From: an uncultured Mycoplasma sp.
Lineage (GTDB): Bacteria > Bacillota_I > Bacilli_A > Mycoplasmatales > Mycoplasmoidaceae
NCBI GenBank assembly: GCA_947648205.1
Contig: CANSNC010000001.1
Coordinates: 1 to 64,000, forward strand
Length of the DNA stretch: 64,000 bases
Direction of reading: 5' to 3'
Shown here: positions 1-64,000 of the stretch, in pieces
Layout of the letters: the number at the start of each line of letters is the position of its first letter
Position numbering within the stretch: position 1 is the first letter of the stretch
Translations under genes and position numbers: made by a program
Notes under the pieces: model-generated
What the model saw: only the letters and a program-made list of their open reading frames with translations
The model's database searches: none
What the model was told of the DNA's origin: nothing

Positions 1-35
1 AAGTGCACATATATTTTACAATATGTGTTGCACTT
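1..35. repeat. imperfect inverted repeat at left edge
   Basis: Two arms of about 12 bases (1-12 and 21-35) can pair with a three-base bulge around an AT-rich loop. No T-run follows directly, so it is not a classic terminator. It lies just upstream of the terminator at 52-87 and may belong to the 3' end of a gene outside the window. Confidence 0.35.
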
Positions 36-51
36 CATATTTCAATCGAGC

Positions 52-87
52 AAAACATCCTATATTAAGGATGTTTTTTATTTTTTT
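52..87 (+). terminator. rho-independent terminator of a gene left of the window
   Basis: A nine-base stem (52-60 paired with 69-77) with an eight-base loop is followed by a T-rich tail on the plus strand. It overlaps the stop codon of the minus-strand HNH gene. On the minus strand it has no good T-tail, so it mainly serves plus-strand transcription entering from the left. Confidence 0.7.
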
Positions 88-452
88 CAATCATTATATG
101 CTCAATATCATTCATTGTTTTTTTGAATTTTCATTCTACCAATATTATTTTTGTTTTTATCAACAGATATTTTTGATACTGCAAAAACTATATTATTTAT
201 TTTGCCAGTAACTTGATTACCCTTTTTATTATTAGCTTTAGTTGAAAGGACTTGTAAATTTTGCATACTTTCAGAACCAGTAGCATAATCAATCCCATTT
301 GGTGATAGTGGTCATATGTGATCAATTGTTCAACCATATTTTGATTTCAAACCATATTCATTAAATTTTATTGGATATCCAAAAGCATCATAACCTTCTG
401 TCAGATTTGATCCAATACAATAATCTCAAACTCTTTTAACATATTCTTGCAT
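78..452 (-). CDS. HNH nuclease-like protein
   Basis: A 124-aa protein with one HNH motif: KYGWTIDHIWPLS near residues 46-58, then NLQVLSTKANNKKG near residues 74-87. This is the family pattern of a D-H pair, an intervening N and a final N-x-KKG. The zinc-binding Cys pairs of some HNH proteins are absent. The start at 452 is chosen because GGAG lies six bases upstream; an in-frame ATG at 464 overlaps that Shine-Dalgarno and has none of its own. Members of this family cut double-stranded DNA and occur in phage, restriction and DNA-processing settings. It stands alone here, transcribed away from the exonuclease-like gene. The HNH fold is fairly sure; substrate and role are unknown. Confidence 0.7.
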
Positions 453-605
453 TACTGTCTCCATAATAATTATTGATTATATTAACATTATATTATTTAT
501 TATTCATGCATATAAATAATTAATAATATTTATTTTATTAATAAAATCTTAAATACACTTTGTATTTGGTAATATAATATTTTTTGTATGTGTTAGGAGC
601 AATTA

Positions 606-1688
606 ATGTTTAATTACCCAAAAAATAAAGATATAGTTTTTGTAGACATTGAGGCAAATGATAAACCAAAAAGACTTGTACAATTTGGTGCTATAAAGCT
701 TAAAGTTGATGGTACAGTAGAAGAAGTTAATTGATTTTCTAATCCAAAATGTAAATTATCTAATCATATAAAGACAATACTTCACCATAATATAGACAAT
801 ATTAATAGAGGTGAAAATAATAATAAGATAATGAAAAGAATATCAAAATTTGTAGATGGTTGCGTATTTATTAGTTATAGTCCTTTTGATTTTAATTTTT
901 TAAATATATTACACAATAAGTTGTTTAATAAAAAATTAAATTGTTATTTTATAGATATTCAAAATGAATGAAAAAAAATTACTCTTAATAAAAATGTTTG
1001 AGCACTTAAAAAATTAGCTAATTTTTTTAAAATAGATAATATAGATGAACAATTTCATGATGCATTGTATGATGCAAAAATAATGTATAATATTTTTTTA
1101 AAGTGAAAAAGTTCAAATGATGTTGATTTATTATCATCAGTATATAAGAATAAAATTAACAACATTTCTTTGATAAGAACAAAGCAGAATAAAAATATTA
1201 ATAATAGTATTACATTAAACAATTTGCAAAAAGTTAATGGATATGTTTTTTTAGATTTTTATTTTAAAACAATTAAAATTGGAGATCAAAGAGAAAGAAT
1301 ATTAGTTGATCTTAATGTTATAGAAATTCAGAATAATTTTTTAAAAAGAAATTGATCATTTAGTGTTGATGCAAATGATAAATATTTTGATATGTTTGCA
1401 TACCAAGATAAATTAGTTAATAAATTAAAACAATACATTATTTCTATTAGAAACAAAATTATTGTGATTAATGACAATGTTTTTCAAGAATTGATTAGAT
1501 TGACTAATGTATGTTCAAGATATATAAAAGTATTTCCTTTAAATAGGGTTATGTTTTGTAATGGATTTGAAAATTTTTTTAATGAAATTGATTTTAATGA
1601 TTATAAATATCAAGCAAATTTAAATTTAATAAAAAAGTGATTAGTATTAAATTTATTAATGGAAAAGTTTAATCTAGAAAATAATTAA
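606..1688 (+). CDS. DEDDh 3'-5' exonuclease-like protein with extra C-terminal domain
   Basis: A 360-aa protein. Residues 9-165 match the RNase T / DNA polymerase III epsilon family: FVDIEA gives D14 and E16, SYSPFDFNFL gives D95, and HDALYDA gives H151 and D156 with the H-x4-D spacing, so the full DEDDh catalytic set is present. Such proteins remove nucleotides from 3' ends of DNA or RNA using two metal ions. Residues 190-360 are Lys/Asn-rich and I do not recognise them. The start ATG has AGGAG eight bases upstream. It is a single gene with no obvious partner and no terminator hairpin behind it. It could be a trimmed polymerase III epsilon-like proofreader, but no polymerase domain is attached. 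Confidence 0.75.
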
Positions 1689-1830
1689 TAAAGTACATTA
1701 TATTAATGCTCTATTTATTAACAATTTATCCTCATATATATTAACAAGATAAAATATTGAATAATGAATAACCATTCATATTATAATAAAATAAGGTATT
1801 TTATGTATTTACATCTAAAGGAGTCATTTT

Positions 1831-4086
1831 ATGGCAGTAAAAATTATAACTTTACGTAATTATAAAGTTGTTGCTAAAAAATTTATTAAGGTATTAAGAA
1901 AAATAATCCAGTCAAAACCAAGTGTTAGAATTGGATTAATTTGAGATGAATCTTTGGCTCCAATTTATGATTTTGTAATAAAATCAAAAAAACTAAAATG
2001 GGATAATGTTAAAATTTTTTCATTAGTTGAATATAAAGATATTCAATCAGTTACTTTTGAAAACACTTTGTATACTGAATTTATTAATAAATTACATAAT
2101 GTGACTAGACAAAATTATGATAGTTTAAGAGAGAGAATAGATGAGTTAAGATCAGAAGAAAAACTAAATGACTTATATAAATTTGATGGATTAATTGATC
2201 TTATAGTTTTTCCTATTGATAAAAGAGGTAATTTTTTATTTAATGATTTTGAATCAAATATTAATTATATTAATTATGGGAATAATGGTAATGAAATTGT
2301 TGCTCCTGGAATTAAATCTATTATGTTTTCAAAACAAGTTATTTGTTTTGCATTAGAAGAAGAATCTGAAAAAGTAGTAAATACATTAAATAGTAAAGTT
2401 CTTTCAAGTAATGAATTTGTTTCATTATTAAATGTTCATGACAATATTATCTTATTTACTTTGCATAGTATTATTAAGAAAAAAGAAATTAATAAAGATA
2501 TTTATGTCAATGACCCAGAATCTATATCTGATAAAGTTTTATCAACAACTTATGAGGGTTCTTTGTCATCTGACAATATGGAATTTGATGATACTAATAA
2601 AATATCTGATATGACAAAAGAGCATTTTGGTGATAATCATTTATCTTTGGATTTAGATGACGATGATGAAAATGATGATGAGGATGATATTTCAAATATG
2701 GAATTATCAGATAAAGAAATAGAAGTTGAAGATAATGATATTGTTGATAATTCAGATGATGATGGATTACCAATTGATGAACCTTTAAATAATGATAAAG
2801 ATAATTTAGATGATGTAATTAGAGATGTTATTGATATTGATGAAGAACCAACACAAGAAGAATTAGATCAAATCATGTTAGAGGAAGACGATAATTCTTT
2901 ATATGATGTTATAAAAGATGAATATGAATCATCATTGAATGAAGATGATGATAGTCTATTAGATAGTGTTTCTGAAAGCAAATTTGATTTAAGTTCTAGT
3001 GAGCAAGAAGATAAATATCTTGATGAAGAAGTGGTAGAAACTATTATTGGTGATAAAGAAGTTCCATCAGCTTTATATAAATCAGAAGAGTTAGATGATT
3101 CTATTATTAATAAAATTAAAGAGTTGGATAAATTAAAAGATGAAGAAATTTATCTAAAAGAATATCCTGCTGATATTGATAATGAAATTGAAGAATTACA
3201 AGAAATAAAAAAGCAACTTGAAAATGAATTAGCAGCAATGGAACAACAACAAGTTATTAATACTGATTCAGAAGATGGAGTTATTAAAAATTTTGAACCA
3301 GAACATCATAACGATTTTAATGATATTTTTGATGATGAATTATCAAAAGTTGCTGATCAGTATACAGATAAGCATGATACATTAGTTTTATATGAAGATG
3401 AACAAGAAAATTTTGAAGTGATTGATGAATCAAATAATAATGCATCTACATATGAAAATATTGATGTAATAGAAAATATAGATAAAAATGTTACAGATAA
3501 TAATTTAGAAAATAATGATGTTGAATTACAACCATATAATTATGAAAATAAATATGTTAACATTGATGGAAATACTCCAGATGAAATTAGAAAAATAATT
3601 AAAATTAAAGAAGATGCTTTAAATACAATAGAATTGTTGATTAAAAATAATAAACTTGGAATTCAACAAGCTAAAAAAGATTTTGTATCATCACCTAATA
3701 TATCTAGTACATCAGATAATCATTATATTAAATTGTCATATGTGCCAAGTGAAAGACCTGTGCCATTATTAATGGTTTATAATAATCCAGATGAAAAAAT
3801 ATATGAAAGTACAATTTTAGAAATGATTAAAGAATATAAGTCTAATATGAATGCTAGACTATTTAATAGAAAAAATAATCATTATTGAAATATGGGTGCA
3901 TATGTTTCTGTAAATAAAAAAACAAATGAACTTGAATTATGTGCATTTAGTGTTATTTCAAATTTTATCTTTTTATTAAGGTATATTAATAAACCAGTTT
4001 TCTTTTATTTAAGCAAATCTAATTATGAATTAATTAAAAATGAATTAGATAAATTTTTTGGTGAATTTGTTATAGAAGAAATTTAA
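1831..4086 (+). CDS. degenerate NagB-like domain with long acidic region
   Basis: A 751-aa cytoplasmic protein without signal peptide. Residues 1-217 follow the layout of glucosamine-6-phosphate isomerase (NagB/phosphogluconolactonase fold), but active-site positions are changed: the sugar-phosphate loop TGS becomes WDE (residues 38-40), the MDEY motif reads LVEY, and the G-x-DGH-x-FNE segment becomes DKRGNFLFND, losing the catalytic His. Residues 230-545 are extremely rich in Asp and Glu. The last 110 residues are globular and unrecognised. AAGGAG precedes the ATG. It therefore looks like an enzyme fold reused for structure or binding. Dead GpmI- and TPI-like genes nearby make a common theme. 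Fold assignment is by eye, moderately sure. Confidence 0.6.
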
Positions 4087-4087
4087 T

Positions 4088-4140
4088 AAAAAAATATGAA
4101 GTTAAAGCATAATAAATGTTCTACTTCATATTTTTTATTT
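4088..4140. terminator. bidirectional terminator between convergent genes
   Basis: A 13-base perfect stem (4090-4102 with 4123-4135) has T-rich tails on both strands. It sits between the plus-strand NagB-like gene (stop at 4086) and the minus-strand 5'-nucleotidase gene (stop at 4151), so it can end both transcripts. Confidence 0.85.
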
Positions 4141-4150
4141 TTTGTATTTT

Positions 4151-5917
4151 CTATATATTAGTATTATTAGAAAATTTAATTCTATTAGTTGGGTATTGTG
4201 TTTTATAATCTACTCATTTTTTCACAGAGGCATCTGAACTATTTTCGTTAGTAGATAGATATTTACCAAATTCTTTAAATGATTCAGATACTGATTCACC
4301 TGATATTCCAGCAGATTTATTTAATAACATGCTATAACCATCACCACCTGCTAGTAAAAAATCATTTGTTACTGCAAAGTATGTTTTTGTTGTGTCCTCT
4401 TTATTTACTTCAACTCCATTGATTTTTAATGACTGTACAGTATTGTTAGCTCCTGTTGCATCATTAGAATCAATTTGATAAGTAACTTCTATTTCCTTTG
4501 ATACTTGAAGAAATGATCCTGCTCCTTTTGTTTTTGCTGAGTGTTCAAAAATGTCTCAAACTGTTTTTGAATCTAATTTTACAACTTCTAGAGTGTTACC
4601 AAAAGGGCTTGTAGAATCTACATCACCATTTGTTACAACTTTTTTTCCATTTAAATCAGTTCCAGTTATGTTAGCTCTAAATGAACCTCCATTTATAAAA
4701 GCAAAATCAATTTGAGATGGAGTGGTTGTTGTGTCTGTTGATGATGTATTAATCTGAGTACTTGGTTTTATTCTATCATTTGCATCATAAACAAGTGCAT
4801 CAGCAAACACATCACCCAAATTAGTTTCCCTATTTCTAGTTTCCTCAACTGGATTTTGACCATCATTATTTATAGCAACTAATGTTATTTCTTCATTTGC
4901 AGGAAAAGTAAATGCTTCTTGTTTGGAATAAGTATCATATTGAGTCTGTAAAGGAGCAATCAATTCTTGAACTTTTTTATCAGCTTCTACCCCAATATTC
5001 TTATAATTAATCAAAGAAATATCAACATTTTTTAAAGATTTTTTATCATCTGAAAGTTCAAAATTTATTTGTCCTAAATTTTGTGTATAACTTCCTGTTT
5101 GTGCTATGAAAGTATTGTTTGGTTGACCTGTTTTGGAAATGATTTTACCATTTTCAAGTGTAGTGTGTGAATGGCCATCAATAATAATATCTAAACCATC
5201 AACTTCATTTGCAAGTTTTTCACTTGTGAATTCTGAAGTTGGATCTAGTCCTAAATGTGATATTGCTATAATTATATCTATGCCTTGCTTTGTTAATTCT
5301 TCAACACTTGCTTTTGTTTCATTAATAGGGTTTGTAAATTCAATTCCTGTTATATTTTTTGGATGTGTTTTAGTAGCAGTTTCAGGTGTTGCAACTCCTA
5401 TTACTCCTATTTTTGTTCCATCTAATAAATTTGTAATTTCATATGGTTTAAATAACAAACTATTATCGCTTTTTAATTTTATATTGTTAGCTAAATAATT
5501 TATATCATTCTTATCTTTAGTGTTTAACCCAGTTAATTTCTTTAAATTATCCAATCCAAAATCAAATTCATGATTCCCTATACCTTTAAAGTCATATCCC
5601 ATATAATTTGAAATATTAGTCGCTGTTTGACCATTATCTAAATTGCTAATTGGCAAACCTTGAAATAGATCACCAGCATCAATTAATAAATCATGTTTAT
5701 GATTCTTAGTGTATGTTGCAATTTTTTCTAATCCCATTCATTCATTATATTTTGCTGTACTTTCAGTTAATCTACCATGTACATCATTGGTATGAAAAAT
5801 TGTATGTATATGATTTTTATTATCATTTACATTAGTGCTACAACTTGTTATAAGTAATGAAGGGAATATTATACTAGCAGAAATACAAAAAACATATTTT
5901 AAACCTTTTAGTTTCAT
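4151..5917 (-). CDS. 5'-nucleotidase / metallophosphoesterase lipoprotein
   Basis: A 588-aa surface lipoprotein. The signal peptide ends in the lipobox LITSC with Cys26. The N-terminal calcineurin-like metallophosphatase domain has all dimetal motifs: TNDVHGR (D45, H47), DAGDLFQG, GNHEFDFG, ISHLG and DGHSHT. A C-terminal 5'-nucleotidase domain follows (FINGGSFRA and FLLAGGDGYSML). The family hydrolyses nucleoside 5'-phosphates and related compounds outside the cell, feeding nucleoside uptake in organisms that cannot make purines and pyrimidines. AAAGGA lies upstream of the ATG. The gene is transcribed divergently from the surface-protein operon and ends at the shared terminator. Length and motif order are usual. 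The exact substrate cannot be told from sequence. Confidence 0.9.
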
Positions 5918-6246
5918 TAAAATATCCTTTATTCATTTTTTATAGTTACAGTTATGAATAAAGTAATTAAGTCTTAAAACAATGCAAATAGGTGGAAGAC
6001 TAATTTAAATTATCCTATATTTTGTAACTACAAAATTATAATAATCTATATTTCTATTTTTTTTATTATAAAACTACTGCAAATTTTGTTTTTTTTTAAA
6101 CTATTTGATATAATAATGTTTTTTCTAATGTTTTGCTTATACCATAAAAAATTATTTTTTTTAATTTTTTTTACATTTTGGTATTTGATTTGGCCTTACT
6201 AATATTTTATAATTATTTATAAGACTAATGTAATCTAGGAGATGTT
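5918..6246. other. intergenic region between divergent genes
   Basis: This 329-base AT-rich stretch separates the nucleotidase gene (minus) from the surface-protein operon (plus). I see no coding potential or RNA gene. It holds the nucleotidase ribosome-binding site at its left end and a good promoter for the operon at 6185-6213. Long T and A tracts fill the middle. Confidence 0.6.
6185..6213 (+). promoter_or_regulatory. promoter of the first surface-protein operon
   Basis: TTGATT (6185-6190) and TATAAT (6208-6213) are 17 bases apart, an ideal sigma-70 layout, 34 bases before the ATG at 6247. The same -35 box and spacing occur before the duplicate surface gene at 16611. Confidence 0.65.
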
Positions 6247-8649
6247 ATGCAATCGAAAAGAAAAATTACAATGATTTTAAGCACCTTTATTACTGTTTCA
6301 GTGGCTGCAACTGTTCCCACTTCTTTATTAACATTAAATAAGGGTAATTTAGTTTCTATTGAAAATAATGATTTGAAAGATTGAAGTACTGGTGGGGCAA
6401 CTGATGAAACAGCAGCAACTTTTGCTTTCAAAACATCAGATGAATTAACATCACAATTTGAATCAAATCCTTTTACACCTAAAACTCCTCAAGATTTTAC
6501 AAATGAAGACATTAAATTATTTTTAAAAATAACAAATGGTTCTGCTAGTAATTGACATGTTGTTAAATCAGAAGTAACAAATGAAGATAGCATTAATGGT
6601 ACTGTTAGATTTAAAGTTTACCAAAATTTAAAAAAAGCAGATGGTTCATATCAAGAAACTTTAATTAAAAATGGACAGAGTGATGAATGAAATACAAATA
6701 CAGCATCTTATTTGTCAACCTATATAGTTAAAAATCAATATTCTTTTGAATGAGCATCAGATGAAGAAATGAAGAATTTTTTTGAAACTACAACTCTTAC
6801 AGCTAATCAATTGACAAAAGAAATAGTATTGAATAATTTAGTTTCAAGAAATTCTGTTTTGCCACCTGATGATCAGATAACTGTGACAATAAGTGATGTT
6901 AGTAATGATGCAGCAAATTATGGAGTTAAAAAAGTTTCTATCTCTTTTAATGGTTCAGTAACAACAACTTCTAGTAATAGTAATCAACAAATAACATCAG
7001 AAAAAACATTTAGAGGTTTTAAGTCAACAAATGGTGCATCTAATGAAATGTCATTAGAATTTACTTCAGAAAATATTGGTGATTGAACAATTAGTGATTT
7101 AAATGCTTTTAAAAATGCATTGGAACCAAATGAAAATAAAGTTCAAAATTTAACAGCTTCAGAATTTGTAAGTGTTATTGATAATACAAATCCAACTCAA
7201 CAAACAGCTTTATTAGATATGTTAACAAAAGGAACATATTTAACTAGTCAACCAATAGTTAAGATTAAATATATGAGTCTGGATGTAACAGATTCAAATT
7301 TTGCTAGTACAACAGGTTTATCTGCTGATGATTATAAGATAACAAAAGTTAGAACTATACCTAATGATGTAGATGGAAGTTTAGAACTTTTATATACATT
7401 TACTAGTATTGATATCTATACTGGTAAAAATGTTGATAAGGAAGTAAAGCAAACTTTTCCAGCAGGTACATTCAAAACAAATGCTGATGCAAATAAAATA
7501 TTAAAATTTGCTTGATTATCACAAGAAGCATTAATGCCTTTAGGTGGTTCATTAGATATGGTAAATTCTTCTAAGAAAAATTCTGATGATCCAGATTTTT
7601 TAAGATTATTAAGTAATCAGTTTTTTTCAGGAACTCAAGATACTTATGACAAACCAAGAACTGTTTCAATAGATTTTGAAAACGGAAGTACTTATAATAG
7701 TCAAACTGGCAATTATGAACCTACTGTTTCAAATGAAGAAAGTGTTATAGTAACTTTGACTTTTGATAGTTGAAATGGAGCATTTTATACTGATGAAACT
7801 GGGGCTGTTAGAGAAGGATTTAAAACTTCTAAGATTTTTAAACTAGATGGTTATACAGTTGAAGGAAATACAGTTAATTTTAAAACACAAAATGATTTTA
7901 TTGCTTCCAATCCAACATATGTTTATACTACGCCATCATCTATTGTTATGGATATAAAAGCAGCTGAAAATCCAAATGATCCAACTATTAATACTAAACA
8001 AGCAGCATTTTTTACATTAGGTGAAAATAATACTGCTAAACATGAAGTATCATATGTTCCTAATAATAGAGAAGGAACAATTAGTATAACAATATCATTT
8101 TATGAAGAAATTAATAGCGCAAAGAGTTATAAAGGTTCATATTTTAGAATTTATTCAGGAATGAAAAAAACACCTGAAACTTCTGATATTCTTGAATTTG
8201 CATGAATTCCAAGTACAGGAATAAATTCAGAATTATTATCAATTCCAATTGATGAAGTAACAAAGACAGATGTAATTGATTATTATTTAATAAACATTCC
8301 TATGTTTTCTAATAAGACACTTAATGAAAATAATGTTGATATAAAAGTTGAAGGTGATACTGTTTTAAAAGTGGATGTTACAATTTATAATTTTGACCAA
8401 GCAAACCCAAATATTACAGTAAGTGAGCAAAAATTTTTCACTAAATTAACTGGTTTTGCAAGTACAAAATATACAAGTGATGCAAATATAATTCCACCTA
8501 AGGATTTGACTGCTTTAATATCTATTCCAATTGCTGCTATAGGTACATGTATTTTAGTATTTGTATTAATTGCAATGGTAGCACAACGTGCAAGAATTAG
8601 ACGTTTCAAAGAAGATAAAGTTAAGTTAGAAGCTAAAAAATTAAAATAA
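6247..8649 (+). CDS. large anchored surface repeat protein, type A copy 1
   Basis: An 800-aa protein with an N-terminal signal sequence lacking a lipobox Cys and one C-terminal membrane helix (residues 755-779) followed by a basic tail (RARIRR). Nearly the whole chain is therefore predicted outside the cell. The outside part consists of about five diverged repeats of roughly 110-140 residues, each with a DG(S/T)L-type beta hairpin, an aromatic-Gly-Phe segment and a closing Phe/Ala-Trp. This pattern resembles the lipoprotein-17-associated repeats of mycoplasma surface proteins. AGGAG lies five bases before the ATG. It is the first gene of a probable four-gene operon with a type B partner and two dead glycolytic-enzyme-like genes. 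Adhesion or motility is a guess from architecture. Confidence 0.8.
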
Positions 8650-8685
8650 ATTATATTTATTTAAAAAATTAAAAAGGGAGTAATT

Positions 8686-11600
8686 ATGAAAATTAAAAAG
8701 AATAAAGTTTTATTAATAACAGGATTATTAATTTCAAGTGCATTATCTACTAGTATTGCAATCCCTTTAGCAAATACAACAAAATCTATTAACAATGATA
8801 TAAACGTTAATAGTGTTAGTCATAATGCTAAAGTGACAACAACTACTGATCCAAGCCATATAATTAATATTAGTGGAAATGATCCTTCTGAAACTACACA
8901 AAAAAGTTATTATGCTATGAGTAAATCAAATGACTCATATGCTATTTTAACTGCAAGTGCTGCTTCTTCAACTACTCCTGATCAAATTACAAAATATAGT
9001 TTATTTGATACAAATCCTGGTAATGCTCACTGAGTTATAAAGAAAGATACACTTAAGACAGATTCAGGTACAACTGATTCTGCTGTAACTATTAGAGCTA
9101 TTCAATATTCAAGTGGTAGTTTATTAACTACAGGATATTTATATGTATTGGTTACTGATACTAGCAAAGCATATATATTACAATATGATTGACAATCTGG
9201 TCAACTTGTAACAAATAAAAAAGTTACTATTAATAATGGAAATAATATTAAAGATTTTGTTGTTGCAGATGATGCAACAGATTCTTTGTTATTGTTTGAG
9301 GCATCTAAAATTACAAATGCTGATCAAGTTCAAACAATAAAGTTTTACAATGTAAATAATACACATTTTTCTAGTTCAACAACTACACCAACAGTTCAAA
9401 CACTTACTATTTCACAAACTATTTCTAACTCAAATTTTTCTAATAATATGTACTTAAGAGATTATGAGTTTATTAGTGGCAATTTGATATTAGCATATCA
9501 AGCAGGTTCAGTTGCTGCAAATGTTAAATCTCATGCAATTGTGAAAATAAAATTCAATAATGGAACTCTAGCAGAAAGTAATTTAAAATCAAATAATGCT
9601 GTAAGTTATACATTAACAACTGATGATGTTACTAAATTTGGTAATAGTAAGAAATTAAGTTTAGCTTTAGTTGATAAGGGTGATGCAACTAACTTCTCTG
9701 TAATAGTAAAAGCTAAAACTGATGTTGCAGCAGGTGGTGCTGACAACAATGATAGTATATTGGTATCAAATTTTAAAGTCACAGATTTAGGATTAACAAC
9801 TACTAGACAAGATAATTATCCAACAAAAGGAGGATATATTTTGCAAGTTGCTCCTTTATATGGTGATAATGCAACTGTCACAGGATTTTTAGCATTAGAT
9901 TCTTCAAATAAAGTAATATCTTTAACAAAAGATCTTAATGTTGAAACAATTTTGGCATCTTTTTCAACACAAACTGTTTACTATCTTTCAACTTCTACAT
10001 TATCATATGACTGATTTCCACAAGATATAGATGGAACAATTGGTGATTATTATAGAAACACATTAATTGGAAAATTGGGTACAACAACAGCAAATTTTAC
10101 TGAAATTTTAGCAAATTATAGTTTACTTTCAAATGATGAATTATCACCAAGTGTAAAATATAGAAAAGTATCATCTGATGGTTCAAGTCTTGATTCAACA
10201 ATGACTGCTTATTTAGCAAATGCAAATACTTATAAAGATTTTTTAAGAATTAATTCATATGATACAAGATTTCCAGAACCTGTTATTACTATAACTCCTG
10301 GAAATTTAACTAAAAATAGTGAAGGTGAATATAGTCTTCCATTAACATTTAAACAAACTTTAAGATCAAGAGATAGCAATGGTAATATAGTTAATACTAA
10401 TAAACAAGCTACTTTAGGAACTTATACTTATAATTTTGTAAACAGTGATGGCAAAATTGAACAAGTAACAGATAAAACTCAAATACCAACATCTTTATTA
10501 AATTTATTACCAAGTAAAGTAACTTTAAAAGATGTAGAAAAATATTTATTTAAAACATCTAATGTTGATGGTCTTCAATACACATTAAGTCCAGATGATA
10601 TTAATGGAATATTGAATGTTACTATTAATGTTCCTTATATGTGACAAAATGGACAATTGAAATCAGGATTAATATTAACTTATAGTTTTGGTAGTGAAGG
10701 TAACCCTTTCTTTAAATCAGATTCTTTAGCTCTATATGATACTAGTGTTTCATTAGTAACAAAAGCATTTATTGATGATACAAATAATACAGATATTTCA
10801 AATACTCTAAAATTGAAATATAGTACAACATTACCTTCAGAAGTATCTAAAGATGATTATTTAGCTGATTTTGTTAGAATGGGTGCTGCTTATACTAATA
10901 TTGCATTAATTAACTCAGGAGAAATTATTTTACCAACAACTAATAATATTACAGTAACTCCAATTGATAAAGAAGGTGTTGCAATTGTTGAAGTTATATT
11001 TCCAAAAGTTGGAGAAAAAACTAATGTTACTTATAGTTTTGAAACAGCTAATGTGTTTAAAAGTAATATTTATGCAAATGAAAACTTTTATTTTATGTTT
11101 AAAAATAATGATGAAGTTTTAAATTATAAAGTTAGTGACAACCAAACATATGAAAAATATCAAGCTACACAAATTGCTAGTGTTATTACTTCTGCATCAA
11201 GTTCAGAAAAAAGAGATGTGTTATCAAGGTTTGCTAATTTTTCAAATTATTTTGGAAATTTATTAACTACACAAAATTCTAGTGGTGAAGATTTAATTAA
11301 AGTTCAAGCTAAAGGTGATGATTTGGCTGGTGCTACAACTATTACTGTTACTTTAACTGAGGATTTACCAAATGTTGAAAGTAAAGTGTTTACTCAAGTG
11401 TATACAGGATTTAATAGACAAAATACAAATGTAGTGGCTGCTATTTCAGGATTTAAATTTGCAGATCAATTAAGTTCTACAGTTTTATCTAAAGCTCCAA
11501 GTGAAGTTACAGAAGATGATTTAAAAGTATCAAATGTATTTGTTTATAGTGGTAGTGCATCTTCTTTAGAAAAACAAATAAGTATTACTCCTATTAATAC

Positions 11601-12531
11601 AAATGGATCATTAGAAGTTACTATTTTATTTAAAAATTGAATTGAAGAGCAAAGAACTGTAACTGGTGCTACACAAAGAGTTATTGTTCCAGAAAAACGT
11701 TTTACAAGAGTTTATTATGGATTAAAAGCTACAGCTGATCCATTAGATATGGTTGTATGAAAATCATATGATGAATTAGACCAACAATATAGAACTCAAG
11801 GTTTACCAAGTGATATTGTTTCTCAAATTAAATCAACAAATCCAGAACCTTTAGACCAATTAAGAATTTTTTCAAATTTAACAAAAAATTTAGAAACTTA
11901 TTTAACAAATACAGCTACAACTAGCACTGGTCAAAAACCATTAGAAGTTAATTTAAGTTTTAATGATTCTTTAGGAAGTATAACTATAGTTGCAAGTATT
12001 TTAATGAATCAAAAAACTCAAGTATTTAATTCTACAATTAGTGGTTTTGGTACAAGCAATACTGATTTTGGAATTATTATGGTTAGAAATGACAGTGAGG
12101 CAGCAGAATCAATAAAAAATAAATTAGCTAGTGAAATTACTGATACAGATATTGGAAAACTTTATAGTTTAACTTCTGGTATTGAATTTGAAAAACAAAT
12201 TACTACTTCATTTGATGATACTAAGGGAACTTTATCTTTAAACATTAAACTTGTTGATTCAACAGGTCAAGTGAGGGCAGAATCAAATGCAACTTATTCT
12301 GGTTTTAAAACTAATGTTCCAGAATATAAAGGTACTAATTGATTAATATTTGGATTGGCATTTGGAATTCCTATTGTAGTTTTAATGATTCCTATTTTGT
12401 TTATTAAATTGTATTTAGTAAGAAGAGATATGAAAAAATTCTCTAAAAAACTTGATTTAAGATTGACTGAACAAAGTAAAGTTAAAAAATCTAAAAATGT
12501 TAGAACAATTAAAGATTTATTAGATAGATAA
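8686..12531 (+). CDS. giant anchored surface repeat protein, type B copy 1
   Basis: A 1281-aa protein with an N-terminal signal/anchor (basic KIKKNK then a hydrophobic run, no Cys) and a C-terminal membrane helix at about residues 1220-1246 after the motif GTNW. Residues 40-440 are Ser/Thr-rich beta structure with short repeated blades, possibly a propeller. Residues 450-1215 hold about six lipoprotein-17-like repeats, recognisable by LPSEV-type openings, a Gly-x-Leu beta hairpin and a closing SGF segment. A 39-base cytoplasmic-side gap separates it from the type A gene, and GGGAG precedes the ATG. The duplicate at 18970 is colinear over its whole length. It is probably displayed with the type A protein as a pair. 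Function is unknown. Confidence 0.8.
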
Positions 12532-12547
12532 TAAAAAGGAAAAATAT

Positions 12548-15523
12548 ATGAAAAATACATTATTGTTTTTAAGTGTTGATGGTATTGGATTAAATAATAG
12601 ATGAAAAGGTAATTGTTTAAAACTTGCTGATAAACCAAATATAAATTATTTAATATCTGGTATTTATCCGTGAGCTACATTATCTAATGCCAAAAAGAAA
12701 AGTAAAATAAACATAAAAAAAGAATTTGATTCTGTTTCAACAGATATTGATAAAAATTTTTATCAAATGTTACATGGGAATAAAGATGTATTAACTTTGA
12801 ATGAAAGAATTAAAGAAGAAGTAGAAAACAAAACTTTAATTAATAATCCAATGTTTAATGATTTGGTAGAACATGCAAATATTTCAAATTCTAAGTATGT
12901 TCATGTATTTTTCCTTTTATCGAAAAACACTCATCATTGTTTAATAGATAATTTTAAATATATATTAAACATTTTAATTAAAAAAGGTTTAAAACCTGTC
13001 TTACATTTAATTGCAGATGGAAAAGATTCTTTTCAATATTCATTTGCAAATACATTAAAAGAAATAGAAGGATATTTAGTAAAAAGAAATATTCAAATAG
13101 GAACAATTGTTGGTAGAAATAATGCTTTTATTCAACAAGGAAGAGATTACAAAAATTCTATTAATGTAAATAAATATTTTGATGTTTTATGTGGAATGGG
13201 TGATAATAGTTTTACTTTAGCAAAAAATTATGCTATTCAAAATTTATTTGATAAAGTTAAAGACCAAGACATTTTGCCAGCATATAATTCAAACATTGAT
13301 AAATATTATTTAGATAAAAATGATGCTGTGTTGTTCATTGATTCTGATTATGACAATTTTTCTCCACTGTTACACTTAATTAAAAATGAGAGAAAATTTA
13401 TTGATCTTTATATAGCATCTACATCTCCAATTTATGGATATGATGTAAATTCATTAATGTACAGTCCATATGATAGTTCTATGGCTATTACAAATGTAGC
13501 TAGTCAAAATAATTTGAAAACTCTTGTAATATCGACTAGTCATAAAAAAGGTTTTCTAAATAAGTATTATGGATATGAAAAAGATGAAAATGTTACAAAG
13601 AAAATAATTAAAACTGATTATACAAAAAATTCTTTAGATTACATTTTTTCAGCAAATAAATTAATAATTGATAGTGCTATTAAAGCTATAGGAAAATATG
13701 ATTTTATAATTTTACACATACCAACAATTGCTGAAGCTGCACAGGAATCAAATTTAAAACTTTTAAAATTTGCAATTGAAAATTTTGATAAGAATCTTGG
13801 TAGATTAATAAATTATGTAAAAGTTACTGGAAATGTAATGGCATTTACTTCACCATATGGTATTTGTGAAAAAATGTTAAATAAAAAACTTGAAATAAAT
13901 TCAAATATAAAAAATTCTATTGTTCCTTTTGTATTTACTAATGGTGATTTGTCTGCAAAAAGTTTAAAATCAAATTTTATTGGTGTTTATGCAACATTAT
14001 TAGTTTCTTTAGGAATTAAAGATTTAGACCAAGGAATTTATAATAGATCATTAATTACTAGAAATTATAATATGAATATAATTCATGATAAATTAGCAGA
14101 TCACTATAATGTTTGAAAAAATGAGTTAGCTATTCCAGTTATTGAAAAATTTGCTAATGAACAATTATGTTTATATTCTGATATTGAAAAAAATAAATCA
14201 TATCTTGAACAAAAACAACAATATGTTGTAATAAAAGAAATAATTAAACTACATGAAAGATTATTTACAACTCCTGAAGCTAGAAAGTTAATTTTTGATA
14301 AATTGCTTCATTATGTTTCATATAATGGAATAGACTTTGAAGGATTTAAATATAATTATTCAAAATTATTGATGACTCTTTTTGATGATGAAATTAAATT
14401 ATCAAAACTATCAAGTTTTACATATAGATTTTTTGATAATCGTTTATGAAAGACTCAAATTAAAAGAAATGATAAATGATTTAATAAAGTGAAAAATGAA
14501 ATATTGCCATCACTTGATAGATCAATGCCAGAAAGTAGTGTTAAAAAAATCGTTAATTATTTAAATGTGAACATTGAACCTTATCAATATTTTGAAAGAT
14601 TATTTCAATCAGAAAAAGATGTTCTTTTAACAAATGATGCAGAAAAAATTGTTGATTTCTATATAAATATTAAAGATGAAGTAGGTAGTATTTATCAAGA
14701 ATATTTTGGTTCTAGAGTTCCAGCAGAAGATGAAGAACAAGTTTTTGAAGATGCAAATGATAATGTTTTAGCAAACCCAGATTTCAACAAAATAGTTTCT
14801 TATTATGAAGCATTTTTAGAAGTTATTGATTTGGTTGAAGAAAGCAAAGACAAAGCACATGCATTTAATGTTAAGTATTTAGAAAATCAAAAAATTCTTA
14901 AAAATAAAAAAGAAATTACTGATGTTTTTGAAGCTGAACAATATATGCTTAATTATTTAGTAAGAAAAATAGTTTCTATTTATCAACAATGAAAACGTAA
15001 AGTTAATTCATTTAATAGAGATGCAGTTAAATCACTTGTTCAAACTATGAATAAATATGATAATAAATATGGTAAAAGAGTTAACAATGCTTTACTTGGT
15101 ATATCATATGAAGGTGAATTCTTTGAGGATTTAGATTTAGACTCTCAAGAATATTTTGAAAGTTTAGTTAATGAAAAAGTTAGAGAAGATGGTTTCTTTG
15201 ACTATCCATCAATTGATGTTAATGATAACAATGATGATGAATATGTTTCACCATTATTAGAAGATATTGATCCACTTGTATTAAAAGAAGTTGATCAAAT
15301 AATTAGTACTAGATCAGCATATGATTTAACTACTGTATGAAATAAAAAACGTCATGATGAAATTAAAAATATAGAAAATATTTCTCAAAATTTCACATTA
15401 GATGCTGAAAATATGGTTATTGATGAAAGAAAGTTCAGAGAATCGAGAAGTAAAGTTAAAGAATATTCTAATCTAAGTAATGTGTGATACAAAAAGATTT
15501 CTAATAAAGAAAGTGATCTTTAA
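12548..15523 (+). CDS. catalytically dead GpmI-like protein with large C-terminal extension
   Basis: A 991-aa cytoplasmic protein. Residues 1-515 follow cofactor-independent phosphoglycerate mutase: LFLSVDGIG at the start (D11), a DGKDS segment and GRNNAFIQQ as in the family, and a C-terminal phosphatase-like core. The catalytic set is mostly gone: no NSEVGH (nucleophile Ser), the NPDMVGH motif reads IPTIAEAAQ, TADHG reads TSPYG (residues 434-438), and PHTAHT is absent. Residues 516-991 are charged, largely helical and unrecognised. Standard GpmI has about 510 residues. The gene starts 16 bases after the type B surface gene, with AAAGGA before the ATG, and is followed by a dead TPI-like gene 14 bases on. 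A structural or adaptor role is inferred. Confidence 0.7.
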
Positions 15524-15537
15524 TATAAGGGGTAGTT

Positions 15538-16455
15538 ATGAGACAAAAAAAGATTATTGCTAATTGAAAATTAAATGCTGATTATGTGTCTATTAAAAAA
15601 TTTATAGACAATATTTCTGAGGTTGAAAATGTAGATTTATTGGTAGCTCCAAGTTATATTGGTTTATTACCAACAATGAATCTTGCTAAAAAAAGAAGAC
15701 TTTCAGTTATTGCTCAAAATACAGATCTTGTAACTGTGGGTAATCATACAGGTTCTACTTCATGAATTGAACTTAAAGATTATGGAATTAAAACAGTTAT
15801 AGTAGGGCATCCTGAAGTAACAAAAACTTTTAATGAATCAAGTGTTTTAGTAAACAAAAAAGTTAAAACATTATTAGAAAATAATATGAAAGTTGTTTTG
15901 TGTATTGATGAATCAAGAACAGATTTATTAAAAGACTCAACTAAAGAAGCAATCAGATTAAAAATTAAAAAGTCTCTTGAATTTATAAATAAATCATACT
16001 TAGCAGAAAATTTATTAATTGTTTATAAACCAACATTTGTAGGAGAAGTTGGTTTGAGACCTACACCAACTTTTATTGTTGATACAATTAAAGTTATTAG
16101 AAATTTCTTAAGAGAAGAATATGGATTCTATATTGGTAATCATATACCATTATTATATGGTGGTGATTTTTTAAGTGAAGATGTAGAAGAGATAGTTAAA
16201 TCTGATCACATTGATGGATTATTTATAGATGATGAAAAAGCAGTTAGTGCAAAATATGTTAGTTTACTTATTAAATATTTATATAAATACTCAACTGATA
16301 GTTATGCTAAATTTTATGAAAACAATTTATTAATTACTGAACCATTAGAATCAAATAGATATGAAGCTAAAAAAGTGAATTTATCTTTTGATGAATATGA
16401 AATTGATAATGATATTTACTTCAAAGAAATTGATATTACTGAAGAAGAAATATAA
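15538..16455 (+). CDS. catalytically dead triosephosphate-isomerase-like protein
   Basis: A 305-aa protein. Residues 1-255 follow triosephosphate isomerase: ANWKLN (N9, K11), AQNTD, the HTGSTS turn and VIVGHPE with H91 at the electrophile position. The catalytic Glu is replaced by Lys164 (VYKPTF instead of the usual YEPVW), loop 6 reads GEVG, and the phosphate-binding GG near the end reads DD. Residues 256-305 are an added acidic tail. It is therefore unlikely to isomerise triose phosphates; a true tpiA should lie elsewhere. It is the last gene of the surface-protein operon, 14 bases after the GpmI-like gene, and ends before a strong terminator. Binding or scaffold function is inferred. Confidence 0.75.
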
Positions 16456-16461
16456 TAAAAT

Positions 16462-16497
16462 AACCTTTAAATTTTCTTTAGAATTTAAAGGTTTTTT
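16462..16497 (+). terminator. terminator of the first surface-protein operon
   Basis: A perfect 12-base stem (16462-16473 with 16482-16493), an eight-base loop and a T-run follow the TPI-like gene by six bases. It separates the four-gene operon from the second surface pair. Confidence 0.9.
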
Positions 16498-16547
16498 GTA
16501 TTATACTATATTTTTAAAAAAATGAATTAAAAAATTGCTTGTAGAGT

Positions 16548-16576
16548 TTGATTTACCCCTTTTTTTCAACTATAAT
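16548..16576 (+). promoter_or_regulatory. promoter of the second surface-protein pair
   Basis: TTGATT (16548-16553) and TATAAT (16571-16576) are 17 bases apart, identical in boxes and spacing to the promoter at 6185-6213, and lie 34 bases before the ATG at 16611. Confidence 0.65.
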
Positions 16577-16610
16577 TTATTAAAATGGTATTTTTATGGG
16601 GTGTATCAAA

Positions 16611-18956
16611 ATGAAAAAGACTAAATTAATATCTCTTTGAACAACATCATTAATTTCATTAGCCTCTATTTCAGTAGGGTCAACTTTTGCAATTTCAAAT
16701 TTACCAATATCAAATGAACCATTAACTGATGTTAATCAACATGCTATTGCTGATGGTAATACTACACAAACAACTGCTAGTTGAAAATACACTAATAATG
16801 ATATAAATTCATGAGAATATTATGGTAAATTAAGACCAAATGAAATAAATGAAGAACAAATAAAGTCTTTATTGAGTTTTGCTCATTATGATGCAATTAT
16901 TAACATTGAAATACAGAAAATTGAAGATAGACATTTAACTAATGGATATGTTGAATTTAAAGTAAAACAAACTTTGAATCAATTTCAAAATGGTGTTCCT
17001 GTTTCAAGTAGCACAGTTGAGTTAAAGAATAATAATAATGCATTATGATCTACTCAGCAGTTTTCAGGATTATTAATACCAGATAAATACAATTTTAAAT
17101 GAAGAAGTGTTGATGAGATTTCCCAATTTTTAGCAGATACTAAAAAAACATATGATACTCTTACTATTGATGATGTTTTATTAAATATGGTTGAACGTGG
17201 AGAAAATTTTAAACTTCCTGCAAGTGCAACTTTAAATAAACAAAAAATTACTTCTAATGAAGCTAATGATAAAAAATATGGATCTGTTCTTATTACAATT
17301 AATTTTGCAAATGCTGATACATCTACAGATTGAGTTGGAAACAAAGTTCCAACACAGAATGAAAGACAATATAAAATTAGAGGATTACAGTCAACTGATT
17401 CAAATATTGCTAGTACAACAATGGATTTTGTAGAAAAAGCAAATTATGAAGTTCAATCACTAAATATAAATACACAAGAACAAGACAACCCTTTAAATAA
17501 ATATTTAGTTGGTAGTGAAAATAGTTTATCAGGAACTTTAGCAGATTTATTTCCAAGTGAACTTGTTAATTTTGGTGGTTCAGATTCAAATGCTTTATTA
17601 TCATTATTAACACAAGGTTTGTATTTAAACACAACAGCAACAGGTAATAACAAAATAGCACAATTAATGTATTATGGACAAAATGTTGATGAAACTAATT
17701 TTGCTACTACTACAGGATTAAGTCAAAATGAAATTTCTCAAATTGGAATTAATAGTGTTGAAGGTATTGCTGATGATTCAAAAGGGTCTTTAAAATTAGT
17801 ATATGAATATAGTAAGTATGATGTTTACACTAATAGTATAGTTAAAGAGGAAAAATCTACTACATATCCTGATGGTACATTTAAAGTAAATCCTGATGCA
17901 AATAAGACTTTACAGTTCTCTTGAAAAAATGATTCATCTTTAGTTGGTGTTTCATCAAGTTTTAAAGTTGTTAATGATTTTCAAAATAATAAAAATGATC
18001 CTGAATTTATCAAAGCTTTGTCTAATCAATTTATTAATGGCTCTTATGATGTTTATTCAAAAGACAGAACTGTTGATATACAATTTGGAAATGGTCAATC
18101 AGCCTCAACCAGTGGATCAATAAATCCAACTTCTGCTGAAGATAAAACTGTTAAAGTAAGCTTAACTTTTGATTCTTGATCTGGTGAAAGATACAAAGAT
18201 CAAAATGATGTTTATGTAGAAGGATTTAAAACAGAAAAAGTTTTTACTCTTAAAAGTTACAATAGTTCTATTTCTGGTATAACTTGAAAATCACAAGATG
18301 AAGTTAAAACAGCTCTTGGTGATATTTCAAAAATGTCTGTTGTAGATGTTGCAGATAAATTATTTAGCAAAGAAATCCCATTATCTACATTTGTTACAGG
18401 TGCTGATAATAAATCAGTAATTTACAACATCATTCCATCAACTGGAAGTATTAATATTTCAGTAGAAGATGGAACAAATGTAGAAAGTAATGTTTATACT
18501 GGTTTTTTAAATGAAGGAATTAACAATGTTACTCAATTTAGTTGAATTCCAATAAGTTCTGTATCTCAAACATTATTATCAACAAATTTAAATGATGTTA
18601 CTAAAGATTTAGTCATTAAAGAGTATTTATCAAAAATTCCTGCTTTTAATGGACAAGAAATAAATCCTGATGATGTTACTATAACACCTAATATTGAAAA
18701 TAAATCATTGGTTGTTGAAGTTAATTTAACAAAATATAATCAAGAAACAACTGATGCAAATAGAAATTTTAAAATTGAATTAAAAGGATTTGTTCAAACA
18801 AAAATAACAGATGGAAACTCTTATGTAGCTCCATTAAACCTAACTGTTGTATTGAGTGTTGTATTAGCATTATTTATCAGCATTATATTAATTGCTGCAT
18901 TAGTAGTAATTTTAATTAGACGTGCAAAATTAAAAAAACAAAATCAAAAAAAATAA
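16611..18956 (+). CDS. large anchored surface repeat protein, type A copy 2
   Basis: A 781-aa diverged paralogue of the 800-aa protein encoded at 6247, colinear from signal peptide to C-terminal helix (residues 744-769, then RRAKLKK). Shared landmarks include FA(S/T)TTGLS, the TFK-x-N-x-DANK segment before a Phe/Ala-Trp, and a FSWIP block before the last repeat. It has no lipobox Cys. The start at 16611 is preferred because GGGGTG lies upstream; an in-frame ATG at 16596 has no ribosome-binding site but cannot be excluded. It forms a two-gene unit with the type B copy and has its own promoter. The dead-enzyme genes were not duplicated with it. Most of the chain is predicted outside the cell; the role is unknown. 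Confidence 0.8.
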
Positions 18957-18969
18957 ATAGGAGAATAAT

Positions 18970-21900
18970 ATGAAAAAAATATTTATGAAAAGATATTTAA
19001 AATTATTTTTAGGTGTAACTGCTTTAGCGCCTATAGTTATTCTTCCTACAATTAAAGTTGTTGATTCAACTAATAATAAAGAACTTATAGTTAATAGAAA
19101 TAGTACATCAAGTTTTGATTACAATTGAAAGACTAATAATAATTCAGCTGTAACAATGTACAATACTCCTTCACATATGACTAAATCAGGAAATACTATT
19201 AGTTATAGTTTGGATACTTTACAACAAGACACAGCATATGATGATGCATACACTTCATATGCATCAGTTGGTTCAACAAGTAATACTGCTTTTAATAATG
19301 ATATAATATCTAAATTTTGATTGTCAGCTGTTTCACAATCTAAAGAAGAAAATGGAGCAACAACAAATTCAGTTTCTGTTCCTGGTTCAAAACAATGATC
19401 AGTAAAAAAATCAGATTTAGCCACTTTGATTGGTGTTAATACTGATAGTGAAACAAAAATTGAATCTATTTTATATTCAGGTGGTGGAGAGTTAGTTAGT
19501 AAAGCTTTATTTGTTATTTTATCATCAACAAATACAACAACTTCAGGATCATTTTTGTTTGAAATTAAATGAGAAGATGATGTGAAAGACTTAAAAGCTC
19601 AAAAAGCTGGTGATTATAGATTGGTTAGACAATTATCATCAACTATAAGTGATAAATTTAATTTTATGACATTAGAAGCAGCTGCAACACACACTATTCA
19701 TTTTTTTCAATTGAATAGTTTCACAAAAAGCACATCAGGTTCAGCTGCTGACTATACTATTAAATCAGGAAAGATTACTGGTACATCTAATTTTTCAACA
19801 GATAATACTACTCAAGCAACATATACAATAAGTGTTTCTTCAGCATTATTTAATAATAAAGTTACTGATAATATAGAATATAAACCAATATTTGCATACA
19901 GATCTAATTCATTAGGTAATAATGCTTATTTTATTTTTCAAGCAAGTTCATATACTAGTGCTAATTCAAATAAATATTTATTTACTCTAAAAGTGCCAAC
20001 TTTAAACACTAGTGATTTTACAGTAGATCAAACTATTGGTGCTAATTCTATAAAAACAATAAATGTTGATTCTGCTACAACTCCATTCAAGGATAATACT
20101 AATATTACTGTTACATTAAGTCAAAATAATAGTTCAAATTACATGATGTTTTTTTCACAAGAAGATGCAGCTCAACCAACAGGTTATTATGGTTATTTAA
20201 ATTTAAATTTAGCTGATAATAGTTCAACATCAGAGTATAAAACAACAAAAATAGAAAATAATAATACTGGCAGTATGACTGATTTATATACAGTTAGTAA
20301 ATTGTATAGTGCTACTAGTGAATTAATAGGTTATGTATTTTTAGATAAAAAAGGTCAAGTATTTCAGTATGATTTAAAATTTGAATCTCCTATACTATTA
20401 TATAATTTTAAACAAAGTACAATTCAATTAGGAGAGATTTATAATATTGTTACATCTCCAAGTAGTGCTAGTTGATTTGGACAAATGACTGATTCAACTT
20501 TTGGCCAATTTAATGGAAATACATTTGTTGGTCAATGAGATAAATTGGCTCAAACAGATTCTTTTGAATTGCCAATAAAATTTAATATTAGATCTCAATC
20601 TGAAGTTGCGCCTTCTGTTATAAGTCAAAAAGTTGCAGCAGGAAATACATATGCATCAGAGTTTATAAATTATTTAGGTAATGGTGAATCATATAAAGAT
20701 TTTTTGGATGTAACTTTTCAAGATCCAAGATTAAGTATTTCTCCTTCAATCAGTATTACACAATCTAATTTTGTTGCTGCTGATGATAAAATATATACTG
20801 TTACTTTAACATTTAAACAAAAATTAAGAAAGATTGATTACAATGGAAATATAACTTCAGAGAATGATGTTAAAGAAGTTACTTTGGCTAGTCAAACTTA
20901 TAAATTTAATAATGCAATTTCTAAAGTTTATGCAGCTAATGAGACAGATGATAGTGGGCAAGAAAAACAACCAATACCTGTATTTATAAAAAATAAACTA
21001 CCTAGTGAAATTACAAAAGATGAAATTAAAAACTACTTAGTTGTTTTAGAAAATGTTACAAATGAGTCTATTACATCTACATATAATGATAGTACAGGTA
21101 GTATGAGAGTTATTGTTACAGTTCCATATATGTGAGAAGTAACTGCACAAGGTGAAGCATTAACTGCAAATAAAGTTTTTGCATTTGACTATAGTAATTA
21201 TTTTTACTTTAATTCTTTAGGTAGTTCAGCAAGTATTACTGAAATTGATACTACATATATAGACAAACCAGAAAATGCTAATTTAAAAACTTCTTTATTG
21301 GCTAAATATGGTGCTAAATTACCTTCATCAGTTGATCCACAAGAATTAATTAATTCATTTGTTATTTTTGGTCCTGCTTTTAGTCAACAAGCAAATTATG
21401 ATTCTGGTGTGATTTCAAATCAAAATGAGTGAATAATAAATGTTATTCCTTATGATAAAGAAGGTAAAGCAAAAATAGATATAACAATACCAAAATTAGC
21501 AAATTCAAATAATGTAAGAATTTTATTTGAAACTCCATCTATATTTTTATCAAATCCAAATGCTAATGCTTCAGTATATTTTATGTTTAAAGAAAATGTT
21601 GAAGTTATGAATGATGATTTAAAAAGACAAAGTGCATCTACTATTGCATCAAAGTTAAATTCATCAACAGGGAATAATAGTGGTGTAATTTCTAGCTTAG
21701 AAACTTTTGCAAGATTTAGTGATTATTTTGTATCTTATATTAATGATGGAACTATAAAAGTTAGTGCTGTTGGAAATGACACTTATGGTACATTAAAAAT
21801 TGTATTAGATGTAACTAAGGATGGAGAAAAATTACCTGGCTTTAGTTCTTCTTCAATTGAAACAATTTTTCAAGGTTTTACACAAACTGCAGGTACACTG

Positions 21901-22938
21901 TTACTTAATGATACTTTTAAATTTAAAGAAAGTCTTGATAATATTTCAAATATTTCTCCTTTAAATATTACAGCTGATAGATTAATGAATGAATTTGACA
22001 TTTTTAATGGTAGTTCAGAGACAACTAAGAATAAAATAACTTCATCTAATATTACTTTAAATAAATCTACAATTAGTGGTACAGTTCAAGTTGTTGTTAC
22101 AATTGAAAATTATGTTGAAAATGGTACAGTTTATCCACAAAAATCTTTTATCTATACATATAGTGGATTTAAAAAGTCTCAAGAACCAGTTGATATGGTT
22201 GTTTGAAAATCTTTCTATGAGATAACTACTGATAATCAAAGTTATAAAAATTCTAGACCATCAGATATTATTAATTCTATAAATTCTACTTCTATGTCTA
22301 ATAAAGAAAAATTAAATGTTTTTGCTAATGTATCTACAGATTTAAGCAATAAAGTTACTGATTCTGATATTAGTATAATATTAGAAGGAAATGATGGTAC
22401 TGGTGAATTAACAGTTACTGCAACAATAAAAGTGGATGATACTTCTTTATCACTTAGCACAATTATTGATTGTAATGATAATCAAAGTTTAACACCACTT
22501 ATTAATTTGATTTCTGATAATTCAAATAATGCAGATTTAGCTTTATTAAGAAATAAATTACCAAGCGAAGTATCTCCAGAAGAAGCAGCAAAATTATATT
22601 CTTTTACAAATGCTAATTCGTATGTAAAAGAAGTTGATTTGATTCCAGATGATGCTCAAGGTTTATTAAATGTAAAAGTTAGATTATTAACAAGTGCAGG
22701 TGCTGAAATATTATCATCATCAAATTTATATACTCAGTTTGCCAAATTTATACCTAAAAATGAAGGTACTAATTGAGGTATTGTTGCTGCATCAGTTATT
22801 GTGCCTGCAACAATTCTATTGATACCTATTATTATCTTAGGTGTAATTGAGGATAGAAAAAATAGACAAAAAATTGCAAAAAAACTTGATAATAGACTTA
22901 ATGAAGAATATAAAAAGAATTACAATAAAAAATACTAA
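18970..22938 (+). CDS. giant anchored surface repeat protein, type B copy 2
   Basis: A 1322-aa paralogue of the protein encoded at 8686. It starts with a basic and hydrophobic signal/anchor, carries a Ser/Thr-rich N-terminal half, then the same series of lipoprotein-17-like repeats (YKDFL block, LPSEI/V openings, a VDMVVWKS block), and ends with GTNW and a membrane helix near residues 1271-1292 plus a charged tail. GGAGAA precedes the ATG, which lies 13 bases after the type A stop. The two type B copies align along their length but have few long identical stretches, so the duplication is old. A strong terminator follows. Adhesin-like display is inferred from topology only. Confidence 0.8.
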
Positions 22939-22943
22939 ATTAG

Positions 22944-22970
22944 AAACAAGAACAATTGTTCTTGTTTTTT
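22944..22970 (+). terminator. terminator of the second surface pair
   Basis: A near-perfect palindrome at 22944-22967 runs directly into a T-run six bases after the type B copy 2 stop. The loop is very short, but the stem plus T-tail is typical of the other terminators here. Confidence 0.8.
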
Positions 22971-23051
22971 ATTTATCTTTTTAATAATTATCATAAGATA
23001 AATTTTTAACTTTGTTTTATACTTAATATAGTTTATAAATAAGAGGAAAAT

Positions 23052-24359
23052 ATGAAACTATTTAGTTCAATTGAGAAAAAAAATAAAGCTATAAAAATTA
23101 TGAATAATAAATTATCTATTTATGTGTGTGGTCCAACAGTTTACAATCATGTACATATTGGTAATATTAGACCAATTGTTGTGTTTGATGTTTTATTAAG
23201 ATTATTAAGAACATTTAAAGTTGATGTTAATTTTGTTCATAACATTACAGATATTGATGACAAAATTATTAAACAAGCCAAACTAGAAAATAAAACAGAA
23301 CTAGAAATTGGTAATTATTATTTAGAACATTACAAAAGTATTTTGGAAAAATTAAATATCTCAAAAGGTATTTATTTTCCAAAAGTGTCTGAACACATTG
23401 GTGGAATTGTTAAATATATAGAATTTTTAGTAAAAAAAGGCTTTGCTTATAAAGTTGATGGTGATGTATATTTTTCAATAGATAAAATTAAGGACTATGG
23501 AATCATTTCTAATAAATATATAAATGATTTAGAGATTGGTGCAAGAATTGAAGAAAATAAATCAAAAAAATCTCCTTTTGATTTTGTTTTATGAAAAGAA
23601 ACAAAATCAGGTTTAAATTGAAAAACAAAGTTTTCATATGGTAGACCAGGATGACATACTGAATGTGCTTATTTAATAAATAAATATATTGGTAGATCTG
23701 TTGATATTCATGGTGGAGGTGTTGATTTGAAATTTCCTCATCATGAAAATGAAAATGCTCAAAATATTGCGCTTTGCAATGTTCCCATAGCAAAGAACTG
23801 AGTTCATGTTGGTCATTTAACAATTAATGATACTAAAATGTCAAAATCATTAAATAATTGTGTATATGTTAAAGATTTATTAGAAATATATAGTGGTAAT
23901 GCTATCAGATGGTTTTTTTACCAAACAGGCTATTCAAATCCAATTAATTATGCTGATGAATATATGGAACAAGCAGAAGAAGATATATCAAAAATAATAG
24001 ATGATATTAATATGTTCAAAAGTTATCTTATTATAAACAATGAATTAAGACCTGTTATGCTGAGTCCTTCAATTTTTGAATTGTTATTAAATGACTTAAA
24101 TATTCCAAACACAATTACTTTTATTAATGCAGAAATAAAAAATGCACACATAGCATTAAGACAAAAAGAATATGATACATTAAATTTGAAATATAACATA
24201 CTATATACTTTATTAAATGTACTTGGGATCAATGTAGAAAATATTCACACTGATCAAAATGTAGATTTATTATTGAAGTGAGATAAATTAAAATCAGATA
24301 GAAATTTTGTCCAAGCTGATGTATTAAGAAAAGAACTAATTAGAAATAAATTAATTTAA
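23052..24359 (+). CDS. cysS: cysteinyl-tRNA synthetase
   Basis: A 435-aa class I synthetase that charges tRNA-Cys in the cytoplasm. The catalytic Rossmann domain shows [15 protein letters not shown] (HIGN signature and a zinc-ligand Cys), GRPGWHTEC with the second zinc Cys, and [20 protein letters not shown] appears intact as [10 protein letters not shown] short helical C-terminal domain follows. Length is in the family's range on the short side. AGAGGA lies upstream of the ATG. It begins a block that keeps the Bacillus order cysS-rlmB-sigH-rpmG-secE-nusG. Confidence 0.97.
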
Positions 24360-24366
24360 TTGTTTG

Positions 24367-24415
24367 AATTCAAATTTTTATTAATAAAATTTTAATAAAA
24401 ATTTGAATTTTTTTT
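24367..24415 (+). terminator. terminator or attenuator after cysS
   Basis: A 17-base perfect stem of AT-rich sequence with a short loop is followed by a T-run, seven bases after the cysS stop. Its stem is weak per base but long. Confidence 0.7.
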
Positions 24416-24437
24416 AAAATGAAAGGTAAATAGAAAT

Positions 24438-25157
24438 ATGTCAAAATATGTTTTAGGAAAAAAGGGTGTTTTAGACAATATAAAGCAGAATAAAATATCA
24501 ACTGTTTATTTAAAACACGATTTTCCTGAGTTGCTTGAACTGAAAAAGAAAATTAATTTCAATATATGTTATAAAAAAGATAATAATTTTTATTCTGTTT
24601 TTGATGGAAATCACCAATTTGTAATAGGTGAGTTAAAAGAAAATAATTTTTATAATAACTTTAATTCTTTTATTTCAGACATAAATAGTATTAATTCTGA
24701 AAAAAAAATAATTATTATGTTGGATAGTATTCAAGATCCTGGTAATTTTGGTGCAATAATAAGAACATGTAGTTGTTTTGGTGTTGAGGGTATTATATAC
24801 AAAAAAATGAATCAAGTTCAAATAAATGATACTGTTATTAAAACAAGTGCTGGTGCAATTTCTCATGTAAAAATGTTATCTATATCTAATTTATCAAATA
24901 TCATAATGAAATTAAAAGAATTAGGTTATTGAGTTTTGTCTTCATGTTTAGATGATAAAAGTGTTGATTTAAGTTCTTCAAAGTTTGATTTTGAAAAAAT
25001 ATGTTTAATTTTGGGCAATGAAAATAATGGCATATCTAAAGTTATTTTAGATAATTCAGATTTAAAACTAAAAATACCAATGAGTATTGGTAGTGTTCAG
25101 TCTTTAAATGTTAGTGTAAGTCTTGGAATCCTTTTATATGCAATTATATATAAATAA
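24438..25157 (+). CDS. rlmB: 23S rRNA 2'-O-methyltransferase (RlmB / SpoU family)
   Basis: A 239-aa SpoU-type (SPOUT, trefoil-knot) methyltransferase. The N-terminal part (1-75) is the substrate-binding domain. The knot domain shows the three family motifs: LDSIQDPGNFGAIIRT, ICLILGNENNGIS and IPMSIGSVQSLNVSVSLGI. RlmB methylates the ribose of a conserved guanosine in the P-loop of 23S rRNA. The gene follows cysS as in many Firmicutes (there with mrnC between). TrmH-like specificity for tRNA cannot be fully excluded, but size, N-terminal domain and synteny favour RlmB. Confidence 0.88.
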
Positions 25158-25173
25158 TATTTGGAGGTATAAA

Positions 25174-25806
25174 GTGTCATCAAATGTAGAATTAAATGAT
25201 AATGAATTATTATATTTATATAATGAATCAAAAAACTATTTTGCTTATAATTTGTTAGAAAAAAAGTATTTAAATAATTTAAAAATTTCTGGATATAAAT
25301 ATTTAAGAAACACATCAATTTCAAAATATTATACTCAAGATGATGTAGATTCACTAATAACCATATATTTTAAAGAAGGATGTGATATTTACAAATATTA
25401 CAACAATAATAAAAAATTTAAATGTTTTATATTTTTATTTGTTAGAAATAGATTTTTAGATAATTGTAGATCATTTTCAAATTATAAACATAATATAATG
25501 AACATTTGTAGAAGTTATGATGATGACAGATTTAATTACTTAAATAATTGTGCTGATAGTTTGGAAAAGACTCCAGATTCATTAAGTAATTATGAAAATG
25601 AAAATGTTTTTAAATATGAATGAATTTGTAATTATTTAGATAATAATTTTAAAAATGAAAAAGAAATTTTTCTTGAGTGAGCTAGTGATAAATTTTCTAT
25701 AAAAGATATTTGTAAAAAACACAATAAAAATATAAAATATTTAAGAAGTAGGTTGTATTACATTAGGCAAAGAATAAAAGATCAAGCAAAGATTTATTTT
25801 AATTAA
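25174..25806 (+). CDS. divergent sigma-70 family factor in sigH position
   Basis: A 210-aa protein with GTG start and a strong GGAGGT eight bases before it. The N-terminus (ELNDNELLYLYNES) and the segment around DDVDSLITIYFKEGCDIYKYY resemble sigma region 2 of SigH, followed by FLFVRNRFLDNCRSF like the region 2.3-2.4 stretch. The C-terminal 65 residues read as region 4: a helix, then a helix-turn-helix with FSIKDICKKHNKNIKYLRSRLYYIRQRIK. Its place between rlmB and rpmG/secE/nusG is that of sigH in Bacillus. Most mycoplasmas have only RpoD, so this is a candidate second sigma factor. It is weakly conserved; assignment rests on pattern plus synteny. Its targets are unknown. Confidence 0.62.
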
Positions 25807-25865
25807 TTTATATAAGAATGTTTTTTTAAATACCTATATTTAAAAAATCTACTATAATATTTAGT

Positions 25866-25890
25866 AAATATCCTAAAAAGGATATTTTTT
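25866..25890 (+). terminator. terminator after the sigma-factor-like gene
   Basis: An eight-base stem (25866-25873 with 25880-25887), a six-base loop and a T-run. A TATAAT hexamer sits just upstream at 25853-25858, so the hairpin might instead lie at the very start of a permease transcript. Confidence 0.7.
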
Positions 25891-25938
25891 ATTTTATATA
25901 TTCGTCAATAAAAGTTGTGAATATAGATGGGAGGTAGT

Positions 25939-27483
25939 GTGGAAGTTTCATTAAAGACAACAAGAAAAATAGGGTTAATCACTTCAATTTCTATTTTGGT
26001 TGGTAGTGTAGTTGGTATAGGCATTTTTTTTAAAAATATTTCTGTATTTAATGCAAATAACAACTATGGTATTAATGTATTAATAGCTTGAATAATTGCT
26101 GCAATTATTTCTACATGTACAGCCATTTGTTTTGGAGAGGCATCTTCAGCAGATCCTGGAGGTGGAATAGGTGGATGAGCCAATAAATTATGTGGAAAAA
26201 AACTAGGATATGTAGTAAAAATAAATTTTAATTTATTTTACTTAGGTATATTGATTGCATGTATTACTGTTTTTGTATCTGAAGCAATTTTTAATATATT
26301 TAATTTATCTGGTAAAGTCCATATGGGATTTATTATGTTATTAACATTTGGTATATTTTTTATATTAGTAGCGTTAAATTATTTTGCTACTAAGGTTTCT
26401 CAAATATCACAAATAGTTCTAACATCACTTAAATTTGTTCCAATTATTTTAATAATTGTATTAGGTTTTGTATTTTTAAAAAATGGCAATAATTTATTTA
26501 ATGAAAATAATGCTGGTTTTTTATTTGAACCATCCCAACCTGGACAAAAAATAGATAATTCTTCACAATTGTCAAATTTAGGTCCTGTTGGTATATTTGC
26601 ATCTCTTCCTGCTATTTTATTTGCATTTGATTCTTTTACATGTGTAGGATCAATAGGTTTAGAAGCAAAATCTAAAAAAACTGTTCCTATTTCAATAGTT
26701 GTTGGAATGATATTAGTTTCAATATTCTATATATTAATAACAGTGGTTCAAATATTGATAGGTCAAGGTTCAATTGGAGAAACATTTGATTTAATATTTT
26801 ACAGTAATCCAACAGCTCAAATAATTTTTCAATATATTGTTAGTGTATTTATGTTTGTATCAATATTAGGTGTATGTAACTCAATGATACTAACTGCAAT
26901 AAGATCATTTGATAAACTTGTAAATGATAAATTAATAATTGGAAGTAATAAATTACTATCTATTGCAAATAATAAACAATTATTGGCTGGAACAATATTA
27001 TTTGTAATTGTGGAAGTAATATGACTTGCTTTATTAACCGTTCTATCCTCATCTTTTAATCATGATGCATTTGTTGATGGATTTTCAAATTATGCGACTC
27101 TATTCTTTTTCTTTATATATGGTTTAATTGTTTTATTTACATTAATTAATCACATTACTAATAAAGTTAAAGTCAACAAATTTAATACATATTTTTTTGT
27201 GCCAATATCAGTTATTTCCTTGATTGGTATAACAATTGTTTTTGGTTATCAATTTTTTTATGAAAATATTGTGAGAGTATTTTTGGATCCAAATTATCAT
27301 AGTTCATGAGGAGTGTTATTTGGACCAAGTAACCCATTTAAATTAAAACTTTGAGAAGTTTCAATTGTCTTTTTTATTATGTTATTATTATTTATGTTAC
27401 TTCCTATAATTAATTATTTTTTGATGAGAAAGAAATATTTTCAAGAAAAGAATGAGTCAAAAATAGAAGAGGCAAAAATATAA
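25939..27483 (+). CDS. amino-acid permease (APC superfamily)
   Basis: A 514-aa polytopic membrane protein with about twelve hydrophobic helices. Helix 1 contains the family's small-residue break (VGSVVGIGIFFKN), and the region FGEASSADPGGGIGGW corresponds to the second helix signature. A later segment FAFDSFTCVGSIGLEAKSKKTVPISIV is the conserved loop between helices 6 and 7. It likely imports amino acids in symport or exchange. GTG start with GGGAGG five bases before. It is inserted between the sigma-like gene and rpmG, and its stop codon overlaps the rpmG start (TAATG). Substrate cannot be assigned. Confidence 0.88.
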
Positions 27484-27629
27484 TGGCAAAAAATGTTATT
27501 ATGATTTGTGAAGATTGTTTGTCAAGAAATTATAAATCTAAAATAAATCAATATAGGACAGAAAGATTAGAATTAAAAAAATATTGTCCAAAGTGTAGAA
27601 AAGCTACATTACATAAAGAAACAAGGTAA
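27483..27629 (+). CDS. rpmG: 50S ribosomal protein L33
   Basis: A 48-aa zinc-ribbon type L33. The four zinc ligands are CEDC and CPKC, so this is the zinc-containing form. The sequence ending in CRKATLHKETR is typical. The ATG overlaps the permease stop by one base, so translation is likely coupled. It is followed by secE and nusG, as in Bacillus. Confidence 0.95.
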   Translation: MAKNVIMICEDCLSRNYKSKINQYRTERLELKKYCPKCRKATLHKETR

Positions 27630-27635
27630 ATACTT

Positions 27636-27911
27636 ATGGCAAAAGAAGAAATAATTGTTACTAAGAAAAGCAAAAGGGAAGATTTGAATAGTGATGATAA
27701 ACAAAGTGATCCCTTTGCTTCAGAAATACAAACTAAGAAATTTAAAAAATTTAAAAAATTTTTTTATGGAGTTGGAAAAGAATTTGAAAGAACTTCATGA
27801 ACAACAAAATCAAAATTAGTATCAGATTTTTTTGTGGTTGTAATAATAGTTTTAATATTAGCTGCAATATTTACAGGAATTGGGTTACTAATGGTTACAT
27901 ATGTAAAATAA
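27636..27911 (+). CDS. secE: preprotein translocase subunit SecE
   Basis: A 91-aa protein with a charged N-terminal part (1-45), the conserved amphipathic stretch FKKFFYGVGKEFERTSWTT before one membrane helix (about 65-88). SecE clamps and stabilises SecY in the protein-export channel. The N-terminal acidic/basic extension is longer than in minimal forms. It sits six bases after rpmG and 24 before the nusG ATG, the normal order. Confidence 0.92.
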
Positions 27912-27955
27912 AAAGTTTATTAGGAGAATAATATTATATGAATAGTTCAATGCCA

Positions 27956-28936
27956 AAGTGATATATTGCTACAACAATTATTGGTAATGAGGAAGTTGTC
28001 TATAAAAATATAGAAGATAAAATTAGAGCATATGGTTTAAATGATTTAGTGAAAGAGATTAAATTATTAAAAAGTAGAGAAATAACAATTGAAATTTTTG
28101 ATAATAAAACAAATCCTCCGCCAAAATTAATGAGAAATACTAAATCTATTACATGAGAAACATTACCTGGTAATAAGTATAAAAAAACAAGAATAAGAGA
28201 AGTAAATAGATTTCCAGGGTATATTTATATTCAAATGATTATGACTCAAGAGGCATGATATGCCATTAGAAATACTTATGGTATAACAGGGTTTGTTGGA
28301 TCATCTGGTAAAGGAGCACAACCCATACCAATGTCAGATCAAGATGTAGAAGCATTATTTGATCCTTCTTTAAATAAAGATATTATTATTAATAAATCTG
28401 AAGGTTCATATTCTGGTTATGTAGATAATACAGTTGATACTCAAAAACAAGAAAACAATGATAACAAAAAATCTACTGGAGAAGTTGAATTTTTAGTTGG
28501 ATTACCAAATATAGTTTCTGTTAATAATAAACCTTTTGTTGTTAATAATTTAAATAATGATGGTTTTTATGATTCACAAATTGACAATAAAGTAACATCT
28601 AATGAAAATGAGTTAGACACTGATTCAGAAGCATTAGAAAAAGAAAGTTTTATTAATGAAATAAGCAACACAGAAGATACTAGAGATATGTATATAAATG
28701 ATCATTCAGAATTAGATGATACAAATATTAAAATGAATGACAAACATACTTCAGATTATTCTTTAAAAGTTGGTACATTTATTAAAATTATATCAGGCCA
28801 AATGAAAGATACTTCAGGATATATTGTTGCTATAGATGATGAAAACAATAAATTAGAAATTGAAATTGAATTACTAGGAAGAAAAAGTAAAATTATTGTA
28901 GATAAAAGTGAAGTTACTACAGATAATATTGAATAA
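27956..28936 (+). CDS. nusG: transcription antitermination factor NusG, 5' end apparently frameshifted
   Basis: Read from a GTG at 27956 this gives 326 aa. Residues 1-130 are the NGN domain (IATTIIGNEEVV, REVNRFPGYIYIQMIM, VGSSGKGAQPIPM). Residues 135-270 are an acidic Asn-rich insert. Residues 271-320 are the KOW domain (KVGTFIKIISGQMKDTSGYI). NusG binds RNA polymerase and controls elongation and coupling. The best start by ribosome-binding site is the ATG at 27936 (AGGAG upstream) giving MNSSMPKWY, but a tract ATATATAT at 27959-27966 puts the rest two bases out of frame. The GTG has no Shine-Dalgarno. Either the tract expanded or the sequence has an error. Confidence 0.85.
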
Positions 28937-28958
28937 AAGGCATTGCCTTTTATTTTTT
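28933..28958 (+). terminator. terminator after nusG
   Basis: A nine-base stem (28933-28941 with 28945-28953) with a three-base loop and T-tail overlaps the nusG stop codon. Confidence 0.8.
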
Positions 28959-29025
28959 ATATATAACCATTTTTATAAAAAATATTATATAATATTATGT
29001 ATTTTTAAATATTTAAGGAGACAAA

Positions 29026-30060
29026 ATGCCAAAAAAAGAAGCAGAAAAAAAAGTTGGATCAGTGTCTAAAAAGACTACTGCAAAAGCAGAAACAACAAAA
29101 TTAAAAAATGAATCTGCACAAAAAAATGTTGAAAATAATGTTATAGCTAAAAAATCATCAGAAAGTACATACAAAGAAAAAGCTAGTGAAATTGAAGCTA
29201 ACATTATGGCAAAAATTAATGCAAATCCAACTGTGGCTAATAATAAATTCAAAAAAGTTATTAGTGTTAACAAATTAATGGAAACTGGTGCTCATATTGG
29301 TTTAACATCAAAAAAATGAAATCCAAAAATGAAAAGTTTTGTTTACACTAAAAAAGGTAATAATTATATTATTGACCTAATGCAAACAGTGATTGCATTA
29401 AGTGATGCATACAATTATTTAATGAATTTATCAAAGGATAATGGATCAGTTTTAATAGTAGGTACAAGAGGAAAAACTATAAAAAATCATGTTAAAGAAG
29501 AAGCAAAAAGAGTACAAGCTTTTTATATTAATGAAAGATGACTTGGTGGTACTTTAACAAATTTTAAAACTGTAAGCAATTCTATTAAAAAATTTAATAA
29601 TTTGTTATATATGCAAAAGTATGGTGAAATTGAAAAATTCACTAAGAAAGAACAAGTTGCTAAAAGAAAAGAAACTGAAAAGTTGGCAAAATTTTTTGGT
29701 GGAATTAGAACTATGAAAGATTTACCATCAGCTTTAATATTAACAGATCCTGAAAATGAAAAAATTGCATTATTAGAAGCAAAGAAATTAGGAATTAAAG
29801 TAATTGCAATTTGTAATACTAATGCAAATCCTGAATCTATTGATTATGTAATTCCTGCAAATAATTATTCAATCAAATCTGTTTATTTATTAATTGGAAT
29901 TCTTTGTGATGCAATAGCTGAAGGTAAAAATTTACCTAAGTCTTTTGTGGATAAAAAAGATGATGAAATTGTTTTACCAGAAATTGTTAAAAGAAAACCT
30001 GAATTTAGAAAAGTTGTTTATGATAGACCAAATTTACAAAATTCACAACAAAAAAAATAA
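29026..30060 (+). CDS. rpsB: 30S ribosomal protein S2 with N-terminal extension
   Basis: A 344-aa S2. The core begins near residue 80 (LMETGAHIGL, then WNPKMKSFVYTKKGNNYIIDL) and runs to about 325. It includes NERWLGGTLTNF and the conserved IVIAICNTN-like segment. Residues 1-78 are an added Lys/Ala-rich stretch absent from typical S2 (about 250 aa). AAGGAG precedes the ATG. Unlike the usual rpsB-tsf pair, the gene is followed by its own terminator and three unrelated genes before tsf. Confidence 0.96.
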
Positions 30061-30073
30061 TATATTAAAATTT

Positions 30074-30105
30074 AAATAAATCATTTTTAAAATGATTTAT
30101 TTTTT
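30074..30105 (+). terminator. terminator after rpsB
   Basis: A perfect 14-base stem (30074-30087 with 30089-30102) and T-tail, 14 bases after the rpsB stop. Confidence 0.85.
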
Positions 30106-30133
30106 ATTATAATTTTCAAAAAAGGAATTCATT

Positions 30134-30784
30134 ATGTTTGACACTCTTATTAATGATGAATTATATATGTTTCAAAATTCAAGAATGGCTAATAATTCAT
30201 ATATCATAATTAATAAAAAAACAGCAATTGTAATTGACCCTAGTTGAAATGGTAAATCAATTATAAATTTTTTAAAAGAAAAGAAGATAAGTGTTGTTAA
30301 AATTTTTATTACACATGCTCATTATGATCATATAGTTGATATTGATAAAATTTATAAAGAATTCAAAGATGTTACTTTTTATATATCAGAGCATGAATCT
30401 ATTCATTTGAGACAAATATCAACTAACATGGCATTTAAATCGCCATCAACATTTCCAAAAGAAAAAATATTTGAAATTAAATCTAATAATACTGAAATAA
30501 AATTTGGTCAAGAAATAATTGGTATTTTTTTATCCCCAGGCCATTCTAAAGGTTCTATAACTTTTATATATAAACAATATATATTTACAGGAGATTTTAT
30601 CTTTTCTGATTGTATAGGCAGAACAGACTTACCTACAGGGAATTTAGAAGAGATGAAAAAATCTTTAAAAAGATTTTTAAAATTTGCAAATGATGATTCA
30701 ATTATTTGCCCAGGACATAACCAAATTTCTTTATTTAAAATAGTTAAAGTTTACAATGATGAATTAAATGAATATTCAAAATAA
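30134..30784 (+). CDS. metallo-beta-lactamase fold hydrolase (glyoxalase II-like)
   Basis: A 216-aa protein of the metallo-beta-lactamase fold. THAHYDH carries the H-x-H-x-DH metal motif; further ligands are the His in SPGHSKGS, the Asp in FTGDFIFSDCIGR and the His in CPGH near residue 195. The pattern and size match small glyoxalase II-like hydrolases that split thioesters such as S-lactoylglutathione-like compounds, although the natural substrate in mycoplasmas is not known. AAGGA lies before the ATG. It is followed 16 bases later by coaD and seems to form a short operon with coaD and ldh. Confidence 0.88.
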
Positions 30785-30800
30785 TGGAATTTAATAATTT

Positions 30801-31235
30801 ATGTTAAAAAATTATAATATTGCAATATATCCTGGAACTTTTGAATTTTTTCATGATGGGCATAAATCTATAATTAATAAAGCTATGAAGCTTTTTGAAA
30901 TTATTTATATTGTTGTAAGTAATAATGAAAATAAAAATTCATCTCATATAGAAATTAGATATAACAACATAATAAACTCTAATTTTGTAAAAAATAATAA
31001 AAATATAAAAGTTATAAAAAATGAAGGTTTAACAATAGATATTTTAAATATGCTTAATTGCTATTATATAATAAGAGGTGTAAGAAGTATTGAAGATTTT
31101 AAATATGAAATGTCTTTGTATGATTCATATAAACAAATTTCTATTGACTTTGAAATAATATATTTCTTATCAGATGAAAGCATGAGGAAAATATCTTCCT
31201 CATCAATATTAAGGAGTAACAAAAATGAAAACTAG
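30801..31235 (+). CDS. coaD: phosphopantetheine adenylyltransferase
   Basis: A 144-aa nucleotidyltransferase-fold enzyme that transfers AMP to 4'-phosphopantetheine, the fourth step of coenzyme A synthesis. The ATP motif reads YPGTFEFFHDGH (T/HxGH signature), later IIRGVRSIEDFKYE and the C-terminal ISSSSILR match the family closely. It is slightly shorter than the usual 160 aa. No clear Shine-Dalgarno is seen, so translation may be coupled to the upstream hydrolase gene. Its end overlaps the ldh start by 11 bases. Confidence 0.9.
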   Translation: MLKNYNIAIYPGTFEFFHDGHKSIINKAMKLFEIIYIVVSNNENKNSSHIEIRYNNIINSNFVKNNKNIKVIKNEGLTIDILNMLNCYYIIRGVRSIEDFKYEMSLYDSYKQISIDFEIIYFLSDESMRKISSSSILRSNKNEN

Positions 31236-32166
31236 AAAAGTGGTTTTGATTGGTTGTGGTGCTGTTGGTACAGCTTTTCTATATGGTGCTATGAACCAAA
31301 ATTTATTTGATGAATATGTATTAATAGATGCATTTGAAGGTGCTGCAAAAGGTAATGCAATTGATACTTCAGATGCAATCCCAAATTTAGTGCAACCGCC
31401 TAAATATGTAAAATATGGAAGTTATGATGATTGTTCAGATGCTGACATTGTAGTTATTACTGCAGGTGTAGCTCAAAAACCAGGAGAAACAAGAATTCAA
31501 TTAGTAGGAAGAAATGCAAGAATTATTCAAGATATAGCAAATGGTGTAAGAGATTCTGGATTTGAAGGGATTACTGTAATTGCATCTAATCCAGTAGATA
31601 TTATTACTACTTTGTATCAAAGAATGACAGGTTTTGATCCACATAAAGTAATTGGAAGTGGTACTAGCTTAGACTCAGTAAGATTGAATAGATTATTATG
31701 TGAAAAATATAAAGTTAGTCCAAAAAGTGTTTGTGCATATGTTGTAGGTGAACATGGTGACTCATCAGTTTCAGTTTTCTCTGCTGCTACAATTGGTGGA
31801 ATTCCATTAGCAAAATTTGGTGGAAAAATGACAGAAGCTCAACAAAATAAAATGCACAATGAAGTAATGAGAATGGCTTACAAAATTATTAATTTAAAAA
31901 GAGCTACATTTTATGGTATTGGTGCTGCATTAAACAAAATTTGTAGAGCAGTATTACAAGATGAAAATATTGTATTACCTGTATCTTGTGTAACAAATGG
32001 AACATACAATCTTCAACTTGGATGACCAGCAGTTATTAACAAAGATGGATGAAGTAGACCAATAAAATTAGAATTAAATAAGGCAGAAAAAGCAAAATTT
32101 ATAAAATCAGCTAAGCAAATGAAAAAAGTGTATGATGAAGTTGCTGCTGAACTTGGAATTGAATAG
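31225..32166 (+). CDS. ldh: L-lactate dehydrogenase
   Basis: A 313-aa NAD-dependent dehydrogenase that reduces pyruvate to lactate, regenerating NAD+ at the end of fermentation. The N-terminal Rossmann motif is IGCGAVGTAFLYG; the substrate loop reads QKPGETR; the catalytic His is in GEHGDSS; the cofactor segment VIASNPVDIIT is typical. AAGGAG inside coaD serves as ribosome-binding site. Loop residues favour lactate over malate dehydrogenase. A terminator follows 24 bases later. Confidence 0.95.
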
Positions 32167-32190
32167 TTATTAAGAGTAGTTATAATTAGA

Positions 32191-32228
32191 AAAACATAGA
32201 TCCAATTTAAGGACTATGTTTTTTATTT
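32191..32228 (+). terminator. terminator after ldh
   Basis: A nine-base stem (32191-32199 with 32214-32222), a 14-base loop and a T-rich tail after the ldh stop. Confidence 0.8.
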
Positions 32229-32312
32229 TGGTTGTTTTAAATCATTAAAATGTATTACAATTAGAAAGAATGAAAATTATTTTAATTATCACTATATGGA
32301 TAGGAGAATTTT

Positions 32313-33209
32313 ATGAGTAATATCACTCCGCAAAAAGTTAAAGAACTAAGAGAAAGAACACAAGCTGGATTTATGGATTGTCAAAAAGCATTAGTTGAAT
32401 CAAATGGTGACATAGATAAGGCCATTGAATGACTAAGAGAAAAGGGCATTTCAAAAGCTGCTAAAAAAGCAGATGCCATTGCTGCAGAAGGTCTGACAAA
32501 TGCAGTTATTAGAGGAGATCAATGTTTAGTTTTGGAAGTTAATTCTCAAACAGATTTTGTTGCAAAAAATGAAGAATTTATAAATTTAGTTAATGATATA
32601 ATTGATGCTATTTTTATAAACAAAAAAGTGGACAAAGAATCAGTAGAAAAAATGCAACTAAAAAATGGTAAAGATGTTAAAACTGCATGTGTTGAAGCAA
32701 CAGCTAAAATAGGTGAAAAAATTGAATTTAGAAGAGCAATGTTATTAACAAAAAAATCAAATCAATCTTTTGGAGCATACCAACATAGTAATTCAAAAAT
32801 ATCATCTGCTATTTTAATTGATGGTATTGTAGATGATTCATTAGCAAAAGATATTGCAATGCATCTAACAGCTATGAATCCTAGATTTTTAAGTAAAGAA
32901 AAAGTTGATAATAAGTGATTAGAATCTGAAAGAAAAATTCTTTTAGAAAAATCTAAAGAAGAATCAAAAAACTCTAAAAAAGATCCAAAATTTATGGATA
33001 AAATTATTGATGGAAGATTAAATAAAATTCTTTCAGAAAATTGTTTAGAAGAACAACCTTTTTTTAAAGATGGTAGTATAACTATTAAAAAATTACTAGA
33101 ACAAAAAAATGCAAAAGTTATAGACATGGTTCGTTTTGAATTGGGTGAAGGTATTGAAAAAAAAGTTGATGATTTTGCAAGTGAAGTAGCTGCACAAATG
33201 AAAAAATAG
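32313..33209 (+). CDS. tsf: elongation factor Ts
   Basis: A 298-aa guanine-nucleotide exchange factor for EF-Tu. The N-terminal UBA-like domain contains [20 protein letters not shown] and [17 protein letters not shown], both family hallmarks; [14 protein letters not shown] marks the core dimerisation domain. TAGGAGA precedes the ATG. It heads the cluster tsf, pyrH, frr, uppS, cdsA but is separated from rpsB by three genes. A terminator follows the stop. Confidence 0.96.
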
Positions 33210-33220
33210 GTTTTGATGTA

Positions 33221-33247
33221 AAAAAATAGATCAAATCTATTTTTTTA
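33221..33247 (+). terminator. terminator after tsf
   Basis: A perfect 11-base stem (33221-33231 with 33235-33245) with a three-base loop running into a T-run, 11 bases after the tsf stop. Confidence 0.85.
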
Positions 33248-33266
33248 TGTAGTATAGGAGATATTT

Positions 33267-33992
33267 ATGCATTCAAACAATAATAGCAATAGAACAACTA
33301 TAATGTTGAAATTAAGTGGAGCCTCACTTAATCATAATGACAGTGATAATATAATTTCTTTTGAAATTTTAAATGAGATTGCACAACAAATTAAAGTTTT
33401 AATAAATCATTTTAATGTGGCAATTGTTCTTGGTGGTGGAAATATTTGAAGAGGTTCTATAGCAAGTAAAGTTAATATGCCAAGAGATCAAGCAGATTAT
33501 ATGGGAATGTTAGCAACAATAATAAATTCTATTGCTTTTGAATCTATTTTAAAAAATATAAATATTGATGCAAAAGTTTTCTCAAAAATAGAAATGGAAA
33601 AAATTTGTGATACTTATTATTTAAGAAATGTTAAAGACTATTTAAATAAAGGTGGAGTTGCAATATTAGCTGCTGGAACTGGTATGCCATATTTTTCAAC
33701 TGATACAGGTTCAGCTATTACTGCAATAGAAATTGGTGCAAAATTTATTTTAATGGGAAAAAATAATGTTGATGGAGTTTATTCTTGTGACCCACTAGAA
33801 AACCCTAATGCTGAGTTTTATAAAACACTAACTTATGATGATGTTATTTCTAAAAATTTAAGAGTAATGGATACTACAGCAATTGCTTTATGCAAGGAGT
33901 ACAAAACAAAAATTATTGTTTTTAACATAAATGAAAAAAATAGTATTATTGATACATTAAATAGAAAGTCAAAATTTACAATCATTGAATAG
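33267..33992 (+). CDS. pyrH: uridylate kinase
   Basis: A 241-aa bacterial-type UMP kinase that makes UDP from UMP and ATP. Motifs in order: MLKLSGASL at the N-terminus, VLGGGNIWRG (phosphate loop), RDQADYMGMLATIINS (UMP binding), GTGMPYFSTDT, and KNNVDGVYSCDP. A short Asn/Ser-rich N-terminal tail (about 10 residues) precedes the core. TAGGAG lies eight bases before the ATG. The order pyrH-frr-uppS-cdsA is the conserved bacterial one. Confidence 0.96.
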
Positions 33993-34002
33993 GATATAAT
34001 TT

Positions 34003-34554
34003 ATGGAATGAAAAATTTATAAAGAAGAATTTGATAAAAAAGCTAATGAGAAAATTAATTGATTAGAAAGTGAATTTTCTAAGATTAGAACTGGTAGACC
34101 ATCACCAACAATTTTTGATTCACTTTTGTTTGATGCTTATGGTTCAAAAGTTAAACTTAATGAAATAGCTAATGTGCATGTTGCAGAAGGAAGAACATTA
34201 ATTGTTAAACCATATGATAAATCATTATTACATGAAATAAATCAAGAAATTCTTAAATCAAATTTAGGTTTAACTCCTCAAGTTGATGCTGATTTACTTA
34301 GAATTAATTTTCCTTCTCAAACCGAAGAAGCTAGAAAAAATTCTGTTAAAAAATGTAAAGAAATTCTTGAAAATGCAAAAATAGGTATAAGAAATATTAG
34401 AAATGATATTCATAAAAAATATAAAGCAGACAAAGAATTGAGAGAAGATGAGATTAAACAATATGATACAGAATTAGACAAAACTACTAAATTATATAAT
34501 TCAAAATTGGATGAATTATTTAGTAAGAAAGAAAAAGATTTAATGTCTTTATAG
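34003..34554 (+). CDS. frr: ribosome recycling factor
   Basis: A 183-aa protein, the family's standard length. It splits post-termination ribosomes together with EF-G. The segment [15 protein letters not shown] and the long C-terminal helix ([28 protein letters not shown]) are characteristic. AGGATA precedes the ATG, 10 bases after pyrH. It is followed four bases later by uppS. Confidence 0.97.
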
Positions 34555-34558
34555 AATA

Positions 34559-35254
34559 ATGAAAAAACATAAATTGAATCACATAGCATATATTATGGAT
34601 GGTAATGGTAGATGAGCTACTAAAAAAAACAAACCAAGAAATGTAGGACATTTAGAAGGTGCAAAAGTGATACCCAAAGTTATTGACTATGCAATTAATG
34701 AAAACATAAAGTACTTATCTCTGTTTGCATTTAGTGTAGAGAATTGGAATAGACCAAAATTAGAAGTTGAGTATCTACTGCAATTACTTATTGATCATTT
34801 AACAAGTAAGACTAAAAAATATTTAAATAAAAAAAATATAAAGCTAAATTGAATAGGATTTGAAACAAATTTGAATCCTTTAATAGTAAGGAAAATTAAA
34901 TCAGTTGTTGAATCCACTAAAGATAATGAAGGTATAATAGTTAATATTTTTTTTAATTATAGTGGTATCAAAGATATTGAAAATGCTTTTGAAAAAATAT
35001 TAAATAAAAATTTTTCAAAAAAAATTAACAATATTAAAGAATTATTATTAACAAATGAATTGCCTCCAATTGATTTGTTAATAAGGACAGGAAATGAAAA
35101 AAGAATAAGCAATTTTGCCCTATATGATTTAGCATATTCTGAAATTATTTTTGAAGAAGCTTTGTGACCAGATTATAATGAGTTAAATTTTAACTCAAAT
35201 GTAAAAGAATACTATAATAGAGATAGAAGATTTGGAAAAATAAATGAACAATAA
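34559..35254 (+). CDS. uppS: undecaprenyl diphosphate synthase
   Basis: A 231-aa cis-prenyltransferase. HIAYIMDGNGRWATKK carries the catalytic Asp, SLFAFSVENWNRP the substrate motif, and the C-terminus has LIRTGNEKRISNFALYDLAYSEI, though it reads slightly degenerate at the RISNF region compared with the usual RLSNFL. In wall-less bacteria the product probably serves glycolipid or membrane roles. No Shine-Dalgarno is obvious; the start is four bases after frr. Its end overlaps cdsA by 11 bases. Confidence 0.95.
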
Positions 35255-36383
35255 AATAAATAATAATAGTTTAATAAAATCAAATAATTTTTTCAAAAAG
35301 ATAGATATTAATGTTAATAAACTAGATGATGGAAAAAAAAGAACATTTCAAAATAGAACATTAATTTCTATTTATGTTTTTATATACTATATATTAGTTA
35401 TTTTATTTTCCTTTTTCTCTGATGAAACACAAGTATCAAAACTTATAATAAAAGATAGTTTTCCAGAATCATTTAAAATTGTTTTTTCAATTTTATACTT
35501 ATTTATTATTTATGCGCCGTTTGTTATTGCAATGATTGAAATTAATAGGTTAATTTTTGGAAGAAATTGAAAAACACTAATTGGTATTTTAATTTCAGGA
35601 ACACTTTTCTTTTTTTTGCCCAATCTATCTTATTTATCTTTTAAATACCTTGGATTATTTAATGACAAAGTCCCCATAACATTTTATAGCAATGAGCTTG
35701 ATGGAAAAATAAATGAATTAAATAAAATAAGATTATTTTTTGGTACCATATTAGCATCAATGTTAATAACAATTATTGTGATGAATGTAATGTTGGGTTT
35801 TACAAAACTTAATAATTTTAAGAATGTATTAACACTTAATTTCATTATGTTTATAGTTCCATTTGGTTTCATGTCATTTGGAATTATTGGTTTATTAAAA
35901 TCATGAGTTGTTTTATTATTTATATTTTTTTCAGTTGTATTTACTGATGCATCATGTTACATAGTCGGATTAATATTTGGAAAAACTAAAATGGCACCAA
36001 CAATTAGTCCTAACAAAACTTGAGAAGGGGCAATAGGTGGAAGTATAATTGCCATAATTGGATTAATGATTTATTCTTCATTATGAAAAATAGATGCAAC
36101 TAATGTTGGTTTTAAAACACTTTCTATTTTTGCATCAGCAAAAGATTGAGTTAATTGAATTTGAATATTATGTACATCTATCACACTTGTAGTTATTTCT
36201 ATAATGGGAGATTTAACATTTAGTTATATAAAAAGAAATTTTAATATAAAGGACTATGGAACTATATTAAAAAGTCATGGTGGTATTCTTGATAGAGTTG
36301 ATTCATTAGTGTTTGTTACTTCAACTTATGCTGCTATTTTATTTGTTGTTTCATCTATGGTTAATTGAAATTTATTTGGCTAA
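35244..36383 (+). CDS. cdsA: phosphatidate cytidylyltransferase
   Basis: A 379-aa membrane enzyme that converts phosphatidic acid and CTP to CDP-diacylglycerol for phospholipid synthesis. About eight hydrophobic helices are seen. The family signature near the C-terminus is present: [13 protein letters not shown], then [15 protein letters not shown] soluble Lys/Asn-rich N-terminal region of about 40 residues precedes helix 1. The start overlaps the uppS end, so the two are translationally coupled. Confidence 0.95.
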
Positions 36384-36459
36384 TATTTTTCATTTATTAA
36401 AATGTTTAATAGATATTATAATACTATATGTATCACATAATAGATAAGGAGAAAAAAAT

Positions 36460-37056
36460 ATGATTGTAACTAAAAAAGCGCCTAATTTTTTAGCACCAGC
36501 AGTTTTGCCTGATGGTAAAATAGTTGATAATTTTGAATTATATAAAAATAGTGGAAAGAATGGTATAGTACTATTTTTTTGACCAAAAGATTTTACATTT
36601 GTTTGTCCATCAGAAATTATTGCTTTTGATAATAAATGCTTAGAATTTAGAGAAAGAGGATATAACATTATAGGTGTTAGTATTGATTCTGATTATGTTC
36701 ATTTAGCATGAAGAAATACAGAAGTAAATAAGGGTGGAATTGGACATATTAAATTCCCAATTGTATCAGATATTAAAAAAGAAATTTCAATGGCATATGA
36801 TGTTTTGTGCGATGCAGGAGTTTCATTAAGAGCATCTTTTTTAATTGATAGACAAGGAATAGTAAGACATGCTGTTATCAATGATCTTCCACTAGGAAGA
36901 AATATTGATGAAATGCTAAGAATGGTTGATGCATTGACATTTTTTGAACAACATGGAGATGTTTGTCCTGCTAATTGAAAAAAAGGTCAAGATGGTATGA
37001 AAGCAACACCTGAAGGTGTATCTGAATACTTGAGTAAAAATAAAGAAAAACTTTAA
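36460..37056 (+). CDS. 2-Cys peroxiredoxin (AhpC type)
   Basis: A 198-aa thiol peroxidase. The peroxidatic Cys lies in FTFVCPSE near residue 49 and the resolving Cys in DVCPANW near residue 170, so it is a typical 2-Cys enzyme that reduces peroxides with thioredoxin. Other family segments are [13 protein letters not shown] and [18 protein letters not shown] precedes the ATG. It is a single gene with its own terminator. It may carry much of the peroxide defence, as mycoplasmas usually lack catalase. Confidence 0.94.
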
Positions 37057-37061
37057 TAATT

Positions 37062-37092
37062 AATCTGCAATTTTAAATTGCAGATTTTTTTT
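37062..37092 (+). terminator. terminator after the peroxiredoxin gene
   Basis: A perfect 12-base stem (37062-37073 with 37076-37087) and T-run, six bases after the stop. Confidence 0.85.
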
Positions 37093-37128
37093 GTTTATTT
37101 AAATAAGTTTATTAATATATATAATTTT

Positions 37129-37137
37129 TGTTATAAT
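37129..37137 (+). promoter_or_regulatory. extended -10 promoter of the S10 operon
   Basis: TGTTATAAT at 37129-37137 is a perfect extended -10 element. No convincing -35 hexamer lies 17 bases upstream. Transcription would start near 37144, giving a leader of about 128 bases before rpsJ. Confidence 0.55.
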
Positions 37138-37271
37138 CATAAGGTATTGTGTCTATATTTGAGATTGCTGATACACCAATATTAGTTGTCAAGTGATCAG
37201 GTAACTCATTTATAGAAATAATAACAATTATATAAAAATATGATTGTAATCATTGAAAGGACAACTAAGAT
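37138..37271 (+). promoter_or_regulatory. leader of the S10-spc-alpha operon with a possible 28-codon ORF
   Basis: This stretch upstream of rpsJ is less AT-rich than other spacers. It contains a GTG-initiated reading frame (37149-37235, one TGA Trp) beginning MSIFEIADTPILVVK with AAGG just upstream. S10 operons are often controlled through their leader by ribosomal protein L4. Whether this is a coding leader, a structured RNA or chance cannot be told here. Confidence 0.35.
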
Positions 37272-37577
37272 ATGAAAAATGAATTAAAAATAAAGTTATT
37301 TTCTTATGATCATAGATTATTAGATGAATCAGTTAAGAAAATTATTAAAACTTCTAAAGATAGTGGAGCCAATGTTAAGGGCCCAATTCCACTTCCAACA
37401 AAGAAAGAAGTATTTACAATTTGTCGTTCTCCACATGTAAACAAACCATCACGTGAACAATTTGAGAGAAGAACACATAAACGTTTAATTATCTTAACTA
37501 ATACTACAGATAAAACAAGAGAGAATTTGAAAAACTTAATAATACCATCAGGTGTTGAAATTCAAATTACTTTATAA
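37272..37577 (+). CDS. rpsJ: 30S ribosomal protein S10
   Basis: A 101-aa S10 of standard length, first gene of the super-operon. It carries the hallmark [17 protein letters not shown] at the start and [22 protein letters not shown] in the loop that reaches the head of the small subunit, then HKRLIIL. It also forms a complex with NusB in transcription antitermination. GAAAGGA precedes the ATG. The long leader upstream suggests operon-level control. Confidence 0.98.
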
Positions 37578-37611
37578 AAAGATAATATAAAAAATTATAT
37601 GAGGTAAAAAT

Positions 37612-38364
37612 ATGAAAATGTTATTAGGTAAAAAAGTTGGTATGACACAAGTATTTTTAGAAAGTGGTAAAGTTATACCAGTTACTGTTATTCATGTTGA
37701 ACCAAATGTAGTATTAGAAAATAAAACAAAAGATAAAAATGGTTATGTATCAACAAAAGTTGGTTTTGTATCTGTTGAAGAAAAAGTTTTGAATAAACCT
37801 AAACAAGGTTATTTTAAGAAAATAAAACAAGAACCAAAAAGATTTATAAAAGAGTTTAGAGATGTTGATGGATATAATGTTGGAGATAAATTGACTGTAT
37901 CAACTTTTAAAGCTGGAGATAAAGTTGATGTTCAAGCAATTTCAAAGGGACATGGATTCACTGGTGCTATTAAAAGATGAAATTTCAAAGTAGGACCTTT
38001 AGGACATGGTGCTGGATATCCACATAGATATCAAGGTTCAATTTCTTTTGGCCGTGGTGGTAGTCAAGGTCAAAGAGTAATGAAAGGCAAAAAAATGTCT
38101 GGTCATTGAGGAAATGAATTAATAACAATTGCAAATTTAACTGTAATAAGTATAGATGCAGTAAAAAACTTAATTTTAATTCATGGTTCAGTTCCTGGTC
38201 CTAATGATGGAGTAGTTTGCATTAAAACAACTTCTAAAAAAACAAAATTTATTGAACCATTAAAATTGTGTAAAGGTAAAGTATCAGAAGAAGCTGCTAT
38301 ACAAGAACATGCTCAAGCTGTAGATACTTCACATGAGGCACAAGAAAATAAGGAAGGTAATTAA
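37612..38364 (+). CDS. rplC: 50S ribosomal protein L3
   Basis: A 250-aa L3, an early assembly protein near the peptidyl-transferase centre. Motifs: [12 protein letters not shown] at the N-terminus, [13 protein letters not shown] and [15 protein letters not shown] in the central loop. The last 30-40 residues ([17 protein letters not shown]) are a charged extension beyond the usual 210-220 aa. GAGG precedes the ATG. It is followed two bases later by rplD. Confidence 0.97.
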
Positions 38365-38366
38365 TT

Positions 38367-39002
38367 ATGGCTACTGTTAAATTTTTTTCAGACCTTGATG
38401 GAAATGTTAAAAATGTTGAATTAAAAAACACAAAATTAATTGAAAAAAAAGTTAATAAGCAAGCAATTTTTGATTCTATCATTGTAGAAAATGCTAGTGA
38501 AAGACAAGGTACACATTCTACTTTAAGCAAGGGAGAAGTACGTGGTGGTGGTAGAAAACCATATAGACAAAAACACACAGGTAGAGCAAGACAAGGTTCA
38601 ATTAGAAACCCACAATGAGTTGGTGGTGGTGTTGCATTTGGTGTTACTCCAAATAAAAATTATAAAATTAAGTTAAATTCAAAAATTAGCAAGTTAGCCT
38701 TTAGATCAGCTATTACTTTAAAAATAAATGATAATGAATTAAATTTGTTAGTAAATAAAGTTGAATTGAAAAAACCTTCTACAAAAACAATTTCAACTTT
38801 TATTAAAAAAATTAATTTGGTAGATAAAAAAGTTTTGATTGTTTTAAATGAACAACATGAAAATTTTATAAAATCATGTTGAAATATACCAACAATTAAT
38901 CCAAAACTATGAAACCAAGTTTCTGTGAAAGATATTATTAATAGTGATATAGCTATTATTCAAGAGGATGCATTTAACAAGATTTCGGAGGTATTTAAAT
39001 AA
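38367..39002 (+). CDS. rplD: 50S ribosomal protein L4
   Basis: A 211-aa L4, usual length. The extended loop that lines the exit tunnel reads [33 protein letters not shown]. In many bacteria free L4 also represses the S10 operon by binding its leader; whether that holds here is unknown. No strong Shine-Dalgarno other than AAGG in the rplC end. The stop overlaps the rplW start by one base (TAATG). Confidence 0.97.
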
Positions 39003-39316
39003 TGGATTTATTAAATGTTATTATTAAACCTTTAAATTCTGAAAAAACTTATAGTTTAAGAGCATTAGATGTTAAAAAATATGTTTTTGAAGTAAATAAG
39101 AAGGCAAGTAAGCAAGAGATTGCATTGGCTTTTAAAATGATTTATGGATTTGCTCCAGAAAAAGTAAATGTTGTTAATAGAAAACCTGTTGCTATAAGAA
39201 CAGGCACAAGAAATCCTGGTTTATCTAAATTTAAAAGAATTGCTTATATTACTCTTCCAAAAGGTGTTGATATTGCTTTTGATGAAGAAGAAGCAAAAAG
39301 TACAGAAAAAAAATAG
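39002..39316 (+). CDS. rplW: 50S ribosomal protein L23
   Basis: A 104-aa L23, near the usual length, which sits at the exit of the polypeptide tunnel and docks trigger factor and SRP. Family segments: IKPLNSEKTYSLR, KYVFEVNKKASKQEIALAF. The acidic C-terminus (DEEEAKSTEKK) is an added tail. The ATG overlaps the rplD stop; GGAGG lies 10 bases upstream inside rplD. Confidence 0.97.
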   Translation: MDLLNVIIKPLNSEKTYSLRALDVKKYVFEVNKKASKQEIALAFKMIYGFAPEKVNVVNRKPVAIRTGTRNPGLSKFKRIAYITLPKGVDIAFDEEEAKSTEKK

Positions 39317-39350
39317 TTAATTAGGCGAAAAGCAGAAAGGAAATGCATAT

Positions 39351-40190
39351 ATGCCAGTAAGACGTATAAAAGCAAGAAGTAGTGGTATAAGACAAACAAC
39401 TATTATTGATTATAAAAGTGTTTTAACTACTTCTACACCAGAAAAATCATTGCTTGTTCCATTAAAAAAGCATTCTGGTAGAAATAATGAAGGTACAATC
39501 ACTGTAAGACATCATGGTGGTGGTTCAAAAAGGAAATACAGAATCATTGATTTTAAAAGGGATAAAATAAATAAAATTGCCACTGTAAAGACAATTGAAT
39601 ATGATCCAAATAGAACATCATTTATTTCATTGGTTTCATATGAAGATGGAGAAAAAAGATATATAATTGCTCCAAAAGATTTAAAGGTTGGAGATAAAAT
39701 ATTATCAAGTAATCAATTAATTGACATTAGAGTTGGTAATTCAATGCCAATTGAATTTATTCCAGAAGGTACATTTGTTCATAATGTTGAGTATGTTCCT
39801 GGTAAGGGTGCTCAAATGATTAGATCAGCTGGTACTTCTGCTCAAATCCTTGGTAAGGATGAAACAGGTAAATATACTTTATTAAAGCTACCTTCAGGAG
39901 AAGTTAGAAAAATATTAAATAACTGTATGGCTACAGTTGGTATTGTTTCAAATGGAGATCATAACCTTGTAGTTATTGGTAAAGCAGGTTCTAATAGACA
40001 TAGAGGTGTTAGACCAACAGTAAGAGGTTCAGTTATGAACCCTAATGATCACCCACATGGTGGAGGAGAGGGTAGAAGCTCAATTGGGCATGACGCTCCA
40101 AGAACTCCATGAGGTAAAAGACACATGGGTGTTAAAACAAGAAATGCTAAAAAATCTTCTTCTTCTCTAATTGTGAGACGTAGAAAATAA
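39351..40190 (+). CDS. rplB: 50S ribosomal protein L2
   Basis: A 279-aa L2 of standard length, one of the most conserved proteins and essential for subunit joining and peptide bond formation. [20 protein letters not shown] and [18 protein letters not shown] show its signatures; the conserved His of the C-terminal loop (PNDHPHGGG) is present. AAAGGAAA precedes the ATG. One TGA Trp codon lies in the conserved TPWG. Confidence 0.98.
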
Positions 40191-40211
40191 TGGAAAGGAA
40201 ATTGGAATATT

Positions 40212-40481
40212 ATGTCAAGAAGTTCTAAAAAAGGACCATATGTTGAAGATAGTTTAATGAAAAAAGTTCAAAATATGGTTAAGCAAGAAAAAAAGAAACC
40301 AATAAAAACTTGATCAAGAAGAAGTACCATTTTCCCAGAATTTGTTGGTTTAACATTTGAAGTTCATAATGGTAAATCATTTGTTAATGTTTATGTAACT
40401 GAAGATATGATTGGTCATAAATTAGGTGAGTTTGCATCAACTAGAAACTTTAAACAACATACAGGAAATAGAAAAGATTAA
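40212..40481 (+). CDS. rpsS: 30S ribosomal protein S19
   Basis: An 89-aa S19, standard length, located in the head of the small subunit near the A-site finger. Signatures: [18 protein letters not shown] at the start, [14 protein letters not shown] (with a TGA Trp), and [17 protein letters not shown] near the end. AAAGGAA precedes the ATG by 11 bases. It lies between rplB and rplV in the normal order. Confidence 0.98.
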
Positions 40482-40492
40482 GGGGTATTGAA

Positions 40493-41467
40493 ATGAAAGC
40501 TAGAGCAATACAAAGAAATATTCACCTATCTCCTAGAAAAGCAAAATTAGTTTGTGATTTAATCAGAAATAAAAAAGTTACAGATGCATTAGTTATGTTA
40601 GAACAAGTGCACAAAAAAGCTGCACCAATTATTAGTAAGCTTCTTTCATCTGCAATGGCAAATGCTACAAATAATCATGCAATGAGTGCTGAAAAATTAT
40701 ATATTTATCATATAGTTGCTAATCAAGGATCAACATTAAAAAGAACATCACCTAGAGCAAAAGGTTCTGCTGATTTGATTAGAAAAAGACATTGTCATAT
40801 AGAAATTATTCTTTCTGATGATGTTAATGAAAGAAAAAAAGATTTAGATGCAATAAAGCAACTAAAAGCTAAAAGAGCAAAAAATAATAAAGGTTATTCA
40901 GCAAAACAAAGAGCTGGATTAGCTAAAAAGTCTAAAAATAAATTAAATGTTAAAAAAGATGTTGTTAAAAAAAATAATAATGATAAGCCAGTTGTAAAAA
41001 ATAAAGTTGATGCTGAAACTTTAAAAAGAGAACAACAAGTTTTAAAAGTTGTTGATACTAAAACAAGCAATGATAAACCAGAAATTATTACTACATCAAT
41101 TATTATGATTTCAGCGTCTCCTAAGCATGCAAATTTATTATTAGATGATCCATCTAAAAATGTTTTATTTTATAAAGTAACTCCAACAAATAAAGTTGAA
41201 AGAGTTTTAGTTTATGCAACTGCACCAGTTAGTGCTGTGATTGGTGAATTTGATTTATCTGAAATAAAAATTTCTGATAAATCAACATCATGAACTAAAT
41301 ATGCTAGCAAATCAGTATTTACAAAAAAAGAATTTGATGAATACTATCATGAAAAACATGAAGCTCATGCAATAGTAGCAAGTAAATCTTTTAGATATAG
41401 TAAGCCAAAGAGTTTAAAAGATTACAATATGTCTAAAGGCCCTAGTGGTTTCCAATATTTGAAATAA
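40493..41467 (+). CDS. rplV: 50S ribosomal protein L22 fused to an ASCH/PUA-like domain
   Basis: A 324-aa L22; the family has about 110-120. Residues 1-112 are normal L22 (RNIHLSPRKAKLVCDLIR, then SPRAKGSADLIRKRHCHIEI) which lines the exit tunnel. Residues 113-200 are a Lys/Asn-rich linker. Residues 202-324 look like a complete ASCH-type (PUA-like fold) domain: IIMISASPKHANLLLD, VERVLVYATAPVSAVIGEFD, a KKEFDEYY segment, AHAIVASKSFRYSKPKSL and GPSGFQYL, in the order seen in stand-alone ASCH proteins, a fold linked to RNA binding. AAGGGG lies before the ATG. The extension is in frame with no stop. M. pneumoniae L22 also has an extension, but this domain is not known to me there. Confidence 0.9.
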
Positions 41468-41483
41468 TTAGAAGAGGTGTATT

Positions 41484-42284
41484 ATGGGACAAAAAGTAAA
41501 TCCTAATGGATTAAGAATAGGTATTAATAAAAATTGAGAGTCTAGATGAATTGCAAAAGATAATAAGCAAACAGCAAAATGACTTGTTGAAGATGATAAA
41601 ATTAGAAAATACCTAATTAAATCTTTTAAAAATGCTCAAATTTCAAATGTTGAAATTGAAAGACATCAAAAAAGTATTGATTTATTTATTAACTGTTCTC
41701 AACCAGGAATTTTGTTGGGAAAAGAAATGAGTACTTTAAAAGTAATTAAAAAACAAATTAATTTAATTGTTGGTAGACATATAAAAGTTAATGCTAATGT
41801 AATTGCACTAGATAACCCATCATTAAGTGCAAGAATTATTGCAAGAGAAATTGCTGATGCAATTGAAAATAGAGTTTCTTTTAGAAATGCTCAAAAATTA
41901 GCTATTAAAAAAGTTTTAACTAATGGAGCTAAGGGAATTAAGACTCATGTTTCTGGAAGACTTGGTGGAGTTGAAATGGCAAGAGAAGAAGGATATTCTG
42001 AAGGTATTGTTCCTTTAACAACATTAAGAGCAGATATTGATTATGCATTAGAAGAAGCTTTAACAACATATGGTTTGATTGGAGTTAAAGTTTGAATTAA
42101 TAGAGGTGAACTTTTTGGTAAAGGAGTTCATTCAACAAATAAAAATATTCAAAGTAAACCAAAATTCAATTCAGATCAAAAGAATTCTAATGGTAATTTC
42201 AATAGAAAATTTGATAATAAAAAACAACAAAATGCTAAACCAAATGCAAATAAAAAATTTGTAAAAAAAGAAAAATCAAATTAA
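41484..42284 (+). CDS. rpsC: 30S ribosomal protein S3
   Basis: A 266-aa S3. The N-terminal KH domain and the C-terminal domain ([29 protein letters not shown]) that helps form the mRNA entry channel are intact. The last 45 residues are an added Asn/Lys-rich tail beyond the usual 215-230. GAGGTG precedes the ATG. Two to three TGA Trp codons lie near the start (NWESRW). Confidence 0.97.
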
Positions 42285-42310
42285 TAACTTATAGATAGGA
42301 GAAAAATATT

Positions 42311-42733
42311 ATGTTGCAACCAAAACGTACAAAATATAGAAAACCTCATCGTGTAAGTTATGAGGGCAAGGCTAAAGGTAACAAATATGTTGCTTTTGGA
42401 GAATTTGGTTTAATGTCTACAAAAGGGGCTTGATTATCAGATAGACAAATAGAATCTGCACGTATTGCTATTTCTAAATGTCTTGGTAAAACAGGAAAAA
42501 TGTGAATTAGAATATTTCCACATATGTCATTAACTAAAAAACCTTTAGAAGTGCGTATGGGATCTGGTAAAGGATCTCCAGAAAAATGGGTAGCTGTTGT
42601 TAAAAAGGGAACTATCATGTTTGAAGTAGCAAATATTCCAGAAGAAATGATGAGACAAGCTTTAACACGTGCAGGCCATAAATTATCAGTAACTTGAAAA
42701 ATTGTTAAGAGAGGAGAATTGCCTAATGATTAA
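42311..42733 (+). CDS. rplP: 50S ribosomal protein L16
   Basis: A 140-aa L16 of normal length, placed near the A-site tRNA elbow. Signatures: [34 protein letters not shown] and [25 protein letters not shown] precedes the ATG. Its last codons overlap the start of rpmC by eight bases and contain the rpmC ribosome-binding site. Confidence 0.98.
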
Positions 42734-43208
42734 GGATTTAAGAAAAAAAACTGATATTGAATTAGGTGAATTAATCTCATCATTAAAGGTTCAGTTACTA
42801 GAATATAGATTTAAAATGGCTAATGGAGATGTTGAAGGAGTACATAAAATTAGTGAAATTAAAAAAATGATTGCAACAGCTATGACTGTCTTGTCTGAAA
42901 GAAATATAAAAATTTCTTTTACAACTCATACAGTGCAATTAATAAAAATTTCAAATAATAAGCAAGATATAAAAGCAATTAAACTTGAAAGTTTGGCAAA
43001 AGAAGTTAGTGATAAAAAAAGTAATAAACAAACTAAAACAGCACCAAAAACAAATAAAAAGCCAATACCAAATAAAACTTCAAATAAAGTTATTTCAAAA
43101 GATCAAAAAAACAGTAATGTGAGTAAACAATCTGCAAGTTCAAATATTAAAAGTTCATCAAATAATAGACAAAAAAAAGTTGCTATTAGAAGAACAGCAA
43201 AGGGGTAA
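42726..43208 (+). CDS. rpmC: 50S ribosomal protein L29 with long C-terminal extension
   Basis: A 160-aa L29; the core (residues 1-66: [28 protein letters not shown]) is the full normal protein of about 65 aa next to the tunnel exit. Residues 67-160 are a Lys/Ser/Asn-rich, probably disordered tail ending RRTAKG. The start is set by GGAG nine to ten bases upstream; an in-frame TTG at 42702 is rejected. Long L29 tails are known in other Pneumoniae-group mycoplasmas. Confidence 0.95.
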   Translation: MIKDLRKKTDIELGELISSLKVQLLEYRFKMANGDVEGVHKISEIKKMIATAMTVLSERNIKISFTTHTVQLIKISNNKQDIKAIKLESLAKEVSDKKSNKQTKTAPKTNKKPIPNKTSNKVISKDQKNSNVSKQSASSNIKSSSNNRQKKVAIRRTAKG

Positions 43209-43214
43209 TAAATT

Positions 43215-43469
43215 ATGGAAAGAAATTCAAGAAAAACTTTAATTGGTGTTGTTGTTTCTGACAAAATGCAAAAAACAATTGTTGTAAAAGTCGAAACAAA
43301 AAATAAACACCCTTTATACAAAAAATTAGTTATTACTCATAAGAAATATCATGCTCATGATGAAAAAGAACAATCAAAGATTGGTGATACTGTTGAAATA
43401 ATTGAAACAAGACCATTAAGTGCACTTAAACGTTGAAGACTAAATAGCATTATTGAAAAAGCAAAATAG
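43215..43469 (+). CDS. rpsQ: 30S ribosomal protein S17
   Basis: An 84-aa S17 (OB fold), standard length, binding the base of 16S rRNA early in assembly. Signatures: [23 protein letters not shown] and [26 protein letters not shown]. No strong Shine-Dalgarno is seen apart from AAAGGGG at the end of rpmC, six bases from its stop. Confidence 0.97.
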
Positions 43470-43491
43470 TTATTTAATAAGGAGAATAAAT

Positions 43492-43860
43492 ATGATTCAA
43501 TTCATGTCTAAATTAAATGTTGCAGATAATAGTGGTGCTAAATTAGTTGGTGTTATAAAAGTTCTTGGTGGTAGTAAAAGAAGATATGCAGGTGTTGGAG
43601 ATATTGTTGTTGTTTCTGTTAAGAAAGCTCAACCTGGTGGAATAGTTTCTAAAGGGCAAGTATGTAAAGCTGTGATTGTTAGAACAAAAAAAATTATTAA
43701 AAGAACTAGTGGAAATTATTTGTCTTTTGATGATAATGCTTGTGTAATTATTAGAGAAGACAAATCCCCTAGAGGGACTCGTGTGTTTGGTCCTGTAGCA
43801 AGAGAATTAAGAGATAAAGGTTTTGCAAAAATTGCATCTTTAGCTCCTGAAGTTTTATAG
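43492..43860 (+). CDS. rplN: 50S ribosomal protein L14
   Basis: A 122-aa L14, exact family length, at the interface with the small subunit where initiation and silencing factors bind. Signatures: [36 protein letters not shown] and [23 protein letters not shown] lies before the ATG at 43492; an in-frame ATG upstream at 43453 lacks support and would overlap rpsQ. Confidence 0.98.
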
Positions 43861-43872
43861 GAAGGTATTATT

Positions 43873-44214
43873 ATGCAAAGACTTAAAAAAGGTGATAAAG
43901 TAAGAGTAATATCTGGAAAACACAAAGGTAAAGAAGGAACTATTTTAACTGTTTATCCAAAAGAGAATAAAGCTACTATTGATGGATTAAATATTTATAA
44001 AAAACATCAAAAAGCAAATCAGCAAAAAGAAGAAGGCGGAATTATTGATGTTAATGTACCATTAGATATGTCAAAATTAGCATTAGTAGATCCAAAAGCA
44101 AAAAATAAAGTAACAAAAATAAAATTTCAATACAAAAATAACTCTGGTAAAAGAAAAGATAAAATTAGAGTTTCAAAAGCAACAAACAATGAAATTCTGT
44201 CAGGAAAGAAATAG
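43873..44214 (+). CDS. rplX: 50S ribosomal protein L24
   Basis: A 113-aa L24, slightly longer than the usual 103-105. The KOW motif reads LKKGDKVRVISGKHKGKEGTI, and VPLDMSKLALVDPKAK is typical. It is an assembly initiator of the large subunit. The C-terminal 12 residues are extra. AGGAAGG precedes the ATG. Confidence 0.97.
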   Translation: MQRLKKGDKVRVISGKHKGKEGTILTVYPKENKATIDGLNIYKKHQKANQQKEEGGIIDVNVPLDMSKLALVDPKAKNKVTKIKFQYKNNSGKRKDKIRVSKATNNEILSGKK

Positions 44215-44224
44215 GTATTAATAT

Positions 44225-44788
44225 ATGGCTATTAAATCTAATTTATATAACAAATATAAAAATGTTGTTGCAAAAGAATTGCACAAAGAATTTAAATATA
44301 AATCTGTGATGCAAATTCCTCGTATTGAAAAGATTGTTGTAAATGCTGGTTTAGGTGATGCAACAGGTGATTCAAAAATAATTGACCAAGGTATGAAAGA
44401 ACTAATGGTTATTACTGGACAAAAACCAATTGCTACTAAATCAAAAAAATCTATTGCAACTTTTAAAGTTAGAGAAAACCAAGATATTGGTGTTAAAGTA
44501 ACTTTAAGAAAAGAAAACATGTGAAACTTTTTAGAAAAATTAATTACAGTTGCAATTCCTCGTATTAGAGACTTTAGAGGATTAAGCACTAAGTCTTTTG
44601 ATGGTAGAGGTAGTTACACAATGGGAATAAAAGAACAAATTATATTTCCTGAAATTGTGTATGATGAAATAAAAAAAATTCGTGGCTTTGATGTAACAAT
44701 TGTTACATCTGCTAAAACAGATGCTGAAGCGCTATATTTATTAAGAGCTTTAGGAATGCCTTTTGTTAGAACTAAGGAGAATAAATAA
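44225..44788 (+). CDS. rplE: 50S ribosomal protein L5
   Basis: A 187-aa L5, standard length, which holds 5S rRNA and contacts P-site tRNA. Signatures: [38 protein letters not shown] and the middle [32 protein letters not shown]. One TGA Trp codon is at the NMWNF position. Short spacing to rplX (10 bases) and to rpsN (2 bases). Confidence 0.98.
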
Positions 44789-44790
44789 TT

Positions 44791-44976
44791 ATGGCTAAAA
44801 AATCATTAATTGTTAGACAAAAAAAACATCAAAAATTTTCTGTTAGAAATTACACTAGATGTGAAAGATGTGGAAGACCAAGATCTGTTATTAGAAAATT
44901 TGGAATCTGTCGTCTTTGCTTTAGAGATCTTGCATATAAAGGTGCAATTCCTGGTGTTAAAAAAGCATCTTGATAA
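44791..44976 (+). CDS. rpsN: 30S ribosomal protein S14, zinc type
   Basis: A 61-aa zinc-binding (type Z) S14. The zinc ligands are CERC and CRLC around residues 24-43; [15 protein letters not shown] and [18 protein letters not shown] are hallmark stretches. AAGGAGA at the rplE end serves as Shine-Dalgarno. The penultimate codon is TGA (Trp) followed by TAA. Confidence 0.98.
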
Positions 44977-44994
44977 ATATAAGGAGAAATTATT

Positions 44995-45390
44995 ATGTAC
45001 ATGGATCCAATATCAGATTTATTATTAAGAATTAAAACAGGAACTAAAGCAAGAAAAGTAGATGTAATTGTGAATTCTTCAAAATTAGTTGATGGAATTT
45101 TAAAAATCCTAAAAGATGAAGGTTATATTCTTGATTTCAAAACAGAAAAATTACCTAGAAACAAAAAGCAAACAAAAGTTTTCTTAAAATACAAAAATAA
45201 TGTTTCAGCAATAACAAACTTAAAACAAATTTCAAAACCTGGTTTAAGAGTATATAGTGAAGCTAAAAAATTACCAAGTGTCTTAAATGGACTTGGGATA
45301 GCTATTATTTCAACAAGTAATGGATTAATGACTGATAAAGTAGCAAGAAGTAAAAATATTGGTGGCGAAGTTATCGCATTTATATATTAA
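44995..45390 (+). CDS. rpsH: 30S ribosomal protein S8
   Basis: A 131-aa S8, standard length, a primary 16S rRNA binder and, in E. coli, the repressor of the spc operon. Signatures: DPISDLLLRIKTGTKAR and the C-terminal GLGIAIISTSNGLMTDKVAR with IGGEVIAFIY. The ATG at 44995 is nine bases after AGGAG; a second ATG two codons later is less well spaced. Confidence 0.97.
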   Translation: MYMDPISDLLLRIKTGTKARKVDVIVNSSKLVDGILKILKDEGYILDFKTEKLPRNKKQTKVFLKYKNNVSAITNLKQISKPGLRVYSEAKKLPSVLNGLGIAIISTSNGLMTDKVARSKNIGGEVIAFIY

Positions 45391-45403
45391 TTAGGAGTTG
45401 GTT

Positions 45404-45955
45404 ATGTCTCGTATAGGAAATAGAATTTTAGAAATACCAACAGGTGTTCTAGTTGATATTCAAAAAAATATTGTTAAAGTATCAGGAAAAAATGGAAATT
45501 TAGATGTTCCATATAATCCAAATTTACTATCAATTTTAAATAAAGATAACAAAATTTTTATTAAAAGAAAAAATGAGGAAAAATTTACAAAAATGTTACA
45601 TGGAACAATTAATGCAAATATCAATAACGCAATAATTGGTGTAAATAATGGACATATGAAACATTTAAAAATTTCAGGTGTTGGTTATAAAGCAAGTGTA
45701 TCAGGATCATTTGTAGATTTATATTTAGGACATTCACACAACATTAAAGTAGCAATTCCAACAGGTGTTAAAGTAGAATGCCCTAGTGCTACAGAAATTA
45801 AAATATCAGGTTTTGATAAAGCAGTTGTTGGACAACTAGCAGCTGTTATTAGAAGTAAAAGACCACCTGAGCCTTATAAAGGTAAAGGTGTTATGTATGC
45901 AAATGAACATATTGTTAGAAAAGTTGGTAAAACAGCTGAAAGTTCTAAAAAATAA
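45404..45955 (+). CDS. rplF: 50S ribosomal protein L6
   Basis: A 183-aa L6, standard length, near the factor-binding site. Signatures: SRIGNRILEIPTGV at the N-terminus, GVGYKASVSG and the C-terminal RSKRPPEPYKGKGVMYANEHIVRK. TTAGGAG precedes the ATG at 45404; a TTG two codons earlier is not used because it overlaps this site. Confidence 0.98.
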   Translation: MSRIGNRILEIPTGVLVDIQKNIVKVSGKNGNLDVPYNPNLLSILNKDNKIFIKRKNEEKFTKMLHGTINANINNAIIGVNNGHMKHLKISGVGYKASVSGSFVDLYLGHSHNIKVAIPTGVKVECPSATEIKISGFDKAVVGQLAAVIRSKRPPEPYKGKGVMYANEHIVRKVGKTAESSKK

Positions 45956-45976
45956 TAAGAGAAAGGTAATAAAATT

Positions 45977-46336
45977 ATGAAAAATGTTAATTTTAATAGA
46001 AAATTTAAAAAACAAGAACGTCATAAGAAAATCATTAGAAAATTCAAAAGAATTGATAATGGATTACCAAGACTTATTGTTACAAAAACAAATGCTCATA
46101 TATTTGCACAAATAGTTGATGATACAAAAAGTATCACATTAGTATCTAGTTCATCTTTACAATTAAAACTTAAGAATGGTAATGTTGCTAATTCTAAAAA
46201 AGTTGGTGAAGATATAGCTAAAAAAGCTACTGCTAAAAAAATTAAAGCAATTAATTTTGATTGTGGTGGTTCAAAATATAATGGTAGAATTTCAGCTTTA
46301 GCTGATGCTGCTAGACAATCAGGTTTGAAATTTTAA
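45977..46336 (+). CDS. rplR: 50S ribosomal protein L18
   Basis: A 119-aa L18, standard length, that binds 5S rRNA with L5. Signatures: RLIVTKTNAHIFAQIVDD, KKVGEDIAKKATAKKI and YNGRISALADAARQSGLKF at the end. GAAAGG lies before the ATG. Order rplF-rplR-rpsE is the conserved one. Confidence 0.97.
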   Translation: MKNVNFNRKFKKQERHKKIIRKFKRIDNGLPRLIVTKTNAHIFAQIVDDTKSITLVSSSSLQLKLKNGNVANSKKVGEDIAKKATAKKIKAINFDCGGSKYNGRISALADAARQSGLKF

Positions 46337-46354
46337 TATATAAGGATAATTACA

Positions 46355-47020
46355 ATGGAAGATAAAAAAACACAATCGACTGCTGATTCTGTTAAAGAAG
46401 CAGTAAAAGAAGACAAAAAAGTCTTAACAAATTCTAAACCTAATGAAGATGGCAAAAAGCAAGGATTCATGAAAAATGGCAAAATTAGCAATTTTAATAA
46501 AGATTCTAGTAAGTCACAACAAAAAAAACCTGTAAGAATTTCAACTACTGGATATGAAGAAAAAGTTGTAGGTGTTAAAAGAATTTCTAAAACAACAAAG
46601 GGTGGAAGAAGCATGAGATTTTCAGCACTTGTTGTTATTGGAGATAAAAAAGGTTTGGTTGGATTTGGTATGGGAAAATCTATTGAAGTTCCTATAGCAA
46701 TAAAAAAAGCATTAAAGAATGCTAAGAATAATATGTTCAAAATTAAAATGAACAAAAGAAATACTTTGTATCATGAAGTAATTGGTAGACATGGTGCTGG
46801 TAGAGTTTTAGTAAAACCTGCTCCTGAAGGTACTGGAATTATTGCTGGTGGACCAATTAAAGTTGTATTAGAATTAGCAGGTTTTACAGATGTTTATTCT
46901 AAAAATCTTGGTAAAAATACTTCATTAAATATGGTTAGAGCAACTATAAAAGGATTATTATCTCAAAAAACACCTAAAGAAATAGCTGCATTGAGAGATA
47001 AGAAATTATCTGAATTATAA
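46355..47020 (+). CDS. rpsE: 30S ribosomal protein S5 with N-terminal extension
   Basis: A 221-aa S5. The core starts near residue 67 ([28 protein letters not shown]) and includes [20 protein letters not shown]. Residues 1-65 are an added Lys/Asp/Ser-rich stretch; S5 is normally about 165 aa. S5 acts in decoding accuracy and mRNA unwinding. TAAGGA precedes the ATG. The next gene is rplO; rpmD (L30), usually between them, is absent. Confidence 0.96.
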
Positions 47021-47038
47021 TTTGTAGGGAGAATAGTT

Positions 47039-47482
47039 ATGAAACTAAATAAATTAACATATACTGAAGGTAGTAGAAATCACAAAGAAAAAAGAGTTGG
47101 ACGTGGTTTTGGTTCAGGTATAGGAAAAACATCTACTAGAGGTAGTAAAGGTCAACATTCAAGAAAATCTGGAGGAACTAGATTGGGTTTTGAAGGTGGT
47201 CAAACTCCTCTATATAGAAGAATTCCTAAAGTTGGTTTTAATAATAAAAATTTTGAAACTAAATATAATACAATTACTCTACAAACAATTTCTAATTTAG
47301 ATATTACAAACATTGATACAAAAATTCTTTTTGAAAAAAAGATTATTAGTAATCCAAAATTGCCTTTAAAAATCATTGGTAATTATCAATTAAAAAAACC
47401 TATTAATATTTCAGCAAATAAATTTACTAAAGGTGCTATTGCAGCACTTGAAAAAAGTAAAAGTAAATTTACTATTCTATAA
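47039..47482 (+). CDS. rplO: 50S ribosomal protein L15
   Basis: A 147-aa L15, usual length. The Gly-rich N-terminal arm ([20 protein letters not shown]) and [17 protein letters not shown] are hallmark stretches. The C-terminus ends in [22 protein letters not shown] precedes the ATG. The gap to secY is 20 bases with no clear secY ribosome-binding site. Confidence 0.97.
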
Positions 47483-47502
47483 TTTATAGTATCATTATAT
47501 AC

Positions 47503-48918
47503 ATGACAGATATTAGTTTAAAAAATAGAAAAAGTAATTGAGTTCAATTAAAAGAAATCTTTACAAACAAGCAAGTGATTGTTTCCCTTTTGGCAACAAT
47601 GACTTTGCTTATTTTATTTAGGGTTGGAGCAAATTTAACACTACCTGGTGTTAAATTAACATCAACTGCTGGATCTGTTGATACACAAACATCATTTTTA
47701 GGCGTTTTAAATATTTTAAGTGGTGGTGGTGTCACACAATTTTCTTTTATGGCAATAGGGGTGTCCCCTTATATTACAGCTCAAATTATTATTCAACTTC
47801 TTTCCTCTGATCTTATTAAACCTTTATCAAATTTAACAAAGCAAGGGGAAAAAGGTAAAAGAAAAATTGAAATTATTAATAGAGTTTTAACAATGCCCTT
47901 TGCACTTATGCAATCATATGCTGTTTTAAGTTTAGCAACAACTCAAGGGGCAATTACAGTTTATGGACAAACATCACTTGGTGCATTAAATGGATGACAA
48001 ACATTTTCTTTATTAATTGGTATGACTGCTGGAACATATCTTACAATATTTTTAGCTGACATCATTTCAAAAAGAGGAATAGGTAACGGAATTACACTTA
48101 TTATCATTTCTGGTATAGTATCATCTTTATATACAAATTTTTCAAGCGTATATACTGTTTTGGTTTTGCAATCAAATCAACCATATGACATTTTAAAATA
48201 CTTGTCATTTATTGTTTATATTATTTTCTTTATTGCAATATTATTGGCTGTTGTATTTGTAAATGGGACAACTAGAAAAATACCTATTCAGCAAATTGGA
48301 CAAGGTTTATCTAAAGATATTTCTGAAATGCCATATTTACCAATTAAATTAAATGCTGCTGGAGTTATTCCTGTTATTTTTGCAAGTTCATTAATGACTA
48401 TACCTCCAACTATCGCACAATTTTTAACTCCTGGTAGTGATGGCGTAAATTTCATAAATAGTTACCTTGCAATTGAAACTCCTGTTGGATTGACAATTTA
48501 TGCAATATTAATTGTCTTGTTTGGATTTTTTTATTCTCATATTCAAGTTAATCCAGAAAAGTTAGCTGAAAATCTAAAAAAATCAGGTAAATATATTCCA
48601 GGTGTTAAAGTTGGGGAAGAAACTTACAAATATTTAAGTTCAACATTAAATAGAGTAAATTGTATTGGTGTTCCTTTTTTAACAATAATTGCTGTTATTC
48701 CATATGTTATTTCATTAACAACTAACATTCCAAATGGACTTGCACTAGGTGGTACAGGTGTTATTATTATGGTTAGTGGATCATTAGAATTTTGACAAGC
48801 TCTTAAAAGTGCACAAACAAATTATGGTTATTATAATTTGACAAAGAGAATTAAAACTTCAAATGAATATGCAATAGCTAATAGTGGCGATGATAAAGAA
48901 TCTAAACATTTATGATAA
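47503..48918 (+). CDS. secY: protein translocase subunit SecY
   Basis: A 471-aa pore subunit of the Sec channel with ten predicted membrane helices. Signatures: the second-helix plug region LGVLNILSGGGVTQFSFMAIGVSPYITAQIIIQLL, and the cytoplasmic loop FVNGTTRKIPIQQIGQG. The C-terminal tail (about 35 residues) is charged. The ATG lacks a Shine-Dalgarno. It lies within the spc operon as in most bacteria and is followed by adk and map. Confidence 0.97.
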
Positions 48919-48937
48919 TTACAAAATGAGGATTATT

Positions 48938-49567
48938 ATGAAATTATTATTATTAGGAGCTCCAGGTTCTGGAAAGGGTACATTATCTGAATATTTAATT
49001 AGTAATCATAACTTTGCTCATGTTTCTACAGGAAATATATTTAGAAAAGTTATTGATGAAAATTTAGAATATGCAGATGAATTAAAAAGTTATATCCTTA
49101 AAGGATTATTAGTTCCAAATGATTTGACAAATAAAATTGTTAAACAAGAATTGGGTGAACTAACAAAAAAATATACAAATATAGTAATGGATGGATATCC
49201 AAGAACAATAGAGCAAGCTGAATTTTTAAAAAATATATTTACCATTGATAAAGTAATTTATTTAAATGTTGATAGTGATTTATTGGTTAAAAGATTGACA
49301 GGTCGTAGAATGTGTAATAAATGTAAAAAAATATATAACATTTATTTTTCACCTCCTAAAAAAGATGGCATATGTGATAATGATGGCGAATTATTATTTC
49401 AAAGAAAAGATGATGATCTTTCAATTATTCAAGAAAGAATACAAACATATAATCAAACAACATTTTTGCTAATTGATTACTACAAAGATAAGGGTAATTT
49501 AATAGAAGTTGATGGTGCTTTAAGTGCTGAAGAACTTCATGAAAAAATTAATTCTATATTAAGATAA
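48938..49567 (+). CDS. adk: adenylate kinase
   Basis: A 209-aa enzyme balancing AMP, ADP and ATP. P-loop: GAPGSGKGT; AMP-binding: HVSTGNIFR and DGYPRTIEQAEF; the LID region has CNKC and a later Cys plus Asp (GICDNDGE), so it keeps a zinc-type LID with a C-C-C-D set. GAGG lies seven bases before the ATG at 48938; an upstream in-frame ATG at 48884 would overlap secY. Confidence 0.97.
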   Translation: MKLLLLGAPGSGKGTLSEYLISNHNFAHVSTGNIFRKVIDENLEYADELKSYILKGLLVPNDLTNKIVKQELGELTKKYTNIVMDGYPRTIEQAEFLKNIFTIDKVIYLNVDSDLLVKRLTGRRMCNKCKKIYNIYFSPPKKDGICDNDGELLFQRKDDDLSIIQERIQTYNQTTFLLIDYYKDKGNLIEVDGALSAEELHEKINSILR

Positions 49568-49587
49568 TTATTATATAATCTATTGGT

Positions 49588-50331
49588 ATGATTATTATTA
49601 AATCTTTATATGATATAGAGCAAATAGAAAAAGCATCTTCTATCTGAAAAAAGGTTAGAGATGATTTTTTTAAATATGTGACAATAGGCCAGTCATTAAA
49701 AGATTTAGATTTAAGAGCAAAAAACATCATTGAAAATAATGGTGGTAAATGTGCATTTTACAAATATAATGGATTCCCTGGTAATATTTGCATTTCTGTA
49801 AATGATGTTATTATACATGGAATACCAAATGATTATATTCTACAAGATAAAGACATTGTAACATTTGATGTAGGAGTTGATTATAATGGTTATATTTGTG
49901 ATGCTGCATTCACAATAGTATTGGGAAATAATGAAGAAGCAAAAAAAATAAATGAAATTTGCTATAATTCTTTACTTGAAGGAATTAAACAAGCAATTCC
50001 TAATAATTATGTAGGTGATATTTCATTTGCAATTCAATCATATGTTGAAAAAAATGGATATCATGTAATTCATGATTTTGGTGGTCACGGTTGCGGAAAA
50101 AAACTCCATGAAGACCCGATGATCTTAAATTATGGTAAGCCAAAGACTGGTGCAATGTTAAGACCTGGTATGGTAATTTGCATTGAACCAATGATATTAA
50201 CAGATGATAAAAAATACTACATTGATAAAAAAGATAAATGATCTGTAATATCAGAAAATCATAAGTTAACTTGTCACTGGGAACATATGATTTTAATAAC
50301 AAAAGATGGAAACAAAATATTAACTGAGTAG
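49588..50331 (+). CDS. map: methionine aminopeptidase, type I
   Basis: A 247-aa enzyme that removes N-terminal Met. The five metal ligands are visible: D in [10 protein letters not shown] in CDAAFTIV, H in [16 protein letters not shown] in CIEPMIL and E in HWEHMIL. The substrate His is in VIIHGIPND. Length is normal. No clear Shine-Dalgarno precedes the ATG, 20 bases after adk. It carries a TGG Trp codon, rare in this genome. Confidence 0.96.
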
Positions 50332-50338
50332 GTATCAA

Positions 50339-50578
50339 ATGTCTAATAAAGATAATTTAAAAGTTAAAGAAGAAAAACTTAAAATGAAAGGAACTGTAAT
50401 TGAAACATTACAGGGCGGAAATTTTAAAGTTAAGTTAGAAAACAATGTAGAAATTATGGCTAACGTATCTGGTAAAATTCGTGTTTTTAAAATACAGATT
50501 TTAAGAGGTGATACTGTTGAAGTTGAGTTGAGTCCTTATGACTTAACACGTGGTCGTATAGTTTATAGAATATCTTAG
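50339..50578 (+). CDS. infA: translation initiation factor IF-1
   Basis: A 79-aa OB-fold protein; the core from residue 14 ([45 protein letters not shown]) is typical. Seven to eight extra charged residues lead the protein compared with the usual 71-72 aa. IF-1 blocks the A site during initiation. It starts seven bases after map, and is followed by rpmJ as in other bacteria. Confidence 0.96.
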
Positions 50579-50587
50579 GAGAATTAT

Positions 50588-50704
50588 ATGAAGGTTAGAG
50601 CTTCTGTAAAACCAATTTGTAAAGATTGTAAAGTAATAAAAAGAAAAGGTTGTGTTATGGTTATTTGTAAAGCATCTCCTAAACACAAACAAAGACAAGG
50701 GTAG
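50588..50704 (+). CDS. rpmJ: 50S ribosomal protein L36
   Basis: A 38-aa zinc-binding L36 (usual 37-38): [20 protein letters not shown], then a VMVIC segment and PKHKQRQG. The zinc ligands are two Cys of CKDC, a later Cys and a His. TAGGAGA precedes the ATG. Located between infA and rpsM as in nearly all bacteria. Confidence 0.97.
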
Positions 50705-50716
50705 GAGGATAATATT

Positions 50717-51091
50717 ATGGCTCGTATATTAGGTGTTGATATACCAAATAATAAGCGTGTAGTAATTTCATTAACTTATATTTATGGTATTGGGAAGTCA
50801 TTAAGTTCAGAAATTTTATCAAAAGCTAAAATTGATGAAAATAGAAAAGTATCTACTCTAACTGATGAAGAATTAGCAGTAATTAGAAAAATTGCAGCTG
50901 AATATATGATTGAAGGTGATTTAAGACGTGAAACAGCGATGAACATCAAAAGATTAATGGAAATTGGATGTTATCGTGGTATTAGACACAGACGTGGATT
51001 GCCTGTGAATGGTCAAAGAACTAAATCAAATGCTAGAACAAGAAAAGGTCCTAGAAAAACAGTGGCTAACAAGAAAATTGAGGCTAAATAG
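50717..51091 (+). CDS. rpsM: 30S ribosomal protein S13
   Basis: A 124-aa S13, standard length, at the head of the small subunit contacting tRNA and L5. Signatures: [61 protein letters not shown] precedes the ATG, one of the best Shine-Dalgarno sites in the window. Confidence 0.98.
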
Positions 51092-51110
51092 TTTCTAGAA
51101 AGGATTAAAT

Positions 51111-51479
51111 ATGGCAAAGAAAAAAAAGAAGTTAAGTTCTCCAAATGGGATTGCTCATATTCATGCAACTAGTAACAATACAATAGTTACTTTAACTTGC
51201 GAATTAGGAAATGCAATTTCATGATCAAGTTCAGGAAGTATTGGATATAAAGGATCAAAAAAATCTACTCCATATGCTGCTGGAATTGCAGCTGAAACTG
51301 CTGCTAAAACAGCAATGGATTTAGGATTAAAAAAAGTTATTGTTAAAGTTAATGGAACAGGTCAAGGTAAAGATACAGCAATTAGAAGCTTACATGCAGC
51401 AGGTCTTGAAATTTCTGAAATTCATGATGTTACTGCTATTCCTCACAATGGGTGTAGACCACCTAAAAAACCAAGATAA
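51111..51479 (+). CDS. rpsK: 30S ribosomal protein S11
   Basis: A 122-aa S11, standard length, in the platform near the E-site mRNA. Signatures: [37 protein letters not shown] and the C-terminal [16 protein letters not shown]-like end ([16 protein letters not shown]). GAAAGGA precedes the ATG. Followed by rpoA. Confidence 0.98.
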
Positions 51480-51498
51480 TTCAATTTAGGAGATTTAC

Positions 51499-52479
51499 AT
51501 GGAAAAATTTATTAAATATCAAATTGAAGCAGTAAAAATTGAAGAAGAAAGCCTTGATCACGGAAAATTTAAAATAGGTCCTTTGGAAAGAGGTTTTGGT
51601 AATACTTTAGGAAATTCTTTAAGAAGAGTATTATTAAGTAATATTGAAGGTCATAGTCTTTTTGCAATAAAAGTGCCTGGAATTAATCATGAATTTCAAG
51701 CAATAAAAGGTGTAAAAGAAGATTTGACACAAATAATATTGAATCTTAAAAAGTTAATTATCAAAATTGATGATCAAATTTTTGGTGAAGATAGACAAAA
51801 AAGTGAAAAACTTGAAAAATGACCAACATTAAAAATTGATTCAAAAGGTGGAGTTGTTAGAGCAGCTGATATTGAAACACCAGCTGGATTTACAATAATT
51901 AATAAAGACATGTATATTGCTACTGTAAATAAAGATGCACATTTAGTTATTGATTTGTATGCTAGAACAGGAAGAGGTTTTTGTTCATTTGAAGAAAATA
52001 AAGAATTAGTTGATGCAATTAATACTATTTCTGTTGATTCAAACTTTTCTCCTGTAGTAAAAGTTGCATATAATGTAAATGAAGTTAAAACAAGTAAAAA
52101 TGATATTAGTGATGAATTGACAATTGAAATTGTTACAAATGGGTCAATAAAAGCTAGTGATGCCTTAGCAATGAGTGCTAAAATTTTAGTTGAACATTAT
52201 CAACCAATTGTTAATTTAAATGAAACAATGAATGGTTTACAAGTGATGGAAGAAGATTCTTCACATTCTACTTCATCATCTCTTGCTATTTCAATTGATG
52301 AATTAGAATTATCTGTGCGTTCTTATAACTGTTTAAAACGTGCTGGAATACAAACTATTCAACAATTAACTGATAAAACTAAAACAGAAATTGAAAAAAT
52401 TAGAAATCTTGGTAAAAAATCTTTCAAAGAAATTATTAAGAAAATTCAAGATAGAAACATGAAACTTAAAGATGAATAG
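51499..52479 (+). CDS. rpoA: DNA-directed RNA polymerase subunit alpha
   Basis: A 326-aa alpha subunit. The N-terminal assembly domain (GPLERGFGNTLGNSLRRVLLSNIEG, then FSAIKGVKED-like segment) and the C-terminal domain (ELSVRSYNCLKRAGIQTIQQL, RNLGKKSFKEII) joined by a short linker are complete. It dimerises to start polymerase assembly. TTAGGAGA precedes the ATG. Normal length and place. Confidence 0.98.
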
Positions 52480-52487
52480 AGGTAATT

Positions 52488-52847
52488 ATGTCTTACATAA
52501 ATAAAGAGGGTAAAACAGCTTCTTGAAGAAAAATGGTTATCCGTCAACAAGTTTCTGAAGTTATTGATCATGGTAGAATAGTTACTACTTTAACTAAAGC
52601 AAAAGAAACTCAAAGACATGTAGATAAGATAATTACTTTATCTAAAAAACAAACATTACATGCTAGAAGATTGGCTATGGAAACCCTATTAGATACATCA
52701 ACTTCTACAAAAGATTTGCTATTGAAAAAATTATTTGATACATTAGCAAAAAAATACAAAGATAGAAATGGTGGATATACAAGAGTATTAAAATTAGGTC
52801 CTAGAAAAGGCGATAATGTTGAAGAAGCTATTATTGAACTAGTTTAG
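52488..52847 (+). CDS. rplQ: 50S ribosomal protein L17
   Basis: A 119-aa L17, normal length. Signatures: WRKMVIRQQVSEVIDHGRIVTTLTKAKE, HARRLAM, and NGGYTRVLKLGPRKGDNVEEA. GAGG precedes the ATG by five bases. It is the last gene of the super-operon; a strong terminator follows. Confidence 0.97.
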
Positions 52848-52850
52848 TTT

Positions 52851-52892
52851 AATAAAAATATCATTAAGTTAATACTTAATGATATTTTTATT
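52851..52892 (+). terminator. terminator of the S10-spc-alpha operon
   Basis: A 19-base perfect stem (52851-52869 with 52874-52892) with a four-base loop and T-rich descending arm right after the rplQ stop. It is the longest hairpin terminator in the window. Confidence 0.85.
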
Positions 52893-52920
52893 ATAAAGTT
52901 ATAAGGTAGGTTATATTATT

Positions 52921-54018
52921 ATGAAAGCAAAAATATTTTTCAGAAATCTTGGACATGCAATATCATTTCCTTTTGTTGCAATATCATTATTAATAGGTTT
53001 ATCTAAGTCAAAAAATTTGTATAAAAAATATTATTCTGATCCAGATTTATTAAGTGAAGAAGAAAGATATAATTATGTTTATAAACAAACTTCAAAGGCA
53101 ACATTTATTGCTAATTGTAAAATAAACTATGATGGGATTGAAAAAATACCACAAGTACCTGTAATGTATGTTTGTAATCATAAAGCAGGATTTGATCCAT
53201 TATTATTAATTAAAATATTTTCTCAAGAACAAAAAGTTATTAGACCAGTGTTTGTTTCAAAAATAGAATTATTAAATAATAAGAATGTAGGAAATGCTGC
53301 AAAATTAATTGATACAATTTTCATTGATAGAAAAAATTTAAGAAGTGCTTTTAAGTGTATTGAAGAAGAAAAGAAAATTTTGGCTAAAAGATCTGTTGTT
53401 GTTTTTATAGAAGGAACAAGAATTTTATCACATGATTTTGGAGAATTTAAAAGTGCAGCTCTTGAGCCTGCTTTTGCTACAATGAGACCAATAGTGCCGG
53501 TTGTAATACAAGGTTCTGTTGGTGTAGAACAAGAAGATAAAAAAAGTTTTTTTAAATATAAAGAAATCAATGTTAGATTTTTGCCTTGTATTAAGCCAAC
53601 TGAATTTATTCACACTAGTAGAGAAGGATTATCTGTAAAATTAAGAAAAATTATGCTTGAAAAATATAACGAACTTGAAAAGGAAAATAAGTCAAAACTA
53701 TATGATCCTCAAAAAGCATTAACACATAATGTTGATGAAATACAAAGTGATGAAAATAAATTTGAAGATGAAATTAATAAAAAATCAACTATTAGTTTAC
53801 AAGATGAAAATAATGTTGAAAATAATAAATTAAAAAATAATGTAAATAAAGCTTCATCAGTCAAACACAATAGTAAATCTAAAAATAATCAAAATGTAAA
53901 ATCAACAAAAAAATCTAAATCAAATAGTATAAAAAAAACAACAAAAAAGAAACCAGAAAATAAAAACACAATAAAAAAACCAAAAACAAATAATAAAAAA
54001 AATAATTTAAAAAAGTAG
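52921..54018 (+). CDS. plsC: 1-acyl-glycerol-3-phosphate acyltransferase with Lys-rich tail
   Basis: A 365-aa PlsC-like acyltransferase. One hydrophobic N-terminal segment (residues 10-30) anchors it; the catalytic NHKAGFD (NHx4D) lies near residue 85 and the second motif VFIEGTR near residue 165. It likely makes phosphatidic acid, the substrate of CdsA. Residues 255-365 form a low-complexity Lys/Asn/Ser tail that ends in repeated KKP-type segments; normal PlsC is about 240 aa. Such a basic tail may contact membrane phosphate or RNA; that is conjecture. AAGGTAGG precedes the ATG. Confidence 0.92.
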   Translation: MKAKIFFRNLGHAISFPFVAISLLIGLSKSKNLYKKYYSDPDLLSEEERYNYVYKQTSKATFIANCKINYDGIEKIPQVPVMYVCNHKAGFDPLLLIKIFSQEQKVIRPVFVSKIELLNNKNVGNAAKLIDTIFIDRKNLRSAFKCIEEEKKILAKRSVVVFIEGTRILSHDFGEFKSAALEPAFATMRPIVPVVIQGSVGVEQEDKKSFFKYKEINVRFLPCIKPTEFIHTSREGLSVKLRKIMLEKYNELEKENKSKLYDPQKALTHNVDEIQSDENKFEDEINKKSTISLQDENNVENNKLKNNVNKASSVKHNSKSKNNQNVKSTKKSKSNSIKKTTKKKPENKNTIKKPKTNNKKNNLKK

Positions 54019-54046
54019 CATTTAAAATAAATATGCTACTTTTTTA
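54013..54046 (+). terminator. terminator after plsC
   Basis: A nine-base stem (54013-54021 with 54033-54041) and T-run; it overlaps the plsC stop codon. Confidence 0.85.
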
Positions 54047-54123
54047 TTTGTATTTAATATCTGTATAAAATTTCTAATATTTATAGTTATTATAATAAAA
54101 TTATATGGTTAGAGGATGTTGAA

Positions 54124-54960
54124 ATGAGCAATATAGGAGATAAAATAAGATCTAATTTTGATTTTAAAAGTTTAGAATGCAATATAAGTATTATGGATTT
54201 TAATGGTTCTTTTGATTTATTGGTTGCATTAGTAAAAGAAAGAAAAATGGATATAATGACATTAAATCTTGTAGAAATTACAAAGCAATATATTGATTTT
54301 GTGAATAATAATATTGCATCAATAAAAATTGATGATTTAACAGAATACTTGTTACTTGCATCTTATTTATTAGAATTAAAATCAAAAAAAGCTTTACCAG
54401 TAATTGATACTGTAGAAAAACTAAATAAAGAAATAGAAAGAGATAAATTTATACAAAGATTACTTGTATATAAACAATATCAAAATATTGTTCCTCAACT
54501 AATGGACAAACTTGAAATACGTTATAAAATGCATGACAAAGAAACTTATGATTTAAATGAATATATAAATGAAGAGTCAAAAAATAGCAATTTTATTCCC
54601 CAAAATATTGATATAAATAAGATTTTAAAGGCAATGCAAAAAGTTTATATTAAATTAGAAAATATGGGAAAACCAAAATCAAATATTGCAGTTATTGATG
54701 TAAGTGAAATATCAATAGATGTTGTAGAAAATGATATTAAATTATTTTTAGAAAATTATGATTTTAATACAAAGATAACTCTTGATGATTATATAGCAAG
54801 CATTCCTGATGAAAAATTTTCTAAACAATATTTTGTTGTTGCATTTGTAGCTATTCTTGTTTTAGTCCGTAATGGATATATCTTAATAGAACAACCTGAA
54901 GATGATGATCAAATATATATTATTAAAAATAAATTAGATGAGGGTGAAAATGAACATTAA
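54124..54960 (+). CDS. scpA: segregation and condensation protein A
   Basis: A 278-aa kleisin of the SMC condensin complex. The N-terminal part (FNGSFDLLVALVKERKMDIMTLNLVEIT, ITKQYIDF) binds SMC; the C-terminal winged helix (TLDDYIASIPDEKFSKQYFVVAFVAILVLVRNGYI) binds the other SMC head. AGGATG lies before the ATG. It overlaps scpB, as in most bacteria. Length is near normal (about 250). Confidence 0.95.
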   Translation: MSNIGDKIRSNFDFKSLECNISIMDFNGSFDLLVALVKERKMDIMTLNLVEITKQYIDFVNNNIASIKIDDLTEYLLLASYLLELKSKKALPVIDTVEKLNKEIERDKFIQRLLVYKQYQNIVPQLMDKLEIRYKMHDKETYDLNEYINEESKNSNFIPQNIDINKILKAMQKVYIKLENMGKPKSNIAVIDVSEISIDVVENDIKLFLENYDFNTKITLDDYIASIPDEKFSKQYFVVAFVAILVLVRNGYILIEQPEDDDQIYIIKNKLDEGENEH

Positions 54961-55516
54961 AAGTATTATAGAAGGAGTTTTATTTATTTCTGGGAAAGAA
55001 GGTGCAACTATTGAAAAATTAAAAAAAATAACAAAATTAGATGAAAATGATTTGATAGCAGTTATTGATGAAATGATAGTTGAATATGAGAGAAGTTCCC
55101 AAAGAGGATTAATACTTAGAAAATTTGGTGATGATTATAAATTAGTTACTAAACCAGAAATAAATAATATAATTTCTAAAAATTTCAATGTTAAGCTTAA
55201 AAATCCGCTTAACCAAGCAATGATAGAAACACTTGCTATTATTGCTTATAATGAACCATGTACAAGAACACAAATACATGATATGAGAAAAGTTGATCCA
55301 ACACCAACAATTGAAAAATTAATTGAGTTTGGATTGGTTGAAGAAGCTGGTAGATCAGAGGCTGTTGGTAAGCCATATCTATATCAAGTGACAAAATTAT
55401 TTTATGATACATTTGGAATTAATTCTATAAAAGAATTACCAGAAATTGTATTGCCAAATGATGATTTAGATGATGATAGCGATTTAGATTTTTTTGATTC
55501 AAATCGTTATGAATAG
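54950..55516 (+). CDS. scpB: segregation and condensation protein B
   Basis: A 188-aa partner of ScpA made of two winged helices. Signatures: SIIEGVLFISGKEGATIEKL and MIETLAIIAYNEPCTRTQIHDMR with LIEFGLVEEAGR. GAGGGTG lies four to five bases before the ATG at 54950, inside scpA; the earlier in-frame ATG at 54938 is not supported. The tail (DDLDDDSDLDFFDS) is acidic. Translationally coupled to scpA. Confidence 0.95.
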   Translation: MNIKSIIEGVLFISGKEGATIEKLKKITKLDENDLIAVIDEMIVEYERSSQRGLILRKFGDDYKLVTKPEINNIISKNFNVKLKNPLNQAMIETLAIIAYNEPCTRTQIHDMRKVDPTPTIEKLIEFGLVEEAGRSEAVGKPYLYQVTKLFYDTFGINSIKELPEIVLPNDDLDDDSDLDFFDSNRYE

Positions 55517-55541
55517 AAAAAATTATTTAAGGAGAATAATA

Positions 55542-55775
55542 ATGGTTTCAAGTTTAGCACTTATTTTATCACTTTCAATAGGAATACCTCTTGCAATAAT
55601 TGCTGGAGCAATTTTAGGTTATTTTTTAGCAATGAAATATTTTAAAAAACAATTAAAAGATAACCCTCCAATTACTGAGGCACAAATTAGATCTATGTAT
55701 CAACAAATGGGAAGAAAACCTACTGAAAAACAAATTAAACAAATTATGGCAACTTTTAAGAAAAATGCTAAATAA
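55542..55775 (+). CDS. UPF0154 family small membrane protein
   Basis: A 77-aa protein with one N-terminal membrane helix (residues 4-30) followed by the family's conserved NPPITEAQIRSMYQQMGRKPTEKQIKQIMATF. Its function is not known; members are widespread in Firmicutes and Mollicutes (YneF of Bacillus). AAGGAGA precedes the ATG. The upstream ATG in the same frame at 55494 lies inside scpB and lacks support. It is followed three bases later by the GTPase gene. Confidence 0.92.
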   Translation: MVSSLALILSLSIGIPLAIIAGAILGYFLAMKYFKKQLKDNPPITEAQIRSMYQQMGRKPTEKQIKQIMATFKKNAK

Positions 55776-55778
55776 ATT

Positions 55779-56336
55779 ATGGCTATATTTATAAAATCTG
55801 CACAATTACCAAGAGATTGAATTTCTGATAATAAAAAAGAAATATGTTTCATTGGTAGATCTAATGTAGGTAAATCATCATTGATTAATACACTTGCAAA
55901 TAATAATATAGCAAAAACATCTAATATGCCAGGAAGAACACAATTAGTTAATTTTTTTGATTTTGGAAAATATAGAGTTGTTGATTTACCAGGATATGGT
56001 TTTGCAAATGTAAGTAAATCTAAACAATTGGATTTATTAAACATAATTAACACTTATTTAACACAAAGAGAAAATTTAGTTTGTGTCTTTTTGGTTTGTG
56101 ATATTAATGTAATAACTGAAAAAGATGTTGAAATGGTTAATTTTTTGAGTAATAATTTTCCAAATTTTTACATTTTGCTAAATAAATCAGATAAATACTC
56201 TAAAAGTCATTTTGATAATAATAAAATTAAGATTGCATCATATTTAAATGTAGATGCAGATAAATTAATTCCAATTAGTGCAAAGAAAAAAACAAATATT
56301 GCTAAACTACTTAATTGCATTAATAATTTTTGTTAG
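55779..56336 (+). CDS. engB: ribosome biogenesis GTPase (EngB/YsxC)
   Basis: A 185-aa GTPase of the TrmE-Era-EngA-YihA family that acts in large-subunit assembly. Motifs: G1 GRSNVGKSS, G2 region PGRTQLVNFF, G3 DLPGYGFA, G4 NKSDKYS and G5 ISAKKK. Length is normal (about 190). No Shine-Dalgarno is obvious; the start is three bases after the UPF0154 gene. It is followed eight bases later by valS. Confidence 0.95.
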
Positions 56337-56344
56337 GAGGATAT

Positions 56345-58921
56345 ATGAATACAAAATTTGATTTTAATATTTGTGAAAAAAATACAGATTTATTCAAATA
56401 TCAAAATAAAAAGAATACTAATGCTCTTAAAGCAAAAGATAACATTTTTTCAATGATATTGCCACCACCAAATTTAACAGGTATATTACATGTTGGTCAT
56501 GCTTTAAATTGTACTGTTCAAGATTTTATTTTTAGATATAATTCTTTAAAAGGCTTAAATTCTATATGATTTTCTGGAATGGATCATGCAGGGATTGCAA
56601 CGCAAACAAAGTATGAAAGTTTTTTAAAAAATTCTAATAAGAGCAATTTATTAAATAACAAAACTAGAAATGAAAAAATAATGTTATTAAATGAATGAGC
56701 ACAAGAAAATGCAGATAAGATTAGAAAACAATGAAAAGAATTAGGATTATTTTTAGATTATGAACATGAAAGATTTACATTGGATAAAAAATCAAATGAA
56801 TTAGTTATTAAAACATTTGTTGATTTATATAATGATGGATTGATTTATAGAGGATATAAACTTGTTAATTGAGATGTTAAATTAAAAACAGCAGTATCAA
56901 ATATAGAGGTTATAAAAAAAGAAGTTAATAAAAAAATGTTTTATATTAAATACTTTTTGGAAAATAAAACTGATTTCTTAATAGTTGCAACAACTAGACC
57001 TGAAACAATTTTTGTTGATTCTGCTGTTTTTGTAAATGATACAGATAAAAGATATAAAAAATATATTGGTAAAAAAGTTATCAATCCATTAACGAATAAA
57101 TTAATACCAATTTTATCTGATAATTATATTGATAAAAAATTTGGTACAGGAGTAATGAAATGTACTCCTGCTCATGATTTTAATGACTATGAATTGGGTA
57201 AAAAATATAAACTTGAATCATTGAGTTGTATTGATTATGATGGAAAAATGAATGATAATGCAAATCAATATAAAGGGATTGATAGATTAGAATGTTCAAA
57301 ACTTGTTGTAGATTTTTTTAAAAAAAATAATTTGTTGATAAAAGAAGAAGACACAATTAGTAATGTTGGATATTCTGAAAGAAGTAATGAAATAATAGAA
57401 CCACTTTTGTCTGAACAATGATTCATTAAAATGGATTATTTTGCAGAGAAAATAATAAAATTACAATCAAGCAAAAATAAACTAGTTTTTTATCCTACAA
57501 AATTTGAGAAAACTTTAATCAATTGGGTAAAAAATATTGATGACTGATGTATTTCAAGACAATTATGATGAGGACATCAAATACCAGCTTGATATCACAA
57601 AAAAACAAATAAAATTTTTGTTGGTATAAAACCTCCAAAAGATATTGAAAATTGAATTCAAGATAGTGATGTACTAGATACTTGATTTTCATCTGGATTA
57701 TGACCTATTACTTGTACTCAATTTGATAGTGAAATATTTTTTCCAACAGATGTTCTTGTAACTGGATATGATATTATTTTCTTTTGAATTGTTAGAATGA
57801 TTTTGTTCTCTTTATATTTAAAAAAAGAACCTCCTTTTAAAAATGTATATGTTACAGGGTTAATAAGAGATGAGATAGGTAGAAAAATGTCTAAATCATT
57901 AGGTAATGGTATTGATCCTCAACAAGTTATAAAAGAAAAAGGGGCTGATACTTTAAGGTTGATGTTACTAACAAATTCTCATCCTGGAGAAGATGTTAGA
58001 TTATCATTAAAAGAAACTAATAATAGAATTGATTTATGTTGAACATTTTTAAATAAATTATGAAATTCTTTTAGATATATTTTAGAATATAAAAGTATTT
58101 ATAGTGAAAATTATGATGAAAAAAATTTTTTGCAGATAGATTATTGAATTATTAATAAGTTTTTTAAAATGTATAACTCTGTTAAAGTTAATTTTAAAAA
58201 ATATAATTTAATCTTTGGTTTAAATCATATAATAGACTTTTTCAAAAATGATTATTGTAATACTTATTTAGAATTAAACAAAAACAGAGATAAAAAAGAT
58301 ATAAATCATATTTATATATTATTTTATGTAATGAAAAACATATTAATATTATTACATCCTGCATGCCCTTACATAACAAGTTATTTGTATGATATGTTGC
58401 CAAATAAAACATGTGAAAATATTATTTTTGAAAAATCTGATTTTGTTCAAAATATTAAAGGTGATAATAAATTAATCAATGATTCTTTAAAAATCATTGA
58501 ACATATAAGAAGAATTAAATTTGATAATAAATTATCTAAAAAGGATCATTTTGAAATTGCAATTTCAACAAACAAAATTAAAAATTTAGAAAAACAAAAA
58601 GATAAAATTAAACTTTTATTAGAATCAGAAAATATTTTTGTGAAAGAAATAAATTCAAATTCAATTACTAATAAACATGTTATTTTTGATGAATTTTCAA
58701 TTGTAATTCTTAATTCATTTAAAAAAGATGAAAATAACATCAGTGAATTACAAAAAAAATTAAAATTTCTTGAATCTGAAGTTAATAGAAGTGAGCAAAT
58801 ATTAAATAATAAATCTTTTTTAGAAAAAGCTCCAAAGGAAAAAGTTTCTTTAGAAAAGAAAAAATATGAAGATTATAAAGAAAAACTTAAAAAAGTTAAA
58901 ATAGCTTTAAATATTAAATAA
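56345..58921 (+). CDS. valS: valyl-tRNA synthetase
   Basis: An 858-aa class I synthetase, normal for the family. Signatures: [15 protein letters not shown] (HIGH), [10 protein letters not shown] in the editing domain, [20 protein letters not shown], and [12 protein letters not shown] (KMSKS). A C-terminal coiled-coil arm of about 65 residues ([17 protein letters not shown]) is present, as in ValRS. AGGAGG lies four bases before the ATG. Many Trp codons are TGA. A terminator follows. Confidence 0.97.
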
Positions 58922-58958
58922 ACAACTTTATATAGATATAGAGTTGTTTATTTTTTTT
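58919..58958 (+). terminator. terminator after valS
   Basis: A stem (58921-58927 with 58942-58948, extendable by one or two bases) and a T-run overlapping the valS stop. Confidence 0.8.
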
Positions 58959-59009
58959 CAATATTTTCAAATTTAATTATTTTCTTACGTTTTTATATAT
59001 GGGGGTATT

Positions 59010-60131
59010 GTGAAATTTTATATAGATAAAATGTCAGAATTTATAAAAAATAACTTTAATGTTCAATTGATTGTCTTATCAATATTATGTATAAATTTAT
59101 ATTTTATTGATATATTATCATTTTTAATTCTCCCATTTTTTATTTTGGTTTATTCTTGCTTGATAAAAATTAATAAAAAAACTTTTGCACTATCATTTAT
59201 TTTGCCAGTAATAATTTTTGGTATTTATTTTTTGTTAAACTCTTTAAACAAAATAATACTTACTGAGTGAATTGATTTAGTACTTAAATATTCATTAAGG
59301 AAAAATTTAATAATGCACATAGATAAATATTATGATGAATCAGTAAGCAGCACTATTAAAATGATATTGTTTTCATATAAAGATGATAATTCACATGATG
59401 TTTATAATAATTTGTCAAGATTGTCTATTGTTCATTTAATAGTTGTTAGTGGGTTTCATATTAGTGTTTATATTGGATTAATAAATTTTATTTTTAAAAA
59501 ACACAGAATAATTAAAAATGCATTTTCCTTAATATTTTTATTTTTTATTTGTTATTTAAATGATTTTAATCTTAGTATTTTTAGATCATTAATATTTGTT
59601 ATTTTTGGATTTATCAAAATAAATAGAAAGCATTTATTGAATATAAGTATTATATTGATTAGCTTATTTGTTCCTAATGCACTTACTCAATATGGTTTTC
59701 AGATGAGTTGTTTATGTATTTTTGTTATAAATATTTTTAATAAAAAAATAAAAGGAAAATCAAAATTTATTAATTATGTTATTTTAACAGCATTAATAAA
59801 TTTAATTTTACTTCCATATACTTCAATATTTAGTAATAAGATTTCACTATTATTTTTTTTATACAATTATTTATTTACTCCAATATTTTATATTTTGTAT
59901 TTATTTGTTAGTCTATCTTTTCTTTTTGAATTTATGGTTATACCAATAAATACTTTCGTAAATATTTTTTTAAATCTAGCAAAATTAGCTGACTCTTTTA
60001 ATATATTCATTTCATTACCTAATATGAATAATTTATTATCCATTATTTATATATGCACATCTTTAATATTATTAAATTATTGAAAGGATATAAAATATGA
60101 AACAAATCAATTATTGATTAAAGAAAATTAG
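59010..60131 (+). CDS. minimal ComEC/Rec2-like membrane protein
   Basis: A 373-aa polytopic membrane protein with about nine to ten helices. The segment LSIVHLIVVSGFHISVYIG is the core signature of the competence (ComEC/Rec2) channel domain, and QYGFQMSCLCIF fits the following conserved helix. Typical ComEC proteins are 600-800 aa with an N-terminal OB domain and a C-terminal metallo-beta-lactamase domain; both are missing here, as in other mycoplasmas. It could take up DNA or single strands, but no ComEA is seen beside it. The GTG start has GGGGGT close upstream. Its end overlaps the next gene by 35 bases. Confidence 0.82.
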
Positions 60132-61863
60132 TTATCTTTTCTTATTGTCTTTGTCTATTTTTCCTCAATCATTATTATGAAATAATAAATTCAATATACA
60201 TGCAAATACTATTGAAAATTTAAATCATAATAATTTTGAACAAGATAATATTTTGCAAATTCATAATGAATATGAAACACTATCGTTATTTACAAAATTT
60301 TCTAATGTATCTTATGAAAAGTATGAAAATAAAAATATAAACATCTATTATTCAATTAATAACAAAAGAGAAGTAATTTATTCTTTTTTAAAAAATGTAT
60401 TTTGTTATAACCTTAAAAGATATTTTAATGATTGATTATCTAAGTATTTAAATATTAATTATCCAATAATTAATTATATAAAACAAAATATAAACTATTC
60501 TCTTAATGATATTAATTTGGATTTCAAATTTATTGTGAATGGACAAGAATATACAACAAATAAAAATTCCTCTATCTTGAATAATATTTTTATTGATAGC
60601 AATGGAAATGTATTTTATACATTAGAATTAAATAACAATTTTTCAACAATAAAGATAAAAAATAAATTTGATAATTTTATTTTTAGAGAAATATCAAGTA
60701 TTTTTAATTATTCTATTCAATATTTAAAAACAGATGTAAGTAATATAAGAAAGAATAATATAAAAAAATTATTTACTATTTATAATAATGTTCCTACTGA
60801 AATGTTTTATGAAAAGCACCTTCAAAATAATAAAGATGGATTATTGCTTAAAAACATTAGATATGAAATTAATACAGGTTTTCAAACATTTAGTTTAAAT
60901 TATTTTGGAACTAAGTTTTTTGAACCAGCACCAATAGATATATCAATTAAAGAAAATAATATTATTAATAAAGTAAATATATTTTCAATAGATGAATCAT
61001 CTATTGAAAATATATTTCATATTGGAACAACATTAAAAAATATTGGGTATAGCATAAAAATGAAAAAGAATTTTAATACTAACAAAGTTGACATAATTTT
61101 TTTAATTAATCAAATAGATAATGAATTAATATTTTTTAATATTTTAAAAAATATTCAACCAGAGTATGAAATTAATTTAAACTTTAACAATAATCATATT
61201 TTGGTAATTGATGTAAAAGAAGAATTAAAAGATAAATATTTACCAATTAGTTTTAGACAAAATGATATAGAAATAAAAGGATCAATAGATTTAAAAGATG
61301 TATTAATCAAAAGTATAAATATTCTTACCTATAGTAATAATTTAGGAACAATTGATATTGAAATAAATTATAGTTATAAAAATTATTTTGGGATACTATG
61401 TGAAAAAAAAGATGTTTTAAAAATTGATAATCTTTTGAGTATTAACTATAAAAATAAAAGTGATATTTATACTTATTTGAAAGATAATTTTTTTATAAAT
61501 AATATTTTTAATTATGACAAATTTAAAAAATCATTTATAACTAGCAACAATTTTAGCTGATTAATAGAAGAAAAAAATGTTTTTATAAGTACAAATTCTT
61601 TAGATGCATCATATAACAATGGAATTTTACTTTTAAGCTATTTTCTTAAAAATAAATATAATGAAATAATATTTAAAGATAGTTTTAAGATAGATATAAA
61701 AGACATAATTAATGATAGTGGAAATGAAAATGAAAATAAAACTGAAGTAGATAGCAATTGATATATTTGGCTTATTTTATCAATATTAATTACTTTAATA
61801 ATTGTTTGCATTTTATTTTTTATAAAAAAGAATTTTAAAAAAAATAAAAATATATTAAAATAA
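60097..61863 (+). CDS. anchored surface protein, unrecognised
   Basis: A 588-aa protein with an N-terminal hydrophobic signal/anchor (residues 10-27) and a C-terminal membrane helix (about 555-577) with a Lys-rich tail. The topology thus resembles that of the large surface proteins at 6247-22938. Some segments, such as SLDASYNNGILLLSYFLKN and NNLGTIDIEINYSY, resemble the Gly-x-Leu beta hairpin of their repeats, but similarity is weak. AAAGGA precedes the ATG, which lies inside the ComEC-like gene. It is followed four bases later by holA. Function unknown; the context suggests only co-expression. Confidence 0.7.
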
Positions 61864-61867
61864 TTTT

Positions 61868-62800
61868 ATGATTTTAATATATTCTAATGATGTAGGTCAA
61901 GTTTATTTTGAATTAAATAAATTATTAGGCAATAATAAAGATATAAACAAATTGTATTATGATGATAATTTAGAATATATTGAAGAGCAATTATTTCAAT
62001 ATTCTATTTTTGATATTAATACAAATAAAGTTTCATGTGTCATAATTGATAATTTGAATTTTCTTTCAAACACAAAATTATCAGTCAGTGAATCTAATTT
62101 TTTAGAGTCATTAAAGCAACTGTCATCAAAAGTTTATGTAGTTTGTTACTCAAATAAAATTTCAAAAAGTTCACTTTCTTTTTTTGAACAAAGTTATCAT
62201 TTAAAACAATTAAATAAATACACAGTAAAAAAATTTATAATAGATTATTTAACTTTTAATAATTTTCATTTTGACAATAAATTAGTTGATGCATTAGCAG
62301 AAAGACTTCCTTTAAATGGTTCTTATATTGCATCTGAATTAAATAAATTATTTGTATTTAAACAAACTGAAATTAATATAGATTTAATAAATAGTTTAAT
62401 ATCATATGATGTAGATTCTAATATATTTAAATTAGTTGATAATTTTTTAAATGATAAATCCTTGGAACTTATACAACAAATAAAGTATTTTGAAGAAATA
62501 AAAATTGATTTTTTTTCAATACTAAATATATTAATATCACAACTTTATTCTTTAAAACTATATATACAATATTTTAATGTTAATAAGAACATTGATTCTT
62601 TAGAAAAAGATTTTGGTGTTATAAGATTTCAAATAGAAAATTGAATAAATTTATTTTCAAAATATAATAATGATTATATTGATATATTACTTAAAAATTT
62701 GTTAGAATTAGAGAAAGATATTTTCTCAGGTAGAAAAGATATCAATCAATCTTTAAAATTATTTTTAATAAAGGGTGTGAATTATGAAAATAACTTATAA
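61868..62800 (+). CDS. holA: DNA polymerase III subunit delta
   Basis: A 310-aa clamp-loader subunit. The N-terminal half is the degenerate AAA+ domain (MILIYSNDVGQVYFELNKLLG, VIIDNLNFLS; no Walker lysine); LAERLPLNGSYIASELNKLF and the C-terminal helical collar (FSILNILISQLYSLKLYIQYF) are the most typical stretches. It opens the beta clamp for loading. Sequence is weakly conserved as usual for delta. No strong Shine-Dalgarno. Its end overlaps the next gene by 17 bases. The comEC-holA neighbourhood is common in Firmicutes. Confidence 0.87.
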
Positions 62801-63884
62801 ATTATTAATTGATACATCCAAAGATAATTTAACAAAAATATTTAATAATTCTTTTTTAGCTAACAATTTAAATAAAAATGCATTTGCAGAATTAATTTTA
62901 AAACAAATTTCTATATTAGATTTTGCTGAAAAAAAGCAAGGAAAAGGTTCATCATCAAAAGAATGACTGGAAAAATTAAATGTAATTAATAATACAAATG
63001 TTAAATTAATTGATGTATCAAATTTAAATATCAATGAAATGTATGATGAAATTAATTACATAAATGTTTACATAAAAAATGTATTTAAATATGATTTATC
63101 TAAAAATGAGTCAGTAGAAACAGTTCAAAAAGTAGAATCTAAAACAGTAAATGATACTCCAACAAAGCAATCTTTTCAGTATGGTGGAAGTCCATTTTCT
63201 ACATATGGATTTAATCCAGAAAATATTACTACTGAAGGCATAAAAGAACAAATAGTTCGTGATATGGCATTGAAAAGAATGATAGAAGAAGTTAGAAGTG
63301 GAAGATTTTATCAATATAAAACAAAACCTATTTCAATTATTATTTTTAAATACATTATTGGAATCATTGCACTACTTTTTGCTTTACTAATTATTGTTAA
63401 ATTAGTAATTGCAGCTGTAATAGGAGCAGTTAATTTGAACATAAATTCAAATTCAGGATCACGAAATTTATTTGGATGAATTTTGTTTACAGATATTATA
63501 ACAATATTGGGATCAATTTGGCTGACTTATTCTATGTTTAAAAATAGTAAAAATGAAAATTATAAATATTATTTTATATGACCAAATGCAATGTTAATAA
63601 TATTTGTTATTTTATTTAATTTGGTTAGTTCTTTAATTGAAGAAGTCCCATATTATCAAAATCAAAATTGATGAATAAATAATAATAGTAAAGAGACTAT
63701 AAGGTTATTTTTTGTTTATCTTTATATTGTATTTACACTTTCTGGAATAGGATTCTTTTTATTTTTGATTTCAATTATGACAATTTTTTTAAATCCAAAA
63801 TTGGATCTTGAAAGAATTCAGTTAAAGCAAGAAGAAATATATAGAGAAATAAAACAATCTATGTCCCAAAATGATAAATTATAA
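62784..63884 (+). CDS. four-helix membrane protein of unknown function
   Basis: A 366-aa protein. Residues 1-170 are soluble, with a first segment that might be a small alpha/beta domain and then a Gly/Phe/Thr-rich stretch (QSFQYGGSPFSTYGF). About four membrane helices lie between residue 184 and 350, with a charged coiled tail (LERIQLKQEEIYREIKQSM). AAGGGTG precedes the ATG, which lies inside holA, so translation is probably coupled. I do not recognise the family. No catalytic motif is visible. Confidence 0.75.
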
Positions 63885-63898
63885 TATTCAAATATCTA

Positions 63899-63946
63899 GG
63901 AAAAAAAGAATATGACATAATATGAAAATATTCTTTTTTCCTTTTT
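63899..63946 (+). terminator. terminator at the right end
   Basis: A stem of about 14 bases (63899-63913 with 63928-63942) and a T-rich tail, 14 bases after the membrane-protein stop. Confidence 0.8.
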
Positions 63947-64000
63947 ATCCACATAGCATATTTAAACATACAAAATTGATTGTTATATTATCTATTCTTC

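Follow-up and report, generated by a model that had tools for sequence, protein, structure and literature searches.

We analysed a window of 64,000 nucleotides from an uncultured Mycoplasma sp. (assembly GCA_947648205.1, contig CANSNC010000001.1, positions 1 to 64,000), the open reading frames of which were read with genetic code 4. Between positions 6247 and 16455 of the plus strand lie four genes in the order A1, B1, GpmL and TpiL, separated by gaps of 36, 16 and 14 bases, an arrangement identical to that given in the first-pass annotation of this DNA. The promoter and terminator proposed in the same annotation were also recovered. A promoter-like site, TTGATT-17-TATAAT, with a 10/12 match is located at 6185..6213 (plus strand), and the closest two relatives, G006 and G008 (the latter probably M. 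iowae), have identical hexamers at an identical distance ahead of A1, even if promoter-like sites in the AT-rich region of the operon are no more frequent than expected by chance. Downstream of the fourth gene, at about 16462..16497 (plus strand), we found an intrinsic terminator-like hairpin with a 14-pair stem and a T-run behind it (−12.6 kcal/mol, z −3.5), which a simple terminator scan had overlooked because the stem is AT-rich. The four genes are presumably co-transcribed.

The cluster had been described as ending at 16455. This holds for the four-gene operon but not for the cluster as a whole, which continues to 22938 with a second A/B pair. This pair is preceded by a promoter-like site identical to that of the first operon (TTGATT-17-TATAAT, 16548..16576, plus strand) and consists of A2 (16596..18956, plus strand), 30% identical to A1, and B2 (18970..22938, plus strand), 30% identical to B1 and equipped with a shorter tail. 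A search of the whole genome yielded only two A genes and two B genes, all in this single cluster. The second pair is also found in G006 and G008, and the M. penetrans group does not have it next to the operon; the tail of B2 is without the terminal DLL motif that the B1 orthologues carry. The gene families further downstream (cysS, SpoU methylase, permease) were considered as a clue to the role of the operon and explain nothing.

Surface proteins A and B

A1 (6247..8649, plus strand; 800 aa) and B1 (8686..12531, plus strand; 1281 aa) each contain one N-terminal hydrophobic segment, a single C-terminal membrane segment (residues about 760–778 and about 1220–1238, respectively) and a basic tail. 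The ectodomain of A1 comprises about 725 aa and its tail includes RARIRRFK; the conserved tail of B1, predicted to be cytosolic, is about 41 residues long. B1 matches PF04200 (Lipoprotein_17) in four stretches, the A and B types are related to each other by profile comparison (98.5%, 2.9e-15), and both look like arrays of Lipoprotein_17-type modules. The epithet ‘giant’, given to them earlier, is an overstatement, since the estimated masses of about 88 and 138 kDa make them large but not giant in the manner of Gli349 or Gli521. A low-confidence model of the N-region of B1 resembles a propeller and matches many propellers, mostly eukaryotic, with E-values of about 1e-6, and we treat this resemblance as a hint only.

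Two degenerate glycolytic enzymes

GpmL (12548..15523, plus strand; 991 aa) consists of a degenerate iPGM fold (residues 1 to about 490) and a helical extension (about 491–991), and has no membrane segments. The first half matches the iPGM_N (2.4e-17) and Metalloenzyme (1e-12) families, agrees with iPGM in sequence comparison and is confirmed as iPGM by fold comparison (6e-14). The structure model has an overall pLDDT of 55, and we took from it the iPGM half and the helical character of the remainder. The extension, of about 500 aa, is predicted to be helical with low confidence, and a search with its profile gave no hit among 394 further genomes of the class. The NSEVGH motif with the nucleophile (Ser62), present in all GpmI controls, is missing in all eight GpmL sequences examined, in which the metal ligands are likewise replaced (D403 by A, D444 by P or A, and H445 by Y). 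The loss of metal and nucleophile residues had been noted in the first-pass annotation. H407 is Q, R or K in six of the eight sequences, whereas the position is still occupied by His in the two others, both of which lack the other ligands.

TpiL (15538..16455, plus strand; 305 aa), also without membrane segments, displays a TIM fold (3.7e-41 against the TIM family) with a C-terminal tail of 60 aa. The replacement of the catalytic Glu165 by Lys, noted previously for this sequence, extends to all 10 TpiL orthologues. Their phosphate motif reads YGGD or YGGE instead of YGGS and loop 6 (WAIGTG) is replaced, while N9, K11 and H91 (corresponding to Asn11, Lys13 and His95 of TPI) are invariant in 10 of 10 orthologues. 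Judging from their residues, GpmL is catalytically dead as an iPGM and TpiL as a TPI.

Eight of the ten Malacoplasma genomes encode, away from the operon, ordinary tpi and gpmI genes that adjoin one another. In the present assembly (28 contigs, 93% complete) we found PGK but no working tpi, gpmI or eno. Because sister genomes carry all three side by side, a missing stretch is likelier than gene loss, and their absence is probably an assembly gap, although the contig carrying the upstream neighbour gene of the block has other genes at that place. The possibility that TpiL is the sole TPI of the organism was considered as well; with the block intact in sister genomes, the assembly gap is the likelier explanation.

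Conservation, descent and selection

Linkage of the surface genes to the dead enzymes in Malacoplasma genomes had been set beforehand as a test of the proposed association. Eight of the ten Malacoplasma genomes carry the full set of four genes on a single contig, arranged A-B-GpmL-TpiL and separated by 2–43 bases. The remaining two, which are the most fragmented assemblies of the ten, are consistent with this arrangement: G003 has the operon divided between two contigs, with the genes ordered as expected, and of the operon in G004 the GpmL-TpiL end alone is assembled. A linkage peculiar to this strain is thereby ruled out. The ten genomes include G001, which we take to be, very probably, M. 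penetrans HF-2; in M. penetrans the operon genes are located at 21.6–32.4 kb of the genome. Strong TpiL matches occur in 10 of the 95 genomes of the family, all of them in the genus.

GpmL and TpiL retain the folds of GpmI and TPI and are clearly homologous to them, but differ in that the catalytic residues are lost, the length of GpmL is doubled, the genes are linked to surface genes and their order is reversed relative to the canonical tpi-gpmI pair. In phylogenetic trees, GpmL (support 100/100) and TpiL (90/93) each form one clade, the inner order of which matches that of the working enzymes of the genus, which points to one old event followed by vertical inheritance. Since the working tpi and gpmI lie next to each other, their joint duplication would be a natural origin of the GpmL/TpiL pair, although the deep placement in the trees is unsettled and the gene order reversed.

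For close pairs, dN/dS amounts to 0.005–0.041 for TpiL and 0.052–0.096 for GpmL, compared with 0.084 for TPI and 0.065 for GpmI in the single pair of working enzymes measured, and to 0.17–0.26 for A1 and 0.15–0.23 for B1. The dead enzymes are thus under strong purifying selection, like the active ones, whereas the surface proteins drift faster; within B1, the mean identity is 60% in the tail versus 39–49% in the ectodomain. Such values rule out that GpmL and TpiL are decaying pseudogenes, and strong purifying selection implies that the dead enzymes have some function.

A related arrangement is present in G010, which belongs to a second genus. There, an A-like gene (949 aa, its start cut by the stretch read) and a B-like gene (1403 aa; match at 2.8e-29) are followed by a gene for a 783-aa protein and one for a TPI-like protein (262 aa). 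In the latter, the catalytic Glu is replaced by Met, and the TpiL profile gives this protein 69 bits, more than the 38 bits obtained with the general TIM profile, the opposite of what is seen for working TPIs. The 783-aa protein seemed by eye to resemble GpmL, but its scores against the GpmL profile are the same as those of shuffled controls, and we rejected the notion that it is a diverged GpmL. The A-B-X-TpiL layout thus extends past the genus, whereas GpmL is shown only inside it. The 783-aa orphan (L052:7143-9494), which occupies the position of GpmL, has no match in other genomes of the family or in Pfam. Separately, G017, from another genus, encodes a second, degenerate TPI-like protein (L053:9482-10267; Glu to Lys) immediately upstream of a canonical GpmI, with a working TPI elsewhere. 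It was left out as a further case of the linkage, given that it adjoins the canonical GpmI rather than A/B genes, and is perhaps an independent dead TPI.

Comparison with known systems

The first-pass annotation had drawn an analogy with the gliding machinery of Mycoplasma mobile, in which large surface proteins (Gli123, Gli349 and Gli521) are likewise combined with a recruited glycolytic enzyme inside: the twin motor contains an F1-like ATPase and PGK as a subunit (PMC11864180). The analogy stands as regards this recruitment, but the enzymes recruited here are different ones, and the PGK of the M. mobile motor retains its active-site residues (PMC11864180), so that dead enzymes are no feature of that motor. 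M. mobile does have a PGK homologue in which residues are lost, MMOB4490, but it is not the motor subunit (PMC11864180). The two systems are also alike in being conserved inside and drifting outside, the internal proteins of the M. mobile machinery being more conserved than the surface ones (PMC7052211). No F1-like type 2 ATPase genes were found in the operon cluster or among the neighbouring genes.

In the Nap complex of M. genitalium (P140/P110; P1 and P40/P90 in M. pneumoniae), each of the two surface proteins has a single C-terminal TM helix and cytosolic regions, and the N-domain contains a beta-propeller (PMC7280502). A and B, too, are a pair of surface proteins that each carry a single C-terminal TM segment, and the propeller of the Nap N-domain may be compared with that modelled at low confidence for the N-region of B1. 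Nevertheless, a profile search against the PDB gave no match between A or B and the solved Nap proteins, and no Nap protein is among the 50 best fold matches of the B1 model. We know of no dead-enzyme genes accompanying the Nap complex. M. penetrans glides with a terminal organelle, without obvious molecular similarity to other gliding types (PMC9282661), among them those of M. pneumoniae and M. mobile, and M. iowae shows attachment-organelle adherence and motility (PMC4367981). Our literature search found no described role for the dead-enzyme and surface genes of the operon.

Possible functions of the operon

Given that GpmL and TpiL are soluble, strictly conserved and encoded in the A/B operon, a surface complex on a cytosolic scaffold is the simplest reading. 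We favour, with a probability of roughly 0.4, a membrane-spanning complex, characteristic of Malacoplasma, for attachment, perhaps gliding, in which A and B would constitute the surface assembly, their short basic tails reaching the cytosol, and GpmL and TpiL, former glycolytic enzymes that have lost their active sites, would now serve as the scaffold underneath. The 500-aa helical extension of GpmL would be the likely arm towards the A/B tails or an internal structure, and the likely site of action would be the terminal organelle. We infer both the physical contact among the four proteins and the scaffold role, whereas the link of the operon to adhesion or gliding, though plausible and the most attractive role, is conjectural. 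Several points count against this reading. Linkage in an operon need not mean contact. A2 and B2 come without dead-enzyme genes of their own, and the 783-aa protein of the second genus does not score as GpmL. As for gliding, it is on record for only two species of the genus, and no motor (ATPase) gene is encoded in the operon.

The presence of the operon throughout the genus fits adhesion and other surface functions alike, which weakens the case for adhesion and would suit a complex that needs no motility, for instance, one that captures host proteins or antibodies, with the dead enzymes as its inner platform. The Lipoprotein_17 modules of B, a domain of mycoplasma surface lipoproteins, are in line with such a role, but no similarity to solved binding proteins was found, and we regard it as unlikely. 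The active-site Asn, Lys and His kept in all ten TpiL proteins also count against the scaffold reading. They would fit a metabolic sensor, in which the dead enzymes, still able to bind glycolytic phosphates, adjust the A/B complex, be it for adhesion, uptake or secretion, to the energy state, with no motility scaffold involved; enzymes that lose catalysis often retain ligand binding. However, the altered YGGS motif, the replaced loop 6 and the loss of the metal site of GpmL suggest that ligand binding is impaired too, which renders a sensor quite improbable.

Alternatively, TpiL and GpmL could regulate glycolysis by associating with the working TPI or GpmI, in which case their position beside the surface genes would be historical. 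TPI is an obligate dimer, working copies are available in eight of the ten genomes, and the dead genes remain adjacent like the working pair; yet this account leaves unexplained why the linkage to A/B has persisted throughout the genus and in a second one, as well as the GpmL extension and the extra tail of TpiL, and we give it little credence. The position of GpmL and TpiL behind A and B in a tightly packed operon would equally befit assembly or export factors that fold, insert or place A and B and are absent from the mature complex, all the more so as A2 and B2 could use the same GpmL/TpiL pair. Both proteins are, however, devoid of chaperone-like features, and enzyme folds would be unusual in such a capacity, making this the least probable of the explanations considered.

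Kept genus-wide, the operon offers four named genes, of which GpmL and TpiL are candidates for the inner part of the Malacoplasma attachment or gliding machinery. If the scaffold reading is correct, it would add another mycoplasma case of metabolic enzymes recruited as machine parts, in this instance once catalysis had been lost. It would also illustrate how duplicated glycolytic genes can give rise to an internal apparatus.

A third degenerate sugar enzyme

Upstream of the operon, the window encodes a 751-aa NagB-like protein (1831-4086, plus strand; net charge −91) with an N-terminal glucosamine-6-phosphate deaminase fold (97.4% and 1.4e-11 against NagB, 9.7e-6 against solved NagB) followed by a long acidic extension. 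The fold has kept neither its phosphate loop nor the catalytic Asp and active-site His. We found the gene in nine of the ten Malacoplasma genomes; only here does it lie beside the operon. With this protein, recycled sugar enzymes become a recurring theme of the genus. One may envisage a Malacoplasma attachment and gliding organelle built around the dead GpmI and TPI, which would link the surface complex inward, with the dead NagB and its acidic extension forming part of the inner material. We consider this extended proposal doubtful; if true, it would represent a further independent mycoplasma invention from recycled sugar enzymes. Between the NagB-like gene and the operon lies a 5'-nucleotidase-like gene (window 4151-5917, minus strand), which was not found at that place in relatives. 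In those relatives that were read, the NagB-like gene stands beside an exonuclease-like gene.

Follow-up and report, generated by a model that had tools for sequence, protein, structure and literature searches.

An ASCH-derived C-terminal module on several ribosomal proteins and on ATP synthase alpha in Malacoplasma and Ureaplasma

The ASCH superfamily (PF04266), whose original description is said to be that of Iyer, Burroughs and Aravind, is recognized by an ASCH/PUA-like beta-barrel fold and a GxKxx(E)xR signature. Whole globular domains are rarely gained by ribosomal proteins. In eukaryotes, the ubiquitin-ribosomal protein fusions, with an N-terminal ubiquitin that is cleaved, place one small domain on several ribosomal proteins; they differ from the fusions described here in the N-terminal position and in their unrelated fold, and the fusions described here are not known to be cleaved. 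The closest structurally characterized relative is ZmASCH, an ASCH ribonuclease from Zymomonas mobilis (PDB 5guq/5gus), in which mutagenesis identified Tyr47, Lys53 and Ser128 as key residues and simulations place Tyr47 and Tyr90 in contact with RNA (PMC5615036). YqfB, an ac4C amidohydrolase, uses a Thr24-Lys21-Glu74 triad together with Arg26 (PMC6972931). In Mycoplasma pneumoniae, a related mycoplasma, L22 and other ribosomal proteins are extended; the available part of that report describes extensions that lack order for the most part, those of S6, L22 and L29 having some secondary structure, and contains no description of a globular ASCH domain (PMC9534751). The NCBIfam entry NF008917 (PRK12279.1), "50S ribosomal protein L22/unknown domain fusion protein", has the same architecture as the L22 examined here.

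We analyzed a stretch of 64,000 nucleotides from the genome of an uncultured Mycoplasma sp. (the window). By gene order (L2-S19-L22-S3-L16-L29) it contains an ordinary S10-type ribosomal operon, in which the L22 gene encodes a protein with a long C-terminal extension (Table 1). The single in-frame TGA, read as Trp267 in Mollicutes code 4, corresponds to a tryptophan that is invariant in all 18 aligned fused copies of the domain. The core places the protein within bacterial uL22 above both the Pfam and the TIGRFAM cut-off: PF00237 covers residues 5-108 (6.8e-35, 119.8 bits, cut-off 28), and TIGR01044 matches with 8.7e-30 and 103 bits (cut-off 73.65). It is the only L22 core found in a search of the entire genome, and the fusion is seen again in independent assemblies, including single-contig genomes. 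Within the window, the module profile detects no further copy. It finds none in the downstream rpsC, unlike the S3 orthologues of other Malacoplasma. In genomes with a second host downstream of L22, distances had pointed to L29 as that host, but translation showed it to be S3. The window L29 (rpmC, 42702-43208) is itself long, with about 160 aa compared to the usual 65-70 and a K/S/N-rich tail, which is free of the module.

Table 1 Features of the L22 gene and its neighbors in the window.
Feature	Position	Strand	Details or evidence
uL22-ASCH-fold gene	40493-41467	+	324 aa, genetic code 4
uL22 core, residues 1-112, normal bacterial L22	40493..40828	+	PF00237, TIGR01044
Lysine-rich low-complexity linker, residues 113-171	40829..41005	+	Charge, model pLDDT, selection
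Conserved linker motif VDAETLKREQQVLKVV, residues 172-187	41006..41053	+	Alignments; predicted short helix
Short variable spacer, residues 188-200	41054..41092	+	Alignment gaps; pLDDT ~49
ASCH-fold domain (predicted), residues 201-324	41093..41464	+	Profile, structure, alignment; terminates exactly at GPSGFQYLK
TGA codon for Trp267, within ASCH-fold domain	41291..41293	+	
rpsS (S19), upstream neighbor in S10-type ribosomal operon	40212..40481	+	Gene order
rpsC (S3), 266 aa, without module here	41484..42284	+	Module profile: no match

The original prediction knew of no described L22-ASCH fusion. The fusion itself is already known and catalogued under PRK12279, where the domain has no name: NF008917 aligns residues 1-324 of the window protein with model positions 1-311 (3.6e-126). 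The score of 420.6 bits lies below the curated cut-off of 526, which the L22 of a Ureaplasma-group genome (G094) exceeds with 635. In a cross-match test with loci L034, L032, L039, L042, L036 and L049, the PRK12279 model also matched the tails of S3, S20, S16 and AtpA (7.5e-32 to 3.4e-90), as well as one ASCH protein that stands alone (2e-16). If the NF008917 cut-offs were relaxed, the L22 label could be given wrongly to these tails. No description of the module or of its S3, S20, S16 and AtpA hosts was found in the open-licence papers searched, within which neither what the domain is nor its occurrence on other hosts appears to have been described.

Profile and model evidence far beyond chance indicates that the L22 tail is a real folded domain of the ASCH type. 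The motifs quoted in the original prediction are all present in the 324-aa open reading frame, and its central claim, that residues 202-324 are ordered and ASCH/PUA-like and not filler, held up in both profile and fold analysis. A profile of the 18 fused copies matches ZmASCH (5gus/5guq) with an E-value of 1.2e-13. AlphaFold2 predicts the module confidently from 15 sequences (mean pLDDT 89.5, pTM 0.84). Foldseek matches it to the ASCH fold (E 1.5e-09), and ZmASCH is the best solved structural match (Z 16.3, 24% identity, 123 residues superposed with an rmsd of 1.6 Å). Stand-alone relatives in the Mycoplasmoidaceae connect the module to recognized ASCH proteins: four of five exceed the PF04266 gathering score, the fused family aligns with them at an hhalign probability of 99.6 (E 2.7e-24), and a search with one of them recovers both copies of the window's genome (3e-11 and 3e-9).

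The direct Pfam search that had been proposed gave no ASCH match to residues 201-324 at E≤1, and an AtpA copy of the module likewise gave none at this threshold; we attribute the miss to the GxKxxExR signature, which all 18 fused copies lack. Sub-threshold Pfam hits of the tail to DUF365 and Lactamase_B_6 were dismissed as chance. The module thus has the ASCH/PUA-like beta-barrel fold and common descent with proteins above the gathering score, and it has neither a direct gathering-score match nor the signature, so we class it as an ASCH-derived offshoot and not as a canonical ASCH protein. The stand-alone relatives (L045, L049, L050, L051) are homologous to it over their full length; they differ in keeping GxKxx(E)xR and PPQSF and in passing the Pfam ASCH model.

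A survey covering 95 family genomes and 320 from the order revealed that the module is a travelling C-terminal unit and not a part specific to L22. Named records link the two genus groups concerned to Malacoplasma and Ureaplasma. In the window's genome (G000), the only bS20 gene found, rpsT (Pfam S20, 2.6e-16), ends in a second copy, which lies 862 bases outside the window. Curated models, in addition to those for L22, identify the other hosts as S3 (TIGR01009), S20 (TIGR00029), S16 (TIGR00002) and the F1 ATPase alpha subunit AtpA (TIGR00962). The module is located on uL22 in nine genomes (G000, G022, G023, G024, G030, G085, G086, G088 and G094), on uS3 in G022, G023, G026, G029, G030 and the named Malacoplasma/Mycoplasma MAGs L091-L093, on bS20 in G000, and on bS16 in G090, a Ureaplasma-group genome. 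AtpA is the host in G085, G088 and G094, where the copies are genuine F1 alpha genes within atp operons (770 bits to TIGR00962 in G094), with a divergent one in G020. The second copy of G086, cut by a contig edge, presumably also belongs to AtpA. L22 is accordingly paired with S20 in G000, with S3 in G022, G023 and G030, and with AtpA in G085, G088 and G094. At least one ribosomal protein carries the module in all ten Malacoplasma genomes searched, although which protein varies, and in the Ureaplasma group it occurs in five of ten genomes. The L22 fusion recurs in both groups. Several Malacoplasma (G026, G029, L091-L093) bear the module on S3 with none on L22. Outside the Mycoplasmoidaceae, among the 320 genomes of the order, module matches fall in reading frames of stand-alone size.

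All copies share one layout: host core, a variable linker of 48-277 aa, an LKREQxxLKVV-like motif, a spacer and the domain of about 124 aa, which in every end listed terminates exactly at GPSGF[QTR]YLK before the stop codon. The linker motif is predicted to form a helix (AlphaFold2 pLDDT ~83); its E, R, E and L are invariant in alignments of the L22, S3 and AtpA copies. The motif accompanies the domain, so the unit that moves comprises both. In the window L22, the 86-residue linker has a net charge of +16, with a predicted helix at its start (residues 111-132) and predicted disorder in the remainder. Linkers of ribosomal proteins are mostly basic; those of AtpA (-14 to -42) and S16 (-34) are acidic. 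The charge of the module itself is +1 to +10 whatever the host. A full-length L22 model from six sequences has a good core, but pLDDT drops to values under 50 at residue 134 and beyond, and the module is not confidently folded in it (pTM 0.38), so we make no claim on how the module docks onto L22.

The fused copies have a common origin: they lie on one side of a branch separating them from the stand-alone ASCH clade (support 100/99). Within them, the Ureaplasma AtpA copies stand apart from the L22 copies, and the L22, S3, S20 and S16 copies of Malacoplasma are mixed together. The L22 and S3 modules of G023 are 98% identical at the protein level with a dS of 0.31, which indicates recent copying or conversion. 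On the ribosomal protein tree, the L22 module is patchy, and species lacking it sit beside species that have it. Several branches are weak in both trees, and we claim neither the number nor the direction of host changes.

Signature and pocket positions were compared with those of ZmASCH (residue positions in ZmASCH numbering, checked against PMC5615036; 18 fused copies, five stand-alone relatives). The stand-alone relatives retain Gly25, Glu30, Arg32, Gln127 and Ser128 almost always. In contrast, all five positions are replaced in every fused copy: Gly25 by Asp, Glu or Asn, Glu30 by hydrophobic residues, Arg32 by Tyr, Phe or Leu, Gln127 by Ser and Ser128 by Gly. Tyr47 and Tyr90 are present in 18 of 18 copies, Thr49 in 16, Lys27 in 15 and Lys53 in nine, with Ser at this last position in the window protein. 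Of the three residues key to the ZmASCH ribonuclease, only Tyr47 is therefore constant, and from these substitutions the module does not look like a working ribonuclease of this type, although the whole fold and part of the pocket are retained. ZmASCH differs also in that the module is the C-terminal part of other proteins. In the GxKxxExR region, which by the signature would correspond to the YqfB site, the Glu and Arg are changed in all fused copies. Some leftover catalysis could conceivably persist, given the retention of Lys27 and Thr49.

We infer from the partly retained pocket that the module binds something. The kept Tyr47 and Tyr90 positions and the net positive charge suggest a nucleobase-like ligand, RNA or a shared protein partner. 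RNA binding is possible, though weakened by the loss of the signature and of most residues that contact nucleic acid in ZmASCH. Most likely, the module has a single origin in an ASCH protein that stood alone, within the Malacoplasma/Ureaplasma branch of the Mycoplasmoidaceae; it would then have lost the signature and the likely catalytic residues, and would have been copied repeatedly to the C-termini of abundant proteins (uL22, uS3, bS20, bS16 and F1 alpha). It would now be a non-catalytic binding domain for a ligand or RNA that a long flexible tether keeps at the ribosome surface and, in Ureaplasma, also at F1; we give this mechanism about an even chance. Display at ribosomal abundance would be what counts, not attachment to L22 in particular. 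All identified Malacoplasma hosts are ribosomal proteins, of either subunit, and the simplest reading is that display and not position is selected. A role confined to ribosomes is at odds with the AtpA hosts, which widen this reading to abundant complexes generally.

A further possibility is a dedicated ASCH-derived display or docking tag that moved between ribosomal proteins and ATP synthase, with ribosomes and F1 sharing a partner or ligand, which we consider conceivable but doubtful. If true, the tag would be a lineage-specific ribosome add-on of wall-less bacteria with an exchangeable attachment point. In a more explicit form, which seems to us rather unlikely, the module would bind one common cytoskeletal, membrane or nucleoid partner and thereby position ribosomes and the Ureaplasma F1 ATPase. 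A single partner would account for both kinds of host, and the flexible tethers and the C-terminal GPSGFxYLK, invariant in all ends listed, are consistent with it.

The abundance of the hosts, the long disordered linkers and the free nearest relatives would suit a ribosomal protein gene acting as a high-expression carrier, from which a protease would free the ASCH domain to serve as a separate protein or as a folding aid for the ribosomal protein. We think this unlikely: a common cleavage site is not evident in spite of the linker motif being conserved with the domain, and one strong gene would do, whereas in many genomes a second fused copy has been retained.

A nearly neutral passenger, spread by recombination in low-complexity linkers and tolerated at exposed C-termini, could explain the patchy host distribution and fast-evolving copies such as the S3 copy of G026. 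It is nevertheless very improbable. Between copies on the same host, module dN/dS is 0.04-0.26 and, for six pairs out of eight, lower than linker dN/dS, and the domain is maintained by purifying selection. In such pairs with dS below 0.6, modules have values of 0.04-0.24, host cores 0.01-0.06 and linkers 0.07-0.28; in the window L22, too, purifying selection is weaker on the linker than on the core. Across all hosts, 25 columns are invariant, and the occurrence in every Malacoplasma genome searched also argues against a passenger.

The surface end of L22 lies near the tunnel exit, as established by ribosome structures. The original prediction proposed that the domain could have nascent-chain, mRNA or regulatory RNA as its target on the exit side of the 50S subunit. 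In favor of this are the location of L22, the ASCH fold and the L22 extension of M. pneumoniae, which is ordered on the ribosome (PMC9534751). We find the proposal most improbable and largely refuted by host turnover, since the module is common to 30S proteins (uS3, bS20, bS16) and ATP synthase alpha, is found on S3 in several Malacoplasma species that have none on L22, and hangs on a flexible linker of about 86 aa that leaves its location unfixed.

Display of a binding domain on abundant complexes, the reading we prefer, leads to the question of what role requires the module on the ribosome, yet at no fixed place. It is unusual for one domain to move among as many as four ribosomal proteins, from both subunits, as well as ATP synthase alpha. 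The "unknown domain" of the catalogued L22 fusion can now be named, and small-genome bacteria thereby have a species-specific ribosome part.

Several loci seen in the survey have unusual features of their own. The bS16 protein of G090 (L042:2928-4376; 477-483 aa) has a 277-aa acidic linker ahead of the module. In G020, a 497-aa proline/glutamine-rich protein with no Pfam hit (L046:2625-4115) ends in a divergent module. Standard F1 operons have no gene between atpA and atpG. The Ureaplasma-group atp operons and G020 encode an extra protein of about 190-295 aa with an apparent transmembrane segment at this position (L039:2836-3639, L041:2671-3555, L043:3010-3831, L047:2681-3259). A genome of another family (G247, L100) contains three identically scoring genes for stand-alone ASCH proteins (C1:39052, 347614 and 414655), which suggests a recently multiplied, possibly mobile, locus.
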